Shown here: positions 1-40,181 of the stretch, one piece after another
Position numbering within the stretch: the stretch's first letter is position 1
How the letters are laid out: each line of letters begins with the position of its first letter
Assembly: GCA_012523135.1 (NCBI GenBank)
Contig: JAAYJD010000189.1
Span: 1 to 40,181 of the forward strand
Source of the DNA: Clostridiaceae bacterium
Lineage (GTDB): Bacteria > Bacillota > Clostridia > Saccharofermentanales > UBA5734
Reading direction: 5' to 3'
Length of the DNA stretch: 40,181 nt
Made by a program: the position numbers and the translations under genes
The notes under the pieces: generated by a model
What the model was told of the DNA's origin: nothing
The model's database searches: none
The model's input: the letters and a program-made list of their open reading frames with translations, nothing else

Positions 1-747
1 ATCGTTGAATCAGGCCTGGCCTATATTATTCCGCTCAAGAGGGGCACACGTGAAATTCCCGAGCTGCCTGATGGTACCGGCGGCTATGAGCACGTTTTCA
101 ATTTCCGCGGCCGTCCGGTCTACAGCAAAACCTTCCACTACGATGGCTACCGTGTGATTCTCTACCATGATTCTGATCTGGCCAGCTATGAAACAGCCGA
201 TCTGATCGATCGGCTCAACAAGAAGAATGCCACCATGACCCTTGCTCGCGAGAAAGAAGCGATTCGGCGAAAAAAAGGCAAGAGCCGGCTCAGTGATGTG
301 GAACTGGATAAACTCGACCCTGTCGATATCCCCCAAATGCTTCGCAGCTGCACAGGCATCGGAACCTTTATCCTCAAGACCAACCGGCTCGATCTCAACA
401 GCCAGCAGGTGCATCATCTCTATAAGACGCGCCAGGAAATCGAACAGACCTTCAAGTCCTACGATAACACCCTCGACTGCAGTGCCAGCTATATGCGCGA
501 CATCTATTCGCTTGAAGCCTGGCTGTTCATCAACCATCTGGCCTTGCAGATGCTGTATCGGGTTTTGGATCTGATTGCCGCATGTGATCTCACCAGCGAG
601 TATTCGTTCGATGATCTCGTGTCCTACCTCAAAAGCGTGCGTGTGAACCGGATCGGCGGCAAATGGTATCTGACCAAAATAACCAGAAAGACCAAAGAGC
701 TCTGTGACCGCCTCGCTATCGATCTGACACTCGAACCAAAGCGGTAG
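1..747 (+). CDS. IS1634/IS4-type DDE transposase, C-terminal part (5' end outside window)
   Basis: The reading frame is open from base 1 to the TAG at 745-747, so only the last 248 residues of a longer transposase are seen. The translation has the Y-x2-R-x3-E signature of IS4-superfamily DDE enzymes (YKTRQEIEQ, Tyr codon 421-423, Glu codon 442-444). That Glu would be the third acidic residue of the catalytic triad. It is followed by a hydrophobic helical tail (LFINHLALQMLYRVL), typical of IS1634-like members. The first two acidic residues, the start codon and the left inverted repeat must lie upstream of the window, so intactness cannot be judged. The right end of the element is probably within about 100 bases after the stop, but no partner repeat is available to place it. 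The family call rests on motif recognition and is fairly sure; the exact IS name is unknown. Confidence 0.82.
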   Translation: MVESGLAYIIPLKRGTREIPELPDGTGGYEHVFNFRGRPVYSKTFHYDGYRVILYHDSDLASYETADLIDRLNKKNATMTLAREKEAIRRKKGKSRLSDVELDKLDPVDIPQMLRSCTGIGTFILKTNRLDLNSQQVHHLYKTRQEIEQTFKSYDNTLDCSASYMRDIYSLEAWLFINHLALQMLYRVLDLIAACDLTSEYSFDDLVSYLKSVRVNRIGGKWYLTKITRKTKELCDRLAIDLTLEPKR

Positions 748-792
748 GGCGCCCTAAGTTCTGAAAGTTACGGATTAAATAACCGACTTTTT

Positions 793-820
793 GCAAGTCG
801 CAAAGCCGTTCGCGACTTGC
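793..820. repeat. Perfect 9-bp inverted repeat after the transposase
   Basis: GCAAGTCGC at 793-801 is mirrored exactly by GCGACTTGC at 812-820 with a 10-base loop. It lies 45 bases past the transposase stop. It could be a transcript-end hairpin of the insertion sequence or part of the element's end; no T-run follows, so a classic terminator is not supported. The rest of 748-958 shows no gene, only this hairpin and the leader of the next gene. Confidence 0.4.
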
Positions 821-958
821 GGATATCGTGATAATAAGGCCGTCGATTTCGTCTCGAGATGAGCAGGGACAGGGAAGCCCTTTTTGAGGCAAGTGGCTGT
901 ATTTTCCTGTGATTTGCCTTAAAATAGGAACAGCATTCACGCTGGCAGGAGGACAACC

Positions 959-1396
959 ATGAAAAAGGAAGAGCCCACCACGTATGACGCATTCAATGTG
1001 GCGCCGGACCCGATCTTGTGGAAGGACCGCAAAAGGATTTTGGGCATGCCGATCTCGTTTACCCGCTACGAAATCGACACGGAGCGCCTGACAACCCGGA
1101 TCGGCTTTTTTCGCACCACCACCAACGACATCCTGCTCTACAGGATCCTGGACTTGAAGCTCAACCGGTCGCTGTGGCAAAAGCTGTTCGGTGTCGGCAC
1201 AATCATGCTGTATACGGCAGACCAGTCTGACAACCAGTGCCCGCTGATTAACATTAAAAGGCCCGAGAAGGTTCGGCGCTTCCTGAGCAAGATCATCGAA
1301 AAGGAGCGCAACGACCGCCGGCTGATCGGACGCGAACTCTTCGGCGTTGCCGGTGCCGGGATGACGGATATCGACGGAGACGGCGTCCCGGACTGA
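959..1396 (+). CDS. PH-domain protein (bacterial PH domain, YdbS/bPH_2-like)
   Basis: This 145-residue protein has a single bacterial pleckstrin-homology-like domain at about residues 25-115. The core is a run of alternating beta strands with the typical pattern of this family: a basic start strand (LTTRIGFFRTTTNDILLYRI), a DLKLNRSLWQKLFGVGTI segment and an arginine/lysine-rich last helix (RRFLSKIIEKERNDRR). Bacterial PH proteins of this kind are usually membrane-associated, but this one has no clear transmembrane helix and is probably cytosolic or peripheral. The tail contains a short acidic DIDGDGVPD stretch that resembles a calcium-binding loop, though one copy is weak evidence. The start is set by GGAGGA at 947-952, six bases before the ATG. 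It is convergent with the acetyltransferase gene, which ends 5 bases away. The cellular role is unknown. Confidence 0.7.
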   Translation: MKKEEPTTYDAFNVAPDPILWKDRKRILGMPISFTRYEIDTERLTTRIGFFRTTTNDILLYRILDLKLNRSLWQKLFGVGTIMLYTADQSDNQCPLINIKRPEKVRRFLSKIIEKERNDRRLIGRELFGVAGAGMTDIDGDGVPD

Positions 1397-1401
1397 ACCG
1401 G

Positions 1402-2274
1402 TCAGGTTTCTGGCCGCGCCTCCAGCCAGGCATAACCGGCATGGCCGGTCACGTGCATCCCCTCGCGCAGATAAAAACTCAGTGCCCTGGCGTTGCTTTC
1501 CAGGCAATACAAGTGCGGCTCGCCGCTTTGCTCAGCCAGAATCGCTTCACAGGCCTGGTGCAGGAGATGACGGCCCAGTCCCCGGCCCTGCCGGCCCGGT
1601 GCAACCGCCATCAGGTCGATCTCAGCGCCCCTGCGCGAGACGAAGCCGGCCAAAGCGTGTTTTTCCAGCAGCAGGCAGCACGCGCCGGCTTGTGCCTGGC
1701 GCTGCCACGCGGCATCAAAATCCGCCTTGCCGCGGCTGAACACCGGTACCGCCGGGTCTGCGAAGGTATGTGCCAGCGCCAGATCGAGCAACTGGCAAAC
1801 CGCATCCAGCCAGGAACGGTTGTAGGGAACGATCTCGAGTCCGTGCGGCAGCGCAAGCGGGGCAAAGACGACGGAATCGAAGGCCAGCTCATAGGTCTTG
1901 TGCCCGCGCACCAGCCAGGGAAGGCCTTGCCAGATCACGTGCTCCAGCCGGACGTTTTCCGGCGGATACCAAATACTGGCCGGACCCGGCGCGAGCCGGC
2001 GAGCCTGGCGGATCAGCTCGACCAGTCCGGTCTCTTCTCCCAGGGGCAGATCCGGGCGAAAGCCGATCTGCAGGCGCAGACGGTCCCGGAACAGGCAGGC
2101 GTGAAACACCCCCCAGGTGCCGCTGCGCTCAAAGTACAGTTTTTGTAAATAGCCGCCGAATTCCGCGCTGCCCGGCGCGCCGGCAAAAATCCATTTTTCG
2201 CCGCGGTCAATGGCTGCCATCAGCTGCGCCGCTTGCGCCTGTTCTTGTTCAGATGCAAATGCCCGATAGCCCAT
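1402..2274 (-). CDS. GNAT family N-acetyltransferase
   Basis: The protein has 290 residues. The C-terminal half (about 145-288) is a GNAT fold with the acetyl-CoA loop VAPGRQGRGLGRHLL at about 224-238 and the conserved N-x2-A-x-SFY motif at 261-268, so it should transfer an acetyl group from acetyl-CoA to an unknown amine. The N-terminal 140 residues form a second, degenerate GNAT-like or unrelated domain, as in many two-domain GNATs. A longer frame begins at 2382, but ATG at 2274 is chosen because GGGGGGG at 2281-2287 is well spaced, and because the longer form would run through the promoter and start codon of the divergent Rrf2 gene. The substrate cannot be read from the sequence. Confidence 0.82.
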   Translation of the reverse strand: MGYRAFASEQEQAQAAQLMAAIDRGEKWIFAGAPGSAEFGGYLQKLYFERSGTWGVFHACLFRDRLRLQIGFRPDLPLGEETGLVELIRQARRLAPGPASIWYPPENVRLEHVIWQGLPWLVRGHKTYELAFDSVVFAPLALPHGLEIVPYNRSWLDAVCQLLDLALAHTFADPAVPVFSRGKADFDAAWQRQAQAGACCLLLEKHALAGFVSRRGAEIDLMAVAPGRQGRGLGRHLLHQACEAILAEQSGEPHLYCLESNARALSFYLREGMHVTGHAGYAWLEARPET

Positions 2275-2298
2275 CCCGTTCCCCCCCGGCTGGTTAAC

Positions 2299-2328
2299 TT
2301 GCCATGAAAAGGTCCCAGCCTGTATGAT
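2299..2328 (+). promoter_or_regulatory. Sigma-A-type promoter for the rrf2-family gene
   Basis: TTGCCA at 2299-2304 and TATGAT at 2323-2328 are separated by 18 bases. Each box has five of six consensus positions. The ATG of the Rrf2 gene follows 38 bases later. The site lies in the short divergent interval shared with the acetyltransferase gene. Confidence 0.5.
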
Positions 2329-2365
2329 AACAGACAGGAACATCTTGTGAGCTGGAGCATGCCCG

Positions 2366-2803
2366 ATGAGAATATCGACCAAGGGCCGCTATGCCTTGCG
2401 CGTCATGGCTGACCTGGCCCGGCAAAACCCGAATGTGTACGTTTCCCTGGCCGCGATCGCGCAGCGCCAGGACATCTCCGTCAAATACCTGGAGGCCATC
2501 GTCGCCAAGCTGCACCAGGCCGGCTTTGTTGCCAGCCAGCGCGGCAAGAACGGCGGCTACCGGCTGGCCAGGCCTGCCGCAACCTACACCGCGGGATCTG
2601 TGCTCAAGCTGGTCGAGGGCAATCTGGCTCCGGTCGCCTGCCTGGATGACGATGCCGTTCTTTGCGCCAGGTCCGGCCAGTGTGAGACACTGCCGCTCTG
2701 GCTCGAGCTCGACCGCCTGGTCGACCGCTACCTGGAAAGCGTCACGCTGGCCGACTTGCTGGCCTGGCCGAAGGCAGACGGCGAAACGGCTATTTCCCGG
2801 TAA
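2366..2803 (+). CDS. Rrf2 family transcriptional regulator (probable Fe-S sensor type)
   Basis: This 145-residue protein matches the Rrf2/IscR/NsrR family over its whole length. It begins with the family signature MRISTKGRYALRVM, followed by a winged helix (recognition helix near ISVKYLEAIVAKLH, residues 37-50) and the wing GKNGGYRLAR (60-69). Cys92, Cys100 and Cys106 lie where IscR and NsrR carry the ligands of a [2Fe-2S] or [4Fe-4S] cluster, with spacings C-x7-C-x5-C, so an iron-sulfur, redox or nitric-oxide sensor is likely. GGAG at 2354-2357 supports the ATG. The end overlaps the convergent DUF438/hemerythrin gene by 14 bases. Regulation of that gene is an inference from neighbourhood. 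The spacing is not exactly the C-x5-C-x5-C of IscR, so the cluster type is open. Confidence 0.9.
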   Translation: MRISTKGRYALRVMADLARQNPNVYVSLAAIAQRQDISVKYLEAIVAKLHQAGFVASQRGKNGGYRLARPAATYTAGSVLKLVEGNLAPVACLDDDAVLCARSGQCETLPLWLELDRLVDRYLESVTLADLLAWPKADGETAISR

Positions 2804-3989
2804 CCAGATCGATGATTCCTGAAATCTCCTCGGTCACTTCAACCGTACCCAAATAGGCGCCGCTTTCATCGCGAACCGCGTAGTAGCGCACCAGGTCGAG
2901 ACGGCTGCCCTTGCGAACAGGCACAATCGCCTGGTCTTTTTTGCCCGTGCGGAAGGCTTCGATCAGCTGACGGATGCGGGGAACCAGCTGGGGCGGATGG
3001 CACAGGAACACATTGCGCCCGATGATCGTCCGGGTGCGGGCAAACACCTGGTGCTTGCCCTCGGAGTAGTACTGGACCACATCGTCGCGGTCGATAAAGG
3101 TCAGGTCGGTCGGCAGCGTGTTGAGCATCGCCGTCAGCTGCGCGCTGGTCAGGCGGCCGCTGGGCAGGCTGATCTTGCCTTCTTCGCCCGGCGCGCTTTG
3201 CTTGATTGATCCGCTCTGCTTTTCCAGCCAGACCGCCGCGTCGGAATTGGACGCGCCTGCAATGCCCTTGTTGAAGACCAGGCCGATCTGCGCGCTCTCC
3301 TGGGCCGCCAGGATCCAGTCCGCTTCCGTCATGCAGCCGAACAGCATCGGCATGAGGATTTCGTTTTCCTGCCGGACCATGCGTTCCACCTGGGTCAGCA
3401 GGCGATCCGCGATCAGGCGGATCCGCTTGGGCTGGAGCGGCCGCTCGCTGATGGCCCCGTCGAGCAGTTTCATGAGCTCGCGGATGATCTGGTCGACGCC
3501 CCACATGACTTTGGCCGGAGCGGTCAGGCCCGCTCGTTCCAGGTAGGGGAAAAAGAGGTTTTCCTTGCGGTCGTAGTGCTTGCCAAGCGCACTGAACTCC
3601 GTTACAGCATCCTGGAGATTGAGCCTATCCTTTTCCGATCCGGTCGCCAGGCAGGCCGCCAGGTCCGGCTTGAGGCGTTGCTCGAGAAACGCGAGCAGAC
3701 CCTCGTTCTCGCCGGCGATGACGCGGGCCGGATGGCCGTCCGCCTGGTCGGGGCGCACCGCAGCGCCGGCGGCCAGATGGCCCAGCACCAGGTCGGTGTG
3801 CAGGGCGCTGGCCCGCTGGATTTCCTCGACGGTTACACCGCGCGCAACCAGCAGGTTTTCTGCCTGGGCCAACTCCAGCACGGATACGTCGCCAAAGCCG
3901 GTCTGGAATGTGTGCCTGACCTGCTCGAGCGGCGAGCCGTCGATCAGGTCCCGCAGATGTTTTGCCAATGCCTCTATCCGGTCGTTCAT
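2790..3989 (-). CDS. DUF438 / hemerythrin HHE / PAS domain protein
   Basis: The 399-residue protein has the standard three-part layout of its family. An N-terminal DUF438 domain lies at about 1-75. A hemerythrin-like four-helix region lies at about 85-240, with HYDRKENLFFPYLE at 138-151 and QENEILMP at 207-214 that would supply di-iron ligands. A C-terminal PAS domain lies at about 285-390 and includes the CHPPQLVPRIR segment typical of this group. Such proteins are cytosolic and are thought to sense or scavenge oxygen or nitric oxide through the di-iron site and a PAS cofactor, but no enzyme activity is established. The start ATG has AGGAGA upstream. The neighbouring Rrf2 regulator and the AAGTGT-N3-ACACTT palindrome 80 bases upstream suggest redox control. 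The helix-3 segment reads MWGVDQ, where many hemerythrins have a His. Confidence 0.88.
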   Translation of the reverse strand: MNDRIEALAKHLRDLIDGSPLEQVRHTFQTGFGDVSVLELAQAENLLVARGVTVEEIQRASALHTDLVLGHLAAGAAVRPDQADGHPARVIAGENEGLLAFLEQRLKPDLAACLATGSEKDRLNLQDAVTEFSALGKHYDRKENLFFPYLERAGLTAPAKVMWGVDQIIRELMKLLDGAISERPLQPKRIRLIADRLLTQVERMVRQENEILMPMLFGCMTEADWILAAQESAQIGLVFNKGIAGASNSDAAVWLEKQSGSIKQSAPGEEGKISLPSGRLTSAQLTAMLNTLPTDLTFIDRDDVVQYYSEGKHQVFARTRTIIGRNVFLCHPPQLVPRIRQLIEAFRTGKKDQAIVPVRKGSRLDLVRYYAVRDESGAYLGTVEVTEEISGIIDLVTGK

Positions 3990-4068
3990 ACCTGTCTCCT
4001 GTTCAGTTTTTCCGCTGGTCCGGGCTGCTTATCCGGCCGCACAACCGCCTGAAAGGGCTATCTGCTCA

Positions 4069-4083
4069 AAGTGTACCACACTT
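4069..4083. promoter_or_regulatory. Palindrome AAGTGT-N3-ACACTT, possible operator
   Basis: A perfect 6-3-6 inverted repeat lies between the divergent DUF438/hemerythrin gene (start 3989) and the TIM-barrel gene (start 4207). Its size and position suit a dimeric regulator acting on the minus-strand gene, possibly the Rrf2 protein encoded next door. No protein-site pairing can be proven from sequence. Confidence 0.35.
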
Positions 4084-4124
4084 GACAGGTTGCCTGAAGA
4101 TATGGCCGGCGCCGGCCGGGCCTG

Positions 4125-4152
4125 TTCACACCCGATCTGTTGGTGCTAAGAT
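4125..4152 (+). promoter_or_regulatory. Promoter with extended -10 for the TIM-barrel gene
   Basis: TTCACA at 4125-4130 and TAAGAT at 4147-4152 are 16 bases apart, and a TGC immediately precedes the -10 box (extended -10 type). The start codon follows 54 bases later. Confidence 0.45.
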
Positions 4153-4206
4153 AGAGACATCAAGCCAGCCTGCTTTGCCGATAAGGCAGCAGAAACGGAG
4201 GCCACC

Positions 4207-6132
4207 ATGGATAAACTGACCACCCTGCATGTCATGCCGCTGCTGCCAGGCCACGAAGCCGACCTGGCCGCAGACGCTCTGGAACTGGTTCAGTCGGGCG
4301 TCGCCACTGCGGTTGCCTGCAGCATGACCCTGGTGCCGGAAGGCAATCCGCCGGAAAACAAGGCGAAAATCCTCGGAGACCGCTTTACGGCTTTTCGCAG
4401 GGCGTACCAGGGCGATCGCGCGCAGCTGGGCATTCTGGCTCAGGCGACGATCGGGCACGGCTATGTGCCCGACGAGCCCGCCCCATTTCAGCAGATCGTG
4501 CGGCCAGACGGCAGCCTGGCCTACCAGATGTGCCCGCTCGACCCCGCCTTCCAGGCCTACATCCGCGACACCATCCGCCATCTGGCCGCGCTGCGCCCGG
4601 CCTTCATCATGATCGACGACGATTTCCGTCTGCTGACCGGCCGCAACGGCTGTTTTTGCCCGCTGCACCTGAACGAAACCGGCAAGCGGCTGGGCCGGAG
4701 CTTGACCCGTCCTGAACTGGTCCAGCTGCTGGCAGACGAGCAGGTCGCCCGGCTCTACGATACCGTTTTGCTCGATTCGCTGCTGCAGCTGGCCGGGGTG
4801 ATCCGGGACGCGATGGATGAAACGGATCCGGCACTGCCCGGCAGCTTCTGCACCTGCTATGGCGATGTCCGCCATGCCGGCCCAATCGCGGGCAGATTGG
4901 CCGGCCAAGGCCAGCCGCGCGTGGTCCGGATCAACAACGCCCGCTACCTGAGCCCGGAGATGCGCTCGTTCCCGATCCGGATGTACCACGGTGCGGCCCA
5001 GATTGCCAGCCTTGACGGCGACATCCGGGCGCTCGCGGAGACGGATACGTGCCCGCAAAACCGCTACAGCACGGCCGCCGCCCTGCTCCATGCCCACTAC
5101 ACCGGCTCGATTCTCGAGGGCTGCCACGGCGCCAAACACTGGATCACCCGGACGCGCGCCTACCAGCCGGCCAGCGGAGCGGCCTATCGCGCCATCCTTG
5201 GCCGGTACCAAGCCTTCTACGAGACCCTTTACCAGGCTGTCCAGATAAGCCAACCGGACGGGTACGCCGCGGCGGCCCTGCCGTCGGCTTCGTTTTTCAA
5301 CGCGGCGCCGCGCCACGGCGACCGGTGCGGCTCCGAAAAGACCTGGGGTGCCCTGCTCGGGGTGCTGGGCTTGCCCTGCAACTTTATCCGGATGCCAAAG
5401 CTTCCAGTCATGATGACAGGAGAAGATGTCGACCTGTTCTCTGATCAGGATCTGGGCGAGCTTGTTGAAACCGGCCTGGTCCTGGAAGGGTCGGCGGCCG
5501 AAAAGCTCTGCCGGCGCGGATTTTCTGCCGGGATCGGTGTGGTCGCCAAGCCGTACCAGGGGCCGCGCGTCTCCGCCGAGCGGTGGGGTCAGCGGATGCT
5601 GGGGCCTGACACGACCTATACGCGCTTACTGCCGCTGAGCCAGGCAACGCGCGTGCACGCGACCTTGCTGCACCGCAAGTCGGGCGTGCATGAGTCGTTT
5701 TCCGAGATCGGGCCGGCCGCCACGTCGTTCACAAACGACGCGGGCGGACGGGTGGCTGTGCTTGCGGCCAGCTTCGGCACCAGCAACAAGCTGTCATCGT
5801 TCGGCTTTTTCGACGCGGACAGGAAGCTGGAACTGCTGGAATTGCTATCGTTCGTCTGCGGCCGCCCTGTCGCGTTTCATTATCCGGGCGACGCGGAAAT
5901 ATACCTCAAGCTGCGCCGCTTTCCGGATGGCCGTTACCTGCTCGCCCTGTTCAACCTTGGCCACGATCCGCTGGACACCGTGCCGCTGGCTTCCCCGCTT
6001 CAGATCAGCCGCGTCGAGCAGATCACGCCGGATGGGCAATGGCAACCGGTCGCACTGGAGAGCGGGGTTTTGCTGACTTCGCTCGCGCCAGCCGAACCCA
6101 AGGTGTTTTGCATCACGGCTGCAGACCGGTAA
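4207..6132 (+). CDS. Predicted TIM-barrel glycoside-hydrolase-like protein of unknown family
   Basis: The 641-residue protein has no signal peptide and should be cytosolic. The N-terminal half looks like a beta/alpha barrel: repeated short hydrophobic strands, the strand-end motif FIMIDDDFRL (133-142) with three consecutive aspartates, and GCFCPLH (148-154), reminiscent of the Cys-rich loop after strand 4 in GH42-like enzymes. The middle (about 370-520) has a class-I-amidotransferase-like alpha/beta look (EDVDLFSDQDLGELVETG), as in the trimerisation domain of GH42-type enzymes. The C-terminus is a beta domain (RFPDGRYLLALFNLG). This arrangement points to a carbohydrate-active enzyme, but neither the catalytic acids nor the substrate can be assigned. 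The ATG at 4207 is preceded by GGAGG at 4197-4201. It ends convergent with, and overlaps by 20 bases, the toroid protein gene. Confidence is high that the gene is real and low for function. Confidence 0.55.
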   Translation: MDKLTTLHVMPLLPGHEADLAADALELVQSGVATAVACSMTLVPEGNPPENKAKILGDRFTAFRRAYQGDRAQLGILAQATIGHGYVPDEPAPFQQIVRPDGSLAYQMCPLDPAFQAYIRDTIRHLAALRPAFIMIDDDFRLLTGRNGCFCPLHLNETGKRLGRSLTRPELVQLLADEQVARLYDTVLLDSLLQLAGVIRDAMDETDPALPGSFCTCYGDVRHAGPIAGRLAGQGQPRVVRINNARYLSPEMRSFPIRMYHGAAQIASLDGDIRALAETDTCPQNRYSTAAALLHAHYTGSILEGCHGAKHWITRTRAYQPASGAAYRAILGRYQAFYETLYQAVQISQPDGYAAAALPSASFFNAAPRHGDRCGSEKTWGALLGVLGLPCNFIRMPKLPVMMTGEDVDLFSDQDLGELVETGLVLEGSAAEKLCRRGFSAGIGVVAKPYQGPRVSAERWGQRMLGPDTTYTRLLPLSQATRVHATLLHRKSGVHESFSEIGPAATSFTNDAGGRVAVLAASFGTSNKLSSFGFFDADRKLELLELLSFVCGRPVAFHYPGDAEIYLKLRRFPDGRYLLALFNLGHDPLDTVPLASPLQISRVEQITPDGQWQPVALESGVLLTSLAPAEPKVFCITAADR

Positions 6133-6955
6133 GGTTTCTTTCGATCTCTTGGTAACGCGCTCTGGCCCGGGCGCTCGGCTGGCCTTTGGTGCAAAAATCA
6201 AAGCGCGCCAGCTGGCGGTTGACGCGTTCGACCACCAGCTGCCCGTCGGTCAGCTTGGCTTTCAGGATCGCCAGGGCCTCCAGGAAACGGTTGTCCTGAC
6301 GGGCCAGGCGATAGAACGACAACACATAGACATAGTAAAACAGGTTGTAGGTCATGAACGGGTATTCGGCTTGCATGAACAAGGTGCCGATCCCGTAGTG
6401 GCAGGGGCCGATCGGCTTGCGGATACGCCAGTGCTCGAGCAGGAACGCAACCGTTTGGTCGAGTTCTTGCTTGCGATCGGGATAACCGGTCAGGCGAAAC
6501 GCGTTCAGAGCAGTCAAAGTCGGGCCCGGGTTTGAACTGGCGGTCTCCGGGCCCCGGCCATACTTAAACGAATTGCAGCGCCAGCCGCCGTCGTCGTGGC
6601 GGCTGTCCAGCAGGTGCCGGAAGGTCTTTTCCAGGCGCATATCGGCGGCAAATCCAAGTTGGCAGAGGACGTTCAGCGCCCCGATGGTGTGGCAGGGATA
6701 GATCGCCCCTTTCGGTGCGACCCGGAACCGGCCGTCGTCGCGCTGGCAGGAAAAGATCAAGTCGGCCACCGCCTGCAGAATGGGGTCAGCGGGACTGACC
6801 CCGACCTCCAGAAGCAGCAGGGCGCAGTCCAATGTTGTAAACGGACTGCCTTTGATCAGGTTCTTATCCGGGGTCATCCAAAGGTCGGCGCCGTTATCGT
6901 GGCGTCTGGCCAGAATCGCCTCCAGGTCGCGGGGGTAAGTGGTTGGACTGGACAT
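6113..6955 (-). CDS. Alpha/alpha-toroid (prenyltransferase/squalene-cyclase-repeat-like) protein
   Basis: The protein has 280 residues made of paired helices with the QW-like turn motifs of terpenoid cyclase/prenyltransferase toroids: SCQRDDGRFRV, SRHDDGGWRC and a third weak repeat. It lacks a DxDD or DCTAE-type catalytic motif, so cyclase activity is not supported; a binding or uncharacterised hydrolase role is equally possible. A second protein of the same general class is encoded at 14218-15144. A longer frame starts with GTG at 7006, but ATG 6955 is chosen because GAGGTGA lies 8 bases upstream while the GTG has no ribosome binding site. It is convergent with the TIM-barrel gene (20-base overlap) and divergent from the sigma-factor gene. 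No signal peptide is seen. Confidence 0.65.
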   Translation of the reverse strand: MSSPTTYPRDLEAILARRHDNGADLWMTPDKNLIKGSPFTTLDCALLLLEVGVSPADPILQAVADLIFSCQRDDGRFRVAPKGAIYPCHTIGALNVLCQLGFAADMRLEKTFRHLLDSRHDDGGWRCNSFKYGRGPETASSNPGPTLTALNAFRLTGYPDRKQELDQTVAFLLEHWRIRKPIGPCHYGIGTLFMQAEYPFMTYNLFYYVYVLSFYRLARQDNRFLEALAILKAKLTDGQLVVERVNRQLARFDFCTKGQPSARARARYQEIERNLTGLQP

Positions 6956-7106
6956 GGGTGCGTCACCTCGATCGCTGACAGAGCAAGCCCAAGCAGGTTG
7001 TTTCACGCTTATTCTAACCGATTTGGCGGGAAAAATCCGGGTTGTCCAAAAACGGATCCGTCAAACGCTATCCTTATATGCAGGTGCTGGCGTGCAGATG
7101 TTGCCG

Positions 7107-7136
7107 CTGTCTCGAACCCGGAGACAGGCGTACAAT
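7107..7136 (+). promoter_or_regulatory. Palindrome and -10 element upstream of the ECF sigma gene
   Basis: CTGTCTC at 7107-7113 and GAGACAG at 7121-7127 form a perfect 7-bp inverted repeat around GAACCCG, followed by TACAAT at 7131-7136. There is no good sigma-A -35 box at normal distance. The central GAACCC could instead be the -35 box of an ECF promoter with its -10 near the GTC at 7138-7140, which would fit autoregulation. Both readings are tentative. Confidence 0.35.
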
Positions 7137-7185
7137 AGTCGCAGATGAGCAGCCAAACGATTGGACAGCAGAGGAGACAAACAAC

Positions 7186-7722
7186 GTGCATCAGGCGGCA
7201 AGCAGGCCAGACAGTACCGATCCGGCCTGCAACCAGGCCATCATCGAGCTGGCACAGGGCGACCGGGAGGCTTTGTCCGTCATCTATGACCGCATGGCCA
7301 GGCTGGTCTTCTCCGTGGCCTATGCCACGACCGGCAATCCGGCCGATGCCGAGGATGTGCTGCAGGACACGATGATCGCCATCGTCCGCTACGCCTCGTC
7401 CTATCGGGACGGCAGCAACGCGCGCGCCTGGATACTGACGATGGCACGCCACCTGGCGATCGATGTCGTGCGAAAACGCAAGGCGACGGTTCCGCTTGAC
7501 GAGATCGCTCCGGCGGATCAGCCGGTCTGCGAGACGGATTGGTCATGCTGCGACGTGCGGGACCTGCTGGCCGTACTGACTGAAGACGAACGGCAGCTGG
7601 TGGTCTTGCGCCTCTATGCCGGTCTAGGCTACCGTGAAATCAGCCGCGTCATGGTAATCAGCGTGGTTGCGGCTCAGAAGCGCTACCAGCGAGCGCTCAA
7701 AAAACTCAAACGCCTGCTGTAA
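7186..7722 (+). CDS. RNA polymerase ECF sigma factor (sigma-70 family)
   Basis: The 178-residue protein has sigma region 2 at about 25-98, with the DAEDVLQDTM core-binding motif at 54-63 and a WILTMARHLAIDVVRK promoter-melting segment. Region 4 at about 127-176 has the helix-turn-helix GYREISRVMVISVVAAQKR. There is no region 1 or 3, as expected for an extracytoplasmic-function factor. A longer upstream frame exists, but GTG at 7186 is preferred because GAGGAG at 7171-7176 is well spaced and region 2 begins soon after. The anti-sigma-like membrane protein gene follows after 13 bases, so the pair is very likely one operon in which the membrane protein holds the sigma factor until an outside signal releases it. 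Confidence 0.9.
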   Translation: MHQAASRPDSTDPACNQAIIELAQGDREALSVIYDRMARLVFSVAYATTGNPADAEDVLQDTMIAIVRYASSYRDGSNARAWILTMARHLAIDVVRKRKATVPLDEIAPADQPVCETDWSCCDVRDLLAVLTEDERQLVVLRLYAGLGYREISRVMVISVVAAQKRYQRALKKLKRLL

Positions 7723-7735
7723 GGAGATCCAGACC

Positions 7736-9235
7736 ATGAACAAAAAAGAAATCAAAACCGTGCTCAAGCAGCTTGATCGCATGCCGCTGCCAGATAAAGA
7801 GCCTATCCTGGCTCGTTGTGCGATCCAGGACCTGTCCTGCAGCCAGGCCGAGCCAAAGCCCAACCGCCGCCTGCGGCTTAAGCCCGTTCTGGCATCGCTC
7901 GTTGCCCTGGGGATCCTCCTTTCCGGCGCGACGGTGTACGCAACCGTCGCGGAAGCTCGTGACTACGCGGCGGCAATCACCTTTTTCAATGCCCATAACT
8001 TGCCCCTGGACGGGCTTTCGCGCAGCGAAGTCAAACACGTCTACCGCGACATCAGCACCGGCACTTTTACATTCGGCAAGACCGCGGCGGTGATCACGAG
8101 CAGTGTCAGCGGTTACGATCTCTTCCAGGCGGAACCGACACCCGAGGATCTGGCCGCGCTGTGGCAGGTTAAAAACGGCAACCACACCGGGCCCGCCTTT
8201 TTACCGGGTCAAGATGACGGCGTGACCTACCGGATTTCCTATACGGAACGCCTCGATGAGAAACTCGGCTTTAACGTGACCGACCAAAGCATGATCCAGA
8301 AAATGGTCGACGGCCAGCCGGTTTGGGAGGCATCGTTCAAGCATCGCTGGCTTGACAGCTATGCCGTTCTGGGCGATGCGGTGGTCGTGTACGGGCAGAC
8401 CCCGACCTGGTCGTCCGAGCAGACCGCGTATGCCTGGCTGGCCCTGGTGGATAACGACGGACGTATCTGCTGGCAGCACGTGATGGACAATGGCTTCAAG
8501 CAAGAATACATCGGCGCGGTCCTGCCGGATGAGGACGGCCTGGCCGTGTTCAGCCGCGGTAACCTGGAGGTTTTCTGCCTGTCCCGCTTCGACCTGGCAG
8601 GCAGCCGCACCCACTTCAGCCAGACCAAAATCGGCAATTACGGCATCCGCAACGCAGCGCGGCTCGGCGACGGCTACCTCGTGCAACTGCTCGATTACGC
8701 CCAGGGCGACCGCCTGATCCAGGTGGCACGCGACGGGACCCTGGCGGATGCCTATACCTACGGTTCAGAGGATGAGAACTACTTTATCGCCGACATGGTT
8801 GCGTTCGCCGGACAGGTCTGCTTGAGCGCGTATGCGGTCCCCCGCATGGCCGAGGACCTGCCCCGCACCAGCCACTACGAGGTAGGGCCGGTGCTCGAGA
8901 AGATTTTTGCCAGCAAGAATTTTGAGATCAGCAATCAGGAACTGACGCGGCTTGTCCGCGACAACTACACGGCCCTGCTTCTGCTCTGCGACCCGGAATC
9001 GGGCGAGCCGCGGGTGTTCTATTCCGTCGCCGGGTCCCTGGGTGCGGCACTTTCGCTGAACGAAAATGGCGAGCTGGTCTGGGAAGTGGAGAGCATCACC
9101 GACACATTTTTGTCCATGGCAACGTCCTCGTTCACCATCGGCGGCGCCAGCACCGTCTACCGCTACACCTTTGATGCGGCCGGCACCCTCCTGAGCCAGG
9201 AGAAAACCGGGATCGCGGCGCCATTTCGCAAGTAG
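7736..9235 (+). CDS. Membrane-anchored anti-sigma-like protein with large extracytoplasmic domain
   Basis: The 499-residue protein has a 49-residue basic cytosolic segment, one transmembrane helix (about 50-71, LASLVALGILLSGATVYA) and a 425-residue exported domain. The cytosolic start, MNKKEIKTVLKQL followed by a PLPDKEPIL segment, resembles the short sigma-binding region of clostridial anti-sigma proteins. The gene directly follows the ECF sigma gene (AAGGAG at 7721-7726, ATG at 7736), which is the main support for an anti-sigma role. The exported part has repeated beta-strand blocks with DG/DEDG turns and may form a propeller-like sensor domain (WLALVDNDGRICWQ, VLPDEDGLAVFSRG, LGDGYLVQLLDY). 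No enzymatic motif is seen. The frame is open further upstream to 7667, but that would overlap the sigma gene and lacks a ribosome binding site. Confidence 0.7.
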   Translation: MNKKEIKTVLKQLDRMPLPDKEPILARCAIQDLSCSQAEPKPNRRLRLKPVLASLVALGILLSGATVYATVAEARDYAAAITFFNAHNLPLDGLSRSEVKHVYRDISTGTFTFGKTAAVITSSVSGYDLFQAEPTPEDLAALWQVKNGNHTGPAFLPGQDDGVTYRISYTERLDEKLGFNVTDQSMIQKMVDGQPVWEASFKHRWLDSYAVLGDAVVVYGQTPTWSSEQTAYAWLALVDNDGRICWQHVMDNGFKQEYIGAVLPDEDGLAVFSRGNLEVFCLSRFDLAGSRTHFSQTKIGNYGIRNAARLGDGYLVQLLDYAQGDRLIQVARDGTLADAYTYGSEDENYFIADMVAFAGQVCLSAYAVPRMAEDLPRTSHYEVGPVLEKIFASKNFEISNQELTRLVRDNYTALLLLCDPESGEPRVFYSVAGSLGAALSLNENGELVWEVESITDTFLSMATSSFTIGGASTVYRYTFDAAGTLLSQEKTGIAAPFRK

Positions 9236-9244
9236 CATGCCGCA

Positions 9245-9273
9245 TTGCAAGGCCAGGCACCGCTTGCTACAAT
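9245..9273 (+). promoter_or_regulatory. Sigma-A-type promoter for the VOC gene
   Basis: TTGCAA at 9245-9250 and TACAAT at 9268-9273 are separated by 17 bases, with TGC just before the -10 box. The GTG start follows 47 bases later, so the VOC gene can be transcribed apart from the sigma/anti-sigma pair. Confidence 0.6.
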
Positions 9274-9320
9274 CAACCCAGCGACCGGTCACGAAGTCCG
9301 TGACAAGAAAGAGGCAATCT

Positions 9321-10076
9321 GTGATCAAGGAACTCAACCACATCGGTATCCGGGCAGGCGATTTCGATTATGCGCTCGCGTTTTACCAGCAAACACTGGG
9401 CGGCACGATCATCCGCGACAGCCGCTCGCTGGACGGCAAAAGCAGTTTCGTCTACATCCAGCTTGGCGACGGCGTCATCGAGCTTTTAAGCAGCAAACCG
9501 GGCGAAACCAACCTGGGGCTGCAGCATGTCGCCTTTCTCGTCAACGAGGACCTGAATCGTGTTTACGAGGCGTTGCTGGCGCAAGGGCTTGTCTTCACCG
9601 TTCAACCTCGTCTGGCCGGTTCCGGCAATGGTTACCTGGCCTTTTTCCGCGAACCCGGCGGCGCCGTTTTCGAACTGATCCAGCGCGAGGAGAACATTCG
9701 CATCCCGGGTCTCAAAAACGATGTCCTGCTGGCTTTCGCTTCCAGCACCATCCAGGTCCCCCCCGAATCCTTTGATCGCTGCGCCGCCTTTTACCGCGAC
9801 ACCATGGAATTCAGCTCCGGGCCGGTCCTCGAGACGGCCCAGGGCCGGGTACAGCATTTTCGGCACGGCCGTGATGCGATCGAACTGGCTTTGGGGGCGG
9901 CCGACCAGCCGCTGAACCGGCTGACCTTCCAGGTTGCGAGCTGTTCGGCCCTGCGCGACCGTCTGCTGGAACGAGGTCTATCCTGCACATTGCGCCGGGA
10001 TCCCGGCGCGGAAACGGTCCTCGACGCGGTCGGGCCGGACGGCGTCCGGCTCCGTTTCGTGGAAGCGCCGGTCTAG
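9321..10076 (+). CDS. VOC (glyoxalase/bleomycin-resistance) superfamily protein, two domains
   Basis: The protein has 251 residues and two vicinal-oxygen-chelate domains. The first (about 3-122) carries the complete metal-ligand set of glyoxalase-I-like enzymes: His7, Glu54, His69 and Glu118. The motifs are LNHIGIRAGD, DGVIELL, LQHVAFLV and GAVFELI. It should bind a divalent metal and act on a small hydroxy/keto, thiol-adduct or antibiotic-like substrate. The second (about 136-249) keeps the fold pattern (DRCAAFYRDTMEF, AIELALG, LTFQV) but has lost most ligands, so it is probably structural. GTG at 9321 is chosen because AAAGAGG at 9308-9314 is well placed and the first strand starts immediately; the frame is open from 9237. 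It ends 3 bases before the convergent Phd-Uma2 gene. The physiological substrate is unknown. Confidence 0.82.
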   Translation: MIKELNHIGIRAGDFDYALAFYQQTLGGTIIRDSRSLDGKSSFVYIQLGDGVIELLSSKPGETNLGLQHVAFLVNEDLNRVYEALLAQGLVFTVQPRLAGSGNGYLAFFREPGGAVFELIQREENIRIPGLKNDVLLAFASSTIQVPPESFDRCAAFYRDTMEFSSGPVLETAQGRVQHFRHGRDAIELALGAADQPLNRLTFQVASCSALRDRLLERGLSCTLRRDPGAETVLDAVGPDGVRLRFVEAPV

Positions 10077-10079
10077 CGG

Positions 10080-10796
10080 TCAGTCTGGAAACAGCTCAGG
10101 CAGGCTGACCTGAAGACCCGGGAAACAGGCCGACTCAAGGACCGCTGAACCGACAAATGGCCGGCAATCGGCAATATCGCCGTCGGCAAACGTATACAGG
10201 AGGGCTGTTTTCCGCTCCGGGTCGATCAGCCAGTATTCCCGGACCCCGGTTTGCATGTACAAGTCCAGCTTTTTCAACATGTCCTTGCGCCGGGTCGAGG
10301 GCGAGCTCACTTCCACGACCAGGGCCGGCACGCCGTGGTATTTGCCTTGGGCATCGATTTTGTCGCGGTCGCAGATAACCAGAATGTCCGGCTGGACCAC
10401 GTTGATGTTCGTTTCGCTTTTGAACAGCGTCACATCGAACGGCGCGAACAAAGGCCGGCAGTCTTTACCTTTAAACCAGTTGTAAAACAGGCCATACAGT
10501 TCGCTTAAGGCCGACTGGTGCGCATACATCGGTGACGCGAGCAGGTAAACCTCGCCGTCGATCAGCTCATAACGTTCTTCGCTGGTTTCGACCAGTTCGA
10601 GGTACGCTTCGTAGGACATTTTTTCCGGGACCCGCTCGATTTCAGCTGCGCTGTTCCTGAGCAGAAGCGGCTCGCTGAAGGGCACCAGCCGGGCCACGGC
10701 CTTTCCGTTCTTGGTGATCGTCACCGGATCGTTCTGCAACGCCTGCTTGAGGTATTTGCCGAAGCTGTTTTTAATTTCTGTCGCCGATACATACAC
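10080..10796 (-). CDS. Fusion of Phd/YefM antitoxin domain with Uma2-family nuclease domain
   Basis: The protein has 238 residues in two parts. Residues 1-41 (SATEIKNSFGKYLKQAL, then PVTITKNGKAVARLVPF) are a Phd/YefM antitoxin DNA-binding and dimerisation domain. Residues 59-238 are a Uma2 (DUF820) PD-(D/E)XK-fold domain with YELIDGEV (76-83), QPDILV (135-140), LVVEVSSPSTRRKDMLKK (159-176) and YWLIDPERK, so the proposed active-site acids Asp137 and Glu162 are present. Uma2 proteins are predicted nucleases of unknown role. The fusion puts an autorepressor-type domain on a putative nuclease in one chain. GGGAGG at 10805-10810 favours GTG at 10796 over the open-frame GTG at 10805, which would overlap it. 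The promoter region carries three AACAGC direct repeats. No separate toxin gene is adjacent. Confidence 0.85.
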   Translation of the reverse strand: MYVSATEIKNSFGKYLKQALQNDPVTITKNGKAVARLVPFSEPLLLRNSAAEIERVPEKMSYEAYLELVETSEERYELIDGEVYLLASPMYAHQSALSELYGLFYNWFKGKDCRPLFAPFDVTLFKSETNINVVQPDILVICDRDKIDAQGKYHGVPALVVEVSSPSTRRKDMLKKLDLYMQTGVREYWLIDPERKTALLYTFADGDIADCRPFVGSAVLESACFPGLQVSLPELFPD

Positions 10797-10824
10797 GGTC
10801 AACACCTCCCGTTCTTTTGGCTAT

Positions 10825-10885
10825 ATTATATCATTGTTTAGCTGTTCTAAAAATAATTCAGCTGTTTATTTTTAAAATGGCTGTT
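10825..10885 (-). promoter_or_regulatory. Promoter and three direct repeats upstream of the Phd-Uma2 gene
   Basis: Read on the minus strand, a perfect TATAAT lies at 10830-10825, 29 bases before the GTG start. The hexamer AACAGC occurs at 10846-10841, 10866-10861 and 10885-10880, spaced 20 and 19 bases, close to two helical turns. One copy lies in the spacer between the -10 box and a weak -35 region. This phased array is a plausible operator for the Phd domain. On the plus strand, TATAAT at 10918-10923 may serve the divergent fucosidase gene, though its -35 is poor. Confidence 0.5.
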
Positions 10886-10960
10886 TTGATGTCCTGTACG
10901 TCCGCGCCGTCAGCCGTTATAATGGGTCCAGGCGCATAGCCGCTTGGGGAGGTGTCTGAT

Positions 10961-12157
10961 ATGCAGGAGCAATTCGGACTGTTTGTCCACTGGGGTTTGT
11001 ACGCCCTGACGGCGTACCAGGAACAGGTGCGTGCCCGGTTGCGTTTGCCGCGCGCCGACTACCACCGCCTGATGGCTGCATTCAACCCGGTCCGCTACGA
11101 CCCGGACGCCTGGGTGGATCTGGCCTGGCAGGCGGGCATGCGCTATATCTTCTTCACCGCCAAGCACCACGACGGCTTCTGCCTCTGGGACACGCGCCAG
11201 ACGGATTTCAACATCATGAACACGCCCTACAAGCGCGATGTGCTGCGCCTGCTGGCCGACGCCTGTGATCGCCGGGGCATGAAATTGTCCCTGTACTATT
11301 CGATCCCGGACTGGAACCACCCCAACGCCTACAATCCGGCCAGCTCGCACCAGTGCCCGCCCGAGGCCGGCGACCAGCCGGACACCGTCCGCTACCGCGC
11401 GTTCCTCAAGGAGCAGATCCGGGAACTGCTCACCGGGTACGGGCCGGTCTATACCTTGTTCTGGGATATTCCGCCGCACATCGCCGACCCGGAGATCAAC
11501 GCCTTCGTACGCGCTTTGCAGCCCGGCATCTTGATCAACGACCGTGGCTACGACCCCGGCGACTTTTCGACGCCGGAACGCCAGGTGCCGGACGGAGCCT
11601 GGTTCACGCGGCCGACGGAAGCCTGCCAGTCGGTCGGCCGGCAAAGCTGGGGCTACCGCTTCCAGGAAGACTACTACACGACCCGCTACCTCGCAAGCAG
11701 CATCGACAAAGTGATGGCCATGGGCGGCAGCTACCTGCTGAACGTCGGCCCGATGGCGGACGGCCGCATCGACCCGGTCTCGCAGGAAAAAGTGCGTACG
11801 GTCGGCGACTGGTACACCCGCGTGGCCGAATCTCTGACCGGGATCGAACCGGTTGCGGGAAAGCTGGTCGACAGCTCCGGCAACCAGCCGTTTTTGGCCG
11901 TAGCCCGCGGCAGCACCTGGTATTTGCATTTTTACGATGGCCTGAGCGCCGGCGGTGTCACGCTCAAGCCGGTTCAGGAAAAACCCAAAGAAGTGATCCT
12001 GCTCAACAACGGCCAGCCTGTCGCATACGCCGTCACCACGCTGCCGACCTCCTGGCACTGGGACACGCAGGAACTCGATCAGCCCTGCCTGCACCTGTTC
12101 AACCTGCCGGCGGAATCGTTCTGCCACGAACCGGTCGTGATCAAGATGATCTGGTGA
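10961..12157 (+). CDS. Alpha-L-fucosidase, glycoside hydrolase family 29
   Basis: The 398-residue enzyme hydrolyses terminal alpha-linked L-fucose from glycans with retention of configuration. Family motifs are clear: FGLFVHWG (5-12), YDPDAWVDLAWQAGMRY (46-62), KHHDGFCLWDT (68-78) and YYSIPDW. The strand YTLFWDI carries the probable nucleophile Asp169, and Glu206 in STPERQVP is a candidate acid/base. LLNVGPMADG closes the barrel. A short C-terminal beta domain follows from about 330. There is no signal peptide, so it probably acts on imported oligosaccharides in the cytosol. GGGGAGG at 10946-10952 supports ATG 10961; a GTG at 10952 would overlap it. The end overlaps the minus-strand DUF6429 gene by 17 bases. 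In this family the acid/base position varies, so Glu206 is tentative. Confidence 0.9.
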   Translation: MQEQFGLFVHWGLYALTAYQEQVRARLRLPRADYHRLMAAFNPVRYDPDAWVDLAWQAGMRYIFFTAKHHDGFCLWDTRQTDFNIMNTPYKRDVLRLLADACDRRGMKLSLYYSIPDWNHPNAYNPASSHQCPPEAGDQPDTVRYRAFLKEQIRELLTGYGPVYTLFWDIPPHIADPEINAFVRALQPGILINDRGYDPGDFSTPERQVPDGAWFTRPTEACQSVGRQSWGYRFQEDYYTTRYLASSIDKVMAMGGSYLLNVGPMADGRIDPVSQEKVRTVGDWYTRVAESLTGIEPVAGKLVDSSGNQPFLAVARGSTWYLHFYDGLSAGGVTLKPVQEKPKEVILLNNGQPVAYAVTTLPTSWHWDTQELDQPCLHLFNLPAESFCHEPVVIKMIW

Positions 12158-12446
12158 CGCCGCTGTCCGGAGCCTGGTTCCAGTCCAGCACATGATACCG
12201 TTCCAGCAGCGCGCGAGATCGTTCGAGCCCCTGCCCGGTCAGGAACACGAGCTTGGACCGATGGCTGGTCTGTCCGATCAGCTTCTCGGTTTCCAGGTCG
12301 TTGAGGACGTTAAAATTGTAGCCTTTCCAGGCCAGATCCTGCTTCGGAAACCCCGGCCAGGGCCGTCCTTCTTCCTGGAAGCGGGTCAGGTACATGAGCA
12401 TCAGGGTCAGGTCGTTGATCGCCTGTTTCGTATCGATCTTTTCCAT
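12141..12446 (-). CDS. DUF6429 family protein
   Basis: This 101-residue protein resembles the DUF6429 family: an opening KIDTKQAINDLTLMLMYLTR, then AWKGYNFNVLNDLETEKLIG and LVFLTGQGLERSRALL. The middle and end look like a small winged-helix (VLNDLETEKLIG as recognition region, LVFLTGQGLER as wing), so a nucleic-acid-binding role is possible but not shown. GAGGGGG upstream of the ATG supports the start. It is the last gene of a seven-gene minus-strand cluster, 42 bases after the Cys-motif protein gene, and may be its regulator. No enzymatic residues are visible. Confidence 0.75.
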   Translation of the reverse strand: MEKIDTKQAINDLTLMLMYLTRFQEEGRPWPGFPKQDLAWKGYNFNVLNDLETEKLIGQTSHRSKLVFLTGQGLERSRALLERYHVLDWNQAPDSGVTRSS

Positions 12447-12488
12447 GGTTTTCGGTTCCCCCTCACCGGCCTGTCGCTGACGGCCCGC

Positions 12489-13307
12489 CTACGTTTCCTT
12501 TTCGTCCCCTTCCTGATTGGCAAAAAACAAGAAGAAGTTGCGTTCCAAGTCGTCATCGCTTTTGATCAGCCCGGCGACTTCCCTGATGCGCCGCTTGATC
12601 CGGTAGCTGTACGGAACCTCGGCCAGCAGCTTTTCGAGCGGCGTGCAGATTTTGGCTTTCGGATAACGCTCCAGCTGGCTGAGAATCTCCGTGTACAGGC
12701 GCCGGGTTGTGTTGTTGGACGGCGTACGGGCCAGCTCACGCACGTAAGCCGCCACGGTGCGATCGTCGCGCGGCAGCCAGGACAGTATCTCGACAATCTC
12801 GATCCGAAAAGCCACATCCTCAAGCGAAACGGCCGGCCCAAATCCGTTGTAATAGTCGAAGAAGCGATCACTGGCCTCCTGGTTCCCGTCCCTGATTTGC
12901 ATATAGATGGTCTGCAGCACATCCCTGCGTTCGACTGTCCGGGTTTCCAGAAGCTCCAGGAGCTGGCCGATATCACGGCTCTGCCTCATCTCAAACCGCA
13001 GCATGGCGCCCATGTTGATGTCGTCAGGCAGTTCTTCCATGTCGACTTGCTCGTAATGGTCGCACGCGTCCCGCTGGCTGTCATAGCGCCTGGCCAGGTA
13101 AAGCTCGCGGCAGACCGAAAAGTCCATGTTCTCGACCACGCCTTCGTCATCCCAGTAGGGATCGAAGGCCTTGTCCAGGGAACAGATCCCCATGTCGTTC
13201 TTATCCTGTTCATCCTGGAAATAGAAGGCGCAGTTCTGGCAGACGCGTTCCAGTTCGATGTTTTTTCCATCTTCGCTGTCGAAACCCTCGTATTCTTTTT
13301 TATCCAT
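12489..13307 (-). CDS. Cys-motif protein of unknown function
   Basis: The protein has 272 residues. The N-terminal 85 residues hold Cys23, Cys26, Cys42, Cys66 and Cys82 in the arrangement C-x2-C-x15-C-x23-C, which fits a zinc or iron-sulfur site. The rest (about 90-272) is helical with HEAT-like pairs (EILSWLPRDDRTVAAYVREL, RLYTEILSQLERYP), suggesting a scaffold or binding domain. ATG at 13307 is chosen although the frame is open to 13499: it has GGGTGGGGAT upstream, the Cys-rich domain begins just after, and the upstream stretch is antisense-like shadow of the nitrilase gene. The start lies inside the last 8 bases of the nitrilase gene, which implies translational coupling. I do not recognise the family. 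Confidence 0.7.
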   Translation of the reverse strand: MDKKEYEGFDSEDGKNIELERVCQNCAFYFQDEQDKNDMGICSLDKAFDPYWDDEGVVENMDFSVCRELYLARRYDSQRDACDHYEQVDMEELPDDINMGAMLRFEMRQSRDIGQLLELLETRTVERRDVLQTIYMQIRDGNQEASDRFFDYYNGFGPAVSLEDVAFRIEIVEILSWLPRDDRTVAAYVRELARTPSNNTTRRLYTEILSQLERYPKAKICTPLEKLLAEVPYSYRIKRRIREVAGLIKSDDDLERNFFLFFANQEGDEKET

Positions 13308-14214
13308 CTTGATCCCCACCCGTTTTAACGTTGCTGTTTGGTCTATGGTCTTTGCGGATAAACGGCGCCTGTACGCGGTCGGACACGAGCTGACCGTACA
13401 GGTTTGGGCGCCGGTAGGCGTTGCCGTGCACCTCCCGCTCCCGGTAGCGGCGCAGCTCGCCGAGCGGAAAATCAGCCAGGACAATGCCTTCCGCCTCACC
13501 GGCCTCGACGATCAGGATGTCCCTGGAGCCCGGTTCGCCTTCGCGGTAGGCGATCCCGTCGAAGGCAGAGGAGTGCCCGTTGCAGTCCGGCTGACCCCGG
13601 GCATAGTTGGCGGTGGCGATGCCCAGCATGTTCTCGAAAGCCCTGGTGCGCAGCTGGGCCAGGCGGTTGATCTCCATCGGGCAGGCGTTGGGCACCAGGA
13701 TGATCTCCGCACCCTGCAGCATCAGGATACGCGCGCTTTCCGGAAACTCGCGGTCGTAGCAGATCATGGCCCCGATACGGATCGTGCCAGGACCGATATC
13801 CAGGTCCGCGACAGCGAAACCGTCGCCGGGCGTCAGGTTGCGTTCGGCGTCAAAATCGCAGGTATGGACCTTGGCGTAGGTCAGGGCGCGGCGGCCCAGG
13901 CGGTCAAAGAGCACCAGGGCATTGCGCGGCGAGGGTTCGTACCGCTCCAGGAATGTGATCCCGATCGCCAGATCCAGCTCCCGGGCCAAGTTCCGGAATT
14001 CCAGGACGAACAGATCGTCGCTGGCGATCGCATCGCGTCGCAGTGCGTCGGGAACGGCGGATACGCAGTAGCCGTTGTGCCACATCTCCGGAAACAGGGC
14101 GATATCCGCGCCCATGACTTTGGCCTGCCGGCAGGCGTCGAGGCCTTTGGCCTGGTTGCCCGCCGGACTTCCGGCGGGGACCAGCTGCAGCAGCGCCACG
14201 CGCACCGTTTCCAT
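13300..14214 (-). CDS. Carbon-nitrogen hydrolase (nitrilase superfamily)
   Basis: The 304-residue enzyme has the complete nitrilase catalytic triad: Glu43 in LFPEMWHNGY, Lys115 in TYAKVHTCDF and Cys152 in ICYDREFPESAR. Superfamily members hydrolyse amides, carbamoyl groups or nitriles through a thioester on the Cys. The motif after the Cys (YDREFPE) is more typical of amidases and carbamoylases than of true nitrilases; the substrate is unknown. The protein is cytosolic. It starts 3 bases after the toroid gene and overlaps the Cys-motif gene by 8 bases, so it is co-translated with both. The C-terminal 20 residues (after about 280) are poorly ordered and polar. Confidence 0.9.
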   Translation of the reverse strand: METVRVALLQLVPAGSPAGNQAKGLDACRQAKVMGADIALFPEMWHNGYCVSAVPDALRRDAIASDDLFVLEFRNLARELDLAIGITFLERYEPSPRNALVLFDRLGRRALTYAKVHTCDFDAERNLTPGDGFAVADLDIGPGTIRIGAMICYDREFPESARILMLQGAEIILVPNACPMEINRLAQLRTRAFENMLGIATANYARGQPDCNGHSSAFDGIAYREGEPGSRDILIVEAGEAEGIVLADFPLGELRRYREREVHGNAYRRPNLYGQLVSDRVQAPFIRKDHRPNSNVKTGGDQDG

Positions 14215-14217
14215 GTT

Positions 14218-15144
14218 CTATACCTCTTCTTTCCCGAGTCGTTCCGGGGCAAAGTACCGGATGGCGCACAACGCCTGCAAGGTGATAAACCGGCTGGGAG
14301 CACCGACCGCTTCCATATCAAAGTGGACGGCGCCCTTGTGCCGGTTTTCGAGCTTCCACAGTCCGTCTGCACTTCGCTTGGCAAGCAGCCAGGCCACAGC
14401 CGGCTCCAGGCGGTTGTCTCGGGGCAGCCGGTCTTTTGCCAGACAGGCAAGTGCCCTTAGCAGATCGTAGCGGTAGCGGAACGGGTAGGACAGTTTCCGG
14501 AACCGGGTGTCGGCGTGGTCCAGGAAAAGCCGGTTGTCGAGCAGAAAGGCGACCGCCCGCGCCTGGGTTTCCCGAATGTGCTCGGATAGCGAACGCTCAC
14601 ACCAAGGGCGGTACTGCAGCAGGCCTTCGAGGACGCAGATCGTCGTGTGCGGATCGCCGGTATGGGCGTTCAGATCCCAGGTGAACCCGCCGTCAGGCTT
14701 TTGGGCGGCGAGCAGGTGTTGGGCCAGCATCGCCAGGCGGGGCTCGTCCGGGCAGAAATAGGCGGCGTAGTCCAGCACCATGCCATCGACGCAAATGTCG
14801 CCGGGATGCGGATAGCGGGCCAGATTCAAGCCGCCGGCCGCCAACTGGCAGTCGGCAAGCAGGCGCAAGACCATTGTCCGGCAGGGCTGGAGCGTGGCCG
14901 GAACCCCGAGGTTCTTGAGGTCTTGCAGCGTGTAGTGCGTCGATGTCCACTTGGGCTGGTAATAATAGCGGCCCCAGTGGCCGTCCGGGTTCTGGCAGGA
15001 CAGGAAACGGGCGCCGAATCCTTCCCCGGCGATCCTGTTCTGCAGGGATGTCAGCTGGTGCTCGTCGGAACCCAGATAGTCCCGGCGGGTCAGGTACTGC
15101 AGCGATACATCGCCGGACAGGAGCCACTCGATAGGCTTTGCCAT
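14218..15144 (-). CDS. Alpha/alpha-toroid (prenyltransferase-like repeat) protein
   Basis: The 308-residue protein is built from helix pairs with QW-type turns: SCQNPDGHWG, AAQKPDGGFTWD and AKRSADGLWKL. It should fold as an alpha/alpha toroid like terpene cyclases, prenyltransferase beta subunits and some thioester or lyase proteins. Characteristic cyclase acids (DxDD, DCTAE) are absent, so the activity is not assigned. It resembles the protein at 6113-6955 in design but not closely in sequence. The ATG has GAGGAGAGG upstream. It sits in the middle of a tight operon, 29 bases after the nucleotidyltransferase gene and 3 bases before the nitrilase gene, which argues for a shared pathway. No signal peptide is present. 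Confidence 0.7.
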   Translation of the reverse strand: MAKPIEWLLSGDVSLQYLTRRDYLGSDEHQLTSLQNRIAGEGFGARFLSCQNPDGHWGRYYYQPKWTSTHYTLQDLKNLGVPATLQPCRTMVLRLLADCQLAAGGLNLARYPHPGDICVDGMVLDYAAYFCPDEPRLAMLAQHLLAAQKPDGGFTWDLNAHTGDPHTTICVLEGLLQYRPWCERSLSEHIRETQARAVAFLLDNRLFLDHADTRFRKLSYPFRYRYDLLRALACLAKDRLPRDNRLEPAVAWLLAKRSADGLWKLENRHKGAVHFDMEAVGAPSRFITLQALCAIRYFAPERLGKEEV

Positions 15145-15173
15145 GATACCCTCTCCTCAGTGTAGTCTGGCGG

Positions 15174-16220
15174 TCATCTTTTTGCTGCCAGCAAGCGCGC
15201 CAGCTCGTCAAAATCCGCGAACGACCGGATCGGAACCCCGCGGACTGTCAGCAAGGCCACGAAGGCTGCCTGGTGCTGGTCGGCGACCGCCAGGAAACCG
15301 GGAACATCACCCGGATCGAAAGCGCCGACCAGGTCCGGCAAGGCTTGGGCCGACACGCCGGTTCCCCTGAGCACGTCCTCGATCTCGCGCGTGATCTCAT
15401 GGGCGGCGAACAAGGCGGTCACCAGGTCGCCGGTCTCGCAGCCGTGGCGGATCTTGTTGTAGAAATTGATCAGCTCCTCGTAGAAACCGGCCAGCTGTTC
15501 GCGAAAGTCATGCGGCTTGATGCAGGTTTTTTCCTGCGCGGCCAGCAGCGCCTCCGTGTTGCAAACGAGCTGGTGCGCGGCGGCCTTGATCGCCTGGCTG
15601 TCGCAGCTGGACACCAGGACATCGTAAAGGACGGAAAAGTCGGTTGGCACCAGCGCCATGGCCAGCAGTTCACCCTTAAGCTTGCCCCGGCCGCGCTTGA
15701 CTGTTTCCCGGTTGAGCAGGGCCAGGGCATGAGTCAGGGCAAACAGCAGGTCCATCCCGTACGCCCGGACCTGGGTCAGATCCTGCGCCTGGCTTTGCCA
15801 GAACTGCAGCCGGTAGACCCGGTCGAAGACGGTACGCGCCTTCCTGACAAACGCGTGTTTGTCGCTGACATCGAGCGCGTGCGCCTTGAGGGCTTCGAAG
15901 CGCTGGCGGTCCTGGTCGCTGCCGACGTAGATCACCTGGCCCTCGGTGAGAATCGAGGTGATGCGCTCCTCGTGGTTGGCGATCCGCGTCAGCCGTTCCC
16001 AGGAAATCGCCCAGTAGTCGTAGCCGATGCCGTCGATGATGAAGGTCATCGCCAGATCATGGCCGCGCGGCGTGTTGACCACGAAATACAAATCCAGGTC
16101 CGACTTGCTGTGGGTGTCCTGGTAGATGGTCGAGCCCATGATGACCACAACGGCCACGTCGTCCCGGTAGGCACGCTGGATCGTTTCGATCAGAAGGTCT
16201 GCCGCTATCAATCGATCCAT
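15174..16220 (-). CDS. Nucleotidyltransferase-fold protein (aminoglycoside-nucleotidyltransferase-like)
   Basis: The 348-residue protein begins with a nucleotidyltransferase domain: VVIMGSTIYQDTHSKSDLDL gives the G-S motif (29-30) and the D-x-D metal-binding pair (Asp41, Asp43). The remaining 230 residues are helical, like the C-terminal domain of 6-adenylyltransferases and related small-molecule or protein AMPylators. It should transfer a nucleotide from an NTP to an unknown hydroxyl. There is no signal peptide. It lies 16 bases after the YkgJ-type gene and 29 bases before the toroid gene in the same operon. Antibiotic modification is possible for this fold, but operon context makes a biosynthetic or regulatory role as likely. 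Confidence 0.8.
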   Translation of the reverse strand: MDRLIAADLLIETIQRAYRDDVAVVVIMGSTIYQDTHSKSDLDLYFVVNTPRGHDLAMTFIIDGIGYDYWAISWERLTRIANHEERITSILTEGQVIYVGSDQDRQRFEALKAHALDVSDKHAFVRKARTVFDRVYRLQFWQSQAQDLTQVRAYGMDLLFALTHALALLNRETVKRGRGKLKGELLAMALVPTDFSVLYDVLVSSCDSQAIKAAAHQLVCNTEALLAAQEKTCIKPHDFREQLAGFYEELINFYNKIRHGCETGDLVTALFAAHEITREIEDVLRGTGVSAQALPDLVGAFDPGDVPGFLAVADQHQAAFVALLTVRGVPIRSFADFDELARLLAAKR

Positions 16221-16236
16221 ATGAGTCTTTCACCGC

Positions 16237-16746
16237 TCAGCGGCGCTGTTTGAACGTGAAGCGGTACTGCAGCTTCAGCCGCTCCAGGATCTCATAGACC
16301 ACCGGACAGACGCCGGAGGATTCGACCACACCCAACAGGCTGAACAACCGGCCCGGTTTGTCGGTATAGGGGTAATCGCGGCAACCGGCCGGCTGGCAGG
16401 TGCCGAGCCGGCAATGGCCGTCCGGCTCGAGAAAACAGCATGGTTTGCTTTTAAGCAGGTAATCACCCATGTCTTCTTCGATATGCGTTTGCCGGAAGGC
16501 CGTTTCCGTCATGCCCAGGCAAGCCGCAGCCGGCCCGATTTCCGTTTCCTCGAAAAACGCCTGGTATTCCTTGCAGCAGTTGCGGCAGGCGTTGCAGTCG
16601 TAGCCGGCAAACAATTCCCGATGCAGCGCCAGGAACTGCTTGTCCAGTTCCTCCTCGTCGGCATGTTTTTTCAGGTAAGTCCTGAAGGCGTAATTTGCGG
16701 CTTCCACGCGGGCAAACGCCTTTTTCACTTCAGAAGGTTTGAGCAT
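16237..16746 (-). CDS. YkgJ-family cysteine cluster protein
   Basis: This 169-residue protein carries the defining C-x2-C-x2-CC motif (Cys51, 54, 57, 58; CNACRNCC) and further cysteines at 103, 104, 112, 117, 122 and 147, within CCFLEPDGHCRLGTCQPAGC. The family (UPF0153/YkgJ) binds zinc or an iron-sulfur cluster and often appears beside enzymes that need metal or redox partners; its biochemical role is unresolved. The ribosome binding site is weak, but the neighbouring gene ends only 27 bases upstream. It precedes the nucleotidyltransferase by 16 bases in the seven-gene operon, which also encodes a second Cys-motif protein. Confidence 0.85.
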   Translation of the reverse strand: MLKPSEVKKAFARVEAANYAFRTYLKKHADEEELDKQFLALHRELFAGYDCNACRNCCKEYQAFFEETEIGPAAACLGMTETAFRQTHIEEDMGDYLLKSKPCCFLEPDGHCRLGTCQPAGCRDYPYTDKPGRLFSLLGVVESSGVCPVVYEILERLKLQYRFTFKQRR

Positions 16747-16773
16747 CTTGATCTTATCTCCATTCGATATCGA

Positions 16774-17796
16774 TCACATGAACGAGGTCATGACCTTGAA
16801 CAGCCGATCGATCGGCTTCAGCTGCTTGAACACAGTCAGTTTAATATCGGCTTTTTGGCAGAAATCCGCCAGGATGGCCGGCATCCGCTCGCCGCGCACC
16901 TGGATTTCCCTGGGCCGGCCGTGCGCCTGAACGAAATCGATCACTTTGCTCAGGACGACATCGGCGTCCCGCTCGATGTCTTGGTACATTTCAAAACCGA
17001 CAGGCATGTCGGATTGCTTTTCCACGATCAGCATCAGCCTGGGAAAATAAGGTCGGTCTTCTTTATCATTCTGCACCGCTTCCGATATGTACTGGATATC
17101 CGTTAGCAGGATCATGTCGCAGGCCGGAGCGGTTTTGATGCTGTCAAGCAGCCGTTCGTCAGTTATTTGCACCGGGTGCAAGGTCCGGGTCGGGCGAATG
17201 CGCTCGATCTCCCGGCTCTCCCACTCCAGCTGGTCTCCCTCTTTCCGTGCCTGACGCAGGATGATCTTGTCCATGGTTGGGTCCAGATGCACGTTACCCT
17301 CGCGCAAGTCCGAAACAACGGCTGGAATTTGCCTTAAGGCATGGGTCAGAAACACACACTCGTCCGCGTTAATATGCCAGGGGTAAAAACCCGGTTCATA
17401 GCGGCGGAACAAAGGCCAGGCGTTGCGCCCGCGAAACTTCAGTCCCAGGGCTTTGATCTGCTCATAGTCCGCCTTGGTTAGCTGGTCCCGGTCTTCAAAA
17501 GAACACATGATGTTGTCCTGGTATTCCAGGAAGGCAAACTCGGACATCTCACTGGACCTCTCGAGCATTTGGTTGAATCCGAAAAGTCCCTTAGCCCCGA
17601 GATAAACACCGAGTCCATAATGAATGCCGCCATTCCCCATGATCGAACAGTAGCCCCGTTCGCCGCTTTCCGGGTTGTCGATGGCGATGAGGTCAATGTC
17701 ATACAGAATTGTCCAGGGCTCGGCCTGCTTGAAAGCGGCTGCCGCTGCGTACATGTCGCTCAACTGGTCGATGGTGGGTTTTAATTTGTTGCGCAT
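16774..17796 (-). CDS. DUF7309/DUF6930-like protein
   Basis: The 340-residue protein appears to match a two-domain family of unknown function. The N-terminal part (about 20-150; WTILYDIDLIAIDNPESGER, YCSIMGNGGIHYGLGVYLGA) resembles DUF7309, and the C-terminal part (about 220-335; ILLTDIQYI, RLMLIVEKQSDMPVGFEMY) resembles DUF6930. The assignment is from recall of family patterns. ATG at 17796 is preferred to the open-frame start at 17850 because AAAGGAA is placed correctly. It is the first gene of the minus-strand operon reaching to 12141 and is divergent from the TetR-controlled unit. A -10-like TATCAT at 17847-17842 (minus strand) may start the operon; its -35 is weak. Confidence 0.65.
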   Translation of the reverse strand: MRNKLKPTIDQLSDMYAAAAAFKQAEPWTILYDIDLIAIDNPESGERGYCSIMGNGGIHYGLGVYLGAKGLFGFNQMLERSSEMSEFAFLEYQDNIMCSFEDRDQLTKADYEQIKALGLKFRGRNAWPLFRRYEPGFYPWHINADECVFLTHALRQIPAVVSDLREGNVHLDPTMDKIILRQARKEGDQLEWESREIERIRPTRTLHPVQITDERLLDSIKTAPACDMILLTDIQYISEAVQNDKEDRPYFPRLMLIVEKQSDMPVGFEMYQDIERDADVVLSKVIDFVQAHGRPREIQVRGERMPAILADFCQKADIKLTVFKQLKPIDRLFKVMTSFM

Positions 17797-17904
17797 GGGA
17801 TCGTGTTCCTTTCTGCTTGCTGACAGTCTTGACCTGATCTTATGATACACGATTCACACTGCAGAGCAAAGGTTCTGCCCGCCCCCGACAATAAAAAATG
17901 CCTG

Positions 17905-17951
17905 TTGACAGACTATCTAACGTTTGTTATTCTGAAACTAACAAACGTTAG
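17905..17951 (+). promoter_or_regulatory. Promoter with perfect 13-bp inverted-repeat operator (probable TetR site)
   Basis: TTGACA at 17905-17910 and TATTCT at 17928-17933 are 17 bases apart. CTAACGTTTGTTA at 17917-17929 and its exact reverse complement TAACAAACGTTAG at 17939-17951 flank a 9-base centre. The repeat covers the spacer, -10 and start region, so a bound dimer or dimer pair would block transcription. Each arm contains the AACGTT core seen in many TetR-family operators. AAGGAG at 17953-17958 follows for the first gene. Confidence 0.8.
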
Positions 17952-17966
17952 TAAGGAGATTTTGCT

Positions 17967-18378
17967 ATGACCCTGTTCGCAGCGAATCCGATCTCGATCC
18001 TTTCAACCCTCCTGGCACTTGGCCTTCTGGTCCTGATCGCCTGGACAGCTAGCCAGGCGACGCGGATCAGCCGCTGGGGACGGCGCATCGCCGGCCTCAG
18101 CCTGCTTGGCCTGTTGGCATGCATGGGCGGCTGCCTGGCGAGACGCCTACCACCTGTCGGTGCAAGCGGCGGCCGATTCAGCGCTTCAGCCTGGCTTATT
18201 CGCGCTTGACAGCGTGCAGTCGACCCTGGGCTGCCTGGGCGGCGCAGCCATTGCGGTCTGCTGCCTCCTGGCGCTCTTCAGCAAAAGACTGCGCACGCGT
18301 AGAGCCGTCTTTTTCATTCTTGCGGCCATCGTTGTCACGAAGATCGGTATCGTTGAAGTCTCACGCATCTTGCTTTGA
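17967..18378 (+). pseudogene. Small multi-span membrane protein gene broken by a frameshift
   Basis: The gene starts at ATG 17967 after AAGGAG. The first frame encodes a hydrophobic N-terminus (ILSTLLALGLLVLIAWTA, then GLSLLGLLACMGG) and then turns into a non-membrane tail that stops at 18209. The next frame, entered between about 18112 and 18140, gives a well-formed continuation (WRDAYHLSVQAAADSALQPG) and two more hydrophobic spans (GGAAIAVCCLLALFSK, AVFFILAAIVVTKIGIV) up to TGA 18376-18378. The total of 412 bases is one base more than 137 codons, so a single inserted base explains it. No slippery sequence suited to programmed frameshifting is seen. The restored protein would be about 136 residues with three or four membrane spans. 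It is the first gene of the TetR-controlled operon. Sequencing error is possible. Confidence 0.75.
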
Positions 18379-18393
18379 AGAAAGGAAACGAGT

Positions 18394-19098
18394 ATGGAAA
18401 TCACCATCATTCACGGCCAGCAGCATCGCGGCAGCACCTACCATATTGCCGAGGTCTTAAAAAACCAGCTGGTCGACGCGGACACCGTCGTGAACGAGTA
18501 TTTTTTGCCGAAAGACGGCCCGGACTTCTGTGTCGGCTGTTTTGGCTGCATCACAAAAGGCGAGGTGCATTGCCCGCATGCAAATCAGGTTCAGCCGATC
18601 GTGGCGGCGATGAGCCGCGCCCAGGTCCTGATCTTCGACTCGCCGACTTACTGCTTTGAAATGACCGGCCAGCTCAAAACCCTTTTCGACCACCTGGGAT
18701 ACCTGTGGCTGTCCCACCGCCCCCGCGCTGAGATGTTCAACAAAATCGGGATCGTGGTGTCGACCGCAGCCGGCGCCGGTACCGGCGTTGTCACCAAGTC
18801 GATGGCTCGCCAGCTGTCATGGTGGGGGGTTGCCAAGGTCTATCGGCTGCGCTGCAACGTCAGCGCTATGTCCTGGCAAGATGTCGCGGCCGGGATCAAG
18901 CAAAAAACAGAGCAGCAGACGGCTGCGGTTGCCCGACAGGTTCGCGATCGTGTCGGCCGTGTCCGGCCGGGTCTCAAAACCAGGTTTCTCTTTGCCATCA
19001 TGCGCAAAATGCACACCAACAATACCTGGAACCGGATAGATAAAGAATACTGGCATGAAAAAAATTGGGTGGCTCAGGCTCGCCCCTGGAGGACGTGA
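18394..19098 (+). CDS. Flavodoxin-like NAD(P)H-dependent oxidoreductase
   Basis: The 234-residue protein has the flavodoxin-like fold of the NADPH-dependent FMN reductase family. The phosphate loop is at 6-15 (HGQQHRGSTY), and DSPTYCFEMTGQLKTLFD (83-100) is the FMN-contacting SPxY motif. FCVGCFGCITKGEVHCPHA holds several cysteines, as in the iron-sulfur flavoproteins, although only part of the Isf Cys motif is present. It probably reduces quinones, nitro compounds or a redox partner using FMN. It lies 15 bases after the broken membrane gene and 1 base before the TetR gene, under the inverted-repeat promoter, so induction by an electrophile or drug sensed by TetR is plausible. Confidence 0.88.
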   Translation: MEITIIHGQQHRGSTYHIAEVLKNQLVDADTVVNEYFLPKDGPDFCVGCFGCITKGEVHCPHANQVQPIVAAMSRAQVLIFDSPTYCFEMTGQLKTLFDHLGYLWLSHRPRAEMFNKIGIVVSTAAGAGTGVVTKSMARQLSWWGVAKVYRLRCNVSAMSWQDVAAGIKQKTEQQTAAVARQVRDRVGRVRPGLKTRFLFAIMRKMHTNNTWNRIDKEYWHEKNWVAQARPWRT

Positions 19099-19099
19099 C

Positions 19100-19735
19100 A
19101 TGGAAAATACCCGATCCGCAATCATCGAGCAATCGCTGACTTTGTTTTCCGAGCGCGGCTACGCAGGCGTGTCGATGCGCGATATCGCCCGCGCAGTCGG
19201 CATCAAGGCCGCCTCCGTGTACAACCATTTCGTGAGTAAAGAAGCCATCTTTAACAGCATCATCGACGACATGACGCAGCGTTACCAGGAGCGCGCCGAA
19301 CAAGCCCTTATGCCGCAAGGTGAGATGGATGCTGTTGTCCGGGACTTCATGCACGTTGACGATGCCATGCTGACGGCGATGGCCCGCGATGTATTCCTCT
19401 TTTTTCTCCGCGACGATTTCGCGGCCAGGTTTCGCCGCCTGCTGACCATGGAGCAGTACCGCAGTGCGCGCGCCGGAGACGTCTATCGACGGTTCTTCAT
19501 CGACAGTGCCCTGGATTTCCAGAAAACCCTGTTTGAGAACATGATGGCCCTTGGCGCATTCATCCCGTGTGATCCCGCCGTGATGGCGATGCATTTCTAC
19601 GCGCCGGTCTTTTTGCTGCTCAACCAGTATGACCACAGGCCCGGTCATGAGGAGGAGGCGCTTGACATGCTGGCAAAGCTGGTCCGCCAGTTTGCCTTGG
19701 TCTACAGCCGCAAGGGCGGCAAAGCGCCGGCTTGA
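19100..19735 (+). CDS. TetR/AcrR family transcriptional regulator
   Basis: The 211-residue protein has the TetR N-terminal DNA-binding domain: IIEQSLTLFSERGYAGVSMR followed by DIARAVGIKAASVYNHFVSK (helix-turn-helix, about 30-50). A helical ligand-binding domain without close assignment follows. ATG 19100 is preferred to the open-frame start at 19055, since GGAGGA at 19087-19092 fits and the family usually begins a few residues before IIEQ. It is the last gene of the unit headed by the 13-bp inverted repeat at 17917-17951, so repression of its own operon is the most likely function. Confidence 0.92.
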   Translation: MENTRSAIIEQSLTLFSERGYAGVSMRDIARAVGIKAASVYNHFVSKEAIFNSIIDDMTQRYQERAEQALMPQGEMDAVVRDFMHVDDAMLTAMARDVFLFFLRDDFAARFRRLLTMEQYRSARAGDVYRRFFIDSALDFQKTLFENMMALGAFIPCDPAVMAMHFYAPVFLLLNQYDHRPGHEEEALDMLAKLVRQFALVYSRKGGKAPA

Positions 19736-19762
19736 GCGGAAATCCGAACCCGCGTCCGGCGG

Positions 19763-20409
19763 TCACGGCGCCGGCTGCGCCGCGTGACGCGCCATGCGTT
19801 TGTCGACGGCGACGAATAGGCAGCCCAGCAAGCTGAAAATCACATGCATGACGGCCACGTTGAGCAGCAAGCGGTTCCAGCCGAGAGCATCGGCGTTGAG
19901 GAAAGGATACGGGTAGCGGTTGCCGTCATAGCCCAGACTCGCGCCGAGCGCGACGCGTACGATACGGCAGGCGAAATAGGTATCGGGCAGGAGCACCCAG
20001 GCCAGGGGGGGGATTTCCAGGTGGTACGCCCTTTTTCGATGAAAATCAACCAGTCCAGCACCGTCAGGAGCGGCACGGCCGTGTGCAGCAGCGCGTCGGA
20101 CAGCGCCATCGTCCCCTGCATTTCGAAGCTTCCCGCCAGCATGACATGGTACACCAGACCTGTCACGGTCATGCCCATGACCAGGGCACCCATGAACGCG
20201 GGCAGCCAGTTGCTGGTCCCGCGTGCCGCACAGATCGCGGCGCCCCCAAAGTACAACACGCACAAGGCGAAGCTGACCAATGTGTAATCATTGAATACCG
20301 ACCAGCGCCATTGGCCGCTGAAAGCACCGGTTTGGATCAGGATACCGGCAAGAGCCGCCAGGGCAATGCACAGCTTGATCATGACAGACAAGATCCGTTT
20401 CCGCCTCAT
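19763..20409 (-). pseudogene. Pr6Pr-like membrane protein gene frameshifted at a G8 tract
   Basis: From ATG 20409 (AAAGGGGAT upstream) the frame encodes several membrane spans (LCIALAALAGILIQTGAF, YTLVSFALCVLYFGGAAI, AFMGALVMGMTVTGLVYHVM) and the conserved stretch DWLIFIEKGRTTWKSPP. It then loses meaning. The adjacent frame continues the protein without a gap as LAWVLLPDTYFACRIVRVAL, a further span and the end at 19763. The junction is exactly the run of eight G (plus strand 20005-20012). The span of 647 bases is one short of 216 codons, so nine G would restore a 215-residue protein typical of the Pr6Pr family. The function of that family is unknown. It is convergent with TetR and divergent from the MATE operon. 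Confidence 0.8.
20005..20012. repeat. G8 homopolymer inside the Pr6Pr-like gene
   Basis: Eight consecutive G on the plus strand (C8 in the coding strand) lie exactly at the point where the membrane gene changes frame. A ninth G restores the reading frame. Such tracts slip easily in replication and are also error-prone in sequencing. Confidence 0.85.
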
Positions 20410-20484
20410 GACGCGTATCCCCTTTTCGCTTTGCTGTCCACGGTTACGATACGCCACCCGCCAACCGCTGTAAGACGGTGCCGG

Positions 20485-20532
20485 TTGACGGGCGGCAGAC
20501 AGACTGTTAACATAGTTGCATATCGCAACTAT
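20485..20532 (+). promoter_or_regulatory. Promoter and inverted-repeat operator for the MATE-MarR unit
   Basis: TTGACG at 20485-20490 and TAACAT at 20508-20513 are 17 bases apart. ATAGTTGC at 20512-20519 and GCAACTAT at 20525-20532 form a perfect 8-bp inverted repeat with a 5-base centre, overlapping the end of the -10 box and the start site. This geometry is typical of MarR operators, and a MarR gene is second in the unit. Confidence 0.7.
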
Positions 20533-20572
20533 TCGCAGCCGGTCAGCACGGCAGCAACAGGAGACAGGGTCT

Positions 20573-21994
20573 TTGACATCCTCTGAAGAACAGCAAAGGC
20601 GGGACAAGCGGCACAGCATGATGCTGAAGCAACCGGTCGCCCGGGTCATCCCGACGGTCGCCATTCCCATGATCGTCGCCATGCTGATCGACGCCATCTA
20701 CAATTTGACCGACACGTTCTTTGTCAGCCAGCTGGGCACAGCCGCGACGGCAGCCGTCGGGGTCAATGATTCCCTGATGCACCTGATGCGCGCGGTCGCC
20801 CTGGCCTTCGGCGTCGGCTCATCCAGTTTCATTTCGCGGCTTTTGGGTGGAAAAAAGGATGAATACGCCAGCCGCGTCGCCAGCACGACGCTGTTCACCG
20901 CCATGGCCGCCATTTCGGTTCTGGCGGCGCTTGCGGCCGTTCTGGTTGGTCCGCTGGTCACGCTGCTGGGCGCCACCGAGTCGGTCAAGCCCTACTCGAT
21001 GCAGTATGCACGCTGGTTTCTGCTCGCTTCACCGTTCACGGCCGGCACCGTTGTGCTCAGCCAACTGCTGCGTGCCGAAGGTTCCACCCGCTATTCGATG
21101 CTGGGCATGGTCTCTGGCTGTATCCTCAATATCGCGCTTGACCCGCTGTTCATTTATGGCCTGGACCTGGGCGTCGCCGGGGCCGCCATGGCGACCGGAC
21201 TGTCCAAGCTGTTCAGCTTCTCCGTATTGCTGGTTCCATTTTTACGCCGCAAGACGCTCCTCGAATTGCGCATCAGGCTGTTCACACCCAAAAAGGAGCT
21301 CTTTCTCAGCGTTGGGCGAATCGGGGTGCCAACCTTTCTGCGGATGAGCATGCTCACGCTGTCCTCGATCGTTATCAACAATGTCGCCGGCCAATTCAGC
21401 GACGCGGCCCTGGCAGCCGTTTCGGTGGCCAACAAGTGCACCCGGCTGGTCGGTTCCGGGATTATCGGGCTCGGTCAGGGTTTTCAGCCGATCGCCGGCT
21501 ACTGCTGGGGCGCCAGGCACTACGCCCGGATCCGCAAGGCCTTCTGGACCTGCAGCGCCATGGGTGCCGGAGCCGGAGTCGTCCTCGGCACAGCCATGGG
21601 TTTGCTGGCTCCGCGCCTGATCTATGCCTTTACGGCGTCCAACGACCCGGAAATCATCCGGCTGGGCACGATCATGATCGTCAGCCAGTGCATCACGATG
21701 GTGCCGCACGTCTGGGTGATCATCGCCAACGGGCTGTTCCAGGCGCTGGGGCGTCCGGTCGGCACCCTGGTTCTCGGCATGTCGCGCCAGGCCATCTGCC
21801 TGATCCCCAGCGTCGTGCTGCTCTCCCATTTTTTCGGAGTCACCGGCCTGACCGTGTCGCAGGCCGCTTCCGATCTGCTTTCCGCCCTGGTTGCCCTGCC
21901 GATGGTTGTCTATCTCTTGCGTCACATCCGGCAGATGGAACAGGCCGACACCACGATTCAGGTCAGAACCGAACGGCAAAAAAACTTTTCTTGA
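20573..21994 (+). CDS. MATE family efflux transporter
   Basis: The protein has about 473 residues and twelve predicted membrane spans, with the two-fold repeat of MATE exporters. Characteristic segments are VAIPMIVAMLIDAIYNLTDT with FFVSQLGTAATAAVGV in the first half, and GVPTFLRMSMLTLSSIVINN with GLGQGFQPIAGYCWGA in the second. It exports cationic drugs or metabolites by Na+ or H+ antiport. The frame is open from 20516, within the operator. TTG at 20573 is chosen because AGGAG at 20559-20563 is well spaced; an ATG at 20618 is the alternative and would remove only a polar tail. The MarR gene follows after 16 bases, so expression is probably drug-responsive. Confidence 0.92.
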   Translation: MTSSEEQQRRDKRHSMMLKQPVARVIPTVAIPMIVAMLIDAIYNLTDTFFVSQLGTAATAAVGVNDSLMHLMRAVALAFGVGSSSFISRLLGGKKDEYASRVASTTLFTAMAAISVLAALAAVLVGPLVTLLGATESVKPYSMQYARWFLLASPFTAGTVVLSQLLRAEGSTRYSMLGMVSGCILNIALDPLFIYGLDLGVAGAAMATGLSKLFSFSVLLVPFLRRKTLLELRIRLFTPKKELFLSVGRIGVPTFLRMSMLTLSSIVINNVAGQFSDAALAAVSVANKCTRLVGSGIIGLGQGFQPIAGYCWGARHYARIRKAFWTCSAMGAGAGVVLGTAMGLLAPRLIYAFTASNDPEIIRLGTIMIVSQCITMVPHVWVIIANGLFQALGRPVGTLVLGMSRQAICLIPSVVLLSHFFGVTGLTVSQAASDLLSALVALPMVVYLLRHIRQMEQADTTIQVRTERQKNFS

Positions 21995-22010
21995 GCTGCA
22001 GGTGATAAGC

Positions 22011-22454
22011 ATGACCCACGAAAACCGTGAATTTTCCCGCAGGATTGTCCACTACATCGCCATGCTGGAACGGCAGCGGCGCCGCTTTCTGGACCAGCAC
22101 CTGGCCCGCTATGGCCTGCAAGGCAGCATGTTTTTGGTGTTGCTTTTCTTGGAACGTCATCCGGGGACCAGCCAGGACAGCCTGTGCGCCGACCTCCTGA
22201 TCGACAAAAGCGGTGTGGCCCGCAAATGCCGCAAGCTAGAAGACCTCGGTCTCCTCTCGCGCGAACCGCAAGACGAAGACAAACGCCAGAACATGCTCTT
22301 TTTGACCGCTGGCGGCGAGCAGCTGATTCCAACGATCCGCGCCCGGTTGTCTGACTGGCGCGAGCGAGTCACCCAGGGGATGAGTGAGCGTGAGCAGCAA
22401 GAACTGCTGCGCTTGCTCGAGCAGATGGAAACCAACGCCCTGGCGCCCAAATAG
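22011..22454 (+). CDS. MarR family transcriptional regulator
   Basis: The 147-residue protein is a typical MarR: N-terminal dimerisation helix (FSRRIVHYIAMLERQRRRFL), then a winged helix with recognition region DLLIDKSGVARKCRKLEDLG, wing LSREPQDEDKRQNMLFLTAG and a C-terminal dimerisation helix (MSEREQQELLRLLEQME). The D-x-R motif of the wing (DEDKRQ) is kept. GGTGAT just before ATG 22011 serves as ribosome binding site. It is cotranscribed with the MATE pump and most likely represses the unit through the ATAGTTGC inverted repeat at 20512-20532. Confidence 0.92.
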   Translation: MTHENREFSRRIVHYIAMLERQRRRFLDQHLARYGLQGSMFLVLLFLERHPGTSQDSLCADLLIDKSGVARKCRKLEDLGLLSREPQDEDKRQNMLFLTAGGEQLIPTIRARLSDWRERVTQGMSEREQQELLRLLEQMETNALAPK

Positions 22455-22702
22455 AGAAACGGGCTGTCGCAGCGGCATATGCCTTCACGTGCCTGACATG
22501 GTTCCTGAGACGCTGGCGCGTGTCATGCATGTACCTGGCACGACATTCTCAGTGATGACATCCGCATCTTGCCGGGTCAGCGCCATGCCTGATCAAGTCC
22601 ACCAGGACGCTTCCGTCTTGGGTGAGGCGGGCCAACGCTGCACGGACAGTTCCTGCTTTGCCGAGACATTCAGGCTGAGCCCCAGGACAGACACGCCCGC
22701 GT
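22455..22702. other. Intergenic region without recognised gene
   Basis: About 250 bases separate the MarR gene from the end of the convergent DUF2254 gene. Short frames on both strands lack ribosome binding sites and family features. No clear terminator or repeat was found. Confidence 0.5.
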
Positions 22703-23998
22703 TTACCGGTACGTCGCCAGATCCCGGTATTCTTTCGCCACCATCCGGGCCTCCAGGGCATCGTATCCTTGCTGCTTCATTCGTTCGAACAGCTGAGCTG
22801 CGTATGTGTCGATCACCTGGCTGTTCTGCTGCGACGCCTTCGCCTTGACAAAGCGCAGTGATTTGAAAACAGCGATCATGACAGCGGCATCGGCCTGACC
22901 GTAATGGATGATCTGGTGATAGGCATCGTAGAGGATCATCTCAAAATCGAAAGCCTCGCTAACGGCCAGACCGTCATCATCTTCGCCGCCAAGCACAATA
23001 TATCCCCTTCTCACGTCCGCAAGCTCACGCAGCAGCAAGCCGATCATGGTCAGGCAGTGGATGGCCGTATGCGGATCGTTGATTCCTGGCGACAGCGCTT
23101 TCAGGGCGATCTCAGCAACCTTCTGGATGGTAAAGCCAAAGTCCTGAGTTTCTGTCCGTTTGCTGCCGGTCAGCAGGCACGCCTGGATTTCGCGCACCTC
23201 TTCCTCGCCGAGCGCATCGGGACGGGTCAGGAAGACGGACGCGACGCGGGTTTCGGCTGCAACAAACTGGCCGACAACTTTCCGGATGCAGATGATCCAG
23301 CCGTGCTTCCCGGCGATATGACGCAGCTGATCGAAATCAATTTCCTGGATGTAGCCGTCCACAGCGGCCTTAACCTCAACAGGCTCTTGCTGACCGATGC
23401 GTTTCTGCCAGTCTTCTGCGGAGATGGTGCGCGTCGCATCCAGGTAGGCGCGGTACTGGCCGATCCGCGCCGAAGCTTCTTCATACAGGCGCCGGATCAG
23501 GCCGCTGGCCTGGATCTGGCTGGAGACGCTATTGATAAAGATCAAAAAATAGACCAAGCCAACAATGACATACAGGACCCCCACGCTTGCCGCGATGACC
23601 AGGCGGCTTTCACCGCTCTCCTTAATCAGGAGCAGCGATGTGATCGCATAGATGAAGCCGCTCAGAAAGACCCCGAACGATTTCATCGTGGTCTGGTTGC
23701 TGAGAAAATTTTCGACCACACGCGGTGTGAACTGCGAGGAGTACATGGTCAGCACCACCATGGCCGTCGAAAACGTGAAGGTGGCGATCGTGATAAAAGC
23801 CGCGGCGATGATGCCCAGAACCGTCTGGGCCAGGCCGCTCGTGGTGGCAAAGACATGCAGGATCCGATGCGCTGAGACGCCGGTAAAGCGCTGGTCCACG
23901 GCAGCGATGCTGACTGCCAGCAACAAGGACCCCACGCTGTACAGGGCAGGATACAGCCAAATGCTGTTTTTAACCCGGTTAACGATTTTTCTGATCAT
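22703..23998 (-). CDS. DUF2254 membrane protein
   Basis: The 431-residue protein has the DUF2254 layout: four N-terminal membrane spans (IWLYPALYSVGSLLLAVSIA, then TVLGIIAAAFITIATFTFST with AMVVLTMYSSQFTPR, then FGVFLSGFIYAITSLLLI, then VGVLYVIVGLVYFLIFINSV) and a long cytosolic domain. Family signatures include SSQFTPRVVENFL and ALKALSPGINDPHTAIHCL. The function is unknown; the fold has been suggested to resemble channel or transporter regulators. The frame is open to 24097, but ATG 23998 starts just before the first basic segment and has GAGGCGG upstream. A 6-bp GC hairpin at 24015-24030 lies in its leader. It is convergent with MarR and divergent from the UroD-like gene. Confidence 0.88.
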   Translation of the reverse strand: MIRKIVNRVKNSIWLYPALYSVGSLLLAVSIAAVDQRFTGVSAHRILHVFATTSGLAQTVLGIIAAAFITIATFTFSTAMVVLTMYSSQFTPRVVENFLSNQTTMKSFGVFLSGFIYAITSLLLIKESGESRLVIAASVGVLYVIVGLVYFLIFINSVSSQIQASGLIRRLYEEASARIGQYRAYLDATRTISAEDWQKRIGQQEPVEVKAAVDGYIQEIDFDQLRHIAGKHGWIICIRKVVGQFVAAETRVASVFLTRPDALGEEEVREIQACLLTGSKRTETQDFGFTIQKVAEIALKALSPGINDPHTAIHCLTMIGLLLRELADVRRGYIVLGGEDDDGLAVSEAFDFEMILYDAYHQIIHYGQADAAVMIAVFKSLRFVKAKASQQNSQVIDTYAAQLFERMKQQGYDALEARMVAKEYRDLATYR

Positions 23999-24254
23999 CT
24001 GCCGCCTCGCTTTCGCCGCCAAACGGCGGCCGGGTGCCCCACCGGCCAGGATAGCCAATGGGCTGCTTCCATTGTGCCAGAAAGTCAGGTCGGACAACAG
24101 CCTTACGCCTTGATTCGCCTGGTCCTGTTGCTGCGAGGGCCGGCGGCCATTTCGCGGGCCGGCAAAGCAGTCGAAAAGTTTGGCGGAACATCTGGTATTC
24201 GGATCCCAAATTCGTTATGTTTAAGGGGACAGCTGAATTCGGGAGGTTTGGACC

Positions 24255-25475
24255 ATGCAGTCGGATATAGAATGTCTGCGCGCACTCGCCAGCCGTTATG
24301 CCGAGGCCGCCGCCCATCCCCGCAACCAGGAGAATGCCCGGCTCTACCGCGCGGTCAACGGTCTGAAGATGATCCGGCCGGTTGTCCTGATCGACGAACA
24401 GCCCTGGAACGAACTTAATACGGGGGGGATTCTCGACTTGCGCTGCCAGGATCCGGTTTTCCGGGCTGCGGAGCAGTACCTGCGCCGCAGGCTGCTGCAA
24501 TGGGAGCATCATCCGGCCGACCTGATTTTGCCGCCCTTCCTGCCGGTGTTCAAAATCATCGGCGGCGAGGCCGGCGGTATACCTGTCCGGGAGGAAATCC
24601 TGGCGACGGACGCGGACAACACGATCGTGTCGCACCAGTACGCGGACCAGCTCGCGGAGAGCGAAGACATCGCCCGGATCAGGATGCCGCGTCTGACCTA
24701 TGAGAAGACGGCAACCGAGTTCCGGCAGGCCAAGCTGGCGGAGGCCGTAGGCGATCTGCTGCCGGTCCGGATCGTGGGCCACAGCAGCTATTTCAGCCAA
24801 TGGGACCTGATCGCGACCTACCGCGGCGTGACCAGCCTGCTGATCGACCTGGCCGAACGGCCGGATCACGCCCACGCGATCATGGATCGGGTGACGCGGA
24901 TGCTGACCGAGCGGTACCGCCAGTACGAAGAACTCGATTTGCTCGATCCCGAGCCGTTCCTGATCCACTGCACCGCCGGGTTGTGCGACGAGCTGAAGAC
25001 CGCCCCGGGCGAGCCGGTTCTGCGCCAGAACATCTGGGGACGGTGCATGGCCCAGATCTTCGCCTCGGTGTCACCGGCCATGCACGAGGAATTTGATATC
25101 GATTACCAGATCCGGACGATGGAACCGTTCGGGCTCGTCTATTACGGCTGCTGTGAACCGCTGGACCGTAAAATCGAAATCGTGCGCAAAATCCCCCGTC
25201 TGCGTAAAATATCGGTAACCCCCTGGGCCGATATCCGGGTGGCCGCCGAAGCGATCGGCGGGGACTTCGTGGTTTCGGCCAAGCCCAACCCGGCCCATGT
25301 CGGGGCAGCCTTTGACCCGGCGGCAATCAAAAACGAGCTCCGCGGGATCATCCAGGCCTGCCGCAGCGCCAACTGCTCATTCGAGATCGTCCTCAAGGAC
25401 ATCAGCTCAATCAGCCACAATCCGGACCATCTTAGGACCTGGGAACATATCGCCATGGATCTGGTCCGTTCCTGA
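24255..25475 (+). CDS. Uroporphyrinogen-decarboxylase-like (URO-D/MetE superfamily) protein
   Basis: The 406-residue protein fits the UROD/MetE-like barrel superfamily: PPFLPVFKIIGGEAGG, LAERPDHAHAIMDRVTRM, a late strand with YYGCCEPLDRKIEIVRKIP and the C-terminal FVVSAKPNPAHVG. True UroD enzymes have substrate-binding Arg/Asp residues near the N-terminus that are not evident here. The CCEPLD motif is common in the cobalamin- or sugar-associated paralogues found in glycan loci of Bacillota. It is probably a cytosolic methyltransferase-like or unassigned enzyme rather than part of haem synthesis, since no hem genes are nearby. GGGAGG at 24241-24246 supports the ATG. The gene stands alone, with about 250 bases of leader shared with DUF2254 in which no clear promoter was found. 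Confidence 0.75.
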   Translation: MQSDIECLRALASRYAEAAAHPRNQENARLYRAVNGLKMIRPVVLIDEQPWNELNTGGILDLRCQDPVFRAAEQYLRRRLLQWEHHPADLILPPFLPVFKIIGGEAGGIPVREEILATDADNTIVSHQYADQLAESEDIARIRMPRLTYEKTATEFRQAKLAEAVGDLLPVRIVGHSSYFSQWDLIATYRGVTSLLIDLAERPDHAHAIMDRVTRMLTERYRQYEELDLLDPEPFLIHCTAGLCDELKTAPGEPVLRQNIWGRCMAQIFASVSPAMHEEFDIDYQIRTMEPFGLVYYGCCEPLDRKIEIVRKIPRLRKISVTPWADIRVAAEAIGGDFVVSAKPNPAHVGAAFDPAAIKNELRGIIQACRSANCSFEIVLKDISSISHNPDHLRTWEHIAMDLVRS

Positions 25476-25616
25476 TACATCTTTACACGTTCAGGCATCC
25501 GCCGTCAGCTGAGCGAAACAAATTGAACCAGGTAAGTATGTGGCAAAGGCAGGAACGGCCCGCCGCCCCAGGGAAAACGCGCTATTTCGACTCCCCGTCT
25601 TGTCGTAGTCGTGGGT

Positions 25617-26723
25617 TCACCTGGGGCCGGTCGCAGCGTCGCTTTGTGCTTTTTGCTTGTAGATGTACATCTGCTCGTCTGCTTGTTTCAGGATTTGCTG
25701 GAAATCACGTTGCATCCCATTCCGGGAAGCACTAAAGCCGTAGGATAGCGTCGGCAACCGGCTGTCCTTTTGCCGCTCCCGGGTCAGGCTTTCGACCATC
25801 CGCCGGATTTGCTGTTCGATTTTCGCCGGGTCTGCGTGGCGGCAGATCACGCAGAACTCGTCTCCGCCGATCCGGTACACGCAGCAGGAACCGTCAAAGG
25901 CATCCCGGATGATGGCGGCCACGATCCGCAGCGCGGCATCGCCGTAATCATGGCCATGCGTGTCGTTGACCGTCTTGAAGTCGTTGATGTCCATGATGAT
26001 GACGGCCAGCTGTCCGTGTCCTGTCAGGCGGCTGATCGCCTCTTCATAGGCAGCCCGGTTAAACAGGCCGGTCACGGTGTCAAGATTGTTATCGAAATCC
26101 ATCAAGATCAGGTAATACAAAATCAGGGCCAGCGAGACACAGTGCCACGAAACCAGTACAGACGGATAAACAAGCTGGACGGCCGTTCCGGCGATCGTAA
26201 ACAGCAGCAACCCGATCACGCGGCCTTGAATGGGATGGAACGACTTGCGCGTTGAACGCAGCGTAACCACCGCCAAAAACACAACATGAATGCCGTATGC
26301 GGCAATAAAGAGCCCAAACAGGCTGCCGCGCTGGTACTGGTTGTCGCTATCGATCGAAAAAAGCAGGCCGAACCACGGGGACACCAGCGCCGCCGCCGCG
26401 TTCAGACCGGCCGGGAACACCAGCCAGGTATGACGGCGCAGCATGCTTCTGTCGAAAATAGCAGCCAGGACGAGCGGGATCAACGGGGTGAGCATGAACC
26501 CGACGACATTGCTGACCAGGTTCAGGGTACGCCAGGCAGACCCGCCATCCTGGGCTATCAGCGTCCCGGCTTCAGCCAGAATGACCCCGACGGTCAGGGT
26601 AATCCCAACCAGGAACGGTTTTCTGCGCGGGTGGTTCATGCCGGTGCTGCGGTTCAGCAACACGGCCAAAAAAATCAGTGCCGCCAGGTTGATACCCGCT
26701 GTTACCAGGTATGTCATCAGCAT
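25617..26723 (-). CDS. Membrane GGDEF diguanylate cyclase
   Basis: The 368-residue protein has an N-terminal membrane module of about seven spans (residues 1-208) and a C-terminal GGDEF domain (about 210-365). The active-site motif GGDEF at 286-290 is intact, and the metal/substrate motif DINDFKTVNDTHGHDYGDAA (245-264) is present, so it should make cyclic-di-GMP from two GTP. The RxxD inhibitory site expected five residues before GGDEF is absent (GSCC), so product inhibition through that site is not expected. The membrane module probably senses a small ligand or membrane state. The ATG has AAAGGAT upstream. It lies 41 bases after the methyltransferase gene, as the last gene of a transporter/methyltransferase/cyclase set. 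Confidence 0.92.
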   Translation of the reverse strand: MLMTYLVTAGINLAALIFLAVLLNRSTGMNHPRRKPFLVGITLTVGVILAEAGTLIAQDGGSAWRTLNLVSNVVGFMLTPLIPLVLAAIFDRSMLRRHTWLVFPAGLNAAAALVSPWFGLLFSIDSDNQYQRGSLFGLFIAAYGIHVVFLAVVTLRSTRKSFHPIQGRVIGLLLFTIAGTAVQLVYPSVLVSWHCVSLALILYYLILMDFDNNLDTVTGLFNRAAYEEAISRLTGHGQLAVIIMDINDFKTVNDTHGHDYGDAALRIVAAIIRDAFDGSCCVYRIGGDEFCVICRHADPAKIEQQIRRMVESLTRERQKDSRLPTLSYGFSASRNGMQRDFQQILKQADEQMYIYKQKAQSDAATGPR

Positions 26724-26764
26724 CGAGCCTATCCTTTCGTGCCGTTCACGCGTTTGGAATGAGT

Positions 26765-27535
26765 CTAACAGGCATTGGGCGCTTGCGCAACCAGGATAAA
26801 ACGGTGTTCCTGGTTGGCGATGAACCCTTTGCGCCCCAGTTCATCGTTGAGTGCCAGGAGCTGGCGCATATGAGTTGCCACCGAGAACCCGGAAAATTCC
26901 CAGGCAATCGTTTTGACGTAGTAGATCAGGCCAGCCATGTCATAGAATTTTTGCCAGGGGTAAGCCTCGTCCGCATAACGGACAGCGAATCTGGCCTGGC
27001 TCAGGTCATCGACAACCCGTGACAGGTGCCAGTCAAAGGGGCCGCAGCAAAAATCAGGAATGAGCCTCGATGCCAGGTTGATACCGTTGAGGTCGCCGAC
27101 CTGCTGCGTGACCAGGTAACCGCCGGGCTTGAGCACGCGCTGCACCTCGCTGATCTGAAACGATTCGTGCGCGTTCAGCACGATGTCGAAGCTGTGGTCT
27201 GCAAAATTGAGGTGCTGGTCATCGCCGACAAACTGGACATTCACACCCTTGGGTCGCAAGGTCTTAAGCAGCAGCTCGTAATTCTTCTCCCAGCCCTCGG
27301 TCACCGAGATCCGGTGCCAGGGGTGCTTGAAGAAAGCGAGCCGTTCACCGCCGCCGGTGCCCATATCCAGCAGCTGCATGTCCGGTGTTAACACGCGTCG
27401 GACCTGGTCTTCATAGCACCAGGGAGTCGGTTCCTGCTCGTACTTGCCGTCCAGCCAGGAAAAATCCCAGCCGACAAACGCTTCCTGTTCCTTCTCGGCC
27501 TGCAGCCAGACCTGTTTTAAAGCTTCGGGATCCAT
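26765..27535 (-). CDS. Class I SAM-dependent methyltransferase
   Basis: The 256-residue protein is a Rossmann-fold methyltransferase. Motif I is LLDMGTGGGERLAFF, motif II has VTEGWEKNYELL, motif IV is FDIVLNAHESFQI and the post-motif is VLKPGGYLVTQQVGD. The GTGGGE loop binds S-adenosylmethionine. The Ubi/Coq-like pattern suggests a small molecule or an rRNA base as substrate, but no specificity residue can be read. It starts 16 bases after the ArsB/NhaD-type transporter gene and precedes the GGDEF gene, so the three are probably cotranscribed. Residues 180-256 form a family-specific cap (DEAYPWQKFYDMAGLIYYVK). Confidence 0.88.
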   Translation of the reverse strand: MDPEALKQVWLQAEKEQEAFVGWDFSWLDGKYEQEPTPWCYEDQVRRVLTPDMQLLDMGTGGGERLAFFKHPWHRISVTEGWEKNYELLLKTLRPKGVNVQFVGDDQHLNFADHSFDIVLNAHESFQISEVQRVLKPGGYLVTQQVGDLNGINLASRLIPDFCCGPFDWHLSRVVDDLSQARFAVRYADEAYPWQKFYDMAGLIYYVKTIAWEFSGFSVATHMRQLLALNDELGRKGFIANQEHRFILVAQAPNAC

Positions 27536-27551
27536 TTCTGACCTCCTCCCA

Positions 27552-28826
27552 TTAAGCCGGCAGGCCGAACAGCAGCCAGATCAGCACATAGGCCACCGTC
27601 ACCGCGGCCAGGGTGCTCGGGATGCCGATCCGCATGAATGCGCGGGTTTTGACCGTGTAACCGACGCTGCGCAGGATGCCGATGCCGACAATATTCGCAG
27701 AAGCGCCGATCGGGGTCAGATTGCCGCCCAAAGTCGAACCGGCCAACAGGCCGAAATAGAGCACATTCGGGTCTGCGCCCAGCGCGGCTGCGATCCCGGT
27801 AACGACCGGCAGCATCGTCGCAACATAGGGAATGTTGTCGATAAAGGCCGAGATCAGGACGGACGACCAAACGATCAGGGTGTACATGGCAAAGACCGAT
27901 CGGCCGCCGAAACGGACAAACAGCTCGGCCAGGGCGTCGATCACACCGGCCTGGCGGATGCCGGCGATCACAATAAACAACGAACCCAGCAAGAGCAGCG
28001 TGGCGCCGTCGACATTTTTGAGCAGCTGGCGCCACATTCCCGGCTGATGCGGCCGCAGTTGCGCCTCCACCATGCCGACGAGCATCATGAACAGGCAAAT
28101 CAGGCCGTTGCTGATCGCCGGTTTGCCTGGCACAAACGAAACGGCGATCAGCAGCGCGATCGTCGCGAGCAGCAACCCGGTTGGGAACAGGGTCGTGACC
28201 GGTGTCACCTGGCCGGATTTGACCGGCTGACGGTCGCGGCGGAACAGCACGAGCAAGACCAGGGCAACGGCCAGCAACCCGACCTGGCAGATCCAGAACA
28301 ATCCCGGGCGCCCCCGGTACCAGAAGAAATCGAGAAAATCCTTGTTGGCATAGCCGCCCAACATGATCGAGGTGGTGTCGCCGACCAGGGTTGCGGCGCC
28401 TTCCAGGTTCGAAGCGACTGAGATGGCGATGATACTGCTGACCGGAGACAGGTTCTGCCGCCGGGCCATCGTAATCGCAATCGGGGCCACGATCAGCACG
28501 GTGGCGACGTTGTCGATGAACGCCGAGATCAGGCCGGCGAAAACAGATAAGGCGACGATCCCCCAGCGCACATCAGGAACCCGGGCCGTGATCAGGTCAG
28601 CCAGGCGGGCCGGCATGCCAGACTGGATGAACTGGTGGACGATCACCATCGTTCCGCCTATCATCAGGATGACATTCCAGTCGATGGCCGAAAAAACCAG
28701 GTTCAGCGGCAGTACGCCGCTCGCAACAAACAGAAACGCGGCGCCCAGCGCAATCAGGGCGCGCTGGCGGGGCAGCACGATCATCAGGATATAGGTGGCT
28801 AAAAAGAGTGTCAGGGCCCATGTCAT
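27552..28826 (-). CDS. ArsB/NhaD-type (SLC13 superfamily) ion transporter
   Basis: The 424-residue protein has about eleven membrane spans and the two-fold repeat of the IT superfamily. Both halves carry the paired signatures of this group: SAFIDNVATVLIVAPIAITM with LEGAATLVGDTTSIMLGGYA, and SAFIDNIPYVATMLPVVTGI with LGGNLTPIGASANIVGIGIL. These contribute to the substrate site. Members export arsenite or exchange Na+/H+; the substrate here cannot be decided, and no ars genes are adjacent. The ATG has AGGAGA upstream. It is the first gene of a probable three-gene operon with the methyltransferase and the GGDEF protein. Confidence 0.9.
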   Translation of the reverse strand: MTWALTLFLATYILMIVLPRQRALIALGAAFLFVASGVLPLNLVFSAIDWNVILMIGGTMVIVHQFIQSGMPARLADLITARVPDVRWGIVALSVFAGLISAFIDNVATVLIVAPIAITMARRQNLSPVSSIIAISVASNLEGAATLVGDTTSIMLGGYANKDFLDFFWYRGRPGLFWICQVGLLAVALVLLVLFRRDRQPVKSGQVTPVTTLFPTGLLLATIALLIAVSFVPGKPAISNGLICLFMMLVGMVEAQLRPHQPGMWRQLLKNVDGATLLLLGSLFIVIAGIRQAGVIDALAELFVRFGGRSVFAMYTLIVWSSVLISAFIDNIPYVATMLPVVTGIAAALGADPNVLYFGLLAGSTLGGNLTPIGASANIVGIGILRSVGYTVKTRAFMRIGIPSTLAAVTVAYVLIWLLFGLPA

Positions 28827-29108
28827 CTTGTTTGTCTCCTGCCGCCCGCTGCGGATTGACGGGCGCTTCTTGCCGCTGGTGCCGCCACCATGAGCATACC
28901 ACAGGCAGCAGCCATGCGGGTAGACCTGGCGTCAGGATGTACCGTCTCATGACCTGTCACCATGTCTTTGAGCTTCTAAGAAGGGCGCAGTCGCTCATAA
29001 AAAACTCCTCAAGCAGCTCTCCCTGAAGTTGTCGGATTCACCTGTCTTTTTTTGAGTTAGACGATTAAATAAACGAAAGTATGGGATGATTGGACCGATC
29101 AGGATGGT
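28827..29108. other. Intergenic region with a possible tiny leader ORF
   Basis: About 280 bases separate the transporter start from the end of the serine-hydrolase gene. The minus strand has GAGGAG, six T and an ATG opening a 13-codon frame (28998-28957, stop TGA). The rest shows no family features. The DNA at 29030-29080 is AT-rich compared with its surroundings, but no clear promoter or terminator was found. Confidence 0.45.
28957..28998 (-). other. Possible 13-residue leader peptide ORF upstream of the transporter
   Basis: ATG at 28998-28996 preceded by GAGGAG six bases upstream, ending with TGA at 28959-28957. It lies about 130 bases before the transporter start on the same strand. Only the ribosome binding site supports it, so it may be chance. 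Confidence 0.25.
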
Positions 29109-30089
29109 CTATTCAAACAGATCTTCAAACAACCGCCAGACATGATCACCGTAGTTGCTGACCAATACGACCACCAGGTTCCGCGTGATGTCGCAGGCGG
29201 ACAGGAAGCTGACGCCGGGATCGCTTCCCTGGAAATACGGAATCAGCCCGTTTGGCGACTGACGCAGCCAAATGCCATAACCGTAACCGTCTTCCTCGCC
29301 GCTGTGCCGGCTGAGCATGTCTTGCGTCATGGCGGGTGAAAGCAGATGGCCTGACAGCAGCCCCTGCCAGAACCGGCGGATATCCCCGACGGTCGTGTAG
29401 GCACCGCCGGCTCCTGTGCCCTTGGCATCCACGCTGAAGATATTCGTTCGCCAGCTTTCGCACTGCTGGTCACGGATGTAGTGGTTCGCGCACCGGGCCG
29501 GCAGCCGGTCCAGTTCGAAATAGCCCGTGTCGGGCATGCCGCAGGGGATGAAGATCTGCTCGCACAAAACGCGGTCGAAAGGCTGTCCGGTGAGATGTTC
29601 CAGCAGCAAGGCCAGCATGACATAGCCGCTGTTGTTGTACTGGAAGCGGCTGCCCCGGGGGCAGCTCATCGGCTTGTCGATGAACAGGGGCAGCAGGTCG
29701 CGGTTGGTCCGGATCTTGTAATTGGGGAAATCGGCCCAGAGGGCCTCGTAGTCGTCCAGCACGGATTCGTCGAAATAATCCGGGATGCCTGATGTATGGG
29801 TTAGCAGCTGTTCCACCGTGACAGAGCCGTCGATCTGCTTCAAGTCGATATCCAGCCGGTCTCCGATCGTGTCGGTCAGGCTGAGTCTTCCCTGCTCGAT
29901 CAACTGCAGGATGGCCGCGGCGACAAAAACCTTGCCGGCCCAGGCGGTCGCAAAGCGGGTCGTCGGTGTGTTTGGGATCTGGTTGGGCCAGTCGGCGAAG
30001 CCGAACGCTTTTTCGTACACGACGGCATCGTTCTGGCAGACCAGCACACAGCCGCGAAACGAACCGCCGATTATCGTGTCGTAATCCAC
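29109..30089 (-). CDS. Serine hydrolase (class C beta-lactamase-like) with Trp at nucleophile position
   Basis: The 326-residue protein belongs to the penicillin-binding/class C beta-lactamase-like serine hydrolases by overall motifs: HTSGIPDYF, FQYNNSGYVMLALLLEHLTG with the Y-x-N motif (Tyr151, Asn153) and FQGSDPGVSF near the end. The S-x-x-K motif, however, reads W-A-G-K: residue 50 is Trp (TGG at 29942-29940), while Lys53 is kept. A single C-to-G change from TCG would account for it. Without the Ser the usual acyl-enzyme chemistry is not possible, so the protein is inactive, uses another mechanism, or the base is an error. GTG 30089 is chosen because AAGGAGG at 30101-30095 would overlap the open-frame GTG at 30095. 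It is the last gene of the ZIP/sulfatase operon, 17 bases after the preceding sulfatase. No signal peptide is seen. Confidence 0.88.
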   Translation of the reverse strand: MDYDTIIGGSFRGCVLVCQNDAVVYEKAFGFADWPNQIPNTPTTRFATAWAGKVFVAAAILQLIEQGRLSLTDTIGDRLDIDLKQIDGSVTVEQLLTHTSGIPDYFDESVLDDYEALWADFPNYKIRTNRDLLPLFIDKPMSCPRGSRFQYNNSGYVMLALLLEHLTGQPFDRVLCEQIFIPCGMPDTGYFELDRLPARCANHYIRDQQCESWRTNIFSVDAKGTGAGGAYTTVGDIRRFWQGLLSGHLLSPAMTQDMLSRHSGEEDGYGYGIWLRQSPNGLIPYFQGSDPGVSFLSACDITRNLVVVLVSNYGDHVWRLFEDLFE

Positions 30090-30106
30090 AGCCACCTCCT
30101 TGGCGG

Positions 30107-31579
30107 TCAGGTCGGCCGCCAGCCCCTGGGGTTGGCCAGGACCGCGTCGTTGAACGCGTCCAGGCGCAGGCGCAGCTCCTCCGCCTTTTGCGGATGGAGC
30201 CGGCGCACATCGTAGGACTCATCCCGGTCGCAGGTCAAGTCGAACAGGAAGGGATGGATCCGCATGCCCCGGTAGGCCGCGTTCTCGCTGCCCGCCGCCT
30301 GAACATACTTGAAATGGTCGCGGGAACGCGCGGCATAGCCTTGCCGGGCGTGGACCGGAACCAGCGAATTGACATAGAACAGCACGTCGTGCGGGCTCTG
30401 GTCGGTCTGGTCCAGCAGCAGAGGGAGCAGGCTTCGCCCGTCGATCTCGCGGTCTTGCGGCAGCTTAGCGCCGGTCAGCTCGCAAAATGTGGGCAGGAAG
30501 TCGATGTTCATCGCCATTTCCCGGATGCGCCGGCCAGATAGCGTGCCTTGCCAAAAGCAGATCGTCGGAACGACCTGGCCGCCGTCGAAGAAATTGCCTT
30601 TGCGGCCCCTGTGGCCTCCGGGCGACCCCTGGTGCCAGGGACCGTTGTCCGAGGTGAAAACGATCAGGGTTTTCTCCAGCAGATCCTTTTCTTTCAGAAC
30701 ATCCAGCAACTGGCCGATGCCGTGGTCGAACTCCTGGATGCAGTCGCCGTAGACCCCGCCCCGGGAGGTGCCGGCAAACGATTCGCCGCTGCTGAGCGGG
30801 TGGTGCGGCCAGGGCGACGCGTAATAGGCGAAAAAAGGTTCGGCCGCCTGGCCCCGGATAAAGGCAAACAGCTCCGTGTTCAGGTATTCGGTGATCCGGC
30901 GCTGGTCCAGCGGGGCCTTGACGGCGATCTCGCGGTTGCGCCAGAAATGGTACGGGTACATGTCGTTGGAATAATGCGCGCCAAAGAAGGTCTCGAAGCC
31001 CTTGTCGTTGGGCAGGTGCGGGCTGCGATCGCCCAGATGCCATTTGCCGAACATGCCGGTCCGGTAACCCCGGGCCCGCAGCAGCTCCGCGATGGTCAAT
31101 TCATCTTCCAGGATACCGCTGACTGGCATTTCGGTGCGGCGTCGCCGGTTCATCTCGTGGACACGCTGAACAAAAGCGTCTGTCACCTGACCGTCGCGTT
31201 CGTCCGCTTCGTTTTCGTAGCCCTGCGGGGTGATCTGGTCCCGGTCCGGCTCGATGGTCGGAAAGAAGACATGTTCGATCAGGCCGCGGCAAGGATAGCG
31301 GCCGGTCAGCAGGCCAAACCGGCTGGGCGTGCAGACCGGGCTGGAGGCATAGCAGTTCTCCATAACGATGCCGTCACGGGCCAGGCGGTCGAGGTGGGGG
31401 GTCCGGATCGCCTGCGAGCCGAAGCAGGACAGGTCGCCCCAGCCCAGATCGTCCATCAGGATCATGACGATGTTGGGTGCGGCGGCCCGCTCGGCGGCCG
31501 TCATGGGTTGGATGCCATCCAGGCATTGGCGGTGCTCCGCGAGGTGCTTGTTCTGCATGGCTTGCTCTATCTTGCTCAT
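30107..31579 (-). CDS. Sulfatase (formylglycine-dependent, S1 type)
   Basis: The 490-residue protein has the sulfatase signature C-T-P-S-R (Cys83 to Arg87, in SPVCTPSRFGLLTGR), where Cys is converted to formylglycine. The first metal-binding strand is MILMDDLGWGD (Asp43, Asp44), and TSDNGPWHQG supplies the later metal pair. It should release sulfate from a sulfated sugar or aryl ester. There is no signal peptide, so substrate would be imported. The gene overlaps the upstream sulfatase gene by ATGA (31579-31576), indicating coupled translation. Cys-type sulfatases in anaerobes need a radical-SAM maturase (anSME), which is not in the window. The substrate is unknown. Confidence 0.93.
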   Translation of the reverse strand: MSKIEQAMQNKHLAEHRQCLDGIQPMTAAERAAAPNIVMILMDDLGWGDLSCFGSQAIRTPHLDRLARDGIVMENCYASSPVCTPSRFGLLTGRYPCRGLIEHVFFPTIEPDRDQITPQGYENEADERDGQVTDAFVQRVHEMNRRRRTEMPVSGILEDELTIAELLRARGYRTGMFGKWHLGDRSPHLPNDKGFETFFGAHYSNDMYPYHFWRNREIAVKAPLDQRRITEYLNTELFAFIRGQAAEPFFAYYASPWPHHPLSSGESFAGTSRGGVYGDCIQEFDHGIGQLLDVLKEKDLLEKTLIVFTSDNGPWHQGSPGGHRGRKGNFFDGGQVVPTICFWQGTLSGRRIREMAMNIDFLPTFCELTGAKLPQDREIDGRSLLPLLLDQTDQSPHDVLFYVNSLVPVHARQGYAARSRDHFKYVQAAGSENAAYRGMRIHPFLFDLTCDRDESYDVRRLHPQKAEELRLRLDAFNDAVLANPRGWRPT

Positions 31580-33060
31580 AAGGGTCCTCCTCCCGGCTTT
31601 CCGCTCCCGACCCGCGCCGCGTAAAAAGGCGACTGCAGGTGCGGCCGGCCCTGCTGGCAGACCAGCTGGCCGTTTTCGACCAGCCCGGCTTGCCGCTGAT
31701 CCAGTTCGCGGATCAGCAACTGGCGCCAGGCCGCGATTTCATCCTGCTGTTCCGGCTGGGCCGCCAAATCGTGCTGTTCATGTGGATCGGCAGCCAGATC
31801 GAAAAACTGCTCGTGGTCCGCGCGGGGAAACCAGATGTATTTCCGACCCCCGTCCGTCAGGCCCTGCATCTCCTGTTCCTCGCTGTAGCAGGTGCTGTGC
31901 TCGAAGTGGACGACCCGGACCGGATCCGGCGCTTCGGCCAGCAGCGGCCGCAGGCTTTGGCCGTCCAGGCCAGGCGGCAGCGGCAAGCCCGCCAGGTCCA
32001 GCAGGGTCGGCATGATGTCGGTCAGCGTGACCGCCGTACCGATGGTGTGCCGGATGCCGGTTCGCATCGATTTGGGCAGCATCAGGACCAGGGGGATGTG
32101 CGCCGACCCTTCATAGGCATAGGTTTTGCGCCACAGGTGGTGGTCGCCGAGCATGTCGCCGTGGTCCGAGGTGAACAGGACGATCGTGCTGTCGAACAGG
32201 CCTTGGCGGCGCATCGCGTTGAACAGCTTGCCGATCTGGTGGTCGACGTGGCTGACCGAGCCGTAATAGCCGGCCCGGGCGCGTCTGGTTTCCGTCTCGC
32301 TGCGCTGTCCCCGCCAGGCGTCCGGGTCCGCCGCGTCTTCCGGCCGGTCGTTGACCCCGGCCCAGTCCCCGATAACAGGGGCCGGCAGCAGGTCCCGCTG
32401 ACGGTCGTACATGTCGAAGTAGTAAGGGGGCGGGTCGTAGGGCGAATGCGGCCGGGCAAAGGAGGTCATCAGGAAAAATGGCCGGGTGGGATCCCGCTCC
32501 TGGAGAAATTTGACCGACTGGCTGGCCGTCCAATTGCTCGGGTGTAAAAATTCCGGCAGCGCATAGGGCCGGGCTATCCAGGAGTTCCAGCCGATCCCGT
32601 GGTCGGACAGATCGTAATCGCCGGTCTTGTTGGCGTCGAACCATTGCTTGTAATCCGAGACAAATCCGGGGGTCGCAACGCGGCCCGATTCATCCAGCAC
32701 GGTGTTATGGAATCCGTTCAAGGCCCGCTGTGGGTAAAAATGCATTTTACCGACGCCCTGGGTGTGGTAACCGTGACGGGCGAACACGCCGGGCAGCGTC
32801 TCGTCAAAGCCGGTTCCCATCTCGCCCTGGCCGGGCCCCATGCCAAGCACACCGGTATGCCAGGGGCTGAGGCCGCTGATCAGGCAGGCCCGGGCCGGGA
32901 TGCAGGACGGCGACGGGGTGTAAGCATGACGGAAAACGCTGCCGTTTCGGGCCAGAAAATCGATGTTGGGCGTCTCGATCACCGGGTTGTTCGCATAACC
33001 CAGGCAATCCCAGCGCAGTTGATCCATCATGATCAGCAAAACATTCGGACGTTGCTCCAT
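31576..33060 (-). CDS. Sulfatase (formylglycine-dependent, S1 type)
   Basis: The 494-residue protein has the signature C-I-P-A-R (Cys53 to Arg57, in SPSCIPARACLISG). The first metal strand is LLIMMDQLRWD (Asp13), and FTSDHGDMLGDHHLWRK supplies the second metal pair and a substrate-side His. The CxPAR form is a valid target for formylglycine conversion. The pattern resembles iduronate-sulfatase-like or heparan/choline-sulfatase-like members, though the substrate is not decided. ATG 33060 is chosen over the open-frame start at 33081 because GAGGGTGAT lies just upstream. It follows the ZIP transporter by 24 bases and is coupled to the next sulfatase through a 4-base overlap. It has no signal peptide. 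Confidence 0.93.
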   Translation of the reverse strand: MEQRPNVLLIMMDQLRWDCLGYANNPVIETPNIDFLARNGSVFRHAYTPSPSCIPARACLISGLSPWHTGVLGMGPGQGEMGTGFDETLPGVFARHGYHTQGVGKMHFYPQRALNGFHNTVLDESGRVATPGFVSDYKQWFDANKTGDYDLSDHGIGWNSWIARPYALPEFLHPSNWTASQSVKFLQERDPTRPFFLMTSFARPHSPYDPPPYYFDMYDRQRDLLPAPVIGDWAGVNDRPEDAADPDAWRGQRSETETRRARAGYYGSVSHVDHQIGKLFNAMRRQGLFDSTIVLFTSDHGDMLGDHHLWRKTYAYEGSAHIPLVLMLPKSMRTGIRHTIGTAVTLTDIMPTLLDLAGLPLPPGLDGQSLRPLLAEAPDPVRVVHFEHSTCYSEEQEMQGLTDGGRKYIWFPRADHEQFFDLAADPHEQHDLAAQPEQQDEIAAWRQLLIRELDQRQAGLVENGQLVCQQGRPHLQSPFYAARVGSGKPGGGPL

Positions 33061-33084
33061 GGCGATCACCCTCCCAGCCACCCC

Positions 33085-33903
33085 TTAGCCTAAAGCGACA
33101 TCCAGGATCATCATGAGCGCAAATCCGAGCAGACAGCCGACGGTGGCAACATCGGTCTTAATGCCTGCATCCTGCTGCGCCTCTGGAATCAGCTCTTCCA
33201 CGACAACATAAATCATGGCCCCTGCGGCAAAAGCCAGCGCATAGGGCAAAAGCGGACGAATCATGGTCACAGCATAGGCCCCGATAACGGCCGCCAGGGG
33301 TTCAACCAGGCCAGATGCCTGGCCATATAGAAATGCTTTTCTGCGCGAGAAACCTTCTCGCCGCAGCGGTACAGACACCGCGGCACCCTCCGGGAAATTC
33401 TGCAGGCCGATGCCAATCGCTAAAGCGACTGCGCCGCCCATCGTGGCGGACGGCAGGCCATAGGCGACAGCGCCAAATGCAACACCGACCGCCAGTCCTT
33501 CCGGGATGTTGTGCAGCGTTATGGCGAGAACGAGCAGCACACTGCGCTGCCAGTTGGTTCTGACGCCTTCTGCTTGTTCCATTTCCAGCCCCAAATGCAA
33601 ATGCGGCAGCACTTTGTCGACCAGAAGCAGAAACAAGCCACCGCCCAGAAAACCTACAACCGCCGTCAACCACGCAGTCTGACCTAAATCGGTTGCCATT
33701 TCGATACTCGGAGCCAGCAAAGACCAGTAGCTTGCCGCGATCATCACACCGGCAGCGAATCCCAGCATGGCATTAAGCGCTTTCTTATTGATTCTTTTGA
33801 AGAAGAAGACCAGAGCCGCGCCCAAAGCCGTAACGCCCCAGGTGAACAAGGTGCCGAGCAAAGCCTGCAAGACAGGATGAAACTGTGCTAGCCACGTGAT
33901 CAT
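33085..33903 (-). CDS. ZIP family divalent metal transporter
   Basis: The 272-residue protein has about eight membrane spans and the two ZIP transport motifs: [10 protein letters not shown] (131-140) in span IV and QNFPEGAAV (168-176) in span V. A short His-containing loop (HLHLGLEM, 101-108) follows span III. It imports zinc, iron or a similar ion down its gradient. GGAGG at 33914-33910 supports ATG 33903. It is the first gene of an apparent operon with two sulfatases and the serine-hydrolase homologue. Sulfatases of this class bind calcium, so the link, if functional, is not obvious. Confidence 0.92.
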
Positions 33904-34228
33904 GTGCAACCTCCATCACGGCATGCCGAAACGCACCTGGCGGTCAGGGGTGGTATAATGAATCAATCAGGCGGTTCGGTGACTGCATACTTGTTGTGGA
34001 TGAGATGAGGCTGGCGCTTGACGGTTCCCGATGATCGGCGCCGCGATATGCCTCCATTCGATCCGCCTGGTTCCTGGCAGCCGAACTGCCAGCAAGGAGT
34101 CAATAGAATTTTATCGCATTTGTTTTCAATCTGACAAGCGGTCTGAACCGATCTGGTCAAACTGTGTAGACAAAGGCAAACGTGACAGATGCAATAATAG
34201 TGCGATCAAGATGAATAGGGAGACGCTT
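33904..34228 (+). promoter_or_regulatory. Divergent leader of the dipeptidase gene with -10 box and hairpin
   Basis: The 325-base interval has no supported gene. It has an extended -10 (TGGTATAAT, 33951-33959) without a clear -35, a perfect 7-bp inverted repeat CTGGCAG (34074-34080) / CTGCCAG (34086-34092) with a 5-base loop, and a possible second promoter TAGACA (34167-34172) - 17 bases - TGCAAT (34190-34195). The hairpin could be an operator or leader structure; there is no T-run. Confidence 0.4.
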
Positions 34229-35944
34229 ATGAAAGCGATAAAACAAGCCCTGGCCTTTTTTGTTCTCATCATGCTTATGCTGGTGCTGGCATCCTGCAGC
34301 CAGCCTACAAAAGCCCTGCCGGCCACGTCGGCTCCGACACCTGTGGCAACCACCCGCCGCGCAATGGCCACACCGACACCGACACCGACGTTGTCCCCGA
34401 CACCGACACCGACCCTGACGCCGACACCGACACCGACCCTGACGCCGACACCGACGTTGTCCCCGACACCCAAACCAACACCGATCCCCAGCCCCCCAGT
34501 GCCCGCCGTTTCTGCGACACCGGTTCCGACCCTCCCTGCACCCGCCGCCACGCGCGCGCCCAGCACGCCGACGCCGACTGATAAACCACCGGCCACGCAA
34601 CAGGATCTTGAGGCCGCGGCCGCCCGGCTGCACCAGGAAGCCGTCGTCATCGATACGCACTGCGACACGGTCTTAAGGATTGTCGACACCGACACCTGGC
34701 TGCCCCGGCACAGCATCCGTCAGGAAACCCGTCACATGGTCGATATCCCCAAGCTGCAAACCGGAGGCATCGACGTCCAGGTCTTCGCGTCATACACCTC
34801 CGGTTACCTCCTGGCTGACGGCAAAGCGGACTATGCGCGGGCCAACAGCCGCCTGCTCGCCCTGCTTAACGGCGTCCATTGGACCGTCACCCAGAACGCC
34901 CGCTCGCTGACGCTCATCCAAAGCAACGCGGACATCGAGCAGGCGCAGCAAGCCGGGAAAATCGGCGTCATGGCCAGCATAGAGGGGGCCTACGCGTTCA
35001 GCGAGCAGACCGGCATCGAACTGCTGCGCCAGTACGACGATCTGGGGATCCGGATGCTGTCCCTGACCTGGAACTATTCCAACGCGCTGGGCGAGGGCGC
35101 GGAGGGAATCTACCTGGACGGCACCGCGTCACGCGGTGGTCTGACCGATCTAGGCCGGTCGGTTATTGCGGAAATGAACCGGCTGGGCATTGTCATCGAT
35201 GTCTCACACCTCAACGAAGCGACCTTCTGGCATGTGCTGGCGGAAACCCGCGCGCCCGTGATCGCGAGCCATTCATCGGTTTATGCGCTCTGCCCGCATG
35301 TGCGTAACCTGACCGACCGGCAGATCCAGGCCATCGCCGGGAACGGCGGGGTCGTCCAGGTCAATTATCACCGCCCGTTCCTGTCCGCCGATCCCGACAG
35401 CGCGACCCTGGCGACGGTGGTCGATCACATCGATGCCGTCGTGGCCCTGGTCGGTGTCGACCATGTCGGCCTGGGCTCCGATTTCGATGGCGCCAAGATG
35501 CCGCTCGGCCTTGAGGATGCCGCCAAGGTGCCCCGGATCACGCGCGAGCTGCTCAGCAGGGGCTATTCTGAGGCGGATATCCGCAAGATCCTGGGCGCTA
35601 ACACCCGCCGCCTGATCCAGGATGTCCAGGCCAGTGCCTCGGTCCGGCCGGTCGGCAGGGGACCGGCCCTCATGCCAGACCTGGAAGCGGGCCAGGGCCT
35701 GGCCGGCACGCAGCCGAAGCTTTCCGCCACGCTGACACTTGCGCCCGGGCAGACCCTCGACCCGGACAGCCTGGCCGTTGTTCTGGACGGCATCCGGTAC
35801 ATACCGACATATGACGAAAAAACCGGTACGCTCTCCCTGACGCCCGCTGAACCTCTGATAGAAAAATTCCACGTGGTGACCTTCGAGGCGGCAGATCGCA
35901 ATGGCGTTTCAACTCGTGAAACCCGAATCTTCTATCTGCCCTGA
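34229..35944 (+). CDS. Membrane dipeptidase (peptidase family M19), lipoprotein with Pro/Thr linker
   Basis: The 571-residue protein starts with a lipoprotein signal (LIMLMLVLASC, lipobox LASC, Cys23) and should be anchored to the outer face of the membrane. Residues 36-120 form a Pro/Thr-rich linker encoded by tandem DNA repeats. The M19 dipeptidase domain follows (about 125-470) with the binuclear zinc residues of the family: His144 and Asp146 (DTHCDT), Glu252 (SIEGAY), His327 (DVSHLNE), His348 (ASHSS) and the late Asp418 (GSDFDG). A C-terminal beta domain (500-571) has an Ig-like or PKD-like look (TLAPGQTLDPDSLAVVLDG). It probably hydrolyses dipeptides outside the cell. ATG 34229 has AGGGAGA upstream; frames open from 34031 but lack support. 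After the TGA stop the same frame continues with a coding-like stretch. Confidence 0.9.
   Translation: MKAIKQALAFFVLIMLMLVLASCSQPTKALPATSAPTPVATTRRAMATPTPTPTLSPTPTPTLTPTPTPTLTPTPTLSPTPKPTPIPSPPVPAVSATPVPTLPAPAATRAPSTPTPTDKPPATQQDLEAAAARLHQEAVVIDTHCDTVLRIVDTDTWLPRHSIRQETRHMVDIPKLQTGGIDVQVFASYTSGYLLADGKADYARANSRLLALLNGVHWTVTQNARSLTLIQSNADIEQAQQAGKIGVMASIEGAYAFSEQTGIELLRQYDDLGIRMLSLTWNYSNALGEGAEGIYLDGTASRGGLTDLGRSVIAEMNRLGIVIDVSHLNEATFWHVLAETRAPVIASHSSVYALCPHVRNLTDRQIQAIAGNGGVVQVNYHRPFLSADPDSATLATVVDHIDAVVALVGVDHVGLGSDFDGAKMPLGLEDAAKVPRITRELLSRGYSEADIRKILGANTRRLIQDVQASASVRPVGRGPALMPDLEAGQGLAGTQPKLSATLTLAPGQTLDPDSLAVVLDGIRYIPTYDEKTGTLSLTPAEPLIEKFHVVTFEAADRNGVSTRETRIFYLP
34370..34470 (+). repeat. 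Tandem repeats encoding the Pro/Thr linker
   Basis: A 24-bp unit is present twice in exact tandem (34399-34422 and 34423-34446). An 18-bp segment starting GACGTTGTCC occurs at 34387-34404 and again at 34453-34470. Both belong to a longer ACACCG-rich array translated as PTPTPTL-type repeats. Copy number is likely to vary between strains. Confidence 0.9.
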
Positions 35945-36133
35945 AACGGCGTCGGCACCCGCTTCGAGGATGAAGACAAAGGCTTCATGTACTACCTGTT
36001 CTCCGTCAGCGCGCCCGGCGCGGCTGAGCCCGCTTATTACCTGGTCAAGCGTGACACCGGCGAGATCTATACCGGCGCCTATGATCCAAAGCAGCCTGAC
36101 TTTGCGGCTGTGCCGGTGGGTCCGCTGCCTTAG
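35945..36133 (+). pseudogene. In-frame coding-like remnant after the dipeptidase stop codon
   Basis: Directly after the TGA at 35942-35944, the same reading frame runs 62 codons to TAG at 36131-36133 with protein-like composition: TRFEDEDKGFMYYLFSVSAP, then AYYLVKRDTGEIYTGAYDPK. There is no start codon with a ribosome binding site at its beginning. It may be the C-terminal end of a longer ancestral protein cut off by a nonsense change, or the tail of a neighbouring lipoprotein gene left after a deletion. The dipeptidase itself ends at a natural-looking domain boundary, which favours the second reading. Confidence 0.55.
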
Positions 36134-36155
36134 TCCGTCGGTTTGTCCGGAATCC

Positions 36156-36184
36156 TTGACACCGCCAGATTGCCTCTCTACACT
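36156..36184 (+). promoter_or_regulatory. Sigma-A-type promoter for the Gfo/Idh/MocA gene
   Basis: A perfect TTGACA at 36156-36161 is followed after 17 bases by TACACT at 36179-36184. The start codon is 47 bases further on. Confidence 0.65.
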
Positions 36185-36231
36185 GAATCTAACGTTGTGC
36201 CGTATTCACACCAGGAAAGGAAACCCGCCGC

Positions 36232-37335
36232 ATGAAAAAAATCCGTGTCGCCGTGATTGGCTTTGCGCATATGCACATCCAGTCGCTGGTCAAAGCCTTT
36301 TTTCAACTGGGAAACAAAATCGAATGGGTGGCCTGCTGCGACATCAAGCCCCAGCACCCCTCCCTGAGCGAGAAACCGTCCACTCGGGCTTACAACCTCA
36401 AGGCGGTAACCGATCTGACCGGGATGATCGCGATCTACGACGACTACACCCGGCTCTTGGACGCCTGCCCGCTGGACCTGGCCATCGTCTGCTGTGAAAA
36501 CGCGTTTCATGGCCGCGTCGTGTCGGACCTGCTGGCACGCGGCATTCATGTGGTCGTCGAAAAGCCCATGGCCACTTCGGTGACTGAAGCACTCGCGATG
36601 GCCGCGGCCGCCAAACAGGGCGGCGCCATCCTGGCTGTCAACTGGCCGTCGACCTGGACCCCAGGCATCCGGCTGGCGCACAAGCTGGTCAGCGAAGGGA
36701 TTATCGGCGATGTCTTTAAATTCACCTACCGCAATAGTGATTCACAGGGGCCGTTCTCATACGGTGAGAATCTGACGGACGAGGAAAAAAGCACACAATG
36801 GTGGTACCACGCCGCGTCTGGCGGCGGTGCTTTCTGGGATTACTGCTGCTACGGCGCCTGCCTGTCCAGCTGGTTTCTCAGTTCGCCCGTGCGCGCCGCC
36901 TATGGCTTGCGGGCAAACTTTGCCAGCCCCTATGGCGACGCCGAGGACTACGGCACCATCACGGCCCGGTTCGACCACGCCGTCGCCCTGATCGAAGGCA
37001 GCTGGACGACGGTGAACCGGGGCGTTCCGTCAGGTCCCGTCGTGTTCGGCCTCAAGGGCACGCTGGTGACGGACGGCAACACGGTCAGTGTCTTCGACAA
37101 GCGTCACAGCACGACACCGTCGGCTGTTTACCAGGCAGACCCCCTGCCGGAAGACCGTGACACGATTGCCAAAGAATTCATCAGCCATCTCGAAAAGGGT
37201 ACGCCGCTGCACCCGACCCTCGACCTGACTGTCAACCTGAACGCCATGATGATCCTGGATACCGGCTACCGGTCCTCGGTCAGCGGCAAGCTCGAGGTAT
37301 CTCCGGGCATCCACTACGCGCCCGGCAACCTGTAA
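36232..37335 (+). CDS. Gfo/Idh/MocA family oxidoreductase
   Basis: The 367-residue enzyme has an N-terminal Rossmann fold (RVAVIGFAHMHIQSLVKAFF, with the GxxHxH variant of the dinucleotide loop) and the conserved E-K-P motif (Glu110 to Pro112, HVVVEKPMATS). A C-terminal alpha/beta domain follows from about 130, with GAFWDYCCYGACLSSWFL in place of the more common GG.x.D.G.H segment. It should oxidise or reduce a sugar or inositol derivative with NAD(P). The loop His13/His15 pattern is common in a subgroup linked to glycan use. A well-formed promoter lies just upstream, AGGAAAGGAAA serves as ribosome binding site, and a hairpin terminator follows. It is convergent with the SDR gene. Confidence 0.9.
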   Translation: MKKIRVAVIGFAHMHIQSLVKAFFQLGNKIEWVACCDIKPQHPSLSEKPSTRAYNLKAVTDLTGMIAIYDDYTRLLDACPLDLAIVCCENAFHGRVVSDLLARGIHVVVEKPMATSVTEALAMAAAAKQGGAILAVNWPSTWTPGIRLAHKLVSEGIIGDVFKFTYRNSDSQGPFSYGENLTDEEKSTQWWYHAASGGGAFWDYCCYGACLSSWFLSSPVRAAYGLRANFASPYGDAEDYGTITARFDHAVALIEGSWTTVNRGVPSGPVVFGLKGTLVTDGNTVSVFDKRHSTTPSAVYQADPLPEDRDTIAKEFISHLEKGTPLHPTLDLTVNLNAMMILDTGYRSSVSGKLEVSPGIHYAPGNL

Positions 37336-37341
37336 GCGCGC

Positions 37342-37371
37342 AGCCGCAGCAGCGCATGCGCTGCCGGCTTT
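37342..37371 (+). terminator. Hairpin terminator after the Gfo/Idh/MocA gene
   Basis: A 16-base perfect palindrome (37349-37364, arms GCAGCGCA/TGCGCTGC) is flanked by AGCCG (37342-37346) and CGGCT (37365-37369), with two unpaired bases on the left. Thymines follow (TT, then CGTT). It stands between convergent genes and best serves the plus-strand one. Confidence 0.55.
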
Positions 37372-37373
37372 CG

Positions 37374-38162
37374 TTAAAGCAAGCGGTTTTTGCGCCAAAA
37401 GCTGGTCATGAAACGCCAGGCCGCCCGTGCCGGGGTCAGCCAGGCGATCTGAACGTCGTTTCGGGTGTTGGCCAGGATTTTGGGGATGAAGAACCGCGCT
37501 ACCGTTTCGGGCTTGTCGGCCAGGATGTTGAACACCCGCCGAAACGACGCGTCCTTCAGGACAGCAGCCGGTTCCCCGTCCGGCGTTTTGGTGATGAAAT
37601 CCGTCAGCATCATGCCGGGCGATAAACGCCCCGCGATAACGCCGGTTCCGGCCAGTTCCCTGGCCAGCCCTTTCATGAAATAAGTCAGGGCGTGCTTGCT
37701 GGTGCCGTACAGGATGGTTTTGGGCTGGATCATGTTGTTGGACCCAAGCCCCTCCATGCTGTAGATCGCACCGTATCCTTGCTGGAACATGCCTTCCGCC
37801 GCAACCTGGGACCCGAAGATCATGCCGGTCAGGTTGGTCTGGATGACGGCCACGGTGTCCGGCTCACCCGTTTCCCAACAGGGCCGGTAAGCGGTATTTT
37901 GGCCCGCGTTGTTGATCCAGATATCGACCGAACCCCAGCGGTCCCGCGAAACAGTCCACAAATTCTTTAGGCTTACCTTGTCCCGGACGTCACACGAAAC
38001 ATAGAGGACGCGGTCCGGGTCGGAGACGAATGCCTCGCGCGCGGCCTGCGGCAGTTCCCCACCCCTGCCGGACAACGTAACCCGGCACCCGGCCTGCCAA
38101 AACGCCTGGGCCATGGCCAGGCCGATTCCGCGCGTGCTGCCTGTAATGACCACGTTTTTCAT
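37374..38162 (-). CDS. Short-chain dehydrogenase/reductase (SDR)
   Basis: The 262-residue protein has the classical SDR elements: nucleotide-binding TGSTRGIG (7-14), NNAG (84-87) and the catalytic YGTSK (Tyr152, Lys156). The catalytic Ser is probably within SMEGLGS (135-141). After the active site comes a PGMMLTDF segment typical of substrate-loop regions. It oxidises or reduces a hydroxyl/keto group with NAD(P). It starts 28 bases after the alpha/beta hydrolase gene, so the two are probably one transcript. The C-terminus is basic (WRFMTSFWRKNRLL). The substrate is unknown. Confidence 0.9.
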   Translation of the reverse strand: MKNVVITGSTRGIGLAMAQAFWQAGCRVTLSGRGGELPQAAREAFVSDPDRVLYVSCDVRDKVSLKNLWTVSRDRWGSVDIWINNAGQNTAYRPCWETGEPDTVAVIQTNLTGMIFGSQVAAEGMFQQGYGAIYSMEGLGSNNMIQPKTILYGTSKHALTYFMKGLARELAGTGVIAGRLSPGMMLTDFITKTPDGEPAAVLKDASFRRVFNILADKPETVARFFIPKILANTRNDVQIAWLTPARAAWRFMTSFWRKNRLL

Positions 38163-38190
38163 CTGAACCTCCTGGATCGCTTCTGAACGG

Positions 38191-38898
38191 TCAGGGTCCT
38201 GACCGCTCTGTCAAAAAGGCCTGGATCGCCGCCACGGCGATGTCCTGCTGCGTCTTAGCTGAAATCGTGGCGTCGGGGTCGCCTTTCTGTTTGCCGTAGT
38301 TGCCGAACTGGGCATGGTTGCCGCCTTCGATGACGACGACATTTTCCGTATAGCTGATGCGGTTTGCCACGCTGGTGTTGAGGGAGCCGTAGATGGTCAG
38401 CGTATCTGAGACGGGATAATCGCCATAGAGGTACGCACCGAGCAGGATCAGGCCGCTGATCTGCTGCGGATGTCCAGCGGCATAGGCGCTGGCCATGGCG
38501 CCGCCCAGCGAATGGCCGCCCAGGTACCAGGTTGTCATGTCGGGGAACTGCCCGATGATGCGTCCGGCGGCATTGACATCAAAGATGGCCATGTTGAAAG
38601 GCATGGTGACCAGGATGCAGGTGATCGAACAGCGCTGCGCAATTTGTTCTAGGATCGGCAGGTAGGCCGCTGCTTCCACCTTGGCGCCGGGATAAAAAAC
38701 CAGCGCGGTATCCCCAGGCAGATCCGATGTCAGGATGACCAGGCTGCCGTCGGTCCGGACAGTTGGACCAGCCTGTAAAACTGCCCGGGCCTTCGCGTCC
38801 GCCCGGTAATAGTCCGATACATACAGCAAAAAAACGCTGCTTAAGACCAGGATCAGCGCCAGAAGCCCGATCAAGATACGGGTCCGTCGATTTTTCAT
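38191..38898 (-). CDS. Alpha/beta hydrolase, membrane-anchored
   Basis: The 236-residue protein starts with a basic segment and one hydrophobic helix (about 8-27, ILIGLLALILVLSSVFLLYV), then an extracytoplasmic alpha/beta hydrolase domain. The nucleophile elbow is GGHSLGG with Ser130, and His195 in EGGNHAQFG is the catalytic His; the acid is probably Asp160 or a neighbour. The pattern (VFYPGAKVEAAAYLPIL) resembles the abhydrolase_5 group of small esterases. ATG 38898 is preferred to 38928 because GGGAAGGAT lies just upstream. It is divergent from the GH38-like gene and followed by the SDR gene. Confidence 0.88.
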   Translation of the reverse strand: MKNRRTRILIGLLALILVLSSVFLLYVSDYYRADAKARAVLQAGPTVRTDGSLVILTSDLPGDTALVFYPGAKVEAAAYLPILEQIAQRCSITCILVTMPFNMAIFDVNAAGRIIGQFPDMTTWYLGGHSLGGAMASAYAAGHPQQISGLILLGAYLYGDYPVSDTLTIYGSLNTSVANRISYTENVVVIEGGNHAQFGNYGKQKGDPDATISAKTQQDIAVAAIQAFLTERSGP

Positions 38899-39006
38899 GT
38901 TGTATCCTTCCCTGGTCTTGCGCTCCATGGCTGATTGCCGCAGGCAGAGATCAGATTTATTGTATCACGCCCCTGCCGCCGTCTGCAGCACAATGGGCAG
39001 GTTCGG

Positions 39007-39034
39007 TTGAAAATATTCCGGCAGCACGTACAAT
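39007..39034 (+). promoter_or_regulatory. Sigma-A-type promoter for the GH38-like gene
   Basis: TTGAAA at 39007-39012 and TACAAT at 39029-39034 are 16 bases apart, each with five of six consensus bases. The ATG follows 69 bases later. Confidence 0.6.
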
Positions 39035-39103
39035 AGGATTCAGGACAGGCGATCCCGCGCTTGACCATGCATCAATCAGGCCTGACCGGCTGAGGAGACT
39101 GTT

Positions 39104-40181
39104 ATGCTTCAGATTGACGATTTTTACATCACCCCCATTTCCATGATCACCCAGACAGGACTGCAGCGCGTGGACCTCTCCTATCGGGCCAGCGCGGCCG
39201 CGCAGGTCCGCCTTGACGTATACCAGAGCGATCGGCTGATGCATACGCTGGACAGCGTGCACATCGCCAGCGGGCAAGGCTATTCCAGCGTATTTTTGCC
39301 GCCTCCAGACCGCGCCATCGACGCGATCTGGCAACTCACGGATGATGACGGCCGGGTTATCACGGCGGTGACGGTCAACTGGCCGGTGCCGCGCCGCTGG
39401 ACGCTCTACACCCTGGTCGCCTCGCATACCGACATCGGGCTGCACAATGCCCAGTACATCCAGCGTTTCAACAGCGCGCAGTTCATCGACCAGGCCATGG
39501 CGCTGTGCGACCAGACCCGGGACCGCGCAGACCAGGACCGCTATCATTACATGATCGAAGGCACCTGGTTCTGGGGCAACTATCCGGCCGACCGGGGCCG
39601 CGACGCGGCCCGCCGGGTTATCGAGGATTATGTCAAGCCCGGTCGGATCGGCCTTTGCGGCGGCATCGCCGGAAACCACACCCAGGTTTTCGGCCTCGAA
39701 GAGCTGTGCCGCAGCACCTACGGCCGCAAAGCCCTGCAGGATACCTGGGGCGTCACGACCAGGACCCTGGCCATGATCGACAACAACGGCATGAGCTGGA
39801 GTCTGATTCAGCCCTACGCCGAAGCCGGGTTCGAGCAGATCATCTTCGCGCCCAACCAGTGGAACCCGCACCCGTCCACCGTCTGGACCCGCGATACGAC
39901 CGTTCCCGGCTTTATCTGGAATCCGGACGCCGGCGGCGGCGGCGCGCGCGTCGACGTCCGCTATGATTCCGCCCTGCCCATGGTCTTCTATTGGCAGGCG
40001 CAGGATGACCAGAGCCGGCTGCTTGTCTGGTGCAGCACCCAGTACGGCTCTGGTGGCGGCGCCCCGTTCGGCCTGCATCCCCGGGCTAAAGCGGACCAGA
40101 ACACCTTGCGCACCATGGAGGAGCGCATGGCCCGGCAGCTGCCGCGCCTGGAAGATCGCTACCCATACGACCTCTGGCTGC
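39104..40181 (+). CDS. GH38-like glycoside hydrolase (alpha-mannosidase superfamily), 3' end outside window
   Basis: The frame is open to the end of the window; 359 codons are seen. After a 95-residue N-terminal beta domain, the GH38-like catalytic domain begins with the metal motif HTDIG (His108, Asp110 in VASHTDIGLHNAQY). The nucleophile strand follows as TLAMIDNNGMSWSLIQPYAE (Asp226), then AGFEQIIFAPN, matching the usual GVKYFxxGxN step. These are the zinc ligands and nucleophile expected of class II alpha-mannosidases. The commonest bacterial motif around the nucleophile is DVPG; here it is DNNG, so substrate preference may differ. The HTDIG/WFWGNY spacing is family-like. GAGGAG at 39092-39097 supports the ATG. 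There is no signal peptide. Confidence 0.8.
   Translation, partial: MLQIDDFYITPISMITQTGLQRVDLSYRASAAAQVRLDVYQSDRLMHTLDSVHIASGQGYSSVFLPPPDRAIDAIWQLTDDDGRVITAVTVNWPVPRRWTLYTLVASHTDIGLHNAQYIQRFNSAQFIDQAMALCDQTRDRADQDRYHYMIEGTWFWGNYPADRGRDAARRVIEDYVKPGRIGLCGGIAGNHTQVFGLEELCRSTYGRKALQDTWGVTTRTLAMIDNNGMSWSLIQPYAEAGFEQIIFAPNQWNPHPSTVWTRDTTVPGFIWNPDAGGGGARVDVRYDSALPMVFYWQAQDDQSRLLVWCSTQYGSGGGAPFGLHPRAKADQNTLRTMEERMARQLPRLEDRYPYDLWL

Follow-up and report, generated by a model that had tools for sequence, protein, structure and literature searches.

Here, we describe a widespread group of proteins in which a Phd/YefM antitoxin-type DNA-binding domain and a Uma2 domain are joined in a single polypeptide, one member of which is encoded in the window (the whole stretch of DNA analysed, 40,181 nucleotides from a Clostridiaceae bacterium). 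With a probability of about 75%, we consider this gene to code for a self-repressed nuclease that resembles toxin-antitoxin (TA) systems in its regulation and has no separate partner. Autoregulation is strongly supported by sequence comparison, as palindromes recur at the promoters of these genes and, in each of nine genomes, form a single paired target. An earlier note, made from the letters of the window alone, had suggested an autoregulated nuclease as one of two roles for this protein; the promoter palindromes and the single paired target favor the autoregulatory half of that proposal, and the invariant PD...E...K residues are consistent with its nuclease half. The features discussed below are listed in Table 1.

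Table 1. Features of the Phd-Uma2 fusion gene, its predicted promoter and its two neighbors, in positions of the window.
Feature	Position	Strand or orientation	Basis or remark
Phd-Uma2 fusion gene	10080..10796	-	238 aa; GTG start 10796, stop 10082-10080
Phd/YefM N-terminal DNA-binding and dimerization domain, residues 1-45	10662..10796	-	Pfam PF02604, NCBIfam TIGR01552, AF2, structural matches
Flexible linker, residues 46-58	10623..10661	-	low pLDDT; length varies among homologues
Uma2 PD-(D/E)XK domain, residues about 58-238	10083..10622	-	Pfam PF05685, fold matches, conservation
Shine-Dalgarno GGGAGG	10805..10810	-	8 nt upstream of GTG at 10796
Predicted operator 3, ATAGCCAA	10817..10824	-	directly after -10 element
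Predicted -10 TATAAT	10825..10830	-	between operators 2 and 3; by-eye comparison with L015 and L016 promoters
Predicted operator 2, ACAGCTAA	10838..10845	-	within promoter spacer
Presumed -35 TTTTTA, weak	10853-10848	-	17-nt spacer to TATAAT; between operators 1 and 2
Predicted operator 1, ACAGCTGA	10858..10865	-	same register as TTAGCTAA in L015
Glyoxalase-fold gene	9237..10076	convergent with fusion gene	neighbor
Alpha-L-fucosidase gene	10952..12157	+, divergent from fusion gene	neighbor

The open reading frame lies exactly where it had first been read, and the GTG start codon originally proposed is also the better choice, since GGGAGG stands at a normal distance from it and since it agrees with the start of the aligned homologues, which is M-[KR]-V-x-[SA]-T-E. 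An alternative in-frame GTG at 10805 overlaps the Shine-Dalgarno sequence.

Profile matches to the two families occupy non-overlapping stretches of the fusion, with Pfam PhdYeFM_antitox (3e-10, 40.2 bits against a cut-off of 29.8) at residues 6-46 and Pfam Uma2 (4.5e-32, 111.3 bits against a cut-off of 27) at residues 66-234, both numbered from the GTG at 10805. The Uma2 profile is covered at positions 2-170 of 172. Of the 74 positions of the Phd/YefM profile, the match reaches position 45, and the linker and the Uma2 domain follow; of the antitoxin, the fusion thus has the DNA-binding half alone. According to both the profile match and the structural model, the C-terminal, toxin-neutralizing region of Phd/YefM proteins is absent from the fusion; the linker and the nuclease stand where a Phd antitoxin has this tail. 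The AlphaFold model has a mean pLDDT of 89 and contains two domains separated by a linker (pLDDT below 50 at residues 43-55), and its pTM of 0.72 gives moderate confidence in their mutual placement. In structural comparison, residues 1-42 matched the N-terminal domain of VapB46 with an rmsd of 1.0 A over 42 residues, P1 Phd and YefM being further matches of this domain, and residues 58-238 matched the Uma2 structures 6okh, 9y1l, 3ot2, and 1wdj (Z 20-25, rmsd 1.6-2.7), which gives the Uma2 part of the modeled fusion a restriction-endonuclease-like fold. The earlier description of the first 41 residues as a Phd/YefM domain is thus borne out by a match above the cut-off and by an antitoxin-domain fold at residues 1-42, and that of the remainder as a complete Uma2 domain with both acidic motifs holds as well, the profile being matched over nearly its full length and the residue numbers D137 and E162 being exact.

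Uma2 proteins are abundant and have a predicted nuclease fold, and we know of neither an established function nor an activity assay for any of them. At the predicted catalytic positions, all 52 fusions and all 42 Uma2-only proteins compared have D137, E162, and K176, and E77, Q94, D121, P136, and S165 are likewise identical across the 52 fusions. The position of D121 is always Asp in the fusions, whereas Uma2-only proteins have either Asp (25 of 42) or Ala (17 of 42). The residues of the fusion fit the PD-EXX-K arrangement with a displaced Lys described by Feder and Bujnicki (PMC551604). Nuclease activity is predicted for the fusion, and the residue pattern PD...E...K agrees with it.

Side-by-side comparison of the regions upstream of fusion genes revealed a common palindrome, TTAGCTAA, usually present in two or three copies. 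Of the 36 regions in the derivation set, the window's among them, 23 contain the palindrome, for a total of 37 occurrences compared with 0.34 expected from dinucleotide shuffles, and two control palindromes did not occur at all in the same regions. Its core, TAGCTA, was found just upstream of 63 of 76 non-redundant fusion genes after correction of their starts: 28 of 35 in the derivation set, and 8 of 14 and 27 of 27 in two later sets that were independent of motif discovery. None of the 85 Uma2-only genes compared has TAGCTA upstream. Seven of the 13 fusions that lack it belong to one sub-clade, whose Phd domain starts with [TV]ITATELK or a close variant and whose promoters carry CGTACG or TCGCAC-like sites in place of TTAGCTAA, most clearly in L039 and L067. 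The members of this sub-clade are L039:2-625 (-), L067, L060, L065, L066, L069, and L032:1913-2686 (-). Similar N-termini also occur in two Phd-only genes, L009 and L012, and these likewise show CGTACG/TCGCAC-like sites (weakly in L012). Because the group is a single clade, this covariation of protein and operator counts as one event. Neither operator type was found at a few fusions, such as L058 and the second copy of L046. In addition, three ordinary Phd-PIN modules (L010, L011, and L049) have TTAGCTAA or ATAGCTAA upstream, with TTAGCTAA in L010 and L011. The presence of TTAGCTAA before Phd-PIN modules suggests that the operator may have arrived with the Phd domain, and such modules are possible sources of the DNA-binding half of the fusion.

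In the window itself, the copies of the palindrome are degenerate. The three best sites have a P of about 0.0007 against shuffles of the same region. Their spacing relative to the start codon is that of the three sites in L015, a close relative, and in this register none of 20,000 shuffles reached their score. The degenerate triple occurs at one place in the 3.4-Mb genome of the window; as its pattern was drawn from the window itself, this result means only that a second place is absent. The promoter assignment rests on the relatives, since an automatic promoter consensus scan did not list the TATAAT/TTTTTA promoter. The repeats that the earlier note had mentioned upstream of the gene are real, and they are conserved in other species.

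The pattern TTAGCTAA-N(5-24)-TTAGCTAA occurs once per genome in four genomes of 2.7-6.7 Mb, and a pair with a 9-nt gap once per genome in five others; in all nine, every exact pair lies just upstream of a fusion gene, and a reversed control pattern had no match in the genomes scanned. Genomes without an exact pair have sites that are more degenerate or spaced otherwise. One paired target per genome means that no regulon is visible. The single motif TTAGCTAA was also rarer than the reversed control AATCGATT in nine of nine genomes (0-39 versus 24-189 occurrences). Avoidance of TTAGCTAA as a sign of cleavage was considered and set aside, and this rarity is not used here, because the motif contains stop codons and the control is unfair in that respect.

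A scan of species genomes yielded 35 loci, and the fusion is whole in most of them; isolates of Paenibacillus, Lentibacillus, and Cohnella are represented, and Lentibacillus sp. CBA3610 (L023) carries the same fusion on a complete chromosome. Two even samples were also considered, one of 391 genomes from the class and one of 398 from the phylum. Among the matches listed for the phylum sample, full-length fusions are present in 56 of 398 genomes with a total of 105 copies (both counted by hand from the listed rows, leaving out a shorter, lower-scoring match, G828), and up to five copies are found in one genome. The same two-domain order, for which the earlier note had suggested a search, recurs in many Bacillota genomes. 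Full-length and Uma2-only proteins are separated by a gap in score, the former ending at E 1e-81 and the latter beginning at about 1e-64 in the phylum sample, with a single contig-edge copy as the exception; the same gap appears in the class sample. Split pairs of Phd and Uma2 genes were found at none of 97 Uma2-only loci with flanks of up to about 4 kb.

A tree built from the Uma2 part places 52 fusions and six Uma2-only rows in a single supported group. Three of these rows lie deep among the fusions: L043 has a degraded N-terminal part, L036 is at a contig edge, and L034 shows no Phd part in the upstream stretch read and seems to have lost it. The other three, L070, L071, and L079, are found on a long branch that lies within the fusion group or next to it, and they may represent either a loss of Phd or the nearest unfused relatives. 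The tree table contains four changes between the fusion and Uma2-only labels, for which a single gain followed by a few losses is the simplest of the possible readings. Fusions of the same genus as the window (L007 and L008) are placed in parts of the tree different from that of the window gene, which suggests that the fusion may have moved horizontally. Full-length fusions were absent from the phage, plasmid, and viral-contig collections searched. The only plasmid place that covers more than 80% of the query was rejected as a fusion, being a weak match with 26% identity that begins at residue 24. On viral contigs (L084-L163), Uma2-only genes are common, and none of 80 loci has a detectable Phd gene in its flanks. 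With regard to selection, dN/dS is about 0.05-0.17 for the pairs with computable dS, and dN is low in the Phd and Uma2 parts alike; both domains are under purifying selection.

As had been stated from the sequence, no toxin gene is adjacent to the fusion in the window, its neighbors being the glyoxalase-fold and fucosidase genes. Comparison of 48 fusion loci disclosed no conserved neighbor or partner gene, and other recurrent clusters of neighbors were rejected as partners since they proved to be shadow frames over the fusion gene or common chromosomal genes. The genome of the window contains one Uma2 gene, which is the fusion, and three other Phd matches.

The repression, dimerization, nucleic-acid cleavage, toxicity, trigger, and biological role that we infer for the fusion would fit together as follows. 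The protein would dimerize via its Phd domain, and the resulting dimer would occupy two or three palindromes of the TAGCTA type, which lie over and beside the promoter of its gene. The bound fusion would shut off its own synthesis and thereby keep a potentially harmful Uma2 nuclease scarce, and derepression would occur when the protein level or operator binding falls. Such a circuit would follow the logic of Phd/YefM autoregulation, except that a nuclease domain in cis takes the place of the tail and the partner toxin. Use as a TA-like stress or anti-phage effector appears the likeliest role, given that one half derives from an antitoxin, that Uma2 proteins have been suggested to be solo toxins (PMC2701414), and that there is a match to the PADLOC defense candidate PDC-S03 (3.8e-52), whose profile covers the Uma2 part only.

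Several other explanations of the same protein have to be weighed against this self-repressed nuclease. The fusion could be a complete TA system in one polypeptide, in which the Phd part, alone or bound to the operator, inhibits Uma2 in cis until its loss by proteolysis activates the nuclease. Precedents exist among fused TA genes, for example YefM-YoeB, and a role in phage defense is known for some of the fused proteins (PMC11980606; CapRel, PMC10440598); the linker of the model appears flexible, and the PDC-S03 match points in the same direction. However, the neutralizing element of Phd antitoxins is precisely the C-terminal part that the fusion lacks, the modeled arrangement of the domains is of moderate confidence only, and the intact Uma2 genes of L070, L071, and L079 indicate that the Uma2 domain is tolerated without Phd. 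We thus regard inhibition in cis as conceivable and clearly on the less probable side. Going further in this direction, a captured Phd domain might, across Bacillota, both repress the gene and hold the nuclease inactive on the operator, such that loss of the operator complex derepresses and activates a TA-like single protein; if this rather doubtful idea were true, loss of the complex, for example during takeover of the chromosome by a phage, would switch the nuclease on.

The best-supported feature, the autoregulatory operator, would equally suit a protein that is a transcription factor only, with Uma2 as a sensor or oligomerization module devoid of catalysis, and non-catalytic PD-(D/E)XK folds are indeed known (PMC551604). 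Against this stand the invariance of the predicted catalytic residues in 52 fusions, selection on the Uma2 part as strong as that on the Phd part, and the single paired target per genome; such a role is therefore considered unlikely. The other role proposed in the earlier note was that of a regulator that targets the nuclease to DNA. Both domains come from DNA-acting families, and the scarcity of TTAGCTAA in nine genomes could hint at avoidance of sites that Phd brings Uma2 to cut, but that scarcity is confounded by stop codons, and in the nine genomes with an exact pair no paired operator was seen away from the promoter of the fusion gene, so that a guided nuclease would be held mostly at the gene that encodes it. 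The targeting proposal thus gained no support, and we judge it more improbable still. A chance in-frame join or an assembly artefact might be suspected because the draft genome behind the window is fragmented (366 contigs, 4.6% contamination), and split homologues had been named as the observation that would speak for it. Homologues are instead fused and conserved over their full length, they occur in isolates and on a complete chromosome as well as in more than fifty genomes of the phylum sample, and they are under purifying selection; an artefact is accordingly refuted, its probability being negligible. An inability of the Phd part to bind DNA had been named as a second counter-argument; this part retains its fold and is accompanied by a conserved operator.

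The self-repressed nuclease that we favor shares parts with several known systems. Like other members of the Uma2 family (COG4636/DUF820, PF05685), it has a complete domain of the same fold and a PD-EXX-K site with a displaced Lys, whereas the described family is usually solo and the fusion group adds an N-terminal Phd DNA-binding domain and an operator. In earlier work, Uma2 was considered a likely solo toxin that is rarely associated with antitoxins (PMC2701414). With P1 Phd, E. coli YefM, and the Phd-PIN modules found here (L003, L009, L010, L011, L013, and L049), the fusion has in common the DNA-binding and dimerization fold and, by comparison, palindromic sites over its own promoter. The palindromes to which E. 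coli YefM binds over its promoter have the core TGTACA (PMC4803016), as opposed to AGCT in the fusion operator. Type II modules of the Phd/YefM kind possess a partner toxin gene and a neutralizing C-terminus, both of which are missing here, and neither the neighbors in the window nor the 48 loci supplied the adjacent toxin or conserved partner by which such a module would be recognized.

Fused TA genes, such as YefM-YoeB and ParD-ParE, make antitoxin-effector fusions a known kind of protein (PMC11980606). The present group agrees with them in combining an antitoxin DNA-binding domain with an effector in one conserved polypeptide (105 copies in 56 of 398 genomes) and in its predicted binding to its own promoter. 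It differs in that its effector belongs, by prediction, to the PD-(D/E)XK nucleases and not to the RNases of the RelE/ParE fold, in that it retains just the DNA-binding half of the antitoxin, and in that it forms one widespread related group whereas the fused TA modules described are scattered small sets. Both domains and antitoxin-effector fusions are thus already known; the Phd-Uma2 join and its operator are apparently undescribed, as our literature search found no description of either, whereas domain databases may well list the architecture. A search with the operator motif returned unrelated papers only, with primers as the top match, and we found no paper naming the PDC-S03 family.

This group provides a regulatory handle on Uma2 proteins in the form of a defined palindromic operator, whose paired copies mark one target per genome with unusual clarity, and its natural relatives include proteins that have the DNA-binding domain and others that lack it; a single gene therefore suffices for direct tests of binding, repression, cleavage, and toxicity. 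Antitoxin-domain fusions, so far described for RNase toxins, thereby gain a PD-(D/E)XK effector, and the group, judging from the sequences, appears to represent an antitoxin that was cut down to its DNA-binding half and reused as a repressor in cis.

Some further observations concern individual loci. In Lentibacillus sediminis (L019), two fusion genes that are 89% identical are arranged in tandem (3010-3717 and 3804-4511), with three TAGCTA sites before the first and none before the second, as if they were co-transcribed. PDC-S03 is a phage-defense candidate, whereas the window fusion sits in a metabolic neighborhood and not in a defense island. Elsewhere in the window, the stretch 15174-16220 (-) has a weak match, far below the cut-off, to the MntA nucleotidyltransferase antitoxin. 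Two adjacent sulfatase genes are located at 30107-33081 (-), 18 kb from the alpha-L-fucosidase gene, and together with it they could serve the use of sulfated fucose-containing glycans.

Follow-up and report, generated by a model that had tools for sequence, protein, structure and literature searches.

Results and discussion

Identity of the gene and of its product

Has a serine hydrolase homologue encoded on contig JAAYJD010000189.1 of a Clostridiaceae bacterium lost its catalytic serine, and if so, is the product a pseudoenzyme, the outcome of a recent mutation or the mark of an assembly error? The question was raised by an earlier note on the 40,181-nucleotide stretch of DNA analysed here (the window), in which the nucleophile codon of one gene was read as Trp (Table 1). 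The GTG start at 30089 adopted in that reading is better supported than the GTG at 30095 given in the list of open reading frames, as a ribosome-binding-like AAGGAGG motif lies directly upstream of it.

Table 1 Features of the hydrolase locus in the window
Feature	Position	Strand	Remarks and basis
S12-type serine hydrolase homologue CDS, 326 aa	29109..30089	minus	PF00144; Trp at nucleophile position
AAGGAGG, ribosome-binding-like	30095..30101	minus	5 bases before GTG start; direct sequence reading
Codon 50, TGG (Trp) replacing catalytic Ser	29940..29942	minus	Sequence and alignment
Codon 53, AAG, Lys of S-x-x-K, kept	29931..29933	minus	Sequence and alignment
Y151-N-N153, the Y-x-N motif, kept	29631..29639	minus	Sequence and alignment
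G288-S-D290, beginning of subfamily-conserved G-x-D-P-G, kept	29220..29228	minus	Alignment
Sulfatase, PF00884	30107..31579	minus	Directly upstream of hydrolase; order same in sister
Second sulfatase, PF00884 and arylsulfatase NF010322 over cut-off	31576..33081	minus	4-base overlap with first sulfatase

A Pfam search with the gene product returned PF00144 at an E-value of 3e-50 and 171.7 bits, where the cut-off is 27. No NCBIfam model scored above its own cut-off, the values being 59.8 of 266 bits for AmpH and 29.2 of 415 for the class C beta-lactamase equivalog NF033085, which gives no support to identity as a class C beta-lactamase. Taken together, these matches indicate an S12-type hydrolase homologue to which the NCBIfam models assign no substrate. 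No signal peptide was evident when the first residues were judged by eye. No second gene nearly identical to this one was found in the source genome, which comprises 3,419,112 bases in 366 contigs and is 97.46% complete with 4.64% contamination.

S12 enzymes act via an acyl-enzyme formed on the serine of an S-x-x-K motif, which is accompanied by Y-x-N and H/K-T-G motifs. The window protein reads W-A-G-K where the family has S-x-x-K: residues 44-55 of the minus-strand frame 30089-29109 are TRFATAWAGKVF, and the translation of residues 44-61 is TRFATAWAGKVFVAAAIL. The Lys and the Y-x-N motif are retained, as the earlier note had described, and G288-S-D-P-G, a candidate counterpart of the third motif (H/K-T-G), is present as in the relatives.

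The claim that the rest of the fold is intact was borne out by an AlphaFold model (mean pLDDT 89.1), which has the R61-like/class C beta-lactamase-like fold. The closest solved structure, by sequence (2.4e-72) as well as by fold (TM 0.92), was 3tg9, a penicillin-binding protein from Bacillus halodurans. In the phmmer alignment with 3tg9, W50 stands opposite the Ser of S-G-C-K (FGIASGCK), so that the nucleophile position holds Ser in the Bacillus protein and Trp in the window protein. The Streptomyces R61 DD-peptidase (1cef, 1ikg and 3pte) has the same fold (TM 0.81-0.82) and shares the layout of S-x-x-K and Y-x-N; it is about 25% identical to the window protein, from which it differs in having the catalytic Ser. 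Residue 50 is placed by the model in the first turn of helix 49-65, and in the S12 fold S-x-x-K sits in the first turn of the corresponding helix.

Residue 50 among homologues

A set of 113 loci was assembled, two of which, L002 and L004, are copies of the window and one of which, L003, gave no match. All 110 of the others that aligned at the site carry Ser at position 50 and Lys at position 53, and in the alignment no alternative Ser takes the place of the nucleophile. Five of the 110 are distant homologues (L001 and L030-L033) and two, L005 and L034, are an apparent duplicate, taken as one contig since they share genus and motifs, so that close subfamily genes number about 104. Among matches at an E-value of 1e-40 or better, the Ser codons were TCA (34), TCT (32), TCC (23) and TCG (16), while TGG occurred twice, both times in the window.

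The Trp version of the motif was found in one of 188 genomes of the order, again the window itself, so that neither a clade of Trp proteins nor a nucleophile loss common to a clade, the mark of an established pseudoenzyme, was found among the aligned loci and these genomes. The titles and abstracts of the literature searched describe no S12 protein with Trp for its nucleophile, which is no proof of absence. A wider survey of Ser loss used strict DNA patterns in 398 genomes of the phylum, and gives no rate of such loss because its Ser-codon control matched only 1 of the 398. Patterns with a codon other than Ser matched in 2 genomes (one being the window) and in 5, the backwards-pattern control of the latter search matching in 6. 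The six loci outside the window were rejected as chance matches, as they had no homology to the protein (tblastn, none better than E 4).

The closest relative, L034, lies on JAAZFW010000267.1, from a metagenome-assembled genome of Clostridiaceae bacterium AS10tlH2TH_285 (apparently G004) of the same genus as the window. Its hydrolase, here called the sister, is of equal length and identical at 262 of 326 residues (80%), leaving 64 differences with the start codon counted. Codon 50 of the sister is TCG for Ser, in line with the proposal that a single base separates TGG from its predecessor.

Sister and window share the order sulfatase-sulfatase-hydrolase, the sulfatases being 86% and 88% identical, and the two overlapping sulfatase genes and the hydrolase gene (29109-33081) are likely to form an operon. 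C-x-P-x-R appears by eye to be kept in both sulfatases of the window, as C-T-P-S-R and C-I-P-A-R. Besides the sister (L034/L005), only L084 had a flank match to either sulfatase, many of the flanks being short. The shared order breaks directly after the hydrolase: the window continues with a CitMHS/ArsB-like transporter (27552-28826), and the sister with genes for a lipoprotein and for two permease-like proteins, all named by eye. Further along the window, at 34031-35944, a dipeptidase-like protein (named by eye) carries a long linker of Pro/Thr-rich repeats close to its start.

Elsewhere in the family, a homologue with 55% identity to the window protein (L007:1507-2472, G008) is interrupted by an in-frame TAA where Tyr271 would stand, ahead of G-x-D-P-G. 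This may be a second loss of the gene, which may then be dispensable in this lineage, or an error in that assembly as well.

Constraint on the window protein

An alignment of 100 rows contained 44 invariant columns, and 19 of the rows departed, each on its own, from one or more columns that were otherwise invariant. W50 is the only such departure in the window protein, and the sister likewise shows just Y190N. One departure of this kind is thus ordinary, and W50 stands out because it falls on the nucleophile. Between window and sister, the hydrolase and one sulfatase both gave a dN/dS (NG86) of 0.149, the other sulfatase 0.167 and the dipeptidase 0.321, the last being higher than its neighbours; the YN00 values were 0.072, 0.081 and 0.206, with one sulfatase giving no value.

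With 17 outgroup rows, the window branch received 10 changes, one of them at the start codon, and the sister branch 23, while 31 stayed unassigned. The excess on the sister branch (p 0.035 in a two-sided binomial test, 0.020 with the start codon removed) runs in the direction opposite to relaxation, and the branch lengths in the tree were 0.12 for the window and 0.17 for the sister. Odd substitutions are not entirely lacking on the window branch, as residue 143, which is Tyr in 96 of the 99 other rows and Phe in 3, is Cys in the window protein, a second radical change. These tests of constraint are blind to a pseudoenzyme only slightly older than the sample. The lack of further departures from invariant columns, the unraised dN/dS and the smaller number of changes on the window branch speak for either a very recent inactivating change or a consensus error, and against a dedicated pseudoenzyme of long standing.

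Origin of the substitution

We consider the best explanation, with confidence little better than even, to be a very recent real base change in the sampled strain that inactivated an otherwise ordinary S12-type serine hydrolase (R61 DD-peptidase/D-stereospecific peptidase-like). A single C-to-G change would have made TGG out of the nucleophile codon TCG in the sampled organism, and the Trp50 protein would still fold. Without the Ser no acyl-enzyme can form, and this protein is expected to be inactive as a hydrolase. The codon itself, its one-base distance from TCG, the family, the universal Ser of the relatives and the otherwise preserved sequence are direct observations; we infer that the change exists in the cells as well as in the assembly, that its origin is recent and that activity was lost. 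An assembly or base-calling error would produce an identical picture. It is a real, if lesser, possibility that the Trp entered the consensus through such an error, or from a minority strain, the assembly being fragmented, and that the true gene has Ser and encodes an active enzyme. The one-base distance and the little other decay in the protein suit this account, as do the number of contigs and the contamination of the assembly. The changed base is moreover the same as its neighbours, giving TGGG within CCTGGGCC, a pattern of phasing-type miscall in which copying of a neighbouring base is plausible, although this is a suggestion only. Against it, direct evidence of an error was not found, both sulfatases next to the gene are intact, and a contig of 40 kb suggests reasonable coverage.

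The earlier note had also offered a dead enzyme kept for binding, which the constraint data disfavour, as constraint appears neither relaxed nor shifted. Loss of catalytic residues with retention of binding roles is described as well known in other families (PMC10211241), and here the reading frame, the fold, all other invariant columns and the gene order with the sulfatases are preserved. On this precedent W50 might have been fixed some time ago, filling the pocket of a protein kept for binding or regulation, for example of the neighbouring sulfatases or of peptide-like ligands. We regard this as unlikely: Trp is unique against the 110 other aligned loci, the window branch is not the faster one, and Lys53, Y151 and N153 are unchanged, though they would be dispensable in a non-catalytic protein. 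A newly born S12 pseudoenzyme, in which Trp50 is fixed in the species and plugs the acylation pocket of a ligand-binding or regulatory protein behind two sulfatases, with the remaining active site intact, seems to us quite improbable. The protein could in principle serve as a pseudoenzyme, but nothing in the analysis points to this. Activity with another Ser, Thr or Cys as a migrated nucleophile is extremely improbable and was rejected. The window protein does have Ser, Thr and Cys residues of its own, such as C143, but in the sequence none is beside Lys53 and residue 143 lies a long way from the S-x-x-K helix; T44, and in many cases T48, are common to the Ser-bearing relatives.

Conclusions

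As it stands, the very recent base change that we favour concerns a single gene in a single assembly and says little more. Should the base be real, annotation would name a hydrolase, on a PF00144 match far above its cut-off, though the protein should be dead, and the gene would be a small example of family labels hiding single-residue losses. If W50 were fixed, this would be a pseudoenzyme caught at birth.
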